Origin: Sphagnum magellanicum
Taxonomy: Eukaryota > Streptophyta > Sphagnopsida > Sphagnales > Sphagnaceae
Length of the DNA: 64,000 nt
NCBI GenBank assembly: GCA_021904315.1
Contig: CM038913.1
Coordinates: forward strand, 5,951,958-6,015,957
Direction of reading: 5' to 3'
A program made the translations under genes and the position numbers. The notes under the pieces are model-generated. The model saw only the letters and a list, made by a program, of their open reading frames with translations. It was not told the origin of the DNA and did no database searches. Shown in pieces: positions 1 through 64,000 of the stretch. The stretch's first letter is position 1; every line of letters starts with the position of its first letter.

Positions 1-864
1 GCCTCACTACTTGCCATCAAAAAATTATCATGCAAACATTTCACTCACAACTTCATTTCACAATTTGATCATATATTACTCACATTCATTTCACAATTTA
101 CACACATTCTTTTCACAAGTTAACACAACAACAATCAAATTTCATCCATTTTAGGTGCATAATTACGTCACTTTTGAATTATGTGCAAAAATTTGAAAAG
201 ATGAGTAAAATAATGCAAGAAAATCAAATGTGAAACTTACAACTTGTTACACAACAAGAAAATGATAAATATGCAAACATGACACATTTGATTGTCATGA
301 ATCAAATTACATAACTAACTATCAAGATGCATAAAGCAAATAATCTATTCTTCTTATGAATGACCTTGTTTAGCTACCATTAACTTGTATTTCAAATGTT
401 TTGCCCAAGCTAAATCCTAGGTCAATTTTAAGTTATTTTCATCCTTTAGACACCCTTCCCACAACACCATGTTATTATGTATTTGGTGATGAGAATGCAA
501 CACCCATTTGTAGCTGCAATGAAAGTGCACACGTGAAATCGATGCATCACAAATCAATCTTGCAACATCAACCAACCACCGATTTATTTGTTCAAAATCT
601 ACCATGTAGAGCTTCAAATGCTTTAGAATATGCAACTAAAAGCGATGGTGATGTAATATTTTGAAATTTGACACCAACATGTGGGACATCAATCAACATT
701 ACATTTCAAAATCCAACACAAAGGACATTGGGGATTCCCACTTCTCACAATCCATCACGCAAGAAATTAGTGGATCTTGTTTTTTAGAGTTTGTCACCTA
801 GGGCTAAGGGATGCACAAATAATGCTTATGGAGGTAATGGTGATATGCAATCACATTCGAAGCA
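1..864. other. AT-rich intergenic stretch, no gene seen
   Basis: I see no recognisable protein, RNA gene or ordered repeat here. The short open frames (for example 401-664) have no family resemblance I can name and overlap an equally open antisense frame. Confidence 0.5.
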
Positions 865-2720
865 GAAGAACATGAAGAAAAATGGGAATTATGACAACAC
901 TTCCTTGAAGTTGGCAATGGAAAGCGTTAAAGCGAGCAATAACTTATAAATTGTTGCTCGGAGGTGGGGGGTGCTTACATCATTCTACAATCATGTGTAT
1001 GGGATTACACAATCACAAAAGGAGGGAAAACAATTGTGTTGTAAAAAGAAAAAGAAACTACACTAATGGAGTATGTGAAATAAATACAGTTGATTAGGCA
1101 TCCAATCACATTGACACAACTACAATTGAAAGTTGTAGAGATTACCTAGGAAAGAGCAACTCCTTTCAAGAACAACATACCTAGGTGGGGGTGGTTATGA
1201 TGGTTTAGGAAGCGAAATCTTGACCTATTGTTGCAAATCGTTCTAGGTTTGGAGATAGGGCATGTGAAAGCTCTATGCCCAGCCAATGTTAAAAATTTAT
1301 ACAAATACTTGTTTGAAGCTTATGAAACACACATGTACCCACCATCATAGATTTGGAACCATGATGAATTTGATGCCCAAGCCATTTGAAATGGAAGCAA
1401 CTTGGTTTTAGCATGAATCAACTCACAAACAATGCATTCAATCATGCCAAATGAATGCAAAGGGTTATCTATGTTATCATGCATCAATGCATATAATGTA
1501 ACGCTCCCAAATTTGTACATTTTTAGAGGTAACCGCTTTAAACAAAACTTCAGTGCCAAATGTGGATTAAGCATAATAATGGTAATGCAGCCTAAAGTTT
1601 GGATGATAGCCATATTGTTTGACAAGTGGATATCTCATTTCATTATTTCTATTCAAAATTCTGGAGGTAATCGGAGCCCAACCAATCCCCACTTGCTCAT
1701 CTTGGATGGTCACAACTCTCATGTTACCCTAGATGTTGTGCACAAAGCAATGGGTGTGGGGCTAAATTTAATCACATTGTCGTCACACATTTCACATGCA
1801 TTACAGCCACTTTATGTTATAGGTTTCAAACCTTTCAAAATTGCTTTCAAAACATATAGAAATGTTTGGACATTGCCTTACAAAGTGAGGGATGGTAACA
1901 AGGAGGATTTGGCACAATGGGTGTCTCTAACACTTATGAAAACACTAACAATAACCAACATATGTAAAGGTTTTTCAAGCATTAGGATCTTGCCTTTGAA
2001 TCCAAATGCAATTGTAGGCAAGATGTAGTTCCATCTGAAACATTTGTGGATAGTGAACTTGAAAGCTAAATAATGGATTTGCAAGTTGAAAAGGTTATAA
2101 ATGAAAACACTAACATGCCAGAAGGAAATGTTTGCCATTACCACATTGAAATTAGTGGTCAATGCGAAACTAATGACACAAAAATGGATGACAGTAGAAT
2201 TCGGTTGAACTGGGTACCTCATCGGTCGATAAACCTTGGGTCTGGAATGCGAATATCAAATCAATTATTGTTAGGTTTAGCAACATGAATCTTGAATTCA
2301 ATTAGATAGGGTCAACTAATTTAAAAATTTGGGTTCAAAATTTGTAGAAAGGGGTGCCAAACGAGGGCAAATCACATGTAGCATTAATCAATCTTACTCT
2401 CAACTTGCATCACTTTTTGACATTGCCTAAAATTTCCAGCAAGTCCCATCACAAAGTGTTAAATGAAGAACTTTTGATTGACTATAACAAAAACATAATG
2501 ATGACAAATGAACATTATTTGGATACATTCAAACAAAAATTGGCGAGAAAGGAAGTAACAATTTGAATGCAAGATGCTTGAAAGGAGCAGCTATTGACAT
2601 CCAAGTGTGCAAGAAAGGTTGAAAGAAACATCAACAACTACCATAACAAATTCAATTGAAAAAAAAAGTAGCAAAGAAAAGGTTCAATGAACAATGGACC
2701 TTGAAACAACGTGGAGAGGT
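865..2720 (+). mobile_element. Decayed pogo-like (Tc1/mariner superfamily) transposase, copy 1
   Basis: This is the remains of a cut-and-paste DNA transposase of the pogo/Tigger/jerky type. Pieces appear in family order. An N-terminal psq-like helix-turn-helix lies near 880-1000. A degraded middle segment follows near 1120-1260. A block reading IWNHDEF near 1350 holds the first catalytic Asp. The longest open piece, 1432-2028, carries LLILDGHNSH (second Asp) and ALQPLYVIGFKPFK. A C-terminal block DYNKNIMMTNEHYL lies near 2480-2520. The third catalytic Asp, normally in QPLDV, is Tyr here. Stops and frameshifts are scattered before 1430 and after 2030, so the copy is dead. A related copy lies at 24.1-25.9 kb. 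I did not find convincing terminal inverted repeats, so the element limits are approximate. Confidence 0.75.
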
Positions 2721-5700
2721 TGGTGATGATTTACATTCAGCCATCAAAGCAAACCTACCTCTAGTAGCAATGGTGTATCATGCACCATTTTGTTGGTTTT
2801 CACCATCCATATGCAAGCATAACATGCAACTTGCCATCACGAAATGCAAAGTTCGACAAGATGGCCAAGATGCATTACACATGGCACTAATCGAGCCTAG
2901 ATGGGTCTACAAAAGACTCGTATCATCTTCTTTTGTTGGTTGATCAACCTAAAACCACACATAGACCGTTGTGAACATGTTATAATCGCCAATGTTTGTG
3001 TGCCAATAGAATCAAATGCCAATTAAGTGGCAATAGAATCTCACAAACATTTGATTAGAAGCTCATTTGTGAATTAATATGATAGTTTTGGCTTGATTAG
3101 GATTTTTTTCAAAAATGAATTTGTGGATTTTTGGGTTTAAGTCAAGATGGATCACGTGTTGATTAATGAAGGCTACTATCAATTTTTGCATCATGTTGTA
3201 ACACAATTTACACAAGTTACTATGTGTTTATATGTCATGTTAATATATGATTCATGAATCGCATTGTTCATTTTGTAAGCAATAGCTTGCATTTTAATAC
3301 AACATAATTCAATTAAAGTTAATTTTATCTTGTAATTATTTTAAGGTATCATGTATTTTTTATGAAAGAAAAATCCATTTAAGGTCGATTATGCCAAGCA
3401 ATTCACAAGTAGCTTTTTCAATCTTTGGATCACCCATTGAATACAAAATTATGTTTCATACTTTTCCATTATGTGCAATTCACACTTTATTGTGTTTCGG
3501 GCAAACCATAATGGGTTGTGAGTGTGCACAATTCAACATTAATAATAATATAGCATCTATGGGCCCCCTACTTGTGCATATTAAATGTCTAAGTGTTTAG
3601 AATTTGAAAATGTGTAAGTAATTCATGGAGCCATGGAAAAATATGGTTTTGCCACAAGTTGGTTATTCTCTTATTTATTAAGGGGTGAAAAAAATTACAC
3701 ATCTAGCTTTTGTCAATTGAGTAGAAAAAACCTTAAACTATCCATTTAAGGTTTAGTTATTTTACATATATTTTCATTGCTCTTACCTACACAACTAGTA
3801 TAATGCCTTTTGAACCTTGTGCATTAAATGTTGAATTTTAGCATTTCATGTTGAGATTTAATAAAATTTATTTACTTTACAAATGCCACTGAAAGATGGG
3901 TTAGGGTGTGAAAGAAGGCGCAAAGACAAGGTGAATTTATGGATTTCTCTAATTATAAGTTTGGTCTTTTTGGGTAAGTGTATTGATTGGCCTTTGGAAA
4001 TAATTCCTCATGACTTGCACTAAAAAAGATCTCGGAAGTTATAATTCATTTTTAGTGCAAATTTTCCTTGAATGCACTTTCACTTTTTAACTTGTAGAAA
4101 AACAAGTAGTGCCACCACAAGAGGCTTTGTCCTCAAATAATATATTACATTTAAAATTGTATTATGAATTCATGTAATAAGAATTTGTTGGCTTTATGAA
4201 GGATTTTGAATTTTTTTTATACATTTTTATTAAGAATTAAAAAATTTCTAGCCCTTTTAAAATTTGTTGTGCATACTTGAAAATTCCAATCGCAGTTCCA
4301 TTGCTTTCCTTTAACCATACAAATGAATGTAAAGTTGTAAATAATGATATTGTATTAAAATTCAATGCAAGTTTTTCCCAAAAAAAATGTAAACAATTTG
4401 TTGTAACGTGCACAAGGTAAAACTAAATACTTAGATGTTTGAAACAAACATTAATATTAAATGGATATCATTTAGATGAAAAGAGTTGCAAAATTTATCC
4501 ATTTAATTTTTAGTCTCATTTCACTTCCAAATTTAATAATTTGACATTTCTTGTAATATTTGTTGTCACATTTTGGCTTTAGAATTTTCCATGAAAGGTA
4601 TTTTGCTGTTATGCTTGATGGGTGTACACATGGATAAAAAAACATCCAATGTTTTTTTCATCTTGTGGTTGATAATTATGATTTTTTGTTTCCACATGGT
4701 CCATGAAAGTTAATAAAAATATATAAATTTAGGCCACAAGGTGCCACCATTTGGGTGCCATTAATTCAATGGAAAATGCAACATTCATATGCAACATTTT
4801 AAAGAAATGGGGACGATAATGGTTTTTTGTTATTCATAGGAAGCGTGTTTGGTAATGTGAATGTAATATAAATTAATTTGTGAAAATCTGGCCAATATGC
4901 TTATGTTACATTACATTTACATTTATTTCCAAGGACATGGCCCATATATGGTCTAATTGAGATCCAACTTTTGTGGTGCTTTCATTAAATTGTGATTTTA
5001 ATTTGAACTTATCCATGAAATCTAATCATTCTTATTTATTTATTCCATGGTTATTGTCTTTTAGAATGTTGACATGAAAATCTCCCATTATGATGATTAA
5101 TAATGTTCGAAAGAATGTTGAATTATAATTTGAAGCTTGTTTAAGAATGTAGAAACTAAACATGAATGAACTCCATACACACATTTGTGTGTATTAATAT
5201 TAAAAGTTGTTAAATATTTTGAACCATCATTAGTTATGGTATTAAAAGAATTTAAGTACATGTGTATGTCATATATCATCATTAAACCATGACTATTGTG
5301 GATTGAAACATATGAATAATTTGATGAATTTATAGATTTATGCATATTTATTGATGCATGGTGTATTTTTGTTTCTATAAGACATAAGATTTGAGACATT
5401 CGAAGGTTATGATCATGGTTGATGTCTTCATAATGTTGGCATAAAAAACTTGTATTCAAGGCTTATATAATTACATCAAAGTTATGTAAGTTTTTAAATT
5501 GAATAATTAATGGTATCCAAGTCGCAATTGTTTTGAATCTATTCATTTCTATATGTGCTCTTGGATCCACGTAAAATTTTTCATGTTGGAAATGAATTAA
5601 CAAAAATAAATTTTCTTTTGTTCATATGTAGGATAATGTTGGATATGTTAACCCATGTTTTTAAACATTAGTAGGATCAAAAGTTAATTCGTTCAATGAT

Positions 5701-6742
5701 AAACTTAAGAACAATGGATGGTTCTTACTACTACAAGTTGAATTGGAAATAAAATCCTTGTTATGATAAATGATTGACATATATCAATTGTTATATATTT
5801 GATGATAGGTTCAATTGATGTCCATTTTGATTCAATGTTGTTGTAATAATGACTATATTTCACTAAAAAAATTGTTGTGAATATGTTTTATGGATCTTAA
5901 TTTATTATTTATAATATTAAACATTATACCACCAACAAGTGATATTTCATGTATCACAACAAATTGTAATTGTTCATAGCGGCATGTAAGCCTATTCAAT
6001 GAATTTGTTGATAAGTTTGGTACACTAAATAAGAATCGTTGGATAGGTATGTTCAATGTTGAATGTATTGTTAAACCATCAATGTTGAAGACACTTTTAC
6101 CTGTTGATGCCATAAATAAAACCTTGGTTTTTGTTAAGTTAAAAATATATGTATTTGTTATATAATTATAATAATATTTGAATTATAAATTTTAATGTAA
6201 TTTTTTTTCAAGTTCCAACACCCCTTGTCAAAAACAAACAAATCAATATATCATGGTATAATTTTTTTCTATGCATAACATCATCAGATATTAATCTTTG
6301 TTCTTCATTTAATTGTTTAAGAAAACTACAATATTCAAATTTTTCCATCATCATAAAATATGAAGATATTATGAAAATTTCATCTTTTAAAGTTTTTGGA
6401 TATATTATGTGATTGAATCACAAAGTTAAATTGTAAATCATAATGTTCAATATTGCAATAGGAATTATAGGATGTGATTTTTTTACTTCATTATCTATGT
6501 CATCATTCCAAATGTTAACTAGATGCCATGGTTTTGATTTTGGATATATTGAATCATTCATTTATTTTTTATTTGGATATAACATTTGGTAGTTAAAAAT
6601 ATATTTAATCTTAAAATATTTATCATGTTGTTGACAATATGCATCATGCCATGTGACATTATTACAAAACATGTCCTTTTTCCACTATGCACTTCCACCT
6701 AAATTGAAATGAGTGGATTGGACCTCACCAAAACCATTACAC
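2721..6742. other. AT-rich intergenic stretch, no gene seen
   Basis: About 4 kb of AT-rich DNA with homopolymer runs and only short open frames on either strand. I recognise no protein family, RNA gene or element ends. The lowest-complexity part is about 3900-6200. Confidence 0.5.
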
Positions 6743-6955
6743 AAATGAACTAGAATTTAATTAAAAGTGAACTAAGAGTTAATTGCAAATGAGTTGGAAA
6801 TGAATTAAAACTTAACTAAAAATGAACTAAAAATGAACTAGAGGTGAATTAAAACTTAACTAAGATTGAATTAAAAATTAACTAGAAGTGAACTAAAACT
6901 TAACTAGAAGATAATTGGAAGTTAATTGAAATTAAACTAAAAGTTAAAATACAAA
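6743..6955. repeat. Degenerate AT-rich minisatellite (AACTAAAAGTGAA-like units)
   Basis: About 210 bp made of loosely repeated 10-20 bp units around AACTAAAAGTGAA and TTAACTAGAAG, with irregular spacing. It is surrounded by non-repetitive AT-rich DNA and has no coding frame. Confidence 0.7.
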
Positions 6956-9523
6956 TTCACTACAAGTCATGGATGAACATTCAAATGAATGAATTGCATG
7001 GCATTGGCATCCATGACAGGAACACCAAAACCCATCACTATGGGGTGTTGTCAAAATGAGGCACAAAATTGTGAAGAAGTTTAAGAAGAAGAAGGCCTAA
7101 TTGGGTGGCCACCTGGTTACTAATGATACGTAATAATAATAATAATAATATGATTAAATTTTAATTATGTTAAATATTATTTAATTATCTATTTTTTTCA
7201 TTAATTGTTTAGTATAAATGACCTATATATGAACATTTGGCATCATCCAAAAAAAATTCAAAATGGTTTTGAAGAAAATGAGAAGAAAAGAAGTTATTTA
7301 TCTTAGTGTAGGTCGAACAATTAATAGTTTGAATAGCCTCATCAATAACCTTTGTGAAAATTGTGTATTATTGTGTTATCAAATATCAATATTCTTTATA
7401 TTGTTTTGTCACATTCTTTGATCAAAACCATTGGCCTCCATTGTATGTTTCAAGAAACTATTTACATAATATCTTAAAATTATTGCAAAAAAGAAAAACA
7501 TGTTAGTCAAATTCACCTTTTCCATTTGTAATCAATAATTATTTTTCACCTTTGCTATATCCTTTTTCCCTTCCAACAATGATGACAACAATAGTAGGAG
7601 AACTCCAATTTTGAAGAGAATTTTTGAAATTTTTAATGAAATCCACATGGAAAAACATGAGAACCCATTCAAGTTCAAAAATAATGATTGGTGATATAAT
7701 GGTTATCAATTGAACTATAATGACAACATGCATGTCACCTTTTTCAAATCCCTTGTGGATTTTAAGTTAATGTCGAAAATTTTCACCCTCATAAACATGC
7801 CTTTTTGCAAATATTATTTATGCATATTTATATGAAGTGATTTGACCTCAAAAATGTTTATGGTTAAAGCTGCCCTATTCAACAAATCACATTACAAATA
7901 TGCATAACCTTGATCTTCCATGCTTTTATTTGCAATTCAATAAAAGGTGCCATACCTATTGAACACATTTGCTTCAAATGCAATATCTTTAACTTCAAAA
8001 TCCAGATCATTCATCGTAATAATTAATCAAACTTTTTCACTAAAACAACAACCATTGTGGAAGGAAAAAAAACTTATCAAAATGAATTTGACACCAACAA
8101 ACAAAGTAGCAGAAAAATGGGATTTAGCAAACACACGTTTGAAAATATTCAAACTTGCAAAAAACATCAATACTGAATGAAAGCTTAAGTTAGACATAAT
8201 GTTCATGTTAGTTAAAAAGAAAGATAAGAAACATACAATGTAATCCTTAATATGGAACAAATAAACTTGATTGAAACCCTAAACCTTGTATTAATGTTTT
8301 TTGATTGTAACTTATTTTCAATATAGGTTGATTGCAATTTAACGATAAAAAATCACATTTATGGTTTGATGGTTAAATTATGGTCCAATAATGAACAATA
8401 TATCCTACAAATTTTAATTATGCAACTCATGGGTACATCAGAACCCTAATTGTCACAACTTGGATTGGAAATACAACATTTTAACCTTAAAATATTTTCC
8501 ATTGTTTAAACCATTCTTTTCATTTTCACTTCAATGAATATTTATTTGGTAAACATATAAGTATAAATATAAATATGTATTGGTAAACATCAACTTTTTG
8601 ATCACTTGCATGAAAATTTTGGTCATACAAACAATTGAAATTGAATTGTTTTTTAATTTATGGTTAAATGTATTCAATGTTTGATTTCAAATAAGATTTT
8701 ATTTATATAAAAAAATTGAAATTAATTTTTTTGTGTTGAAGTTTTGCCATGTTTGGTGCCCCCAAAAAATGACATTGATTTTTTTGGAAGAAATCTTGTG
8801 AAAATATCCTTGTTAAGTCACCATATTAGGAGAAAGGAAAAAAAAATTACCCCTCTCAATACCACTTAATAAAACTCCTTTATTTTTCAAGTTTAGTAAA
8901 AGCCTACATTAAAAAGAAAAAAAACCCCTTGAGAGATGAATTTTTGAAAATATTTTAACCTTTATGCTCTCCTTCACCCAACTTTAAAATAAAATAAAAT
9001 TACACCTAAACTTATCCATTCAACCTACTTTTGATTCTTTGGCCCCTATACGTGTTCAAAAGGTGTTGCCACAATGTCTTTGCAAAACACACCCAACAAA
9101 GGGAGATCTACACAAAGATGAGCTTGCAAAAACAACTATAGGGGAAGGCACCATGTGGAGAGCCTACCCTAACCCTAACCCTAAGTTGAGGGTCATGGCT
9201 CAAGGGCGGTTACTTGATACCGTGGGCCCGAAAATTAGGGAGGCTCAAGGGAGCAAGCCTTCCCCAGCTCAAAGTACAAAAAGCTTCTCTTATAAAAAGG
9301 CTTACAAAGGGTTACATGTGAATGGTGGAAGGTCCCTTCAATTGACCTAAAACCCTAGCCAAAAACATAGCCAGATTTTCATAGTGTATTTGGAGAAACT
9401 CTTCTTACAAAGCATATTATGGCTGGTGGGCTTTATGAAAATGGAAAGCCCACCCACCTCCATTTTCATGAAGCTCAAAAGGCCATTTATTATTATTTTT
9501 TCCCCATGGGATATCACAAGAAG

Positions 9524-9556
<33 letters not shown>

Positions 9557-10125
9557 GCCATGCCCAAATTTTACACCATGTAAAAGGCTCCCAACTTAGG
9601 GTTGCTTTATTTTAGTGAAGCACCCATCCTAGATAAGGGCTTTACCCTTACCTAAAAAGCATCTTTGATGCTAGGAGATGCTCCCAAATACCAAGTAAAA
9701 ATAGCCAACCCTTTTGGGGGTGTGCATTCCAAAACAATAAAACATTCCCACAAAAGCTTTCCCATGAGCCTTGCCTTCTTCTTCCAACACCTTTTCACTA
9801 GAGGTGCAAAAGGTAAAGGAAAGGAATCTATCAATATAGGCACAAAACCCCAAATTTTTTATACCAAAAAAAAAAACCCTAAAATATGATGTTTCAAGGA
9901 ATCTAATTTCTTGGCTCAAGGATGAGAGACAAGAAAAACAAAGGAAGGAATAACTTAGTAGGAGGCTACTAGTAGTAGTAGTAGTAGTACTACCTTTTGT
10001 TCCATACTAGCATGTAAACAAAACCTAAAAAAAAAAAACCTTATAATTGTTTGTTGTCTAAATTGATTTCACAAATTGATCTTTTGCAATTAGTGTGCTA
10101 ATTAAGTGTTAGGGTTTAGGGTGGT
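6956..10125. other. Intergenic stretch with simple repeats and a telomere-like tract
   Basis: No gene recognised. Visible landmarks are an AAT run at 7129-7150, an ACCCTAACCCTAACCCTAAG tract near 9164-9184, an AAT run at 9524-9554, and a GTA run near 9969-9990. From about 9.0 kb the sequence is less AT-rich than before. The open frame at 9039-9350 matches nothing I know. Confidence 0.5.
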
Positions 10126-10214
10126 CTAAAACCCAAACCAGAACTGGAACCAAAACCAAAACCCAAACCAGAACTGGAACTGGAACCAAAACCAAAACCA
10201 AAACTGGAACTGGA
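10126..10214. repeat. CCAAAAC/GGAACTGGAAC minisatellite upstream of the transporter gene
   Basis: About 90 bp alternating between AACCAAAACC-type and AGAACTGGAAC-type units, in at least three rounds. It lies about 0.7 kb upstream of the amino acid transporter start codon. Confidence 0.75.
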
Positions 10215-10379
10215 GGTTCTTCATAAAAGTAAAGATGGGGCAGGCAATTGTAATTGTGATTAGTATCTGCTAATCAGGAAACATGATTGTGATTAGTAGA
10301 TATTGATTAGAGAATTGAGATGTAGTTAGTGATAATATGCCAAAGAGAATGATACTTAACACACTCTCTCAGAGAGACT

Positions 10380-10380
<1 letters not shown>

Positions 10381-10410
<30 letters not shown>

Positions 10411-10619
10411 AGCATAACTCTCTTTGTCTGGTCTCTTCAGTTGCAATGGATTTGTCTTGTTTCTTGTTTTGCAATACCCATCTTGCCAACTCCTCCTCCT
10501 CCCTCTCTCTCTCTTTGCACTAGTTACAAGCATTTAGAGCTCCCTCTTATGAATTCTCAGTGACCCAATTGTTTGGATGTTGTTTTTTTTGTAGTGGTTT
10601 TTCAACAACTACTTTTGTT

Positions 10620-10662
<43 letters not shown>

Positions 10663-10941
10663 TTTGCTGCTGCAGCTCTACTTCTTTTTCTTGTTCTTCC
10701 TTTTTTTGTGGGGTTTTTTTTGTTTTTGGGTACTCTTCTGTTGTCAAGAAGAAGAAGAAGAAAGATTTGGAGATTGTGTTTTGGTTTTTATACAGTCTCT
10801 TCTTTTGTGAATCTGAGTATTGGGTGTGTGTGTTTTTCTGGTTTTTTTGTCCTTTTGCGGTGGATTTGCAGTGAGGGGTTTTGTTTTGCTCTTGTTTGTT
10901 GTTGTTGTGGTAGTGGTGGTGGTGAGAAGAAACTGGCTGCA
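10381..10941 (+). promoter_or_regulatory. Promoter/leader of the amino acid transporter with GA and CT microsatellites
   Basis: The region ahead of the start codon holds a (GA)n run at 10381-10406, a (CT)n run at 10622-10658, and T/G-rich leader-like sequence up to the ATG. GA/CT runs are common in plant promoters and 5' leaders and are known binding sites of BBR/BPC proteins; that role here is inference. The transcription start cannot be placed from sequence alone. Confidence 0.55.
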
Positions 10942-13900
10942 ATGCCGTCTCGGGAACCAAACTATTACCTGGCTGCTGAAGAGCAGCAGGAGGAGGAAGA
11001 GGAGGAGGAAGAAGAAAACTCGGAGCGAGATTCTGATGAGGAAGATGGTGATGGAAGGCCATCTCCAGTGGGTTCAGCTTCTCACTGGCCCCAGAGTTAC
11101 AAGTACTATCCCCATCTGCCTTAACCCATCCCTTCAGATATCCTTCCATCCTCACAAGCCATGCATTCATTCATTCCTTCATGCTTGAACTCCTCTCTGA
11201 ATTCTGTTTTGGACAGTTGGGTAGCAGCAGATTCCACAGAAGAACCCAAAAAAACGAGAAATATGTTTTGTTCCTCCCCCCTTGCAAGATCCATCTTCCT
11301 TGCAAGATGACTTCTTCTCTCAGAAAATCTTAACCCCCTGGCTGATGGGTGCTAGAAGAAAGTGTCTGATCTGGAAGAGATCGAAGGTTTGATCTGAGAT
11401 CTCCAGAAATTCAGTGGAGAGTAAGTAGGTGACCCATGATGATGAGCACCAACTGACAGGACAAATCATCAATCTCAACTAGGTGGAAAATTTCCATTCA
11501 GATTCAGCCATTCTTTGGAGGAAAACAAGAAAAAAAAAGAGAGAACTGTGTGTTGTGACCCATATGTGTTTTTGGTCACATGTTCCAGACTTTTGAAACC
11601 AGCATTGCTAATAAGCACCATTGGTTAAGCTCTCAGCACCGGGAGGTGATAGAAGGAAACCCTCAAAGTACCCAACCTACCTGGCCAGGATGATGAATAC
11701 TTCTTTGTTGCTAAGTACATGGCCCAATGGATTTTACTCCTCTCTCTGCAGACAGCAACAATGTTTTGTTTCGATAGTTTCAGATTCATGTGATAGTGGG
11801 ATGCAAAGCAAAATGTTTTGCTGATGCTGCAAAATCTGTATAAAGAGTTTTATCAACAAAAAACCATATGCATTTTGAATCATGGCTTATATTTGAAGGG
11901 GTTTGCATCATGGGGGTGTGAATGCAGGCAATCGATGGACATGTATGCATCACCAGCTCTCAGTATATTTAGCCCAAGTCTCACCCGGATTGGTTCATCA
12001 TACTTGTCTTCTTCTTACCAAAGAACAGGACGGTCGCCACATATTCAACCAGTTTTGGATACTGAGTCGCTGCAGATTCCATTCCTTCCGGGGAAGAAAT
12101 TGGAAAAGGGCGAAAGGCAGCATGCTTATGGTCGGCAGCGTGAAGGGTATGCAGCCAAACCCGATGAGCATGTGAAGAAGACTGATGCTGACTATCATAT
12201 CAAAGCTGAAGCTCTAAGGGAAGGAAGCAGCATCTTACAAGCCATGTTTAATGGTAGGTCAATCATTTGTGGAAAATTTCATCATCACAAATGGAAGAAT
12301 TGGATATCCATTTTTTTTTGTATCCAGATTTTTTTTGGGGCCTGTGAAAAGAAAGAAGGAAAGAATTGGGAAGAAAAAAAACACTCTTGTTTAATTATGG
12401 TCTAAGACACGATGATGAATTTCTTCAGATCTTCCGATTTTGTGGGCGCAGGTATGAATGTTCTGGCGGGTGTTGGGGTCTTGACAACACCTTATGCAGT
12501 GAAGGAAGGGGGCTGGTTGGGACTGCTGCTGCTGTTTGTGCTGTCAGCCATTTGTTGTTACACAGGGATACTCCTCCGACGTTGCCTCGAGAGTGCACCT
12601 GGTCTAGCAACTTACCCAGACATTGGGCAAGCAGCATTTGGCAACACTGGACGTTTTATCATTGCTGTAAGTAGTCTAACCCTTTGAATGTATGCAGCAC
12701 CCACCCCAGGACCAGCAGTTTTTTTTTTTTTTTGGGTTACCTCAATGTCTCATATCTATAAAAATGACAAACACATTTAGAACTAAATTTAGTTTCTGTG
12801 TGCCTCTTTGGTCACTGACCTGATCTGCAATTTCCTCTGTGTGTGTGTGTGTGTGCAGATCATCCTCTATACAGAGCTTTATGTAAGTAATCCTGAATTT
12901 GGGTGGTGTGGTTTACAGCTTTTTAAAAAAGAGATTGTCTTTTTTTTTCCTTGCTGAGTGTTCTTCTATTCAGTCAAGAAGAATAATATACCTACTTGGG
13001 TGGGTGTTTGATCTGAGCCACAACAGGCCTGTTGTGTGGAGTTTTTGATCCTTGAAGGTGACAATCTGTCGGCACTCTTCCCTTGGGTCCACCTTGATGT
13101 CGCAGGCTTCAGTATCAGCTCCAACACCTTGTTTGCTGTTCTCACTGCCATTTTTGTGCTGCCCACAGTTTGGCTGCGTGATCTCAGCCTCTTGTCCTAT
13201 GTCTCAGGTTCTCACCTCTCTCACCTCCTTTAAGCCCATTGGAAGAAGTACAATTGGTGACCTACAATTCTTTTGCACCAGAATTGACAAATGCCTTTCT
13301 ATGAAAAAAATAAAATCCTGTAGATCTCCTGTAGGAAGAATCTAGAAGCAAAAATTGTGATCATTATGGCAGCAGGTGGCTCATAGTGTTTGTTGTGCTT
13401 GTTGTAACTGCTGCAGCGGGAGGTGTGATTGCATCCCTTGTGGTGGTCATTTGTGTCTACTGGGTGGGAACTGTTAACGGCATTGGATTTCATCATCCGG
13501 GTTATCTACTGAATTGGTCTGGCATCCCTGTTTCCATTGGTCTCTATGGATTTTGCTACTCGGGTCATGCTGTGTTCCCCAACATCTATACGTCTCTGAA
13601 AAACAGGGCTGATTATGACAAAGTATTGGGAGTAAGGTGTGTAAACAAACAAAGCATTCTGACAATCCTCCTCCTCTGCTGATGATCAAGTCCCTTGTAA
13701 AACAATTCTCTTCTTTGTGTAAAATAAATTGTGTGACATGCCCGGAAAAGGGTGTTTCCATCAAATCATCATAAGCACCACAGCAAGCCTTTTGGAACTT
13801 TTTTTGGGGGGGGCCTTCCTGCTGCAGCTTCTTGCTGTGCACAATGCTCTATGGTGGCATGGCAGCTATGGGCTTCACCATGTTTGGGGAGGATACTGCA

Positions 13901-15249
13901 TCACAAATCACCCTCAATCTACCAGGGCAATTCGTAGCCTCCAAAATTGCTGTTTGGACCACGGTACATCATAATAACCCTTCCACATTCTTTCATTTCC
14001 ATTTCATTCATACTCTGCCATCAGCTTGTGTTCATCATTCTCTTAAGAATGTGTGCAATCAATGTGGTCGTCCCCTGTAGGTGGTCAATCCTTTCACCAA
14101 ATACGCATTGACAATAACACCAGTGGCACATAGCTTAGAGGAACTGCTGCCACAGAGACCTGACTCTGCAGAGTACCGTTCATGGTCCCTTGTTATACGG
14201 ACAGCCCTGGTTCTCTCCACAATTGCTGTTGCAGTCTTGGTGCCATTTTTTGGTAATCCTTTGCACCCCCTTCTCTTCTTTGAATGGTTCTTTACAGCAT
14301 CCTTCCCCTCTCTCTCCATCTCTGTGGCCTAAGCTAATGGCCACCCATTAAACATTTCAGGTGCAAGCTTAATTAGGTGCCCACATCTTGGTGTTTGGTG
14401 GAAACTAATCCATGGTTATCTTTTCTGTTGCACAGGGTTGGTGATGGCCTTTATTGGTGCCTTCCTTAGCATGACTGTGGTAAGTTTTGCAAGTGGTGCT
14501 TGATCAGTTTTTTCCAGAATCCTAAACCCTAAACCCTAAACCATATGTTGTTGAAACTCATTGATGATATATACACATGTTCAGGAGCAAATTTTACATT
14601 ATCAAAATCTGAGCAGCTCTCCAATATGTTTTCAAAGGGTCAATGTTCCAGATTGCATTAATGCAACAGATCTGAATTGTGGTGAAACAGTTGTGAGTTC
14701 AATGTAGACCTTGCAGCAGCTCTGTAGTGCTTTAGGCCAAGTCTTGTAGCTGCAGGATTCTGTAAGGTTGACTCTTAGTTGTGTGGCTTGTGGCAGTCGG
14801 TGATTCTGCCATGTGCATGCTACCTTAGCATCCTTGACAAGAAAGCCACCCTGTTCCAGGTACATCCAGAATCTCAGTTTTCTTCTGTGTTTCAAGGTGT
14901 GCTCAATTGCCCACAGCAGTAATACCTCATATCAGTTGGAGAATTCAAAAGGAAATGTTCTGTTGACTTTCAACATTTTTGTGAGGGTTCCTTGGGTTTA
15001 AATCCTGAACCCTAATATTTTACACACTCCTCACCCATGATGAAATGGGTTCTTTTCACTTGATTCTGCAACTAATTTTCTCTCCAAAAATGCTTACCTT
15101 TTTCTATTTTTGTGGCATTTTTTGCTGCACAGGTCATACTTTGTTCAGCAATAATTGTGATCGGGATCATATGCTTGATCGGGGGGACATACTCATCCGT
15201 TGCAGGCATCATAGACAAGTTGTCCAATGGAGGGTCCATAACTCCTTGA
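10942..15249 (+). CDS. AVT1-type vacuolar amino acid transporter (AAAP family), 11 exons, 552 aa
   Basis: Predicted H+-coupled amino acid carrier of the plant AVT1 group, which acts mainly at the vacuolar membrane (family knowledge). Exons: 10942-11102, 11928-12253, 12452-12666, 12859-12882, 13027-13207, 13417-13636, 13828-13963, 14081-14252, 14436-14479, 14797-14859, 15133-15249. All junctions are GT-AG and the frame is continuous. Residues 1-162 form a soluble N-terminus with a glutamate-rich stretch (about 13-26) and the group-typical HWPQSYKQSMDMY. The Aa_trans membrane domain runs from about 163 ([19 protein letters not shown]) to the C-terminus, with [10 protein letters not shown] near the end. 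About 10-11 hydrophobic segments are visible. Length is normal for the group. Exon 4 is only 24 nt and sits behind a (GT)n tract. The ATG is the first in frame and is followed by the typical acidic tail. Substrate cannot be told from sequence. Confidence 0.93.
14521..14543. repeat. Telomere-like AAACCCT tract in intron 9 of the transporter
   Basis: Three near-perfect AAACCCT units lie inside intron 9 (14480-14796). Similar tracts occur in introns of the LRR and CPN60 beta genes of this window. Confidence 0.85.
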
Positions 15250-17417
15250 GTGAAATGTGTGAACTACTAGTAGACCCAGGTATGTACATCAAGTTTGGAA
15301 ACCCTACATACATCTCCGGGTGGTACTCTAGTATAATTCAGCACTTCAGGTCTATAATAGATGAAGTTTGGACTTTGGGGGTGAAAGCAATTCACCTTCA
15401 AAGTACACCACACCCCACTTTGGGCAATTAATCTGCCCACCTTCACAGTAGTGCAATCCTCTTGGAGCACATGAAGAACCAATTCATATGTTCACAACCC
15501 ACAGACTCATCCAAAATATTCTCCAAGTCTAGGGACAACAAAATAGTGGTAGTAGTAGTACCCTCTAGTTGATTTGTATGTAACCTTCAGTTCATAGTAG
15601 AAAATTATTCTTGCTTCCCCATTTCTTACCATTTGTCCTCTCTCCTCTCTCGTCGGGTACAATTATCAAACATAACCGAGTTTGCACTGAAAGATCAAGT
15701 CTACTGGGTTGGTACATTATCATTTGAAAGCTTGCTTGAAGTTTTGGGGAGGAGGAGGAGGACGAAGCCTTTATTTTGACCAACAATTACTTGTCAAACC
15801 CAACATCTCATAGATCAGTCAGAGTGTGAACATTTCAAATGAAATGATAGGGGGTTTAGGGTTTTAGGGTTTAAGATTGAGGGTTTAGGGTTTGTTGATC
15901 AACATTGTTTGCTGAGATGGGGATTTCTTAATTGGTGTTTTTTTACTAAGCGGGAAAAAATGATTAATTTGGATGCCTGTTACATGATCGGGAACTTTTC
16001 AAACATCAAAGACTTTTTGAATTTTTTTTTTTCGGAAGTATTGATAATCCCCTTTTGGGACTTTTTTGGGAAGTTATTATATGTACTTCCAACAATACTT
16101 CCACCATATCAATATTTTGTATGTTTTATATATCTTAGTCACATGATTCTATATTTTTGAAAATATAAATATTTAATCCAATTTCAATATTTTCAAGGGG
16201 CACTTATTATGAACTCCAAATGGAATTACATTTTTTTTAAATTTATTTTTAAAGCGCATTTGAAATATGGTTGGAAGCTTTGATTCTTTTCTCAAAAATG
16301 TATTATGGTGCAAAATAATTGGAACTTTCAACTTGGGGATGATTAAAAGTCATTTCTTTTCCAATAAGTTTGTGGATCTAACCATTTTTTGAAACATAAA
16401 TAGACGCATGATTTTGGGGACCTCTTGGGGTAATTTACTTGAGAATGTCCAAAAGAATATTTTGCACAATGTTTTAAATTTGGACAAGATTGAGAACTTT
16501 GGAAACATTGAAAAGCCGAAAAAAAAGTTGGAACACTTTTGAGGGAAGTCTTTGGAAATTCAATTCATAAATGAAAACTCAACCTGAAGAATCTAAGAAA
16601 TTTACTAATAATATATTGGAAAATTTTGGAATGAGTTTTTTTTTTTGGTCATTGATATTTTCCATTGTTCATTTTTCACTTGGCGTTTCAATTAAATTCA
16701 TTTATAAAATGTATTTATATACAACTTAGAATAAATGGATAGAAGAAATCGAATTCGGAACATGGTTAATATTCTCCATTGCAATTTGCCTTATGTCATG
16801 ATGATCTTAGTATGTCAATCATAACCATGTCAATTGTGAGTTTTAACTTTGAGTAATTATCACCTTGACTAGTGTGATGTATGCCATTGGCCCAAGTGTG
16901 AACATGACTATGTAACTATTCCAAGTGTGAGCATGAGACCAACTTTAGAGCTCAATTGTGAAATAATAACAATAACAACAACAACAACAAAAATAATAAT
17001 AATTTCAATGTCAATAATTACTAATAGTTTTTGTTATTTCCTAAATCCCACACCTTAGGTCTAAAAATTATGAATTCAAACTCCAAGAAATGCGCTTGTA
17101 AAGGGCTTTCCATTGGTACGAAAGGGCTCATTTCAATTTTCCTAAGAAGATTAGTTTTGAGTTTGTTGAATTTTCTTTGACAAAATTGTTCAATATTCAA
17201 TAACTCCTACAACATTGTATTGTAGGTCTAAACATTATGAAATCACCTAGTGCACCGCACCCTTACTCACTCATTGAAGGCTTTCCAATGGAATGGAGAG
17301 CATAGTGAAGGTTTGCCATGATTGTTTGAGGTAATTAGGACTCAACAACTGAACTTTGTTCTTCATCTGATCATCCCACAATCCTAGATGCGTCCGAATG
17401 AGTGGTACTATGCTGCT
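15250..17417. other. 3' flank of the transporter and AT-rich intergenic DNA
   Basis: The first few hundred bases are probably the transporter 3' UTR. A cluster of GGGTTTAGGGTTT-type telomere-like units lies at 15849-15896. Beyond 15.9 kb the sequence is AT-rich with no recognisable gene. An AAC/AAT run sits at 16967-17002. Confidence 0.5.
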
Positions 17418-17660
17418 TGATAATCAAAGATTTGAGCTTCGGGTTCAAGGGTTTAGGGTATAGGAACTTGCTTCAATCCGGATTCATGAAAGAAGGTCGA
17501 GACTTTTGAATTGGACATGGTGGCATACAAGTACTTTACTCTTTGATAATCAAAGATTTGAGTTTCAGATACAAGGGTTTAGGGTTTAAGAACTCACTTT
17601 GTGGATTTCATTAAAGAAGATCAAGACTTTAGAATCGGACATGGTGGTGGCATCATCACC
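17418..17660. repeat. Imperfect tandem duplication, period about 124 bp
   Basis: Two copies begin with TTGATAATCAAAGATTTGAG at 17418 and 17542. Both contain CAAGGGTTTAGGGT and end near GGACATGGTGG. Several substitutions separate them, so the duplication is not recent. Confidence 0.8.
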
Positions 17661-18044
17661 TGGCAATAATAAAATGGTTCATGTTCTGGGTTCCTAGTTT
17701 GCAGTGAGCTTTGCAATTGATCTGTGCAGTTGGAGTTGGGATGAACTGTGTGTATTGCTTGCTTGCTGGGTACCCACTTGTGCAGATTATAAAGTTACAA
17801 ATCATGGTCCTTCTTAGTCAGCTACAATGGACTTTGTTTTCTGAGTTAGTTCATTCTACTTTTTAAGGTTCAAGATTTTGGATCCCAGGATTTCTTGTTC
17901 TAAGAATTTACATCAAGAATTGTCTTGTTGTTGGGTTTTTGAATGATCCTAGTTCAGCTTTTCCTCTCAAATGTAAAAGTGTTTAGGAATTTCATCACTC
18001 CAGGACTATCTATCTCAGTGACAATCTTGTTTTCTCTCTCTGTG

Positions 18045-18518
18045 TGGATGAGAAGACACTAGAGGAGCTGATTACAACCACCATGGAAAAGTTTGTAGTA
18101 CCAAAGGGGTACTACAACCTCTCAAAGACACACCAGAAGATGCTTGCTAGATTTAGAAATGTGCCATTTGTGTCTCCATATGAGGACCCCTGAGACTTTA
18201 AGGACTCTCTTGAGATCAAGTTTGAAAAACATGCTGTTGCTGGAGGACTTAGGGAACTTCTAAGATTTACTGTATAGAAAAGAATGACCCTTGACACACT
18301 TGCACATTTTAGCCAAGAGTTGACATTTTCTTACAAACTGAGAAACTTGGTGTTAAGGCATCCACAGTATTTCTATTTGCCAGAATCCGGAGACCATGTT
18401 CTTGCAGAAGCTGGATTATCATCATGGTAAGCTTGTAGAGAAAATTCCACTTATGCTGATGAAGGAAAAATTTGGTCCTCTATTACAAACCTCAAAATCT
18501 GCAGCTCCAAAACCTTAA
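18045..18518 (+). pseudogene. Broken PORR-domain (plant organelle RNA recognition) gene fragment
   Basis: Translation from about 18045 gives a recognisable part of a PORR protein; this nuclear family binds organelle RNA and supports intron splicing in chloroplasts or mitochondria. Key stretches are NVPFVSPYED, AVAGGLRELLRFTV, ELTFSYKLRNLVLRHPQYFY and LVEKIPLMLMKEKFGPLL, in family order. The frame is broken by a TGA at 18191-18193, a TAG at 18275-18277, and one frameshift near 18390-18405, after which the family-like frame runs to a TAA at 18516-18518. The N-terminal half of a normal PORR protein is absent, and I saw no upstream exon. The breaks and missing half point to a dead duplicate of a gene elsewhere. 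Distant-homology assignment is from memory of family motifs. Confidence 0.8.
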
Positions 18519-18895
18519 TGTTGAACCCACAATTGTTGGAGAAATTGGTTGTCATTCTATCGACAATGGAGAAATTGGCTGTCAGAATGAGTGAAGACAC
18601 TGGGGGTGCAAGTATGACATTCATCAGATGGCAGCTGCCACAGCATTGGGTGTGGTTCCACATTGGAGAGGATGGCAAATTTGCAGCAAATAGGCTTGTT
18701 GATTCTGGTGCCGTATGGCTGCCAGTGAGGGGTGACCACAGAAGCAAGGTGGGTCAGAAGAGTGAAGCAAGATCAAGAGGAAACCAAGCGACAAGGTGGA
18801 GAAATGTGTTCAGTGAATGCAAGGATATTGTTGTGGTATGCACAATAAGTTGAATAACTTGACTTGGGGTTGTTGATTTGTTCAGCAATCTCACA

Positions 18896-19292
18896 GGACA
18901 GAATCCATAGCCTGATTCTGGATTTAAGGTTTCTGCCACAACAACCTTGGGCATGATGTGCAACTAAAATACTTTGCAACACCATCTTGGATTCAGACGG
19001 TTTGATTTCTGAATTGAACATCAGTTTGAGTTGGATTCAAAAACTTCAAAGTATCAGTTTTCGTCTTTGAAGTTTTTGAAATAACCAAAACTGATGGACA
19101 GAATCCATAGCCTGATTCAGGATTTAAGGTTTCTGCCACAACAACCTTGGGCATGATGTGAAACTAAAATACTTTGCAACCATCTTGGATTCAGATGGTT
19201 TGATTTCTCAATTGAACATCAGTTTGAGTTGGATTCAAAAACTTCAAAGTATCAGTTTTAGTCTGTGAAGTTTTTGAAATAACCAAAACCAA
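18896..19292. repeat. Tandem duplication, two ~200-bp copies of high identity
   Basis: Copies start with GGACAGAATCCATAGCCTGA at 18896 and 19096. They differ by only a handful of substitutions and a few small indels, so the duplication looks fairly recent. It lies about 380 bp downstream of the PORR pseudogene. I recognise no coding content. Confidence 0.9.
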
Positions 19293-22200
19293 TGATGGTT
19301 CTTTGATTCTCTCTTGTTTCAAATACCCAGAACCCCGTGATTCTTTGATTCCAAATAGCCCTTCTTGTGGGGATTGAAGAACTGAGCATTCTACCCCAAA
19401 TGCAAAAAATGAGTTGTTTCCCCCTTTCTTTTCATGCCTATCAAGTCCAAGAGGCTCAAGTCATTATTATGCACACAAGTATCCCACTTAAGTACCAACC
19501 AATACATGTCATACATGTCATACATACATGTCACACATGTGGAAATGAGCTAATGTGTACACTTGGCAGTAAGCTAATATGCATAAAACTCTGCCAACTC
19601 AGCCACTAGTCAACACCCAGGAACCAGTTCACTACAATGCACATGCATCAACATTTGGAAAAGGATTTCAAGATTGGGCAATTGATAGCATATGAATAGA
19701 CTCACACATGGCAACAACATATACATAAGCCAGAATTCAACTTGTATACCTGTTCAATGGTTTGCCCAAAACCCAATATGCCATTATTCACCTTCTCATA
19801 CAAGCAATGATATGATTTTTTCAACAAATTTTGTTGTTTTTATTGACCCAAAAAAATGAGATTTAAAAAAAAAAGGTGTTTTTTCTAGTTTAAATTTGAC
19901 TAATTTCTCTAATTTTCTAGAATTTGTTTTTCCAAAATTTGGATATCAAAATATTCAAAAAAGAAAGAAAAGAAGGCATAATATCATAGTTGAAAACCCC
20001 CCCCCCAATGACTTTGATTGAAGTTGTACCCAAGTACTAGAATGTTTGAATGTGAAAATGTTGAACAAGTAGGAAAATCCCACTTTCAATGGCGCTTTGA
20101 TCAATCACCAACTAGGTACAATTACAACACACATAACAACCATCCCCTAAAAGATCAAAAATTCTTTCACAAGATAAGGGGAAAAAATGGAATACAATGC
20201 TTGTTAACAACATCAATCAATGCATTGAATTAACATATGCCATAATAAACTAGTGCAAATAATTGTTCTATTGTGCATGAAACTTTGAGTGAATTGTTTT
20301 CACTTAGCCATCCATTGATGAAAGTGTTAAAATGCCATCTATGTCTTTACCCATCCTTGGGTGTCATTCCTTGTGTGTGTATGATGATGACTTCCATCCA
20401 TTACGATTGCAATGTCAATCACAAAGCACCATAGCATATACCATCCCTTACATTCCCTATTTAGGCACCTTTAAATTTGATCTTGATAGTAGTCCCATCT
20501 TGTTGGTCAAGAAATTGCCCAACAAACTTCTCTTGAAGCTTTAAGGTTATAAGCCCTATGGGTTGAAAAAGAGAAGTGCTCGGATCAACAACCATCCAAT
20601 AATTTTCAAGGATCGTGGATGGATTCCAAATGTGAAGGGTGTCACGAGGGTTGAGAATGAGGTTCGAGTCCAATGGAGATAAAGACATGTACCAAAAAGT
20701 ACACGGGTTTGAAGCTTAATATCTTTGGGTCATAATAGTTAAGGAATCACAAGTTGAATAATATTATCTTTTACTATATTATTAGTAAAGGCTTCTATTT
20801 AGGGGAGTATTAAAAGTGTTAGAATATTTTGTGAAGGGCCAATCAAAGCAACCCGTTGAAAAAAAGAAGAAAAACATTAAGCTTTGAAATGTATCCACGA
20901 CGAATTAATATGGATTGTTAATAAGGTATATAACTAAGTAGATTAAGAGTATATAATATATACACTTACACATCACATCCCAAAGCGTTTACATGACATT
21001 GTTGCATACAATTGGATAGGCAATGTAAAGTGTGAAAAATTTGAGCATATAAGGGGTAAATAGTGTAATAACACTTACATTATTTTGCTTGTCATATATA
21101 TCACCGCTATTTATATTTACATACACAACAATGTTGCGACCAATGTTGGTTGGTTATTGAGAGAATCGTGGGTCATCAACAAGGATGAGGGAGCCGTCCA
21201 TTATACAATGGACCACCGAGCTCCAAAGTCTGAAATTGGTTAAGAACTAGATAGAGACATTACGTGTCTTGTAAAGAAGATTCCATAGAGACCCAACCAA
21301 GGAAAGCCGCTCCCCTTGACATTATTCTAGATAGTTCCATAAGCCTCCGGAATTTCAAAATCAACTCAACTCTTATTATGCATAAGAGATTGATATAATG
21401 AAAAAGTTTTGGGGAAGTTGGTGACTTGAGGAACCTCTCTCTATTTGCTTTTAAACAAGCAAATTGATAATAAACAAAGTCTAAAAAAGTTTTCAGAATC
21501 TAATTCAGTATTTGATTACAAAATGTATGTGACAAGAAAAATAAATTCACAAAGACCTTGCCCCCTTTGTTATGAAAGAAGAAGGGCCAAAAAAAAAAGA
21601 AAAAAAAGGGCAAATAATTGACCAACACAAGTTGTGATTCAAAAGGACTTGCAATAAATGGTACAACAATTCATTGAACATATCCAAAGTTCATGTTCAT
21701 CACCTTTCAAAAAAATGCTCAAAAAGTGCCTTGAACAATACTTTGAGACATGACATTTTGTGGAGCCCATTCTGTGTGCATGCTCCATACTATTTCCATG
21801 CTATTTTGCAATAGGTAACATAACCCTCCCCCATGGTAACCATTTACAAACCCCCCCCCCCCCCCCCCCCCCCAACTACCTTTGAATTGTGTGCCCCATA
21901 TGGAGTGGTGGGCCAAGGGAAATGCACTCCATCATCCAATAGAAACTGCTATTTTGGAGAGCCTGCAAAGTATTAGGGGGTTTTTTTTTTTTTGATGATG
22001 GGCCAATCAAAATGGGTCATTGCAAACAAACAAAACAAGAACAAACTTGTGAAGCACATCCCCAATAGGTATATCTAATAATGAAGGCTGGTTGGAGGGA
22101 TTCACAAACTCCCTCAACCCTAATCCCCTCCCCTCCCTCACCCCCAAACAAAATCCCTATTCACTTCAATGGACTGACCTTACCTAATACCTAGTACCTA

Positions 22201-22490
22201 GTACTATAGGCAATGTGATCCCAACTACACTCATGAGTCAGTGTTTTCCAAGTTGGGTAACCCAGGTAAATGGTGGGTGGTGGAAAAGAAGTTAGTACCA
22301 CCACCACCACCCATGACTCCAGTGGGGGGCCACTATTCTCAAAGAAAAGTCATTGCTTAAGATTGTGGATTGCATTGAAAAAAGTGAATAGAATTGAATC
22401 AAATTGCATTGAAAATTGTACACACAAAAGGACTGCTGAAGTAACTGCAGATCCCTCCATGGACAAGCACTCTCTTACCTTCCCTCCTCG
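19293..22490. other. Intergenic DNA, no gene seen
   Basis: No gene recognised. A short ACATGTCAT-type repeat sits at 19503-19543. A 23-base poly-C run lies at 21851-21873. Open frames are short and unsupported. Confidence 0.5.
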
Positions 22491-22607
22491 AGTGGTGTTC
22501 AGTATGTGACCCTGCCAAAATATAAGCATCTCCAGTGGTGTTCAGTATGTGACCCTGCCAAAATATAAGCATCTCCAGTGGTGCTCAGTATGTGACCCTG
22601 GGAAAAT
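22491..22607. repeat. Three-copy tandem repeat, period 43 bp
   Basis: Units start at 22491, 22534 and 22577 with AGTGGTGTTCAGTATGTGAC or a one-base variant. The first two are almost identical and the third diverges at its end. The unit core (GCATCTCCAGTGGTGCTCAG) reappears in inverted orientation at about 28468-28502. Confidence 0.9.
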
Positions 22608-24111
22608 ATTTTTCACATCCAAGTTTAGTTAAGGTAAACTTGCCCATCACCAAACAGTGGCCGGTCACCGAGCACCCATGTAGTGCAAGAATTAACCTAT
22701 GTTAGGACAAAAATTGATTATGGGCGTTGTCTTTTTAACCCATTACCAAACGCTTGATTTAGAAGAAAATTGTTCTAAAATTTTCATATTGGTGACCAAC
22801 CATCAACTTTTAGTGTTTGGTATTAGGGGTTTAGGTGGACACATTTATAAAAAAAATGAATAATAATACAAGGGATTAGTTTAGTGATGGGCCATGAGTT
22901 CATTTTCATTATGGGGGGGGGGGGGGGCGGGGGGACATGAGGGGTACTTTTAATGTTTAGTCATGGGAAAAAAATGGTCCAATTTTATAACATCCCCAAG
23001 TTTTGAAGGGGAATGAGTGTCTGGTCATAGACAATTGGAGTGCACACTAAAATGAGTATCACCATGGTGATAGGGTGCAAAGGTCATGTTAAATAGCACA
23101 CAACTAACCATAAACAATGATTAAGGTTTACAAGAATCCAAAAATAATAAGTACACATTAATTAGAATTTTCAATTTCCCCCCAAATTCAAACACATCCA
23201 ATTCCCACCAAAATTAATTTGCCAAATTCACAAGGCAAGGTTTGGACTCACAATCCTATCTTTCAAATTCAGAAAGAAAATTCTTTTAGCATGTCAAAGC
23301 TTCCAAATTGTGAGAGAGATGGTTTGAAGTCTTTCATCAACATTTTGAGAGCATATGGGTTAGATTAGCAAAGGGAAAGTAACACAAGAGTTGTAGAGAA
23401 TTTTAGACCAAAAACATAAGTTTTAGCATATCAACCAAAGTAAGGAGGGCATCTTAAAGTAGCCAAAGAGAATTTACAAGAACTAAAGGTAGATCAATAG
23501 AATCTAAATAATAGAGTAGTCATTGAAGATTTACAACAACTTGAACATCAAAGATCAGATCCTAATGTTAGCAAAGAATAGATAGGAACTCAGGATTCAA
23601 ATGTGGATGTAGAAGGACAACTAAGAATGCTTGCAATAACTCAACTTTACAACCAAAAGTTCAAGAAGTTTCTATGTTACCATTAGGTGCAGGATTCCAT
23701 AATTTGTAAATACAATTTAAGTAATTACAAGAGAAGCAAATTTGATCCAACTTCAAGAAATTGTAATTTGTACACACCTATTGCATGTATAAAAACAACA
23801 AACTAGGATTTAGTTTGGGATGACTTTGAATAGTTCTATGCATTGATAACTTCTTCTCAACAAATAGAGACATGCATTTTAGACATACCCTTGTCATACT
23901 TCCTTGAGAGTTGGGCAAAATACAAAAAATTCAAGTTTGTACTTCTTGTAGTGCCAAATAACACACCCCCAACATGTTGGAAGTTGGGACAAGAGGATTT
24001 AGATCATGATGATCAATGTATTTTGTAGGAGGCAAAGTGGATAAGGAGAATGTCCCACCATCTTACGGACAAAAACCAATAAGAAAATAAAAGAAAGTTT
24101 AGTATGCGATC
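22608..24111. other. Intergenic DNA, no gene seen
   Basis: No gene recognised. A G-rich run, nearly pure G for 22 bases with one C, lies at 22913-22934, about 1 kb from the poly-C run at 21851. Confidence 0.5.
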
Positions 24112-25940
24112 TTCTAATCACTAGAGGCAACTGGACTAATGAAGCATTGGAGGAGGCCATGGATGTAATTGAAAATGGGACAACTTCATTGCAAAAGGCA
24201 AATAAGCATTAGAACATATCTTTTACCTCATTGTTTGATCATTTGTATGGGAAAACAAGATCTAGGAAACTTAGACCAGTAAACATGTTAATAGTAGAAG
24301 AAGATTAGGCTATGGTTGTTTGGGTTTTTTCTATGTAGGAAGTTGGGCTATCAATTAGCCTACAATAGTTACAAATGAAAGTGGTAAAACTAATTCAAAC
24401 AAGGCTAACACCTTTATGAAGAAGCGTACTAAGGAACTTTTGGCGATATTGGTTCAAGAGGAAACATCTTGAATTCGACATTCATCAAGTTGAAGGATTG
24501 GATATTAGCCGAACATAAAGGTTGACCATATCTGGAATTCTAATGAAACAAGCATCTAAGCAAAAAGACAATAAGGAGCAAGGGTTTTTGCAAAATGAGG
24601 TTCACATCAGGTGTATAACACTATCCCAAAATCTAGGGAGTGGTTGACTGTTAATTGTGTGGTCAATGTAATAGGAACAACATTGCCAAGGTTCTACATA
24701 TTTAAAGGAAAGAGGATACATGATGATTACATAGAACTTTGCAAACTAGGGACTTGTATGGCTATGCAATCAAAGGCATGGATGATTACCTTCCTTTTCA
24801 AAGAGTTTTTATCTTTTTTCAAAAGGTTTATACCAAGTGGAATACCCATAACAAATAGACATCTTCTCATCTTGGATGGGCATTAATCCTATGTCACCCT
24901 TGAGGCAATTGAACAAGCTTGAGAGTTTGGGTTGGATATGATTACTCTACTTTCACATACATTTCATGCATTTTAGCCCTTAAATGTGGCTTGTTTCAAG
25001 CCTTTCAAAATTACATTTAGAAAGGAAATAAACATAACAATGGTTAGGAGGAATTACATAGAACCAAATAAGATAACATTGGTGGGGTGGGTAAACAAAA
25101 CACTAAACTTAGCACTTACAAGACAAAATATCATGTCAAGGTTCAAAGGTACAAGGATTTGGCCACTTCACCATAGGGCTATGGATTCAAAAATTGGACC
25201 AAGTACTTTGTACACATTGTAAAATCAAGCTAGGGAAGAAAAAAAATTAGAGTAGGAGGATGGTGAAGAAGATTGGATAAAACATAGAGCTTTCGAAAAA
25301 TTCATCAACATAGGCTCAACAATAGAAGTCCAAATATTATTAGTCTATTTAAAGATCAACCTAGGTATTATGTGAACATGCTTAGAATTCATACAATCAT
25401 TAACCATGCATTTGTAATAGAATCAAAAAACATGGCTGAAAATTTGGCACAACCTTCATTAGATGAAACAATAGAGTTTACAAATTTTTAAACTTCAATT
25501 CAAGTGGCATCAACATAGGGGTGTCACGATTTGCTATCATTACCACATCCGCCTGCAAGAAAGACTGATCAAAGAGAACCATTATACGATTATTCTCAAA
25601 ACCATGTTGTAACATCATAGAATATTTGAGGATTATGCGACAAAAGGTAATGGATAGGGGGGTAGCAAAACATATTCGAAAAAGCAGAAGGAAAGAAAGA
25701 CAAGATAAACAAGCAACAAAAACACTTATAACGATGTTTGTAGTTGAAAAACTGGTTGAAAGAAAACTTGTAAAACAACAACTAGCTAATTTCATTATAC
25801 CTTGGTCATCCTCAATTGTCAAAGAGGCAAGAAACAAATTTCATTCCAATTTCAAAGCAAGTTTGCAAGCTCACCCCCTTAGATACAGAAGTGTGAATCT
25901 TGATGAAATAACACAAGTGCATGAACAAGTTCAACAATAA
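24112..25940 (+). mobile_element. Decayed pogo-like (Tc1/mariner superfamily) transposase, copy 2
   Basis: Second fossil of the same transposase family as copy 1. The N-terminal psq-like helix-turn-helix is clear near 24112-24270 (NWTNEALEEAMDVIENGTTS). A CENP-B-type segment follows near 24290-24520. The open piece 24611-24886 holds LLILDGH with the second catalytic Asp. The piece 24986-25222 starts within a block normally reading LQPLDVACFKPFK, where Asp is Asn here. The basic C-terminal tail runs from about 25575 (DYSQNHVVTS) to 25940 and is rich in Lys/Arg. The first catalytic block is not recognisable. At least six stops or frame breaks interrupt it, so it is inactive. Terminal repeats were not identified with confidence. 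Confidence 0.78.
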
Positions 25941-26276
25941 GCCTTGGTTCAAATTCAAGCCAAAAGGGAAGTTGTAACATCCTTGTAACAACCATAAATG
26001 GACAACTAAATTACCGGGGTGGAATAATTAATGGGTGGAACAATTATAGCTGATGATGAATAAAATATCAAGAAGAGTAGCTAATGTTGGGGTGGAATAA
26101 TTAAAAGAAGGAATAACAATGGACAAGGCAGAATAATTAGAAGGAACAACTTTTGTTAGGCTAAAATAGTTAAAAGAAAGAGTAGACATAATTAAGGATG
26201 AACAAGAAGTCAAGAACAACAATTGTTACTAAAGTAAAACAACTAGGAGGAGTAGTAGCTATTGCTGACAATGAAT
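25941..26276. other. Purine-rich degenerate repeats, no gene
   Basis: Loosely repeated GGAATAATTAA/GGAACAACTA-type units occur through this stretch, without regular period. No coding content recognised. Confidence 0.5.
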
Positions 26277-26520
26277 AATGCTTTTTGGTGATGTTAAGAT
26301 TGAAAGATCTTCAATGATCTTATAATTGTAGATGTGATGCAAATTTACATGTGATTTTCCACATAGAAATGATTTTCTTATAAGTCTCTCATTAAAAACA
26401 TAATAGATTAGATCAATAGTTGTGCATTTTTTGGTGATGTCAAGATTGAAAGATCTCCAATCTTGTAACTCCAGAATGTCAAATGAATTTACATGCATTT
26501 TCTTACATTGAAATAATTAA
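26277..26520. repeat. Imperfect tandem duplication, period about 147 bp
   Basis: Copies begin near 26277 and 26424 with TTTTTGGTGATGT(T/C)AAGATTG followed by AAAGATCT(T/C)CAAT, and both contain AATTTACATG. They are clearly diverged. Confidence 0.7.
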
Positions 26521-27269
26521 AGTAGCACCATTGACATCCACAATAGTTTGATTCAATAGCAAAAAAACTTATCTACATTTGTAGAAATCACTTTAATCAC
26601 TTACTTGAAAGCTAAACCTCTAGCATTATGTACAATCCAAATCATCACAACAATCCCCATTACAAAAATGTATTTTCTCCATTACATCTATGCTCATTTT
26701 CAACCCAAATGTAAGTACACTACAATAAAAAATAGACATTTTCAGCTAATGAAGATGAACTTTGAACTAAAGAATAACACTTTAGTTGAAATCAATGAAG
26801 GGCAAACTTAAGTTCAACTGCCACTAGTTTGGAAGATGCAGAAGAGCCTACTTCAAATGATGCACCAAGTTGCAACAAATGAAACGGGAAGAACCAAACC
26901 TGTAGTAAACAACAACAACCAAGATCATCCATTGCTAAACTACTTATTAGAAATCACACCATCAAAATTAAAAAATAATTTTATGTTGCTTGATCCACAA
27001 TTACAAATGCAAAAATTTTGACAAAAAAATTTACCACTATAATGTGTTTTGATTTTGCTCCACCCCATTGATCTCTTAATTGGCAAAGGGACATTAGAAT
27101 AAAAAAAACAAACGACCAAGTTGTGTATTCCTTTTGTTGCAAAAAAAACTTGAGCAAGAAGTTCAAACTAGGGAGGTTTGAACTCCTTTCAATAGCTAAA
27201 ATTGGGCCTTGCCTACTTGCAAAAGATTTGCACATATGCTAGAGCTTCATGCTCATGTACCTGTAGCAT
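26521..27269. other. Intergenic DNA, no gene seen
   Basis: I see no recognisable gene or ordered repeat. Open frames at 26605-26811 and 26836-27021 resemble nothing I know. Confidence 0.45.
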
Positions 27270-27740
27270 AAAAAGGCCCACGAGAATTGAGTTAGGAGGA
27301 GTTTGACTCGTGGGCGGGGAGGAGATGAACATGGGAATGAGAGTTAGGTTGGGGGGAACTCAGCTCATGCACAAGAGGAGATGAGCAGGGGAATGAAAGT
27401 CGGGTCGAGCGGAACTTGGCCTATGCACGGAGAAGAGACGGATAGGGGAGCGAGAATTGGGTCGAGGGGAATTCAACTTGTGCATAGAGAGGAGATGGAC
27501 AACACAATGAGAATCGAGTTAGGAAAAGCTCGACCTATGCACAGAAAGGAAATGGAAGGGGGAGTGAGTGTTGAGTCGGGGAGAACCTAAGCCATGCAAA
27601 GAGGAGGTCGAAGAAAGAGTTGAGGTGTGGGGGTTGTGCGTAGAGAAGAGACAAATAGGAGGAAAGCTCAAAGAGGTGACATGTAATGCAATCGTGGGAA
27701 TCTAACCCGTGTGTGAAAAGGAAACGGAAGGGGGCAAGGG
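27270..27740. repeat. G-rich minisatellite, period about 57 bp
   Basis: About seven to eight degenerate units carry GGAGATGGACA, GGGGAATGAGA, GGGTCGAGGGGAA and CATGCACAGAGA blocks. Base composition is much more G-rich than the flanks. Because 57 is a multiple of three, several units stay open in one frame and give a false 69-residue ORF with a 19-residue repeat. Confidence 0.82.
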
Positions 27741-30700
27741 GTAGGGGGTTTTTGGGTCAGTGTCTCATGGGAGATTGGTAGCTAATTTAGGGTTTAACAA
27801 ACGTTTAGGGTTTGATAACCAAACATTGTTTTGCTTTGTTTTAGAGTTTTAATCTCAACTGTTGAATACATGTGTTTAGTTTTTCCAATGAACATAATCA
27901 GTTTGAGGATGAGATTGTTTGGTGGTAAGGTAAATTTGTGACATGTGTCAGTGCAAAGGTGTTCATTGATGGGATTTTCATTGCTTGAACATAGATAGAA
28001 AAAATGTTTGGTGACTTTTTTTTAGGGGGACAATGAGACTGAGAACTTCCGGAGGCCATACCTTTTGCATTTCTAGTCCAAATCCAATGATCTTTAACTA
28101 GGTGCGCCCAGAGCTCCTCTATAAGTCATCTTTGGAACCTAGAGGCAACCGAGGTCTGCCCGGATCACAAAGTTCCTCTATGTTTTTAAGTGTACTATGA
28201 CCGGCCAGTTTACCCTATGTACTCTTTTGCAACCCCACCCATAAAACCGAAACTGCGACAGCAAATAGGTCGGGGACTACTAATAGCAAACCACCTGGAC
28301 CAATCATTATATGTTGGGCCAATCAGAAACACTGGGCAGCAGTTAGATCATATTTATTACACTCTTTTCTCCAGGTGCACAGCAGGGGGCGAGCATTTAT
28401 GCGGAGGTTAAACCATTTTCGTGAGCCAAACCAGCACATGTTGAATTTTCTTCATCCAATTTCACTCTCCAGGATCACATACCGAGCACCATTGGAGATG
28501 CTCTAACATCATAGTTGTGCCCATGGTTGTCATTGCAGACAGTGGGCAGTGCAAAAGTATTACTTGCTTCTTTTTTTTTTCTTTTCTTTCCATGACTGTC
28601 CTTTTGCCCATCCAAGATGTGTCTGGTGCTGCCCAACAAATCTTGGTGCTGCACAAAATACACACTTTGGGTCTTGTTATGCACAGTTTAGGCTATAAGA
28701 GCTCGCAATGGAAACCCCGAGATGCTAAACACCCTGTTTAAATTTAATACAAAAAAGAAAAAAAAGAAAAAAAAACCTCCCACAAGATTTTTATTTGGAG
28801 AGAACCGTTATCAATTGTAAGAACCTGTGGGGCATTTCAAAAGACCGTTGTGAGCATTTGGATCTTCCGAATTGTCCCATGTCTTTTTTTTATAAAAAAA
28901 TTGTATTTCATGTGATACTGAGTGAGTATATGAAAGATAACCGCCGGGTATCACAAGGGGAAAACAAATTCAAAAAAAAAAAATTGTCAATTTTTACACC
29001 GTGTAAATGTGCACAGCCTCAAGGGTTACCCAACACGAATTATTCCCGACTCAATGAACTGTAGGCCATGGAAAGAATGAGTTGTTCTTGCTTGAACACT
29101 ACATAGTACACACACATGGAGACACACACTTGCTACTTATTGTGGGAACAACAAAGTTGAAACAACTTGAAGGCAACAAAAATAGGAAAAAAATTAAAAT
29201 TAAAAATTTTAAAAATAAAAATATAAAATAGAAAGAAAGTATAAATTTAAAAGGGAAGGAAAGTTGGGAAATGTGCCAAAAAATGTACCAAGCAAACTCA
29301 CATGCTAAGTCTTGAAGATTTGTGGCTCAAGTTCTTTGCTTTCTTTTGGGGGTTTGGTGGCATATTCATGTCCTTAGCTTTCATATATAGTAGTTACATG
29401 TATATATTCCCTCCCTATGTGATGGTGGCTTGCACATTTTCAGCCCCACCCAACTCCTTCCCTCCCAAGGGACCACTCTTGGGCATAGGAAAGGAAGGGA
29501 AATTAGTTGTTGTATTTTCAGAAAAAAATTTATGAAATTTATTCAAACATAGTTGTTGTGTGACAATTTCAATTCCATTTGTTAGTTTCATCTTGTGATC
29601 AGCATTTTTTTTTGGGGGGCCAGGGGGTGAATTTTTTCATTGTGGTGACCCAAAAAGAAAAGAAAAAGGAAAAAAAAAATTAATTAAAAAATTTTAGTAT
29701 AAATTTGGAGAAGATTTTCCAAAATTTTTGGAAATTTTTTGCCAAAATTTTGAAAACAACAAAATGATCAATTCCATTCTTGAAAATATATTTTAATTTG
29801 TGCCTTGATTTCATTCTCAAAATTCATGCTTGTCATTTGAAGATCACTTTCATCCACATCAAATTTCATCTCTATTCATTTGCATTGATATTTTCATTTA
29901 GAAGGTTTAGGTTCATCGATTGTGACAACCTTTTTGCATTTTCATCCATTTGGGATCTTTTATCATTAGCATCATATTTCTCATCCACCCATGTGATCAA
30001 ACCCGGAATTTATTTCACAACATTTTTTTTTCTATCAATTAGTCTTCCCACCTTCTCTCCCTCCACATTTTTTTCTTTCTAATCCCAAAAGTGGCACTTG
30101 GCAAAAGCAAGGCAAATGAGAGTGACTTGGCCAAGACAAGGGTGAAAAACTGAAATAAAGAGCTCAACGTGCATTCGCACTTTGTCGTGTAAGGGACTTT
30201 AGGGTTGAGTCCCCTAACACCATGCTAGCCACTTAGGACTTAAACCTAGTTACCATGAAAATTTTATGTTAAATCAACATTCACTTAACATTAAGCTATT
30301 GCCCATTTAACATTGGGTGCCACCTAGGATGTCACCTAAAATTTAACATCAAGTGTGAATGCACCATAAATTACCTAGTGGCAACAAGTGACAACTAACA
30401 TTTGTGGCGGGTGGTATTGCTAGATGATATCCACCCCAATCATCCAACAAAAAAATTCCATAGCCTAATCCACTAACTAATCCAACAATTGTATACTACA
30501 AAAATCAATATTGATCGATAATATTTCATCTATAAGCTTATTACCATAGAAGCCTCATAGGTTTGGCACTTTGATGCTGAATATTTAATGTAATTTCTCC
30601 TACAATTCCAACATATCCATTAAGAAATTATTAAGGTGTACTTTGTAACTATTTCTCGAGTATACCTTAATAATTTCTCAAAATTCCTGAAATTTTTTCT

Positions 30701-31889
30701 TATAATTATTTAGTGCCCAACTTAAATATTATGATTTAAATGTCACTAATTATGAGAATTTTCAAGAATATTATGCCAAAAACAATCTTTAGATAACAAA
30801 AAAGCACTATGAATGAAAACATTGAAAGTTGCAAGTTTGTTTTAGGTGTTGGGCACATGGATTTTGAAAGAGAAGATGACCCTAAGAAGGTTAGGGTGAA
30901 AAGTAGGTAACAATTACTTATAAAATATTAAACCCAATTAAAAAATAATTTCCAATGTATATATTATTATGGAATTGGCAAAATGATGGAACCAAAAACA
31001 AGGGTAAAGTGAGTTCTTTACTTGGCATAAAGAATTGATAGAATATTGCTTTTTTTTCATCAAGAAAAAGCAATGATTCTTGTTGAGGAGAGGAGGCACC
31101 TTATGTGTAAGGTCATCAATAGAAAATTTTATTGATGATAAGTTAGGGCACCCTCCATTCGCTTAAAAATACAATTTTGTTGGTTCTTTGCCTCTAAAAA
31201 GTAAGAGCTTTGAAAACAACACTTTCCTTCAATAGTTAACTTTCAGAATCCGTAAAATAATGGAAACATGAATAGATTATTATGTAAAGCACACCAAACA
31301 CAAAATGGACGATCATGAGAGTGTTCTAGTTCCACTATGTTAACATCTTTGGTGAATGGATTATCACAGCCTTTGCAATGACTATAGGGATGACATGACA
31401 ACCTTGGGAACAACTTGGGAACATTGTTAGAACATCATGAGAATTTGTCATTTGGACTTGTGAAAATGTTGTAAGAAAAAACATTGAAAACGAAACTAGG
31501 TAACCTTTTGGGTAAAATGTAATGTTCTAGTTTGGAAGATTATAATACATCATAATCTTCTATCCTTAAATTATTGTTAACTTCCTCTCTACATGTTTTA
31601 AAGACGATGAAGTTTTATTCAAGTAATAAGAAGTGGCAAATTGAAGAGCACCAATTTTCACTCAACATAAGTAAAGGTTTTTATATTAGTAAAAAATTCC
31701 TTTTTTGGATTTTTTTTTTTTGGGGGGGTATATTTTGGAAAATTTAGCCAATATTTCGACCTTCCAAAAAAATTGCAAAAAGGAATCCTTGGTAAGTAGG
31801 TAGGTAGAATCTAGATAGGTTAGTAATAAGTGAAAAACAAAAGAGAGAGAAAGAAAAAAAAACCCACCACAGAAAAGTAAAACAACAAG
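27741..31889. other. Intergenic DNA with one possible transposon end, no gene seen
   Basis: No gene recognised. TTTAGGGTTT units lie at 27786-27815. A less AT-rich patch, about 28.05-28.74 kb, contains at 28468-28505 a GAGCACCATTGGAGATGCTC end followed by TAA, which resembles a terminal repeat of a non-autonomous DNA element. From 29 kb to 31.9 kb the DNA is AT-rich and featureless to my reading. Confidence 0.5.
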
Positions 31890-32517
31890 GAGTGTGTCAC
31901 ACTATGGCCTTGCCATTTGCATTAAAAAAAAGTATGTTAAGCCAAAAGAAGAATTATGGAAACTCAAAAAAAATTTCACCGTGCAAAAAATACACCTAAA
32001 TCTTCAAAAAAATCCTCCAAAAGAAAACCAAAATCCTTCAAGATATTATTATAACTCTGTAACTAATCTCAAGTTTCAACACAAGCCAAAATACCATCTT
32101 TCAAAAAATCCTCATATTAAAAAATAAATAGATCTATTATTATTATTACTTAGGGGCCTATAAAAAATCCCTGAAGCTACTACTATTTAATATATTAATT
32201 CAGCAAGTCTGTTTGTTTGTCAGTCAGTGACAGGACTATATCCAACTGACAGCTAATGTGACAGTGATTCTGAACGGACAGTGATTTCATCGCGCCATTA
32301 TTTATAAGGTAAGTAGTAGGTACCTACTAGCCTAGGTCACAGAGCCTACTGAAGCCGGGCCACAAACAGTTATTTGAAAAAAAATTTTAAAAAAAAAATC
32401 AAAAACATCAACCAAACATTGTTGAAATAACACACCTATGTATTATGCACAGGGTTCACACTAGTATTCTATAATGAATCTAAACACAATAAATATCCTT
32501 GCGTACCAAGGCAAGGC
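31890..32517 (+). repeat. Dispersed repeat, copy A (inverted relative at 63.6-63.96 kb)
   Basis: From about 31890 to 32187 and again from 32461 to 32517, this sequence matches the reverse complement of 63623-63961 base by base with modest divergence. Shared blocks include CAAGTTTCAACACAAGCCAA, TAGGGGCCTAT and CTATAATGAATCTAAACACA. The intervening 32188-32460 is absent from the other copy. It has no coding content. The family is unknown to me. Confidence 0.8.
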
Positions 32518-33711
32518 CAACAAGGCATCATCACAAACACGCTTTGGGCCTTGCCAATAGATAAGATGTTGTACATCTACCTACTGTGTTCACACTCTGA
32601 ACACACCCAAAAAAATCCGTTCCAATCTAAACAGTCTAAACACTTTCACCAAAGAAACCGGTTCAGCTAATGTGAAACAGGTTTTAATAAGGTACCAAAA
32701 GTTGGAACCAATGCGATAGTCCCTGTCCCTGACAAAGGCCGTGAACTGGTGAAAACCAACTGATTTTGGAAGCTCTCGCTGGCGACGGACCCACACTCCT
32801 CTCTCTCTCTCTCAAGAGACATACCAAGAGAGAGATTGCACGGTCGGCGCCGTACTTGTATCCCACATATCCCAAGAACAAGAGCCAGCCACAGCCAGCC
32901 ACATTGCATCATATGATTATTACCCTTTTGCAGCCACAAGAAAGAAGAAGAAGAATCAACCAGATTGCATCATATCGTTATTACCCTTTTGTTGTTGTTG
33001 TTGTAGCAGCAGCGTAGTAGAAGAAAAGCGTAGCAGAAGAAAACGAAGAAGAACCTCACTCACTCACTCACTCGGCTTGCTTCTGTTGCTGCTTTTGGTG
33101 TTTGTAGTAAACAGACCCAGAAACTATTTATTTGTTGTTGTGTTTGGTTGTGGTATTTTTTTGTTTTGGTTTTTGGTTCTTGTTTTTGTCTAACCACATT
33201 GCATCGTATATTATTTACCCTTTTGCAGTCCAAGAAGAAGAAGAAGAAGAAGAAGAACCAACTAGATTGCATCATATCATCATTACCCTTTGCAGCAGCA
33301 GCAGCAGAAGAAGAAGAAAACCAACAAGAAGCTCACTTACTCTGCTGCTTTTGGTGTAGTAGACAGACAGACAAAAAGACTGTTAGTTGTTGTTGTATTT
33401 TGTTGTGATATTTTTTTTTTGGGGGTTTTGGTTCTTGTTTTTGTTGTTGTTGTTGTTGTGGTGGTGGTGGTGGTACGGGAGGTTGTAGTGTTAGAACTAA
33501 CTGGCTGAGGAAGAAGGGGCAAGGCAAGGTGCAGTGAAGAATAAGAACGAGAAGGGGGTGTTGGGGGTGGTGATGAAGCTTTGGGGAGGAAGGACTTGAT
33601 CCGGTTTGTGGAAGGGAGGGAAGGAGGGACGGAGGGACGGAGGGAGGACTTGCTAATCTCTACTTTTGAGTTTTGGGATTTTGTCAAGTTTCAATCTGGG
33701 GCCGCAAACAA
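32518..33711 (+). promoter_or_regulatory. Promoter and long leader of the LRR gene, with duplicated segment
   Basis: Features are a CT run at about 32798-32813, CACT repeats near 33056-33072, and two ~300-bp tandem copies (32901-33195 and 33196-33495). A splice-donor consensus, CAAG|GTACGTAC, follows at 33711. Together these suggest a transcribed leader that splices toward the coding start at 35183. The leader exon structure between 33712 and 35182 cannot be settled by eye. Confidence 0.5.
32901..33495 (+). repeat. Imperfect ~300-bp tandem duplication in the LRR gene leader
   Basis: Each copy has the same internal order: CATTGCATCxTAT, ACCCTTTTGCAG, an AAG run, AACCA then ATTGCATCATATC, a second ACCCTTT, CAG runs, CTGCTTTTGGTGT, and a TTTTGGTTCTTGTTTTTGT stretch. 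ATTGCATC marks occur at about 32903, 32963, 33198 and 33266. Copies differ mainly in the number of AAG, CAG and GTT units. Coding-like frames here are artefacts of triplet runs. Confidence 0.85.
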
Positions 33712-35182
33712 GGTACGTACTTTACTTTTACTTTTGTGTTTTCTTCTTCTTGCTCGATGGATGGGTGGATGTTTTTATTTTCGTTCCGCTTGTGTGTGTC
33801 GAGGTTTGTGGAATCCAAGCTTTTGGTACCTAGTTGGTGATGAAGGGGAAGGTTTGTTTTGTTTTTGGGTTTTGGGTCTATCTTTAGAGTCATACTGTGT
33901 GTTTGCTTGCTTGGAGATGTGGAGAGGGACAATGGGTTTTGCAGATGGATGGATAGATGGATGGGTTGCAGATTTTTTTTGTGTTACTGCTTCTTTTGCA
34001 CTTGCTGTTCTGCTTGAGAACCAGAAAGAACAAGACCCTGTACGAAATTCATGAAAGAGTTTGCTTCAAAGTGTTTTTGTCATCTTGTTTGCATCTACTT
34101 TTTTGCCTGTGTCTGAAAATTGGAGTGTGGAACTCTGAAGGAACTCTGCAATAATTCTGAAAGGAACTCTTTTTTTCTTTTTTTTTTCCCCTTTTCCTTT
34201 TCCATTGGCTTTGGAGAGATTGTGGAGCACTGCTTGTGGATTGTACAGTTGGAGAGCCTAATCAGCCCAGAAGCTCCTCATGTAAAGATGCATGTCAGGC
34301 ACACTCTTGTATCGATTTCCCCCCCACATGCTATGCATCCCTCTTGTGCCATCCTTGTCTCCAGTTTTTCTGCTTAGGTTGATTTGCTTGCTGGTCCTAT
34401 CCAGCTTTGGAAGGTGCAGTGGCAGCCTAAAGGATAAAATTCCTCCTCATTTAGTTGATGATCATTTGCAAAAGTGTTTTTTTTGGGGGAGTTTTCTGGG
34501 TTTGTTTGGTTTGCTGGTGTGATCTAGTATCAAAGGTTTATGCTTCTTGGAGAAACAGACAGAAAACAGGGTTGTTGATCCACCTTTCTGCAATGTGGAA
34601 AGTTGCAGCACTGTGTTTTCCCCATCAGAGTGGCTGCTTGGGTTGTCTTCCCCATCCATCTGAATGGGAGCTTTGTTGTTTTTTTGTGGTGTTTTTGTAC
34701 GCCTGTTGTTGAGGACCAGGTGGTGGAGGAAGGTAAAGTGCTCAAATTGTGATTCTGAGAGTTCATCACTCTGGCCGCCTCGATAGCACACGGTGCTCGC
34801 ACCTGTAAGCAGGTGTGGGGGCGAGCTGGCGTCTGCCCAGTCGGTGAACAAAGGCTTCCAAAGGGGGGGAGGCACTCCCACATCTGGAGGGCGTGCCGCA
34901 TGGTGCAAGGCTTGTCTGTAGATTACGGCTAATAAACATCCTACCATCAAGGAGACCACCACTCTTTCCCCAATAAAAAACCTTACCAATGTAGGCTACT
35001 GTACTCTTTGGGTGTTGAGGCGGCTTTTGGAGCTGACAATTCCCCATCTTCACAATTCCGACCTAAATATTATTTTTGCCTCATTGTTTCTTGTCTGTTC
35101 TAATAAGTTCAAAACAAGCACTTAGCTGGAGAGATTGTCGACTCCCTTGGTGGTCACTGACTCAGGCAATCAGATCTCAGTG
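33712..35182 (+). other. Probable 5' UTR introns and leader of the LRR gene
   Basis: Between the donor-like site at 33711 and the coding start at 35183 I find no family-like protein. T-rich tracts and several AG acceptor-like sites (for example near 34377) fit leader introns. Overlapping open frames on the minus strand at 34462-35053 match nothing known to me. Confidence 0.4.
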
Positions 35183-38100
35183 ATGATGGAGAGAATCACA
35201 TGTCTTCAATCCATTTTCAGCCGGAAGAATAAGGTTAAGGTATGCTGTGTAGGACCGTGTTTTCTACCCATGTTTTCTTTTTTTTGTGTTTTTGTTTAGA
35301 TGGTCTAACTAATCCAGAGTTCTTTGCATCTCAGGTTGCAGCTGCAGATAGAGTAGGAACTTTCAAGTTCGGGGTTGAAGAGTCTTCAGAGAAAACAACA
35401 ACAAGGTTTGAGGAAAGTCATGCTTTTCATGAAGAGGAGGCATCGCCACTGCCACCAACTCTTCAAACGGAGATGACAACAACCCATGATGATATGAGTG
35501 GTGGTCCTCGTGCACCCCTCCTGATTACAGTACCGTCCATGGGTGACTGGGGAAAGGATGGTGGTACTGCGTGTTTTTGGTCAGATGTAAATGAGGACTT
35601 GGAAGCTGCTGCTGCTGAAGCAAAGCAGAAGAGAACATCTGTCATCATGTCAGAGTTTGATGATTTCAACTTCCCCACTGCTCTGATTGTGGAAGAGGAG
35701 GACAATGGGATGCTGGAAACAACTTTTCCACATTGTGCAGTAGTGCATGTCAGTGATACTGGTGTTGAAGTGGCATATGAAGGAGGAGATGAGCATGATG
35801 AAGAGTTAGCAGGTGGTGGATGCATCATCTTGTTCTAGCAGCAGTAGTGGGTTTTGGGTTTTTGGTGGAAGACAAATCAAGTTTTTTTAGGGTTTTTGGA
35901 TGTGTCATGTTCCTGGCTGCCCTTGTTTCTGTATTTGACACATGCTGCTTCTTTGGCTTTGTATGTAGCAGGTGCATTGGATGTAAAAGAAGAATGTGAA
36001 AGTGATCCAAGCTCCTCAGAAGGTGTCGTTGAAGTTGTCACAGAAGATACTGCTCTGGGAGGAGGTCATATTCTTGTCAATGCAGACAGTACAAGGTACT
36101 ACGAAACTCATTCGAATGGTGATGCAGAAGGATTCAGTGGTGGCTGTGGTGACAACAGGCACTTTTCTGATGGAGATGAAATTTGTGTGGAGATTGGTAA
36201 TGACTACGTTAGTGATCCGGGTGTCTACAACTGCAAAGATGATTTGGAGATGGCTTCCAGCCCCTATTTTGATCTGGGAAGTAAGTCAGGCCACCAATCT
36301 GAAGACCTTCTGGTTGTGGAGATGCAGAGTGAATGTCTTCTGAGTGATCTTGAGTGTGGGTCTCAACATGTTACCAGTACGATGACAGGGCACCAGGTGA
36401 TGAGCGTATCTTGTGGCAGTGGTTCATCAGCAGCAGAGGTTGGTGGCACTAGGAATATGTCACCTGGCGTGGTGGTGGCAGCCCTTAAAGCTATTCACAT
36501 TAGCACCTCCCACTCTGAAAAAGCCCTACGAGATGCCAAGGATAGGATACTTGAAATGAGATTCTCTGAAGAAGAAGGAAAGCAACAACAACACAGACCA
36601 TGGTGGAAGGTGTTTCTTTTCACTCATCGGAATATTCACCGCAGGCTGCCACTGGGACTGCCACTATCAAATGGCTTTGGGGGTTATGGTTCAGAAGTGG
36701 ACTATTGTAGTGACAATAGGCCCCATCCCATGTTTTTGCAAGAGCAGCCATTTCGAGATGAGACATTCGTTGGAGATGGGAAGGCTGTCAAGATGATGAA
36801 CATGGAGGGGGAGTGTGTCGTCAACATGAGCACAAGTAATTTTGATGCTGTTGCTGCTGAACTGCCAGTTGCTACATCATCATCATCCTTGATGGCAATA
36901 GCAGCAGCTATGGACACAGCAGGGGACCGAAAGGTGTACATTCCCCAGAAAGCTGACCTTAGTCGTGTTGAGGAGTGGGTGAACAGCATTGACTTTGCTA
37001 GTCACTTACCTGTTGACAAAGATATAGAGAACGATGATGGCCAGACATCTAGGGAGCCAAGTTCACCCACAGCACCTGCATTGACATTTTTCAGCACCAG
37101 AGCACAGTCTTCTTCTGGCCATCAAATGAATGTTGATGGGGATGGATCCCTGATGGGTGGTGATGCTGAAATGGCAGCTTTGATTGCTCGATCTGTGAAT
37201 CCGCTCTCCACAGTTGCATACTTTTCTGGAGTAGGGTTACGCATCATTCCACCTCTTGCATTGTACAACAGTTTGAAGACCCTCAATCTCTCAGCAAACC
37301 ACATCCGTAAGTTCTTGTTTTAAGCAGATATCTTGAAAAGATTCTAGATGTAGATGTCTTTGTAGTTGAAGGACATCTTGTCAAAGATCTCCTTCTTTCT
37401 TCTCTCTGTTTTCTTGGTTTTTTTTCATTTTTTTCTGGGGGTTTTCACCTCAATTGCTTCCACAGCAGTGCCTAAAATTACTGCAAGTATTTAGAAATTC
37501 TTGGTCCTTATGAAGATAGATTGTCGGTTCTGTTTGCAGTGCGTATGATGCCAGGATTGCTTCCACGGAGCCTGCACTCACTTGACCTATCACGCAACAA
37601 AATTGTCATAATTGAAGGCTTGAGGGAACTTTCTCGCTTGCGTGTGCTTAACTTGTCACACAATCGCATCTCACGGATTGGGCATGGTTAGTGGTGTTAT
37701 TTCTTGACTGGATCATAAATTGATGTCTTACTCTGCACAGTTAATATTTATGACATTCTAAATACAGTTTTGCTGGTCTTGTCTGTTGCATTGTTGGGGG
37801 GGGCCCACAAGGTATGTCAGTTGTTAAAAAACTAACCCTAAACCCTAAAACCGTGGGCTGCTGTTTGTTGATTATTGATGATGGGTGGTGGCCAGTTAGG
37901 CTGCTGATGATGACTACATAAGCAAAGTAATTGAATTCGGTTATGGTGTGACTCAGGTTTGGCAGGTTGCTCTTCTCTAAGGGAGCTCCACTTAGCTGGA
38001 AACAAGATTAGTGAGATCGAAGGGTTACATCGCCTTCTGAAGCTGAGTTTGCTGGATTTGAGCTTCAATAAGCTGACAACAACCAAGGCTATAAGCCAGC

Positions 38101-38729
38101 TGGCTGCTAACTACAATTCCCTCCAGGCGCTCAATTTGCTTGGAAATCCATTGCACAGCAACCTTGGTGAGGAACCTCTTCGGAAGCTTGTGACTGGGCT
38201 GGCTCCAAACATTCTGTACCTGAACAAACAAGCCACAAAAGCGATCTCTGCACGAGATGCGGCAGTTGACAGTGTGGCACGAGCAGCACTGGGCACTCCC
38301 AGCTATCATCATCATACACCGAGAGGAAGCAAGGGTTCTAGAGGTGGATTGGGTGTGCTTCCTGTTGCATCCGCTTCTTCCCAAGGAAAGTTCCGGAATG
38401 GAGAGAAGGGGGGCCATTCTTTGAACATGGTGGGAGGAGGCTATCCTCGAACCGGCATGACTAAGGAGACAACCCACAAGCAGCAATATCACCAAAACCC
38501 CCACCACCACCACCACCACCACCAACGACAACACCATTCCGGAACAAAGGCACTCCAGTCTCTCAGATCCTCCCAGTTGCATCCTCTGGCTGTTGTTGAT
38601 TCCAGACATACCAATGGAGACGCCAAATGGACAGTTTTGGCAGCTCCTCAAAATGGCATGAATCGCATCAGGAGTGATGGGTCATTATATGAGCATGGTT
38701 TGAGGACTGTAGACAGTCCTTTTGCATGA
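35183..38729 (+). CDS. Leucine-rich-repeat protein, plant 'outer arm dynein light chain 1-like' type, 5 exons, 929 aa
   Basis: Exons: 35183-35239, 35335-35812, 35972-37306, 37540-37686, 37957-38729; all GT-AG with continuous frame. Residues 1 to about 590 are a long acidic low-complexity region with no domain I know. About 600-765 holds tandem SDS22-like LRRs (LKTLNLSANHI, LHSLDLSRNKI, LRVLNLSHNRISRIG, LRELHLAGNKISEIEGL, LSLLDLSFNKL, LQALNLLGNP). A conserved LRR cap ends in LYLNKQATKAISARDA at about 755-772. The tail includes a histidine run near residues 850-860. The LRR core closely matches a plant family annotated by similarity to axonemal dynein light chain 1, but the long N-terminus makes an axonemal role uncertain; function is unknown. 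The start is the first of two adjacent ATGs (35183, 35186) after a leader, and is the least certain part. Introns 3 and 4 fall between or inside repeats. Confidence 0.88.
37833..37851. repeat. Telomere-like AACCCTAAACCCTAAAACC tract in intron 4 of the LRR gene
   Basis: Two to three AAACCCT units lie in intron 4 (37687-37956), in the same strand orientation as the tract in the transporter intron 9. Confidence 0.8.
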
Positions 38730-40147
38730 AGACTCCTCAATAGACTGTGGAGGAGCACCTTTGCATTCTTTAAATTTTCAAGAGGGTTTGCAAGAATTGG
38801 TTTGGTTATAGGGGTCTTGTCATATCTAGCTCTGGCTGGAGGGAGGCTTCTTACTGTAGCCTTTTGTTTCTGTTGTTTGGTCAATTGGGTTCTTTATATA
38901 ATGTTGTTTTTTCCTCCGGAAACAGAGGTCATGAGGCGCTTCAGTCAGATTTTGATCAGAGCACAAGCTGTGAGTACAATATTGATACACAATTGTGAGG
39001 TTCTTACTGTTGCAAAATGACTTCTGCAAAATGTGACTTTTACTGTTGTGATGGACCCTAAGAAGCATGCATGCATGCATTGGAGTCTGCAGACAATTGG
39101 TGGCTTTGCAGCTCCTTTCAGCAAGTTCGAAGTGTGGGATCAATTGAAAACTGCATCATTCAAAATGTGGGATCAAATAAAATCTACATTCCTCAAAATG
39201 ACCCAAAAATGTGGGACTGAATGAAAACTGCATCATTTGCATAGACTCAAAATGTGGGAGCAAGTGAAAATTAACATCATTCCAGTAATCTCTCCCTTAC
39301 AGGCAGAACCAACAAACAGAGGACAAACTACCTATCAATAGCAAGACATAATCAAAGACCTCTCTCTCTTATCAAAGAACGCATTAACTGAAACAAAGAC
39401 TGAGAGAATTGATTCTTGAGCCAATCCTTGGATGTTTCCACATCTTTCCTCTTTCAGAAACAAACTAACAAAAATCAAGGCTCTAACAAATATTCAATTA
39501 CTCATGTAAAGGTGGACTCTTTATATCTTACATGGAAGGCTAGTTTCAAGGTGGTCAACTTCAGGGCAGCTGGTTTTCACTTGGAGCTCAACTACATCCA
39601 TCAAATTCTTGCAATCAATCTTTGATCTGACCTCTGCAACACAGGGGAAGTCTGGATCATAAGGATATGTCATGTACTAGAAGAGAGCTTTGGTCACAAT
39701 TGGCATGCATACGCTGGTGCAGTTAAACCCACAAAGGCATACTGTGCAATCAAAAGCTTCACTGTTCCAAAGACTAAAAGAGCAAAGGGAAATATTGCTG
39801 AGATGGCAATACCCTGTGCAGCTGTAGCACCACCCAATGTACCTGCAGTGCTTCTAAGTTAATCTCCATAAGCAAAGCAAGTACAGATATGCATCTACAA
39901 CACAAACACATCGAAGTCTTTCATCTTTAACAATGTGTGAACTTTTGGACCGCAGAGTCATATGGATCTGGCATGGATGCTAGCAAGAGCTAAGGACTCT
40001 AATGTGAGGGAACTTGTCCTTTTCAATGCTAGAGTGTGACTATTTTATCCAGAGGTTGCTCTGGCATTCAACATCTCACAACCAGAATTTGGTGATCGGC
40101 ATAGCTCTGGGTTTCCATAATAGCTTGCCATATGTCAGTCAGCAAGG
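38730..40147. other. 3' UTR of the LRR gene and intergenic DNA
   Basis: The first few hundred bases are probably 3' UTR. Three loose repeats of AATGTGGGA(T/G)CAA(T/A/G)TGAAAA-type sequence lie at about 39127-39275. No gene recognised further on. Confidence 0.45.
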
Positions 40148-40972
40148 AGAGGGTTGTTAGACCACAATCTTCAATAAATCCCCACATACAGCCTAACCCA
40201 TGTGGCAGAGCAAACTGATACAGAGATTATACAACAATATACAGAGAATGACTCAACCAGTGAATACAGAACTGTGTACCAATAATGTAAAATGAAGGCT
40301 AAATGATAGTTAAGAATCCTGGGGTGGCACAGCATCTCCCCAACATCAGAATGCGGAATTTTTCTGGGCTTTTGCAGCAATGTGCACAACAACCACCTAA
40401 CAGGAACCCATTCTGGATGGAATTAGGAACTGCCCATCATTTCAGATGGAATTGGGAACCGTAAGCTCTTGCAATAAATGTCAGTGTAATATATTTGAGT
40501 TATGTTTTTTTGGTCAAGTTGAGAAGGACAGTATTGTGTCATATTGTGTTCCATGATACCATGGGTATCAATCATGTGCTTTGCCTCCCTCAAATCTGTA
40601 TCTGATGAATTGCTGAGCACGGTTGTCATACAGAGAACTTGACAGCAATCATCTGGTTGGTGAGTCACCTTCCAAGCTTGGCTGTCTTAAATCGACTTAT
40701 TTCGGTTCTAAGTGCAACTTTCCTTGTCCACCATAAGCCCTGATCCTGAGAGTGTTTCATTTTCACTTCATTTCCAAATTGGTGCACACGGATCCCCATT
40801 CTGATGTTGGGGGATGCTGTGCCACCTGAGGATTCTTGACTGTGATTTAGGTCGTTGTTGTATGTTATTGGTGCAGAGATCCGGATTCACTGGTCAAGTC
40901 ATTGTCTGTTTGCTCTGCAACATGGGTTAGGCTGTATGTGGGGATTTAGTGACAATTGTGGCCTGACCCTCT
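40148..40972. mobile_element. Foldback-like non-autonomous element, ~825 bp with ~190-bp inverted arms
   Basis: The left arm (about 40148-40365) and right arm (about 40783-40972) are inverted copies. CCCCACATACAGCCTAACCC at 40180 pairs with GGGTTAGGCTGTATGTGGGG at 40924, and GGTGGCACAGCATC at about 40323 pairs with GATGCTGTGCCACC near 40812. Arms differ by scattered substitutions and small indels. The ~417-bp centre has no coding frame. The long arms and lack of a transposase fit a foldback or MITE-type element. No clear target-site duplication was seen, so the superfamily is open. Confidence 0.8.
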
Positions 40973-41334
40973 ACTTGTTTACTAACATCTAGCAGCTAGT
41001 ACAGAAACCTGGAGCTATGTGGATGACCAGATTATGTATGGTTGAATGAGATAGACAGAATGCACACACGCACACACACATACAATGGAAGAGAGAGCAA
41101 TCGATGAAGCTTCAGATTTTGCTTTTCAAAGGGTCCAAGAAAAAGTTCTATCAAAGTTCGCCATGTATTTACACAGACAGACATAAGGGCACATGCCACA
41201 CATGTGTAAAAGGAAGCTTTTTTCTCAAGACAGTGATTTGCAGGAAGATGGCCAAGTATTCAAGAAGTAGATTGTTGAGGAGTGGGTAATGAAGGCTACT
41301 ACCATGTTGGGACCAGACTGCAGGAGGGAGGAGA
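40973..41334. other. Probable 3' UTR of the cupin gene
   Basis: This lies directly downstream of the cupin stop codon on the minus strand. An ACACACGCACACACACA run is at about 41063-41079. No gene recognised. Confidence 0.45.
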
Positions 41335-42298
41335 TTACTGATCAGGTGTTTGATTAGACCCAGGTGGCATCTCTGAACCCTCCTCCTCATATCCAATGAA
41401 AATGATTCCATACTCCTTGCTACGGCGCAAGGCTGCCAAGAGCTCCTCACTAGTGACGTCGGGAGGAGAATCTCTTTGATCTGTGGCTGCAGGTTTCCCA
41501 ACTTCAAGGTACCATTGTTCAAACCCTGCAGGTGCGTAAGTGAGCACCATGCGTGCGGGTTTGTTGGATTTGTTTGCACAAGAGTGAGCAAGGAAGCGCG
41601 GGAGGTGGATGAAGGAGCCTTTCTTGGCGAGGAAATCCCGACCTCCAACTATCCAGACCAGCTCTCCTTCCAGCATGTACCAAGTCTCATCCTCCAATGT
41701 ATGCACATGGCTAGGTAACCCTTGCCCTGGAAACATGACTTTCTCAAAGAGTGCATATGATCCTCCTGTCTCGTTACCCAATGCTTTCAATGTCACCAGC
41801 AAGCCGAGTGCCCACAAGGTTATTCCTTCTCCTGGGCATCATCAAACCCCAGACCACAGCAAGTGAAGAAGATCATCAACAAAAAAGACTAGTGACAATA
41901 TGTATGAAATGTATGTATGCATACCCTCTCATGTACACAATGCTTGTTTTCTTTCCTTATTCTTTGAGCATGCAAGCAAACCTTCATTTCCATACCTAAA
42001 ATTCTCCAACTACATGTCCAAAACCATGGGTGTGAAATCATCATTACCACCATCCCACACTTTCTGCAAAACATTTTTGTTTTTTCCAGAGCCTTGCTTG
42101 CATTCTTTTTCCGAAAAAGCAACAAAGACAAGAAGAAGGGTTTAAGCACAATTAAGAGAACAAAAGCAAAACTGCTGAGCACTTTGCTGATGAGAAGGGT
42201 AGAGAGAGAGAGGGGAATTGAAGACCTGATGCAATCATGCCAATCTTGGGAGATGTAAGAGCAGAGAATTGACTAGCACTAATGGATACCTGATCCAT
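41335..42298 (-). CDS. Small single-domain cupin (RmlC-like) protein, 2 exons, 189 aa
   Basis: Exons on the minus strand are 42298-42226 and 41831-41335, joined by a 394-nt GT-AG intron with continuous frame. The start is MDQVSISASQ. The cupin beta-barrel spans about residues 40-130. Motif 1 reads HVHTLEDETWYMLEG and supplies metal-ligand candidates His66, His68 and Glu73. Motif 2 is GSFIHLPRFLAHSCAN and supplies His107, with Phe where the consensus has Gly. All four usual metal ligands are thus present, so a metal-binding and possibly enzymatic cupin is likely. Substrate is unknown, because the fold serves many reactions. There is no signal peptide or membrane segment. The C-terminal ~50 residues are polar and less conserved. 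It is convergent with the LRR gene across the foldback element. Confidence 0.85.
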
Positions 42299-42899
42299 TT
42301 TTCTTCCCTATAACTTCTTCTTCCCCACCACCATCCCCTAATCTCTCAAATCCAATCCTTCCCCCCCCCCAAAACCCCTTCACCGCACTTCTCTTTCCAC
42401 AAAACAACCTTGGTCTCTTCCTCCTCCTCCTCAAAACCTTTGTTCTCTTTCCTCTTGCAAAACCTTCCACCAAGGCTACAAAAGCTCCAAAAACAACCCA
42501 CCCACCAAAGTTTTTTCTAATGAACAAAGAAAGGAATTTCCTTCCAATCCTCCAAAACCAGAAATTTCTTTTTTCCCCCTTCTCTCACCCAAATCTTCTA
42601 AACCTAATTTTTCTCCACAAATCTGACCAAAAAAACGCTCCACCCAAGATTCCAAATTCACACAAGACTATGCACATCTGATGCTGCTGCTGTAATTCAA
42701 CCTGTTTTACAAGAAAACTTGAAAAGCCTTTGCAAAAACCTTCTTCTTTTGAAGAAAAACAAAACCCATTAGAGCTTCACCCAACACAATCTCCCAATTC
42801 TTCTATCAAACAAGAATCCTTCTGTTGGTCTTTCTCTGCAAAGAACAATACGGACTAGGCTAGTTCTTCTGCATGATGATGACTGTAGAATCAAAGTTG
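42299..42899 (-). promoter_or_regulatory. Purine-rich (minus strand) promoter/leader of the cupin gene
   Basis: The plus strand is strongly pyrimidine-rich from about 42300 to 42660, with CTCCTCCTCCTC and a 10-C run at 42361-42370, so the cupin sense strand is GA-rich. Such tracts are typical of plant 5' leaders. No TATA box was fixed with confidence. Confidence 0.45.
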
Positions 42900-43110
42900 G
42901 CCCTAATTACTTGGCATCTGTAATGAGATGAATTACTAATTGGGTAACCCTAATTAACAGGCATCTCGCTAAGCAGATTTGCTAATTAGCCCTAATTAAT
43001 TGGCATCTTTGTTTAGTTGATTGCCAATTATATAGTGCTAATTAGCAAGCATCCTTTTTATGCTTATTGCTAATTAGCACTAATTAATTTGCATCTTTGT
43101 TAAGTTGATT
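42900..43110. repeat. Tandem CTAATTA...GCATCT repeat, about five degenerate copies
   Basis: Units CCCTAATTACTTGGCATCT, CCCTAATTAACAGGCATCT, CCCTAATTAATTGGCATCT, GCTAATTAGCAAGCATCC and CACTAATTAATTTGCATCT are spaced about 40-50 bp apart. Several contain GCTAATTAGC palindromes. Confidence 0.8.
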
Positions 43111-43225
43111 GTAAATTGGCCATAAATGTACAGAAACCGTTTTCTTTTGCTTTTGTTTTTGTTTTTTTGGGTGTGTTGCTTCTACTTAATCTTGAGAAAA
43201 GTGGAAGATTAAAGTGGCAATCTTT

Positions 43226-43625
43226 AAGATTCATTGGAGTCCCAAGGGAATCATCAATCATCTTTTGAAAGAGGAACCAAACAACATGTAGAGAGCATTT
43301 GCTACAAATTCCTTAATGTAGTTTTGAGGCAATCAATCCATCAAGATTCATTGGAGTCCAAGGGGAATCATCAATCGTCTTTTTCAAGAGGAACCAAACA
43401 ACATGTAGAGAGCATTTGCTACAAATTTCTTAATGTAGTTTTGAGGCAATCCATCAAGATTCATTGGAGTCCCAAGGGAATCATCAATCATCTTTTGAAA
43501 GAGGAACCAAACAACATGTAGAGAGCATTTGCTACAAATTTCTTAATGTAGTTTTGAGGCAATCCATCAAGATTCATTGGAGTCCAAGGGGAATCATCAA
43601 ATCGTCTTTTGAAAGAGGAACCCTT
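43226..43625. repeat. Four-copy tandem repeat, period 113-117 bp
   Basis: Units start with AAGATTCATTGGAGTCC at about 43226, 43343, 43456 and 43569. The last is truncated. Identity between units is very high, indicating recent amplification. An open frame across it (43234-43521) is repeat-derived and I do not call it a gene. Confidence 0.92.
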
Positions 43626-45293
43626 ATGCATTAAAATGCTCGTGTGTACAACGAATGTTATGTTCCTCGTTCCTTCACAAGTTTACACCTTGTCTTGGCC
43701 ACCACCACCTTGAGGCACTATGCCACACACTCTCCACCTCTACTCAAAAGAGCTCTCATAAGAGACACACTCTCTACTACCTCTCATTAACTTGTCACAC
43801 ACTATTGTCATTTTTGACTTGTGCTTTGCTTGAAGATCCTCTTATTACTTACTACCCTTTGGCCAAATCTATCTATATGCTTGTCTTGATTGATTCCATT
43901 TTGAATCCATTGGATGGAATTAGGGTTCATGCATGTCTCGATTGATTCCATTTTGGATACATTGGATGGAATTAGGGTTCACCTTCATTTTTGATACTCA
44001 CCATTGCCTCATACAATGTTAAACTCATCTCATCAAAGAAAAAACACCCCATCAAAACAAAAACAAAGAACAACCCATTGAAAAACAAATAAAACATATT
44101 TCATGAATTATGAGCTCATTTGCTTATTTTTAAAAAAGTGCAAATAAAAAAGATGAATCATCGTAAATCAAGACACATTTGTCAAATTCCAAAACATTAA
44201 ATGCAACCAAAGCATTTGTTGGGAGACTTGTTTTGAAATATCAAATATAAAAATTGTGTTTTAAATCTATTTCATATTGTGTAGTGGTTTGAGTGACACC
44301 AAAATTATTTTTGAACATTTATGAAAGCTTGCAATGGTAACATGATTATTGTTAATGTAAAATTCAAATCCTTGGTTAATTAAATTTTATAATTTTTTAT
44401 TAATTTTTTTCAATTAATAAAAAATTAAATTGATTTTTCACTTATCATTGCTCGTATCTTTGTGTTTTTTTTTTTCCTTTTTGAAAACATTATTTGATCA
44501 ATGATGGTAATCCTTGCTCCTAGTCCAAAGGTCATATACTTAGATAAGCATTCACAATCAAATGGCTAGTTGCGCTACTAGGCTCGATGCATTCCTAGGT
44601 GGAATTGGCTAAAATGTATAAGGCTATTTAAATTATTTTTCTTTCATATTTTGTTAATAACCACATTTGGCTAAATTGACTTATGGATCATTGCCACTTT
44701 GACTACTACATCACAAAATTGAAAAAAAAATTGAAAAAAAAAAAAAAAAAAAACTAATGTCCATTGCTTGACATCCAATAAAATCTCCAAATTAAATAAC
44801 TATACAAAAATACTTGGACACTCCACACTCATTACAAATGCCAATTAACTCACATAAGATCATAATATTAATATATATTTTCATTTGTTCCTTGAATTTT
44901 ACAAATATGAAAACAAAAATTTCACAATCATATAAATTTTTCATAAAATCATTCTCAATTTCATTAATTCTAGAATATGAAATTCAATCTTAACTTTAAT
45001 ATATATATATATATGAAAAAATTGCTTATGGATTAAACCAAAATTATTTTTTATCAAAAAAAAAAATTTATTTTTCTTTCATTAAAAAAAATTCATTGAA
45101 ACTGTATTAATATGAAACAAAACATTGAAAGAGGATGAACCTAATTATTCAATGCCACTTGATATTTTTTGAATTTAAATATGTGTTGATGTCATTAGGG
45201 TAAACAAATAAAATAAAATAAAATTTCACATGTGAAAAATCAAAAGATGATGATATGAAAAGGATAATATGAAACAGTTCTAACTTTCGAAAT
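43626..45293. other. AT-rich intergenic DNA upstream of CPN60 beta
   Basis: A ~53-bp direct duplication containing TTGATTCCATTTTG and ATTGGATGGAATTAGGGTTC lies at about 43886-43980. The rest is AT-rich, with an A run at 44733-44752 and an AT run at 45000-45014. No gene recognised. Confidence 0.5.
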
Positions 45294-45548
45294 ATAACCG
45301 GTGGGTATTACCCAATATAAGATGTTAATCGATAACCGGTGGGCATTGTTGTGAAGGAGGGATTGATAACCGGAGGGTCTGTTTTGGGGTTTATAACCGG
45401 ACCACAGTGATCATCCAGAGGGTTTTTCTTTTTAGGGTTTCACTAAGCCATTTGTTTCGCTATTGCTGTTGCACACGCTCAGGAGAGGAGGAGCGGGGAT
45501 CGCAGACCGACGCAAAATCGTAAAGAGCTCGGAGCGATTGGTGCGGAT
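45294..45548 (+). promoter_or_regulatory. CPN60 beta promoter with four ATAACCGG boxes
   Basis: The identical octamer ATAACCGG occurs at 45294-45301, 45332-45339, 45366-45373 and 45393-45400, all on the plus strand; the first three are followed by TGGG or AGGG. It lies 150-255 bp ahead of the start codon, near the expected core promoter. A TTTAGGGTTT element is at about 45432-45441. The motif resembles grainyhead/CP2-type or MYB-type AACCGG cores, but the binding factor is a guess. Confidence 0.6.
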
Positions 45549-48500
45549 ATGGCTTCCATAACTCATGTTTCAACCGCTGCTGCGGTGACAACAACTGGCG
45601 GCAAGCTTGGTGGCAAGGAGAATCACATTGTGGCACATTCTTTGTCGTCCTCTTTCTCTCTCAGTCGTCCGTTGTCGGGCATGGTTGGAGCTCTGCAAGC
45701 AAGGAAGGTTAGCACTAGTGGTGGGAGAGGACGAGGTGGTGGTGGCAGCGTGCTGCAGACGACTCGTGCCATGGCTAAGGAGCTTTACTTCAATAAGGAT
45801 GGCTCCGCCACCAAGAAGATGCAGGTGTGTTTTGTAGTCTGTTTTTTTTTTTTTCGTATCGCTCTCTACGGTTTTGCTCTCTCGTTCGGAGCAAACTTAG
45901 CTTGCCGAATCGGGTTTTGTTTGTTGTCTCGTCTTGAGGTTTCGAGGAATGGGTTTTAGGATTTTTTTTAGGGTTGTCACTTCTCTTGAGGTTATGAAAA
46001 TCTGTCATTGTTCTCTGCAGTGAACGCAATCCTGGTTTGGGTTGAATTGTATTCACAGCTGAATGCATGCACTTCAGTGCTTGTTGTGCATTGCATCAAT
46101 TGCTGACCGCACAACCAGAGTGCAGCAGCGACTGTTTTAATCAGTGAGTTGCTCCAGCATATTTGAATGGTGCAGATTTGTCAACCTTATGATTGGAGGT
46201 TTGATTTTCCTTTGGATTGAATTTCTCTTGTGTTCCTGCACTTGTAAACTGAATTTTGCTCAATTTTTCACATGGTATTCACAACCGAATGCATGCAGTT
46301 CAGTGCTTGTAGTGCATTGCATCAATTGCCAAACTCATGAACATAGCCACAGTGTCTGTTTTAGTTAGTGAATCATTCTGGTGCATTTGAATGGAGCAGA
46401 ATTTTCAGCCTTATAAGCGTAGGCTGGATTATCCTCTGGATTGTACTTTGCTTGTGTTCCTGCACTTGTAAACATAATTTTGCTCATGGTATTCACAGCC
46501 AATTTCATGCAGTTCAGTGCTTTTTGTGCACTGTATCAATTTTCAATCTCACAACCAGAGCACTGGTGTCTTTGTTTTAGTCAGTGAATCACTCCGGTGT
46601 GTTTGAATGGAGCAAGTTTCTGAGCCTTATGAGTGGAGGCTTGATTTTCCTTTGGATTGAACTTTACTTGCATTCCTACACTTGTAAACCTAATTTTGCT
46701 CAAATTTTCACACATTGCTTCTTGCTTCTTTTTGCCATTTAATATTGCATTTCTCAATTCACTTCTGGGCTTAGATGACATTCACACAATTTTATCATTT
46801 TTGGAAGAATTGATTTTATCGTTGTATCCATCCTGGTGATCATCTCATGCATTTTTGTGCTTTGTTGCATTGCAGATTGGAGTCAACAAATTGGCTGATC
46901 TTGTTGGTGTGACTCTTGGACCCAAGGGAAGAAATGTGGTTCTGGAGAGCAAGTATGGGTCCCCCAAAATTGTGAATGATGGAGTCACAGTTGCAAAGGA
47001 GGTAAGGAGTGGTCACAGCTTTTTCTTGTGTTCCCATGTGCAAGAAAGTGTTTCTGTTTAATTACCTATACTCCTCTTATTCTTTCCATCCTTGTGTTCA
47101 GCCTACTGATGTAAATGTTGGTATTACAGGTTGAGTTGGAAGATGCGGTGGAAAATATTGGTGCTAAACTTGTGAGACAAGCAGCAGCAAAGACCAATGA
47201 CTTGGCTGGTGATGGCACCACCACATCTGTTGTACTAGCACAAGGACTCATTACTGAGGGTGTGAAGGTAAGTTCTTTGTTTTTCACTGTGTTTGAATCA
47301 GGCTTTTCTTCAATCCAGTCCAGGATTTTTGCAGGAGACACATGATTGAGGGCTGGGTGGAAGGGCAAAGAGGGGGAAGTTTGGTTAGAAGCTATGAACA
47401 TTGTGACCTAGCATGTAGAAGGACTTGTGGCTAAATTATTTGTGTATGCAGGTTGTAGCTGCAGGTGCCAATCCTATCCAAATCACAAGGGGCATTGACA
47501 AGACAATCTCAGCTCTTGTCAAAGAGTTGAAGTTGCTATCAAAAGAGGTGAGCACTCTTTCAGTAAGATTTCTCTAGTAGTTGCTTCTTGTGATGCTTTT
47601 AGATTTCTAGATGATCATGAGCTGTTTTATCATTGCCAAGTTCTTATGAGACAAGAGGAGAGAGCAAATTGCTTGCATCCTTAAGGGAAAGTGGGTTCAT
47701 CAGGTTGAGGACAGTGAACTGGCAGATGTTGCAGCTGTAAGTGCTGGCAACAATGAGGAAGTAGGGCAGATGATTGCTGATGCCATGCACAAAGTGGGCC
47801 GCAAGGGTGTTGTCACATTGGAAGAAGGAAAGAGTGCCGAGAATAGCTTGTATGTTGTGGAGGGAATGCAGTTTGATCGTGGCTACATCTCACCATACTT
47901 TGTCACTGATCCAGAGAAGATGTCAGTTCAGTACGACAACTGCAAGGTATGCATCACCATTTCTGCAGCTCAAAGTCCAAATACAAGTATCTTTGTCTGC
48001 GTTAGAACCTCTTAAGCTTCTTGAAGCTTAATGTTGTGATGAACCTGCAGGTCTTATAGTGAACAAAGAGCAAGTAACTTTTGTATGTTTGCATGGTATG
48101 CTTTATGTCGTGTATTTGTTGTGTATTTTCATTTCATCATTATAGAATGCCAATGCCTTAGTTGTGAGCAGCAGGTGAGTGGGAGAGAAGAAGAATCAGG
48201 CATGGTAAAGTGTGCCAAGGCTGATGTGCTTTTTGCATGTGCCAGCTGCTGCTTGTTGATAAGAAGATCTCTACAGCTCGTGACATGATTGGAATACTTG
48301 AGGATGCAATCCGGGGTAGTTACCCAATTCTGATTATTGCTGAGGACATTGAGCAAGAGGCCTTGGCTACATTGGTTGTCAACAAGCTGCGTGGTGCTCT
48401 GAAGGTGGCAGCAATCAAAGCTCCAGGGTTTGGAGAGCGGAAGAGCCAGTATTTGGATGACATTGCTATTCTAACTGGAGGTCAGCAGCTAACTAACACT

Positions 48501-51165
48501 GTGCCTTGCTTGGGGTTGTGCTAGTGTTAGATATATGCTCAGCTTGAAGTTGAGATCTCAAAACTCTGAACAACTCTGCATCCTAGATCTTATTGGGACA
48601 TTGACTGATCTATCTTTAAGAGAATATCAAATAATTTAGATGGCTTGTCTTGAAATTAGTATTGGTTTAGGGTTTGTGGGTTTAGTTTAGGGCTTAGGGT
48701 TTGGGTTTAGGATATCTGCTAGTTTGTGAGTGTCACAATGAGGCACTTCACTTGTTCTTGTCATGTTTGTTTTGATTTTGCTGGGACTGACATGATGGCT
48801 ACCTTCAAAGTGTTACTGTGGAGTCTTCTCTACAATCTCAGATGTTAAATTAATAACAGTGTTGCATGTGCACCCTGTAGGCACTGTTGTTAGAGATGAG
48901 ATTGGTTTATCATTGGACAAGGTTGGCCAAGAAGTCCTTGGAACTGCTGCCAAAGTAGAACTTACCAAAGATGCCACAACAATTGTGGGAGATGGCTCCA
49001 CACAAGATGCTGTGACCAAACGTGTTTCTCAAATTCGCAACTTAATTGAGGTGGGGACCAACTTCCTTTTACTTTCTATGTTTTGCAGATGTTATCAACT
49101 CCTGGCAGTAGCATGCTATAGTTTGACCTATATTTAGAGCTTCCAGGATTTGTACCATTCTTGTAGTATCTTAGTTCTGGCAGTGACTGCCATGCTTACC
49201 TTATGGGAGTCTGATGCTTTACGTGTGTTTGTAGTCATATCTTCAGTTTGCTCAATCTTTTATTCAAGTCTGGATGATGTCTTCATGCAGGTGGCAGAGC
49301 AAGATTATGAGAAAGAAAAGTTGAACGAGAGAATTGCAAAACTGTCAGGTGGTGTTGCTGTCATCCAGGTCTTTAGCAATCCCTGTATCAACGTGGACTG
49401 TTAACAGATTGTTGGGTTTCACAGTCCTCCATCCTGTTCTTGTATTTTTTTTTCATTTGAGACTCAAGGCCAGGGAAAATCCCAAAGCTGATAGATTAGT
49501 AATTTTCTGCCAGATCATTCAAATTGCCTGTTGTAATATCAGATGCATGGTATGAATCCTGTTGCTATGGTCAGTGCTTGCTTCTCAAGGTTCATGATTT
49601 ATCTGTAACAGGTTGGAGCTCAAACAGAAACAGAGCTTAAGGAGAAGAAGTTGCGGGTGGAAGATGCACTCAATGCAACAAAGGTTTGTGTATGTGCCTT
49701 TGCTCTTGCTTGTCTATTCTTAACTGTACCTCTTTTCTCATGTGTGCTGTTTTTATCGGGCATGGAGAGCAGGCTGCTGTGGAGGAAGGTATTGTTGTGG
49801 GAGGAGGATGTGCACTCTTGAGACTTTCCAGCAAGGTTGATGCTATCAAGGACACCCTTGAGAATTATGAGCAGAAGGTTTGTTTACATTTGCTAGAAAA
49901 CAGATTTTTTTGCCTTGCCGAGCATTGAGGGTATATTCTGCAGATAAAAATTCTTTCTTTTGTAGCTCCTTCCTCACAAACTTGAGGCAAACTTCTATTT
50001 GAAGTGCTACTTATGCATTTTACTCATCTGCCAGGTTGGAGCAGACATTGTGAAGTGTGCATTAAGCTACCCCATAAAGTTGATAGCCAAGAATGCAGGT
50101 GTGAATGGCAGCATGGTTGTTGAAAAGGTGGACAATTTCACTTTGAAATCTTTTGTTGGTTTCTCTGTGCCATGCCCTTTTAAGGTTATTGAGAACTGTG
50201 TGTGACAATTCCTATATTGGCAGCTATCCTTGTCATTGTGCAGGCAAGTCTAGTAACTCTATTTGTAATGAAACGGGGTTTCAAGATTTTAGGGCCAGCA
50301 AGTGTCTCAGTGTATGAGTTTGCAGATGCAATTACCTGCTGTAATTTTATCAAAGTCCTGGGTCTCGTGTTTGGAGAATGAAGTGCAACACAGAGATTGT
50401 ATTTCTGTGCTTGATGTGGCTGTCTTTGTTGGTTCTTCATGCTGCTGAAGCATGTCAATTCCACTGGTGTATTTCAGGTGCTTTCAAATGACAATTCCAG
50501 CTTTGGGTACAATGCTGCCACAGGAATATATGAGGATTTGATGGCTGCTGGCATAATTGACCCAACCAAGGTTTGTATTGTCAATCAGCCACAGATTGTA
50601 ATTGTGTTTGCTAAACCCTTCCAGAGCTTTTAAACAAACGAAAGAGAATCTCACCAGTTTTTTTCTGTTTGTTCACATTTTATGGTGAGACAGCCTGTTA
50701 AGTTGTATAATGTTTGTTACATTTATTTTTTCTGCAGGTCGTGAGGTGCTGTTTGGAGCATGCCAGCTCAGTTGCCAAGACCTTCCTGACATCTGATGTG
50801 GTGGTAGTGGATATTAAGGAAGAGGAGGCTACTCCTGCAGGGTCCCCAATGGATAACTCAGGTACCTTTGCAGCCAAATTTGTTGCAACAGCATAGGTGG
50901 TGATCTGTTCATATTTCTTATGGGTGCCTTATAGTACTGCTGCCAGTTAGTACTGGTAACCTACAATCAGATTTTTGAGCATTGAAGTTGTGTGCTTGTA
51001 TTCTGTTTTTTTTTTTTTTTTTTTCCCTCAGTGGTAGATCTTTTATAGCAATATGAAGTGCTTCCTATCAACCTGGAGCACCCCATACTGGCATTGTCTG
51101 TATAAGACAATAAAAAAACTAAAACGGGCATGCTGTTTGTGTTCTGTGCAGGATATGGTTACTGA
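45549..51165 (+). CDS. CPN60B: Chloroplast chaperonin-60 subunit beta, 14 exons, 620 aa
   Basis: This is the beta subunit of the plastid GroEL-type double-ring chaperonin, which folds Rubisco large subunit and other stromal proteins with ATP. Exons: 45549-45824, 46876-47001, 47130-47267, 47452-47547, 47704-47946, 48246-48480, 48881-49050, 49291-49368, 49612-49683, 49773-49877, 50035-50127, 50478-50570, 50738-50861, 51152-51165. All are GT-AG and in frame. Residues 1 to about 75 are a Ser/Thr/Arg/Gly-rich transit peptide; the mature protein starts near [10 protein letters not shown]. The ATP site GDGTT is at about 161-165 and the chaperonin signature [12 protein letters not shown] at 479-490. 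The end, DNSGYGY, is typical of plant beta rather than alpha subunits. Length is near the usual ~600. The last exon holds only 14 coding bases. Intron 1 (45825-46875) carries a triplicated repeat. Confidence 0.96.
46051..46710. repeat. Three-copy tandem repeat in CPN60 beta intron 1
   Basis: Units of about 214-226 bp start at 46051, 46277 and 46491 with ATTCACA followed by a short variable stretch and a TGCA(G/C)TTCAGTGCTT block. Each contains a TGTTTTA or TTGTTTTAG tract, GCACTTGTAAAC-like sequence and AATTTTGCTC at its end. Divergence between units is moderate. Confidence 0.85.
48662..48714. repeat. Telomere-like GGGTTTAG cluster in intron 6 of CPN60 beta
   Basis: Several degenerate TTTAGGGTTTG units lie in intron 6 (48481-48880). 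The G-rich strand is the sense strand here, opposite to the tracts in the transporter and LRR introns. Confidence 0.75.
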
Positions 51166-52750
51166 TCAGGGATTAACTAGATGCAATAGACTACCAGCAT
51201 GTCCCTTGTTTCAGGATCCGGGAGTTGTATCTTGATAGATTGAAAAGTGCAGGGTGTTCTGCCCTAGCAGGGCAGGCATTCCTTGTGACAAGTCTTCAGT
51301 CTGGAGTTCATTTGAGACATATATTTTTGTATGCATATCATGACTTAAGTCAACCCGAATCAAAGTTTTGCATATGGGCTTCACTGCTGTAAAGAAAACA
51401 CATCTTCCAGTGACACTTTTCTTTTGCAGGTCCAGGGGTATGGCCTAATGAGGGTACGGGTTGATAATTCTCTTGGAATTGGGCGAATTGATCTTTGCAA
51501 ATTCAAATTGCAGTCGGGAATGTAAATACGACAATTGTAGGGATATGGAACTGAAAATTTCTCATTTGTTTGTATTCAGACGTCCTCAGCCCTTTTCTGT
51601 GAGTTGTTAAAGTTAGCCACAGTAGAACTATCAAGATTCACTTGTCAAGTCCGGTGTTCAGTGTTTACTATCCAAATGGCAAATACAATGATCTCACAGC
51701 CCTTTGTGCCTATTCTCCACCAAATGTGGGAAAACCTTTCTGCATGCAGTGGTGTGTTATGCAAAGCCTAAAGTTTTTTTCTTTCTCTTTCTTTAACTGG
51801 TGGAATCTGTTTTCTTAGTCTGTTGGTCTTCTCCTCTTTAAATTCTGTTCCATTAGCAGCCTCATGGACCAATTTTCTGTTACTGACAAGTCTTGTCAGA
51901 AACTGAGTACATTGGATGTTTGATATTACCATTCACCTATTGCCAGGAACTGATAGATTTGATGGGGACGGTACAGATTATCGATGGTCAGTATCATACA
52001 CGTAATTTATGGAACTGTTGAAGGTCTCAAGACATGCAATACTGTTGCTGTTCTGCTGCTTGTAAATCTTGGTTTTAGTTTTGGGTCTATTGCATCATCT
52101 CTAACTGTCTCTGATGCTTGACTGATAATCATCTCATGCCTGATGTTTGATGAGTCAGGTGGCCTTTGTTTTTGGTGAAGTCAATCCTAAATTTTGCAGA
52201 TTGATCAAAAACATTTGATCTACGGGGGTAGACACTTATCCTTGGAGAAAGAATTTTGTCATCCAAGTTCCAATCCAGTTACATCACCTGAAGCAAAACA
52301 AAGATTAAATTTGTTGCGTCTAAATGCCTTGCTCACAGAGTGAGGTAACAATTACCAAAATTTGAAGAGCTGACTTTTTATAGCTTCTTCATCAACTCTT
52401 GGAAACCACATGATCCAAGAGAACTGCATAACTCAATCATGCATACTTGATTACAAATCTGAGGGCAAATGCCAGATTTCCCAGAAGCATTATTAGCTCA
52501 GGAAACTCCAGATGATTGTTGCTTTCATAGATGGAAGAGGATTACCCACAGACTGGAGCTCAGTGAGCTGTCTGCTACAAGATAGAGAAGGATGTTCACC
52601 TTCTTTGTGGTGTTTGCCAGCTTCTTGCCTCATCACCCACACAAGGGTAACACAATTCTGGGCAAGTAAACTGAGTTGAAAGCAGAGAACTGAATGCACA
52701 AAATCATGAAAAATGCAATAGTAGAGCAGATGCTCAATAAGAAGGTCAGG
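51166..52750. other. 3' UTR of CPN60 beta and intergenic DNA
   Basis: The first few hundred bases are probably 3' UTR. A TTTTCTTTTGCAG acceptor-like site near 51430 could mark a UTR intron. No further gene recognised up to 52.7 kb. Confidence 0.4.
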
Positions 52751-52952
52751 GATCATCGTCTCTTTCTCCTTCTCAAATGTGCAAAACCTTACAAACCACA
52801 TTCCTTGAGGAGAATCCATAAACCCTAATGCCATCACCATGCTCAATGAGCTCTGGGATCATCGTGCCTCTCCTTCTCTCAAATGTGCCAAACCTTACAA
52901 ACCACATTTGGTGTAGAGAATCCATAAACCCTAGTGCCACCACCCCCGTGAA
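52751..52952. repeat. Tandem duplication, period about 106 bp, near the SNU13 3' end
   Basis: Two copies start with GATCATCGT at 52751 and 52857. They share CTCAAATGTGC, AAACCTTACAAACCACATT and GAATCCATAAACCCTA blocks and differ by small indels. Confidence 0.88.
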
Positions 52953-53204
52953 GAAAACAAGATTTTACCGACAGAGGGAGAAGGTGTGCGTGCATAACTT
53001 CATCAACTTAGCAAAACGCGGCCCTTACGCTACGCAGAACCAAACAAAAAAGGTCTAAGAAAAAGGGAACCCTAGTTCGCCATCCTCGCAACTTCACCAT
53101 CTCCATAGACATCATAGACACTCCAGTCTCTATCCGGTGTGGCTCTCTCTCTCTCTCCGGCGCGGTTTTGTCCCCCCTCCTTCCCTTCCTTTTGAGACCC
53201 TTCA

Positions 53205-53591
53205 TCAGATGAGCAGCTTCTCGATGGCGTCCTTCAGTTGCTGGATTTGCGACTTCAATTGGCTGCCCTCGTTGGTAGTTACGGAACACGCGATGACGGG
53301 CCTTGAAACCCCACAAGCCCGTCCTAATGCTTGCTTGGACGGCACGAACACGTATGGCACGTTCTTGTCCTCCGCTAGCAACGGCAAGTGCAGCAAAATC
53401 TCCAACGGCTCCGTGTCGGCTGCCATCACCACGAACTCCGCTATCCCTCTGTTCAACGTCTTGGTGGCCTCGTTAGCCCCCTTCTTCAGCTGCTTGTAGT
53501 TGCCTGCTTGCTGTACGATGTCCATGATTGTGATGGTCAGCTGGGAATCCGCCAACGGATACGCCTTGGGATTCACTACCTCCGACCCCAT
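53205..53591 (-). CDS. SNU13: SNU13 / 15.5K kink-turn RNA-binding protein, intronless, 128 aa
   Basis: L7Ae/L30e-family protein that binds the kink-turn of U4 snRNA and of box C/D snoRNAs, as part of the U4/U6.U5 tri-snRNP and of snoRNPs (nucleus, nucleolus). The whole protein is visible in one exon: [18 protein letters not shown] at the start, the diagnostic RNA-contact segment [20 protein letters not shown] at about 38-57, then [20 protein letters not shown], then SRPVIACSV, ending in IEKLLI. Length equals the usual ~128 residues. The chosen ATG gives the family N-terminus. The same frame stays open upstream and has another ATG at 53753, which would add 54 residues not seen in the family; I treat that as leader. 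Two AACCCTAAC elements lie ~205-285 bp upstream. Confidence 0.95.
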
Positions 53592-53960
53592 TCTCTCTTG
53601 TCTCCACCTCCAAACGCTTCGAAAGTATCCGACCAACGCAAGACTCTCCCGAGAAGAAGAAACTCGCCCACAAAACAGTCTCCCTGTCCAAGCCACTGTC
53701 GCCGCTGGCCAAAGATGCACAATGACAAAGGAACGAGGGCGGCAAAACAACATCAACAAGAAAAAGCAAACCCCACAAAGCCCTCGATTCACGGCCTAGG
53801 GTTAGGGTTCCAGGTGGAAGACAAAGACCGTTGATGCAAGATCTGGACGGTCAAAAAAGAACCCTAACCCTGAATTCTGGTTTTTTCGTCTTTCTCCTCT
53901 GTCCTCGTCTCTTCTGTGTCAGACAGGGAGAAGAAGAGAGGGAAGCTTCGTCTCTTGCAA
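53592..53960 (-). promoter_or_regulatory. SNU13 promoter/leader with paired telobox-like elements
   Basis: CTAGGGTTAGGGTTCC lies at 53796-53811 and GAACCCTAACCCTGAA at 53859-53874, in opposite orientations about 50 bp apart. In plants telobox (AAACCCTA) elements are typical of genes for ribosomal and RNA-processing proteins; here one base differs from the strict consensus. Whether they are transcribed is unknown. Confidence 0.55.
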
Positions 53961-54718
53961 TGGATTTCGTTGTTCCTCGATTTGTAGCAAGAATTCAAAT
54001 TCAAGCTGTTAATTCTTGCTCAAATTCTGCAAAATCTGCGCACGTACAAAGTTTCTGCACTTTCTCTTTTGTTTTGGTCGTTCTCGTTTTGTGACGATAT
54101 ACTTCAGAGATTTGACTGTTTGTCATAGGTTTAGGGTTTGGGGTTCTTGACCCTACTACAAGCTCATCAAGGAGTACAATGATATTCGTTGCCGTTCGGT
54201 GATGACAGAATAAGGACAGAGTGCTGAACACCCAAAAATTTGCAGAGAAATCAAATTCCAAACTAGTAGGCTCTCGAGAAAGAGAGGGGGGGGTGCGTGC
54301 GTGCGTGCGTGCAGAGGCAAAATCATCACTTCGCAAAATCCCACCAAACTCTTACTCAGTTTGAGGAGGTTGCAGTGATGATGGTGTGCTACTTTTTCTA
54401 CAAGAATTTCTGCATATAATTCTGTACCACAAGAGTTTTGTGAAATAAAGATTTGAATGTTCTGTTTGTGCACGTTGTCTGTCTGTATGTGTCTGTCCTC
54501 ACAATTGAAAGAAGTTACTTGTGCATCATCACCATCATCATGTCCTTCTCAGGTGAGGCACATCAAACAATTGAGCTACCGATCTGAAGAAAAGCTCTGG
54601 CCAATTTGCACCCCTTTGTTAATTAATCCAAATTCTCTCAAGATCCTTACTCTGTTGGCAATTTCAGCTATATCCAGTGCGAGAAAGCTGAAAGGGAGGA
54701 GCTCACACTTGTGTGAAC
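53961..54718. other. Upstream DNA of SNU13 and 3' flank of the B3 gene
   Basis: I recognise no gene. A GTGC/GCGT repeat is at about 54294-54313 and a run of G at 54283-54290. The part nearest 54719 is probably the 3' UTR of the B3 gene. Confidence 0.45.
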
Positions 54719-57700
54719 TCACTGTGATTCTTCTTCTTCTTCTGGCATTTCTAAGTTGTAAGGACACTTACTTCCCAACTGCTTGCTGGCATGCATCCTT
54801 GTATTCCATCTAATTGGCTGGCCGGGCTTAGGAGCTTCATCAAAAGCCTCAACTCCTTTTCCATAGTAAGGAAGACAACAATCTTTATGCAAGGTATGAG
54901 AAGTAGTTGAAGGGTTTTGTTCCTGAGCCACAAAATCAGTGATTGCAGCTTTTGTTGCTAAATCAACTGACTGCTGTCGCCGTGCATCTTCCTTTTTCCT
55001 GTGAATTGCTGCTTTGTAGAGAGCTTTTGCTATGGCTGTTTTTCTGGAGGTCCTTGCCAGTAGAGTTGAGCCACGCAAACACTTTGCCAGATTCGGGAGT
55101 TTAGTCTGGTTTGGATGGGGGCTCTTCCGGCTGCAATTTGGAGGAGTAGCGAGTCCACTTGCATCACGGATTTGATGCCAGTCCTGTGAGGCATTTGGTG
55201 AATGCTTTTTGACATCAATGTCCAGGACAGAGAAAATATGGACCTTGAAGATAAGCTTGCTGGGATCTGTGAGTTCAAGCACACAAACATCCCCTTCTTG
55301 TATACGATGTGCAATGGAGAAGGTTCTCCATCCAGTTAAGCAAGGTTGCCTGACATTTCCAGTCCATGTTGCTGTCCATGTCTGACCTATTGAGTCCACA
55401 AGCGTTGACTTGGCAAGCTTCTGAGGCATCCAGAGCTTTGCAAAATCCATGGGTATGGACTGCCACCAGGATTCCACACAACAACAACAACAACAACCCC
55501 CACCCCATGGACCCTATTGCTCAGGAAAGTCTCTTAGCACACATTGCTGTTTCATGTGCAATCCATGTGCATGAAGGTCAGAGTCTCCTCCCCCCTCCTC
55601 TGTTACAGGGTGAAAAGTTACAATTCCTGTCAACAAGCGTTGAGGAGTATGCCTGTGACCACAAGAATTCTACATCACTTCTGCAGGATACCATAACTTG
55701 GAAAGTGGAGGCTGTTATGAGCACTGCCGCTCTTAAGAGCATTGCCACCCCAGACATTGAAGTAGGATAAGCCTTGGGATGGGCACTCACCAGAACAAAA
55801 TGTTGAGACACAGAGTAGCACACTGTGAAACTTGGGTTCTTGACCTTGAATTTGTAGGCAGCCAGAATGTCTCTACACTTATCACCTTCAGAAATAGGAT
55901 GGTGTCTTTGAGATGCAAGTGCCACCTTACCGTGATCTTCTACAAACTGATCACCTGGTGACGTTTTTTCTTGTCTGTTGATTGATTTGCTTTGCAAGGA
56001 TGTTGAAGCAGAGGAGATTCTGCCCAACGACTCTCCATCTGCAAATGCACTCTGCAGTCTGTTGTTGTCATCATCCCTTCTGAAGATATGCACTAAGATT
56101 GTCAGCTCTGTGAAGTTGGTAACTTCAAAGACACAAACGTCTCCTGCTTGAAGACAGTGATCAGATGCAAATGTTGACCACCCATCAGTCAGTGATCCCC
56201 TGTCTAGTCTTGGTTTCCAAATTGCTGAATATAGGTTGCCAGCACTGTCAACCAGAGTTGCTTCTGTGGTGATATCTGGCATCCCAAGCAATGAGGCTGG
56301 TAAAGGCTGCAGAGCAAACCAATATTTTCAGTATGAATGAGATCCTCCTTCAACATTGCAATGCAACATTTATAGTTACTCCTTTTCCATTCAGTCTTCT
56401 TCTCATGGACAGGCACTATGGAGATTCAAGTTGTAACAAGTTGCAGTGGTTTTCTGGAGCACAATCTTCCCCCTGCAGTTCCTGCTCATGTTTGGTTTGA
56501 GCAGAGTTTCTCAATCCCTTCTTCTAGTTTATATTTTCTTGATCTAATAGACATCAACTTCCAAAAGATTATGTTCATCACTCAAAATTGATATGTGCAC
56601 TGGTTCATTGTCCTATTCTGCTTTAGTATATCAGCTCTAAGCATGAGCACCAGCCACAAGACTCTCTTTTTGTAAAAATGGCTGCACACTTTGTCCAGAT
56701 ACTAAAAGAAGTATGTGACTGATTCAAGTGCAGTAGCTTGATGTTTCAGATACGATGTAAATTGAAAAATTTGCAAACCTGGAGGAGGTACAGAGTACAG
56801 AGGTAAATTACTTACAATGGTGGAATTGAGAAGAACATGTAAATCTGCTAAGATGACAGCATCATGGGGATTTGAGGAATTCAATGCCTCCGACCACTCA
56901 ACAGGCTTGTAGTTTTGTTGAGCCCATGATCTCCTGCTTCTTGAATCAGTTGGCATTCCTTCTTGTGGTTTCATAGCTCCTACTCTTTCTGTAGATAGAG
57001 CAACGCAATGGCTCAGACTTCTCTACAATTGGATCAGTGAGCCAGAAATGTGTAGTGTGACCACTTGCATATACACTTAATACAGAATCAACTGTGTTAG
57101 TGATTGATACTTCACCAAACAATCATAAGCAAGGATGGTACTAACAAACCTCCTCCTGTTTTCTGAGTGTCACTATCCTTGTTGCTGCTATCTTTTCCTC
57201 CTCTTTGAACACTGAGCATCTTCTCTTTAGACTCTGCAATGCCTGTATTTCTTAGACTGGCAATATACTCAGCTATCATTGTGGACTCAGTCAGAGCATC
57301 TAGTAATGGTGATGCCAGCTTTTCCTCTTTACTGCAGTTGCTGATTTCTCTAGTTTTTTTGGGTGCTGTGAGCCTTGCTGCTCTGATCATCTCATTTTTG
57401 TCACAGGAATCATCTGATGTACAACCTGGATCAAATTCTGGAAGCTTTGCAGCTGGCCTTTTGGCTCTTGGAGGTGTTTGTTCCAACACCATGACATCAT
57501 CCTCTTGACTTGCCTTTCCTTGACCCGTGGTAGGTAAGGAGTTAGGCACAACCCCTTCCACAATGCTGTGCCGCCAGCCCTTCACACTGGCCACATAATC
57601 TTCCAAGCGCAAGATGCGAACAAAGACATTTATGTTGTTGGGATTTTTCAGCTCCAAGACACAGATATCACCTTCTTTTAGGCTTTGTTGTTGGGCAAAA

Positions 57701-60301
57701 TCAAACCAACCCATTTGAAACCGTGCTGTTGCTCCACATGGGTTGAAGACAACAGGCCACTTCCTGCCACACATGTCTACCAGAAGTATTTTTGTCTTCC
57801 TTCCTGGCAACCATTTGCTCGAAAAACGTTTTGGAACAATCTGCAAAGGAAAGACACAAATCACAGATGTTTCGGAGTGGTTCAGGATGAACCCAATTAC
57901 TGTAGATTGCAAATAGAAGAAATGCGACCACCCATGTCCATGGGCAGAAAGCTTGGTCATGTCATGGTGATTTTGTAGAGAAAAAAGCAAAGTGATAAAA
58001 GAGACTTGAAACTAAGAATGCATCTGCAATACTTGACCAATTGCTGAAGAGCAGTGAGAGCTTTACTGCATCAGAAGTCAGAAACTGAGCTCATGAAAGG
58101 TGCACAAAATGAACGAACTCACCGGACAGCCTGTATTGATATAGGTCTTGCTCATGAAGATTATAGCAGACGGGTTTCTGTTCTTGATTGCCTTTGCAGC
58201 CCTCACCATTTCTTGCCTATTGAAGTTCTCCTCAGCTCCCAGCTGTGTTTGAGAGGGACCAGAGAACATTGTCAGGCTTTCAGCTTCTGACTGTAAACCT
58301 TCAGGTACCTGTGTAAAAAATATATATGAGTGCACTGTGAAGATTACATGTGAAGATTATATGAGAAGCAGTTTTGAGCAGGCTGAAGGACAATCAGAAT
58401 AAGCTTCTTGCAGAGATTGATGCTACAAAAAAGCTCGTTGTCAAGGATCTGTGGGAAGACTACAAGAAGAGGATCTGATTTTCTAAAGCAGCAAAGGGGG
58501 ACACAGGGAGCTATAGAACAAAAACATGAAGAAGCTCAATGACATGGAATGCAGAGAGAAAGAATAGTTACTCCATGCAAAGAGAAGCAAGCAGTTGGAA
58601 GACAAGGAGAGCTACTCGTGGAGTGTGTATTGGCTGACCTCCTCAGAAGTGTACTGCTGCTGGAATTGCTGCTTCAAATCAGATTGCAATCTCTCTCTCT
58701 GATGCCGTCGTTGTTGTCCGGGAATGTTGCCTGCAGATTCAGCAGATGGCTTTGCAGCAGACTTCAGCATGTTGAACTGTTCTCTTTTGTCCTCCTCCTC
58801 CTCCTTGCCCTCCTCGTAATATGTCTTTGGCGCTGGAGTTTTTCCTGGCACTGGCTTCTCTTGTTGTACAACAGGCGGCGGCGGAGGAGACGGCAATCTC
58901 TCAAAGAACAACTCCGGTTGCTCCAAGAATTGTTGCATTTGTTCCAGCTTTTCTTCGTCTTCCGATTGCTGCTGACCAAGGCCGTTGCTGAGACTTCTTC
59001 CGGTTCCAGACGGCTTCTCCCTGAAACCAGAGGTGAATCCACCATTTCTGCGCTTGCAGCAGGATGCATCTTCCTCCTCCGGTTCTGGTACCTTACGCTT
59101 TCTCCCTGCAGCTTGAAGCTTGTTGCAGGGATCAGCAGCAATCTCAGTCTGCACTGGATTCCTATTTCTCAACTTCTTCCGATAATCTGAAGAGGCTGGT
59201 GGATCACTCTCATGGCTGTCTGCAGCGTCCCTGAGAACACAACATGGATGTTTGGAGAAAGTTCGCGGCGAGTCGTTGAAGGTCCTCCTGTGCTTGTCAG
59301 GATCTTTCATGTCACCAGGAAAAACAGTTTTCTGACAACCCTGCTTGCCATAGATCTTCAGAACGAAGTGCGAGTTTCGCGTGAGGTTGAACATCACGCT
59401 GTCGCCGAATTGTATTCCGTGGTAATCGGAGAATTCTCGAAAGCCTGATCGCAGACCGAAGGCATTGTTGAACGCCAGCAACGGCACTTGACAGCTGAAC
59501 CCCGTCGGCCCTTCCAACGTTACCTTGTCGTCAATTCTGTACCCGTGCTGCTCCATGAACAAGCTCGGAATCCGCTGCAACAACAACAAAAATGCATGGA
59601 ACACTCAGAAAAAGACATGATCACCGATGCAATTCTCCAATCTCAACACCAAAGGTTGTCGGAACCAAAATATTCAGATCACAAATGCTGCTGCTGCTGC
59701 TGACGTTCGATTTGCACAAAAGAAAGCAAGCAAATGCAGAGATAAGATTGCTTTGCAGAAATGCTCCAGAAAAGCAAAAAACACATCATCATCATCACCA
59801 TCATCATCATCTTCTTCTTCTTCTCCTTCTGCTTCTTCTGTTTTTGCTTCTTCTTACTTACAAATACATTTTGATCACAAATGCTGCTGCTGTTCATGAT
59901 GATGATTGATTTGCACAAAAGAAAGCAAGCAGATAGATGCAGAGACAAAATTACTTTGCAGAAATGCTCCAGAAAATCAAAAAACACAACAACATCATCT
60001 TCTTCTTCTTCTTCTTCTTCTATTTCTTCTTCTTTTTGCTTACCAGGAATCTGGATCTGTGGTCTTCATTGCTATCCAGAATGAGCTTGATGAAAGATGG
60101 TGCTGGCAGCTGCATTTGATCATTACCACCACCACCACCAACACCACCACCAGCAGAAGGAGCATGATGATGACGATGATGAAGAAGAAGAGGATCATTA
60201 CTAGCCTGATGATTTGCAAAACAGAAATTTGTGCACTTTGTGCAAGCACTGAACTTTTTCCCATAAGCTACTGCTTTTCTACTATTGCTTCCAGGCTCCA
60301 T
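54719..60301 (-). CDS. Four-B3-domain DNA-binding protein (REM/VRN1-like), 7 exons, 1166 aa
   Basis: Plant-specific B3 transcription-factor-type protein, expected in the nucleus. Minus-strand exons: 60301-60044, 59574-58639, 58308-58123, 57840-57150, 56988-56816, 56306-55791, 55459-54719; all GT-AG, total length an exact multiple of three. After a Cys-containing N-terminus (ACTKCTNFCF) and a His/Gly-rich stretch come B3-1 (about 68-164), B3-2 (443-545), B3-3 (about 733-826, with a degenerate first strand) and B3-4 (905-1000). Each B3 keeps a D/E-GD-V/I-C/M-F/L-E/N core such as KEGDICVLEL or EGDVCVLEL. Linkers are charged, with a KR-rich stretch and SPPPPPVV after B3-1. A phase-0 intron splits every B3 at the same point, just before a basic/small-I-P segment (RIPSLF, IVPKRF, PLPASL, SIPMDF). 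The start is the first ATG before the Cys motif. Two separate genes is the main alternative. Targets unknown. Confidence 0.88.
59677..60043. repeat. Tandem duplication (~196 bp) in intron 1 of the B3 gene
   Basis: Copies start with GATCACAAATGCTGCTGCTG at 59677 and a near match at 59873. Both carry GATTTGCACAAAAGAAAGCA, TTTGCAGAAATGCTCCAGAA and a following run of (TTC)n. The second copy runs up to the splice donor of exon 1, and the first copy carries a donor-like counterpart. Confidence 0.88.
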
Positions 60302-60427
60302 ATCTATGGCACTGCACCACAAGAGGAGAAGAAGAAGAAAAAAATGATCATCAGGTGATCAGCCTCTTCTCTGGAAAGCATAGAAATACACCAAAAAACA
60401 CTCTTCACAATGTTTTGCAGTACAACC

Positions 60428-60815
60428 AAGTGTAATTCCAATGACAAAGATTCATCCAAGCTGGTTTCAGTATTTCATCCAAACGCAATTCTAATAAAGA
60501 TGATCATTCATTCATCGGAGCTGGTTTAGGTAAGATGATTATAAAATCTCATAATATTTTTTTATTTTTATAAGTGTAATAATTCTAATGACAATTATTC
60601 ATTGAAGCTGGTTTAGGTAAGACGATTATAAAATCTCATAAATATTTTATTTTATAAGTGTAATTCTAATGATGATGATTCATTGAAATTGATTTAAAAT
60701 AAGACGATTATAAAGTTTCATAATTATTTTTTCCCTACCAAGTGTAATTTCAGTGACGATGATTTATCGGAGTTGGCTTAAATAGAACGACTATAAAATT
60801 CCATAACATTTCATC
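60428..60815. repeat. Five-copy ~84-bp array just upstream of the B3 gene
   Basis: Units carry AAGTGTAAT, a C/T-AATGA block, ATTCAT(C/T)G(G/A)A, GCTGGTTTAGGTAAGA and CGATTATAAAATCTCATAA. AAGTGTAAT occurs at 60428, 60572, 60656 and 60740; a unit near 60485 has a diverged start. The array begins ~130 bp upstream of the B3 start codon on the minus strand, in the expected promoter. Confidence 0.85.
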
Positions 60816-61353
60816 ACACCAAATTCCAATTTGAAATTTGTTTAGCTCATTCTCAAATAAAAAGGCATGGATGTTTGCCCTTTTTCTTTTTCTTTTTTAA
60901 AAATCTTTTTATTAATTTTTTTAATTATTTAAATTATTTTAAATAATAATAATAATTTTTACAAATTTTCTTTTTTAACATCATATTCGTGAGAAAATTT
61001 TCAATATTTTCTCCATCAATTTGCATCTCCTTTTTTTTAAATAATTCAATTTGAATTCAATTCAATTGAATTTTAATCCAATTATTGCATTTAATTGAAT
61101 TCATGTTCAAACCAATATGTTTGAATTCAATTTATGAATTTAAATTCAATTCAATTTGATTTAATTAAATTAAATTTCAATAATTCAATGTGCATGCAAT
61201 GTCATTCAATATTTTCATTTGAATGGAACTGAATTTTCACAAAATTAATTTATTTTTTGAACATCAATTGATTAGTTGATTGTCATTAGTAATGCACAAC
61301 AACATGGAGCCTAAGTAATACGTAATTGTCACCAGGGAGAGAATCCACCCTTC
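60816..61353. other. AT-rich DNA, no gene seen
   Basis: AATTCAATT-type runs dominate 61040-61180. No gene, RNA or element was recognised. Confidence 0.5.
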
Positions 61354-61975
61354 AACCCTGAGCTTCTTTGGGTCAAATGGGTCTTTTGAATGAATGCAGG
61401 AGAAAATCCGGTGTCCTCCCCCTGCCCACCCGAAGGCTCTTAGGGTCAATTGGGGTCTTTGGAACGCACGAGAAATTCCACCTTCCACCCTGAGCTTCTA
61501 ATGGTCAATTGGTCTTTCCAATGCATGATTCATTCTGCCCCCCTCCACCCTGAGCTTCTTAGGGTCAACTGGTCTTTCAAATGCATGAGGAATTTTGCCC
61601 TTCAGTCTCAGAGAGATTCCGCCCTTGACCCTAAGCTTCTTAGGGTAAACTGCATTTTCACATGCATGTGACTGGCACATAAAAACATCCATAGGTCCTA
61701 ACCATTACTGGGAGTTCTGCCATTCACCCTAAGTTTCTTAAGGTCAACAATGCTTTCAAATGCATGCGACCGGCACATAGAGCATTGCCAGGTCTAACAA
61801 ATAGTGCGAGATTCTGCCCTTCACCCTAAGCTTCTTAGGGGCAATGGAGTGCCAAGTATGTTAGGTAATGGTCACTGGTAGGACTTTGATGGAGAGAGAG
61901 AGAGAGAGATTAAGCCCTTCACCCTTAGCTTCTTAGGGTCAACTATGCTTTCAAATGCATGTGACTGGCACATGG
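61354..61975. repeat. Eight-copy degenerate repeat with a CCCTAAGCTTCTTAGGG hairpin core
   Basis: Units start with ACCCTGAGCTTCTT or ACCCTAAGCTTCTTAGGG near 61354, 61430, 61488, 61548, 61628, 61727, 61822 and 61920, followed by GTCAACTxGTCTTTCAAATGCATG and, in the later units, TGACTGGCACAT. The core has 7-bp inverted arms (CCCTAAG/CTTAGGG) around CTT. Spacing is irregular (about 57-100 bp). Confidence 0.85.
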
Positions 61976-63622
61976 AACAAAATAGTCTACACAGTTCCGA
62001 ACGATGTGACGGAATCTCTCCCAAGTGCCGAGTACGTTGTATAATGGCCATTGCTTGGACCTGGCTTGTAGTCACCCACCACTCAACAGGGTCCTACCCA
62101 GTGGTTTTTTTTTTTTTTTTTTTTTTTTTTGGGAGGAAATTTTTTGTCATTTTTTCAACAAAAAAATTTGGGTAAATTTTTGGATATTAATATTATTAAA
62201 ATTAAAATTATTTTTCAAACGAATGGTAATGATACAACAAAAAATTTCTCTCTCTAGAAAAATATTTTAAATTATGTATTTGTGTGCAATAAACATTAAC
62301 GGGGCTTGTGCCGTTGTTGAGCACATAATATTATAATATTGAATGAATTTTTGAAAAGGCAAATAAATGATACTACCACCTTCTTTAACCCAAGTCTAAA
62401 TTCCAATTTTCACTAAAAAAACTTATTTTTGATTTTGATAATTGAATTTTCAATGACCAATTTTATTTTATTTTCCAAAATTCAATTTCTCATTTTGGGG
62501 GTGTTGTTGGTTGGAACATGACCAAACTTTTAAAAACAAGCTTCCTTCCTTAATACCCTAACCTAGGGTCAGTTTCCAAATGGACAAAACAAATAATAAA
62601 TTTTTTTTTTTTCAAAAAATGAAATCATTTTTTATAAAGTTGAAATTTTCTATTATTTCACAAAATATTATGATATTGTCATAGGAGGAGTGAAATTATA
62701 AAATTATTTAATTATGAAGGTTTTCAACACCTCAACTTCATATTTTCACAAAAATTCATTTCACTATTTTAAAGATTATTCAATAACAAAACTAACCCTA
62801 GGGTAAAAAAAAAGTATATGGAATTTTAATTTCAAGCTGACCAGTGTTGCCCAAGTAGGTTACCCAACTAATTAAATTGAATTTTGAATTTTTTTAAAAA
62901 AAATTCTAATGAGAAAGATATTAATTATGGAAAAAAAAAATTACATGAAAAAATGATACATAGAACACACAATTTCAGTTTTATGCCAATTTGTTTTTCA
63001 AAAATCTTACATGCTCATCATGTACTACTATTTTGTGATGATGGTGTTCTTTTTTTCCCCCAAAAATCTCATATGCTGATGTACTATTTTTTTAATGGAA
63101 TTTTTTTTTTCCAAAAATCTCACGTGCTCATCATGTACTATTTTTATTTATTGATGATGGAAAATAAAAATGAAATAAAATAATTTTTTGGCATGCTTGT
63201 TAATGTACTACTAATTATGTATTAGTACTACACATGCTACAATTGCTTGCAATCGCAGTCTTGCAAATTGCTGGCAGATCCAAAGTTGGTCGTGCGGTTT
63301 CAATGCATTTGTTCAAGTTTTTGAACACAAAAGGACTCAAATATTGTCACCATTAAGTTTAGTGTACAAACTTTTTTTTAAAATGTAGCATGTTTTTTGC
63401 TCACGTAAAAGTGAGGACAACAAACAATTATGGGGGGAAGACTAGTCCGGATGAAAAAACCATGGTAGAAAATCATTTTTAATGCTCCAAAATATATCTT
63501 GATCAAAAGTTGTAAGACAATAATTTTTATTTTAAAAATATTGGCAAAATTTTAAATTTTAAAATAAATTTTTAAAAAAAAACATGATAGAGCAAATACC
63601 CAAAACCCTATTTCTGATTTTT
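61976..63622. other. AT-rich DNA with homopolymers, no gene seen
   Basis: A T run of about 27 lies at 62105-62130. Three copies of a CCAAAAATCT(C/T)A(C/T) ATGCT ... ATGTACTA unit lie near 62999, 63060 and 63111. I recognise no gene. Confidence 0.5.
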
Positions 63623-63961
63623 TGGCCTTGCCTAGTACCAAGGCAAGGATATTGTGTTTAGATTCATTATAGAGTATAGTAGCTTAAGGGATTTTTAAAA
63701 AATAGGCCCCTAGTTAATAATAATAGGTCTATTTTTATATGAGGATTTTTGAAAAAGATGACATTTTGGCTTGTGTTGAAACTTGAAATTAGTTATAATA
63801 GAGTTATTATGATATCTTGAAAGGATTTTGGTTTCTTTTAGAGGATTTTTTGAAGATTAATATATTTTTTGCATGGTGAAATATTTGAGTTTTCATAATT
63901 CTTCTTTTGCCTTTAAGATACCTTTTTAATGTCAAATGGCAAAACCTCAATGAGACACACC
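63623..63961 (-). repeat. Dispersed repeat, copy B (inverted relative of 31890-32517)
   Basis: The reverse complement of this stretch matches 31890-32187 joined to 32461-32517, with blocks such as TTGGCTTGTGTTGAAACTTG and ATAGGCCCCTA. It lacks the ~273 bp found inside copy A. It may continue beyond the window end. Confidence 0.8.
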
Positions 63962-64000
63962 CATTGTTTTTTTCATTTCTTCATCTTATTTTTATTTTTT

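Follow-up and report, generated by a model that had tools for sequence, protein, structure and literature searches.

Here we describe a gene of the REM class of B3 proteins in the moss Sphagnum magellanicum that very probably inherited its plan of four B3 domains, together with an old intron carried along inside each of them, and whose product is predicted to be a multivalent DNA binder. As read from its sequence, this plan, which consists of one domain of a first type followed by three of a later type, would derive from an ancestor common to the gene and its paralogs, and the old phase-0 intron of REM genes would have been copied along each time a later-type cassette was duplicated. The gene lies on the minus strand, at positions 60301–54719 of the window, which is the whole 64,000-nucleotide stretch of DNA that we analysed.

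A four-B3 gene in seven predicted exons

The splice model joins seven predicted exons into a coding sequence of 3501 nt, which encodes 1166 amino acids followed by a stop codon (Table 1). The back halves of the four domains (B3-1 to B3-4) match the Pfam B3 profile with E values of 4.1e-8, 4.2e-11, 8.7e-11 and 4.7e-10, respectively, all above the curated cut-off, and at each of the four acceptors inside the domains a CAG stands directly 5′ of the codons for RIPSLF, IVPKRF, PLPASL and SIPMDF. Every junction within a B3 domain (exons 1/2, 3/4, 5/6 and 6/7) is in phase 0, and the two junctions in linkers are in phase 0 (exons 2/3) and phase 1 (exons 4/5). Splice model and Pfam matches agree with the initial annotation of the sequence, which described four B3 domains, each cut at the same point by a phase-0 intron, with the exon boundaries directly before these four motifs. 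In the Pfam scan, which covered the open frames of exons 1, 2, 4, 6 and 7 and left aside exon 3 (62 codons) and exon 5 (58 codons), B3 was the only domain found, with no AP2, ARF/Aux-IAA or zf-CW domain; the open frame of exon 1 gave no match.

Open frame, splice sites and the matching domain order of a paralog lead us to infer that a single transcript spans all four domains. The predicted reading frame looks intact and, as predicted, the gene is a well-formed, ordinary member of the REM family. A protein of 1166 residues with four B3 domains had been thought unusually large, a view at odds with published REM proteins, which carry 1 to 11 B3 domains each and for which internal B3 duplication has been reported (Romanel et al. 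2009, PMC2688026).

Table 1 Predicted exons and N-terminal motif of the four-B3 gene (positions in the window)
Feature	Coordinates	Strand	Basis
Exon 1: start codon, Cys/His motif, B3-1 front half	60044..60301	-	splice model
Possible metal-binding site C20-x2-C23-x3-C27-x3-H31, common to paralogs	60209..60244	-	exon 1 sequence
Exon 2: B3-1 back half (Pfam match about 59347-59574) and linker	58639..59574	-	splice model, Pfam
Exon 3: B3-2 leading helix and front strand in the final 34 codons	58123..58308	-	splice model
Exon 4: B3-2 back half (about 57607-57840) and linker; subsequent intron in phase 1	57150..57840	-	splice model, Pfam
Exon 5: B3-3 front half	56816..56988	-	splice model
Exon 6, symmetrical 0-0: B3-3 back half (about 56076-56306), linker, B3-4 front half	55791..56306	-	splice model, Pfam
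Exon 7: B3-4 back half (about 55229-55459), C-terminal tail, stop	54719..55459	-	splice model, Pfam

The intron inside B3 is a family trait

A search of the host genome (438,994,042 bases in 31 contigs) with the Pfam B3 profile returned at least 75 B3 matches. From 20 hand-picked paralog regions, the window and the loci L003 and L004, we took 47 B3 back halves; L001 and L002, each with a whole B3 in one open frame and judged to be non-REM, were left out, as were L005 to L008, which are short copies of regions sampled elsewhere in the set. Among 21 regions counted, four B3 domains were present in 2, three in 3, two in 12 and one in 4.

A phase-0 AG stood at the predicted codon, without any shift, in 34 of the 47 back halves from this genome. 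The count rose to 41 once 8 rows had been moved to a nearby AG, shifts that were chosen by hand, so that those 8 rows do not count as independent evidence. The boundary AG is not there by chance, because the background inside these domains is an AG before just 232 of 2955 codons (7.9%). Six back halves have no boundary AG (L003_1, L012_1, L023_2, L027_1, L027_2 and L028_1); L003 carries its entire B3 within one open frame, and stops are present in the stretches around L012_1 and L027_2. Because donors in the paralogs were sought only as GT at codon boundaries, it is acceptor phase, and not donor phase, that counts there as independent evidence.

The same splice position within B3 is reported for REM class II of the moss Physcomitrium patens and in Arabidopsis REM VI (Romanel et al. 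2009, PMC2688026), an equality with the window gene that we take from the text of that paper, not from an alignment. The phase-0 intron in each B3 domain looks like an old, family-wide trait of REM genes that was not born in the window gene. An intron present across the family, and reported in moss and Arabidopsis alike, does not speak for duplication within the gene, and we caution against taking a family-wide intron position as a sign of such duplication.

Relation to known REM proteins

Four Pfam B3 matches above cut-off, all split at the conserved REM splice position, point to a place for the window gene among the REM genes. It resembles P. patens REM class II, which is likewise of REM type and has B3 in two exons at the REM VI position (PMC2688026). 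The closest solved structure to B3-2 is the second B3 domain of VRN1 (Arabidopsis REM5, PDB 4i1k), to which B3-2 and its leading helix align over residues 3-117 of 117 (E 8.4e-15). The other B3 proteins among the PDB matches of B3-2 were At1g16640 (E 0.059) and TEM1 (E 0.48), and B3-1 matched solved structures weakly (E 0.96). Unlike the window gene, with its four domains, VRN1 has two, the number that marks VRN1 proper, as does a role in vernalization. One study (PMC6599366) reports VRN1 in eudicots only and describes its DNA binding as lacking sequence specificity.

The genes beside the window gene have their best other copies on several contigs: C6 for an L7Ae-type neighbour, C9 and C6 for an LRR neighbour, and C1 and C11 for a cupin neighbour. 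We found no genome-duplication partner, in that none of the at least 75 B3 matches lies within 2 Mb of those neighbour copies on C6 and C9.

First-type and later-type domains

Eight of the 47 rows (L012_1, L012_2, L012_3, L013_1, L024_1, L027_1, L027_2 and L028_1) were dropped before tree building because they were near-copies, damaged or incomplete, or contained a long insert, and the main tree comprised the other 39 domains and VRN1; ABI3, RAV and ARF were not among the tree rows. In this tree, where B3-1 to B3-4 of the window gene are rows WIN_1 to WIN_4, WIN_1 pairs with L020_1 (98/90), and this pair is joined next by L009_1 and L019_1 (99/93); WIN_2 groups with L020_2 (99/94) and then with L009_2 (94/85), and WIN_4 groups with L009_4 and L019_3 (92/87). 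The B3-4 group and the joining of B3-2 with L009_2 fall below the starred level of support. WIN_3 has no firm place in the main tree, and AU tests rejected neither its grouping with L009_3 and L019_2 (p 0.215) nor its pairing with B3-4 (p 0.283).

In a tree of the main rows, VRN1 and At1g16640, 16 first-position rows were separated from 20 later-position rows in 100% of 200 bootstrap trees (94/97), with 5 rows uncounted. B3-1 belongs to the ‘first-domain’ group, and B3-2, B3-3 and B3-4 to the ‘later-domain’ group; the expectation that a domain tree would trace all four to within this gene therefore fails at B3-1, which sits in the separate group in every one of these bootstrap trees. L024_2, a second domain that is nevertheless of the first type (69.5 vs 35.5 bits), is the sole row that breaks the rule of position. 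A single clade of the lineage's nine later-type domains was not rejected (p 0.365), nor was a first-type clade with At1g16640 (p 0.349) or without it (p 0.373), results that do not amount to proof. VRN1 B3b scored 65.9 bits on the later-type model and 33.4 on the first-type model. At1g16640 (PDB 1yel) resembles B3-1 in favouring the first-type model (38.1 vs 29.5 bits, over aligned residues only); its branch is long and its position in the tree unsure. Two long-branch Arabidopsis rows thus suggest that the two types may have parted before mosses and angiosperms did.

Paralogs that share the array

The paralog L009 (C8:8331000-8340000) has four B3 domains in the same order; its five exons, all with lengths divisible by 3, encode 993 amino acids. 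Like the window gene it has an N-terminal C-x2-C-x3-C-x3-H and phase 0 at the junctions inside its B3 domains, which in L009 are all its junctions; it differs in having five exons rather than seven, no linker introns, and 993 rather than 1166 residues. Its linkers, of 218, 84 and 107 residues, are uninterrupted open frames.

Two further relatives retain different parts of the array. L020 (C1) carries B3-1 and B3-2 and, after them, broken fragments that resemble B3-3 (linked E 6e-6) and the front half of B3-4 (E 0.004). L019 (C14) retains B3-1, B3-3 and B3-4, and the gap contains a stretch with weak similarity to a B3 front exon (E 0.023) that, from its place, might be a remnant of B3-2; it matches best not a B3-2 but the front half of B3-4 in L009. 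An in-frame stop interrupts the last B3 of L019 in its front half, so that the gene may be damaged. The simplest account of these arrays would be an ancestral four-B3 gene with losses afterwards, and together they serve as a case study of how REM genes with several B3 domains may expand and contract.

Origin of the array

In the initial annotation, the four domains were explained as tandem copies of a single two-exon cassette, made inside the gene. The phase-0 intron position common to all four suits that history, as does the pair of B3-3 and B3-4 taken alone, which the AU test left standing. However, AU tests reject trees that unite the four window domains in one clade (p 2.7e-5) or domains 2-4 in one (p 1.05e-6), L009 has the same domain order and the intron is family-wide, and we consider duplication confined to the window gene highly improbable. 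The cassette itself fares better: duplication of a two-exon unit is the likely origin of B3-2, B3-3 and B3-4, in an ancestor shared with the paralogs and not, on the AU results, within this gene alone.

Fusion of two adjacent two-B3 genes could also yield four domains, and regions with two domains are the commonest (12/21). The two extra linker introns (exons 2/3 and 4/5) could mark old gene boundaries, and in L024 the second domain is indeed of the first type. Yet a fused gene would be expected to contain a second first-type domain, since the first domains of 16 regions all fall on the first-type side, and the window gene has just one; the uninterrupted linkers of L009 also count against fusion, which we judge improbable. 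The array might instead have been lengthened by copying a symmetrical 0-0 exon, made up of a back half, a linker and the next front half, rather than a two-exon cassette. Exon 6 and three internal exons of L009 are of this type, and one such copy adds one B3. As a general account this is rather unlikely, for the addition of a third domain to two would duplicate the back half of a first-type domain, whereas back halves 2-4 group as later-type; for the step from three to four it is possible. An inherited four-B3 plan with its carried-along intron thus remains our preferred reading.

Predicted DNA contacts

Scored against a model built from 17 non-window rows, the front half of B3-3 reached 6.1 bits, compared with 30.3 for B3-2 and 12.1 for B3-4, which partly bears out an earlier remark that its first strand is weak. 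The first 21 residues after the intron contain 6 Lys or Arg in B3-2, 3 each in B3-1 and B3-4, and 0 in B3-3, the back half of which has a net charge of -7. L019_2, probably the counterpart of B3-3, also has 0 Lys or Arg in this stretch, but 3 are present in L009_3. B3-3 may have lost DNA contacts, as the initial annotation suggested, but a low charge is not in itself proof of lost binding: L018_2 likewise has a net charge of -7.

The predicted protein is most likely a nuclear, multivalent DNA binder. By analogy with VRN1, B3-2, and probably B3-4 and B3-1, would contact DNA through basic N-terminal arms, and the acidic B3-3 would, to go by VRN1 and its charge, probably serve mainly as a spacer or in protein contact.

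A Cys/His motif ahead of the first domain

The Cys-containing N-terminus noticed in the initial annotation takes the form C-x2-C-x3-C-x3-H in exon 1. This pattern stands ahead of B3-1 in 6 of the 21 regions (the window, L020, L019, L009, L022 and L010). Over all six-frame stretches of at least 25 residues it occurs 7 times, against an average of 1.16 in shuffled stretches; the seventh, from L016, falls in a short frame on the strand that does not carry the B3 gene. Canonical CCCH zinc fingers have the spacing C-x6-14-C-x4-5-C-x3-H, and we rejected such a finger here, given the departure from this wide Cys spacing and the lack of a Pfam match in the exon.

Among the papers listed by a literature search, no title or abstract opening describes the motif. 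Tentatively, it could be a short metal-binding module, so far undescribed, that goes with the first-type REM B3 and was kept through gains and losses of the B3 domains downstream, a reading that we regard as possible but doubtful; the motif offers a small, testable lead on REM N-termini. Related spacings occur in other paralogs: in L024 the C-x2-C-x3-C is followed by a His placed one residue farther away, and L011, L012 and L013 have C-x2-C alone.

Paralogous B3 regions elsewhere in the genome

Three paralogous regions on contig C13 (L011, L012 and L013) are near-copies of a single gene. In the comparison set of 47 B3 domains, each represented by its back half, L011 and L012 contribute three apiece and L013 one; stops adjoin the first of those from L012. 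The paralog on C14 (L019) may be damaged, because the front half of its last B3 domain contains an in-frame stop ahead of the expected donor. On C1, the L020 paralog has two B3 domains, and downstream of these (about 7789–8292 of that region) lie fragments, some similar to B3-3 and some to the front half of B3-4; apart from these broken pieces, it is a two-B3 paralog.

Surroundings of the B3 gene

The period-60 and period-98 arrays share a common core resembling CACCCT(A/G)AGCTTCT(A/T)AGGGTCAA. The next gene beside the B3 gene, on the same strand, encodes a Ribosomal_L7Ae protein that we take to be SNU13/NHP2-like, and a 96% identical copy is carried on C6. The DDE_1 open frame is likely to be a DNA transposon remnant.

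Features near the B3 gene and elsewhere in the window
Feature	Position	Strand	Detail
Two tandem arrays	61484–61844		periods 60 and 98; upstream of B3 gene
Tandem repeat	60510–60732		period 87, 2.6 copies; immediately upstream of exon 1 of B3 gene
Ribosomal_L7Ae protein gene	53208–53795	−	domain match, E 2.5e-27
Open frame with DDE_1 endonuclease match	1417–2025	+	E 5.5e-11
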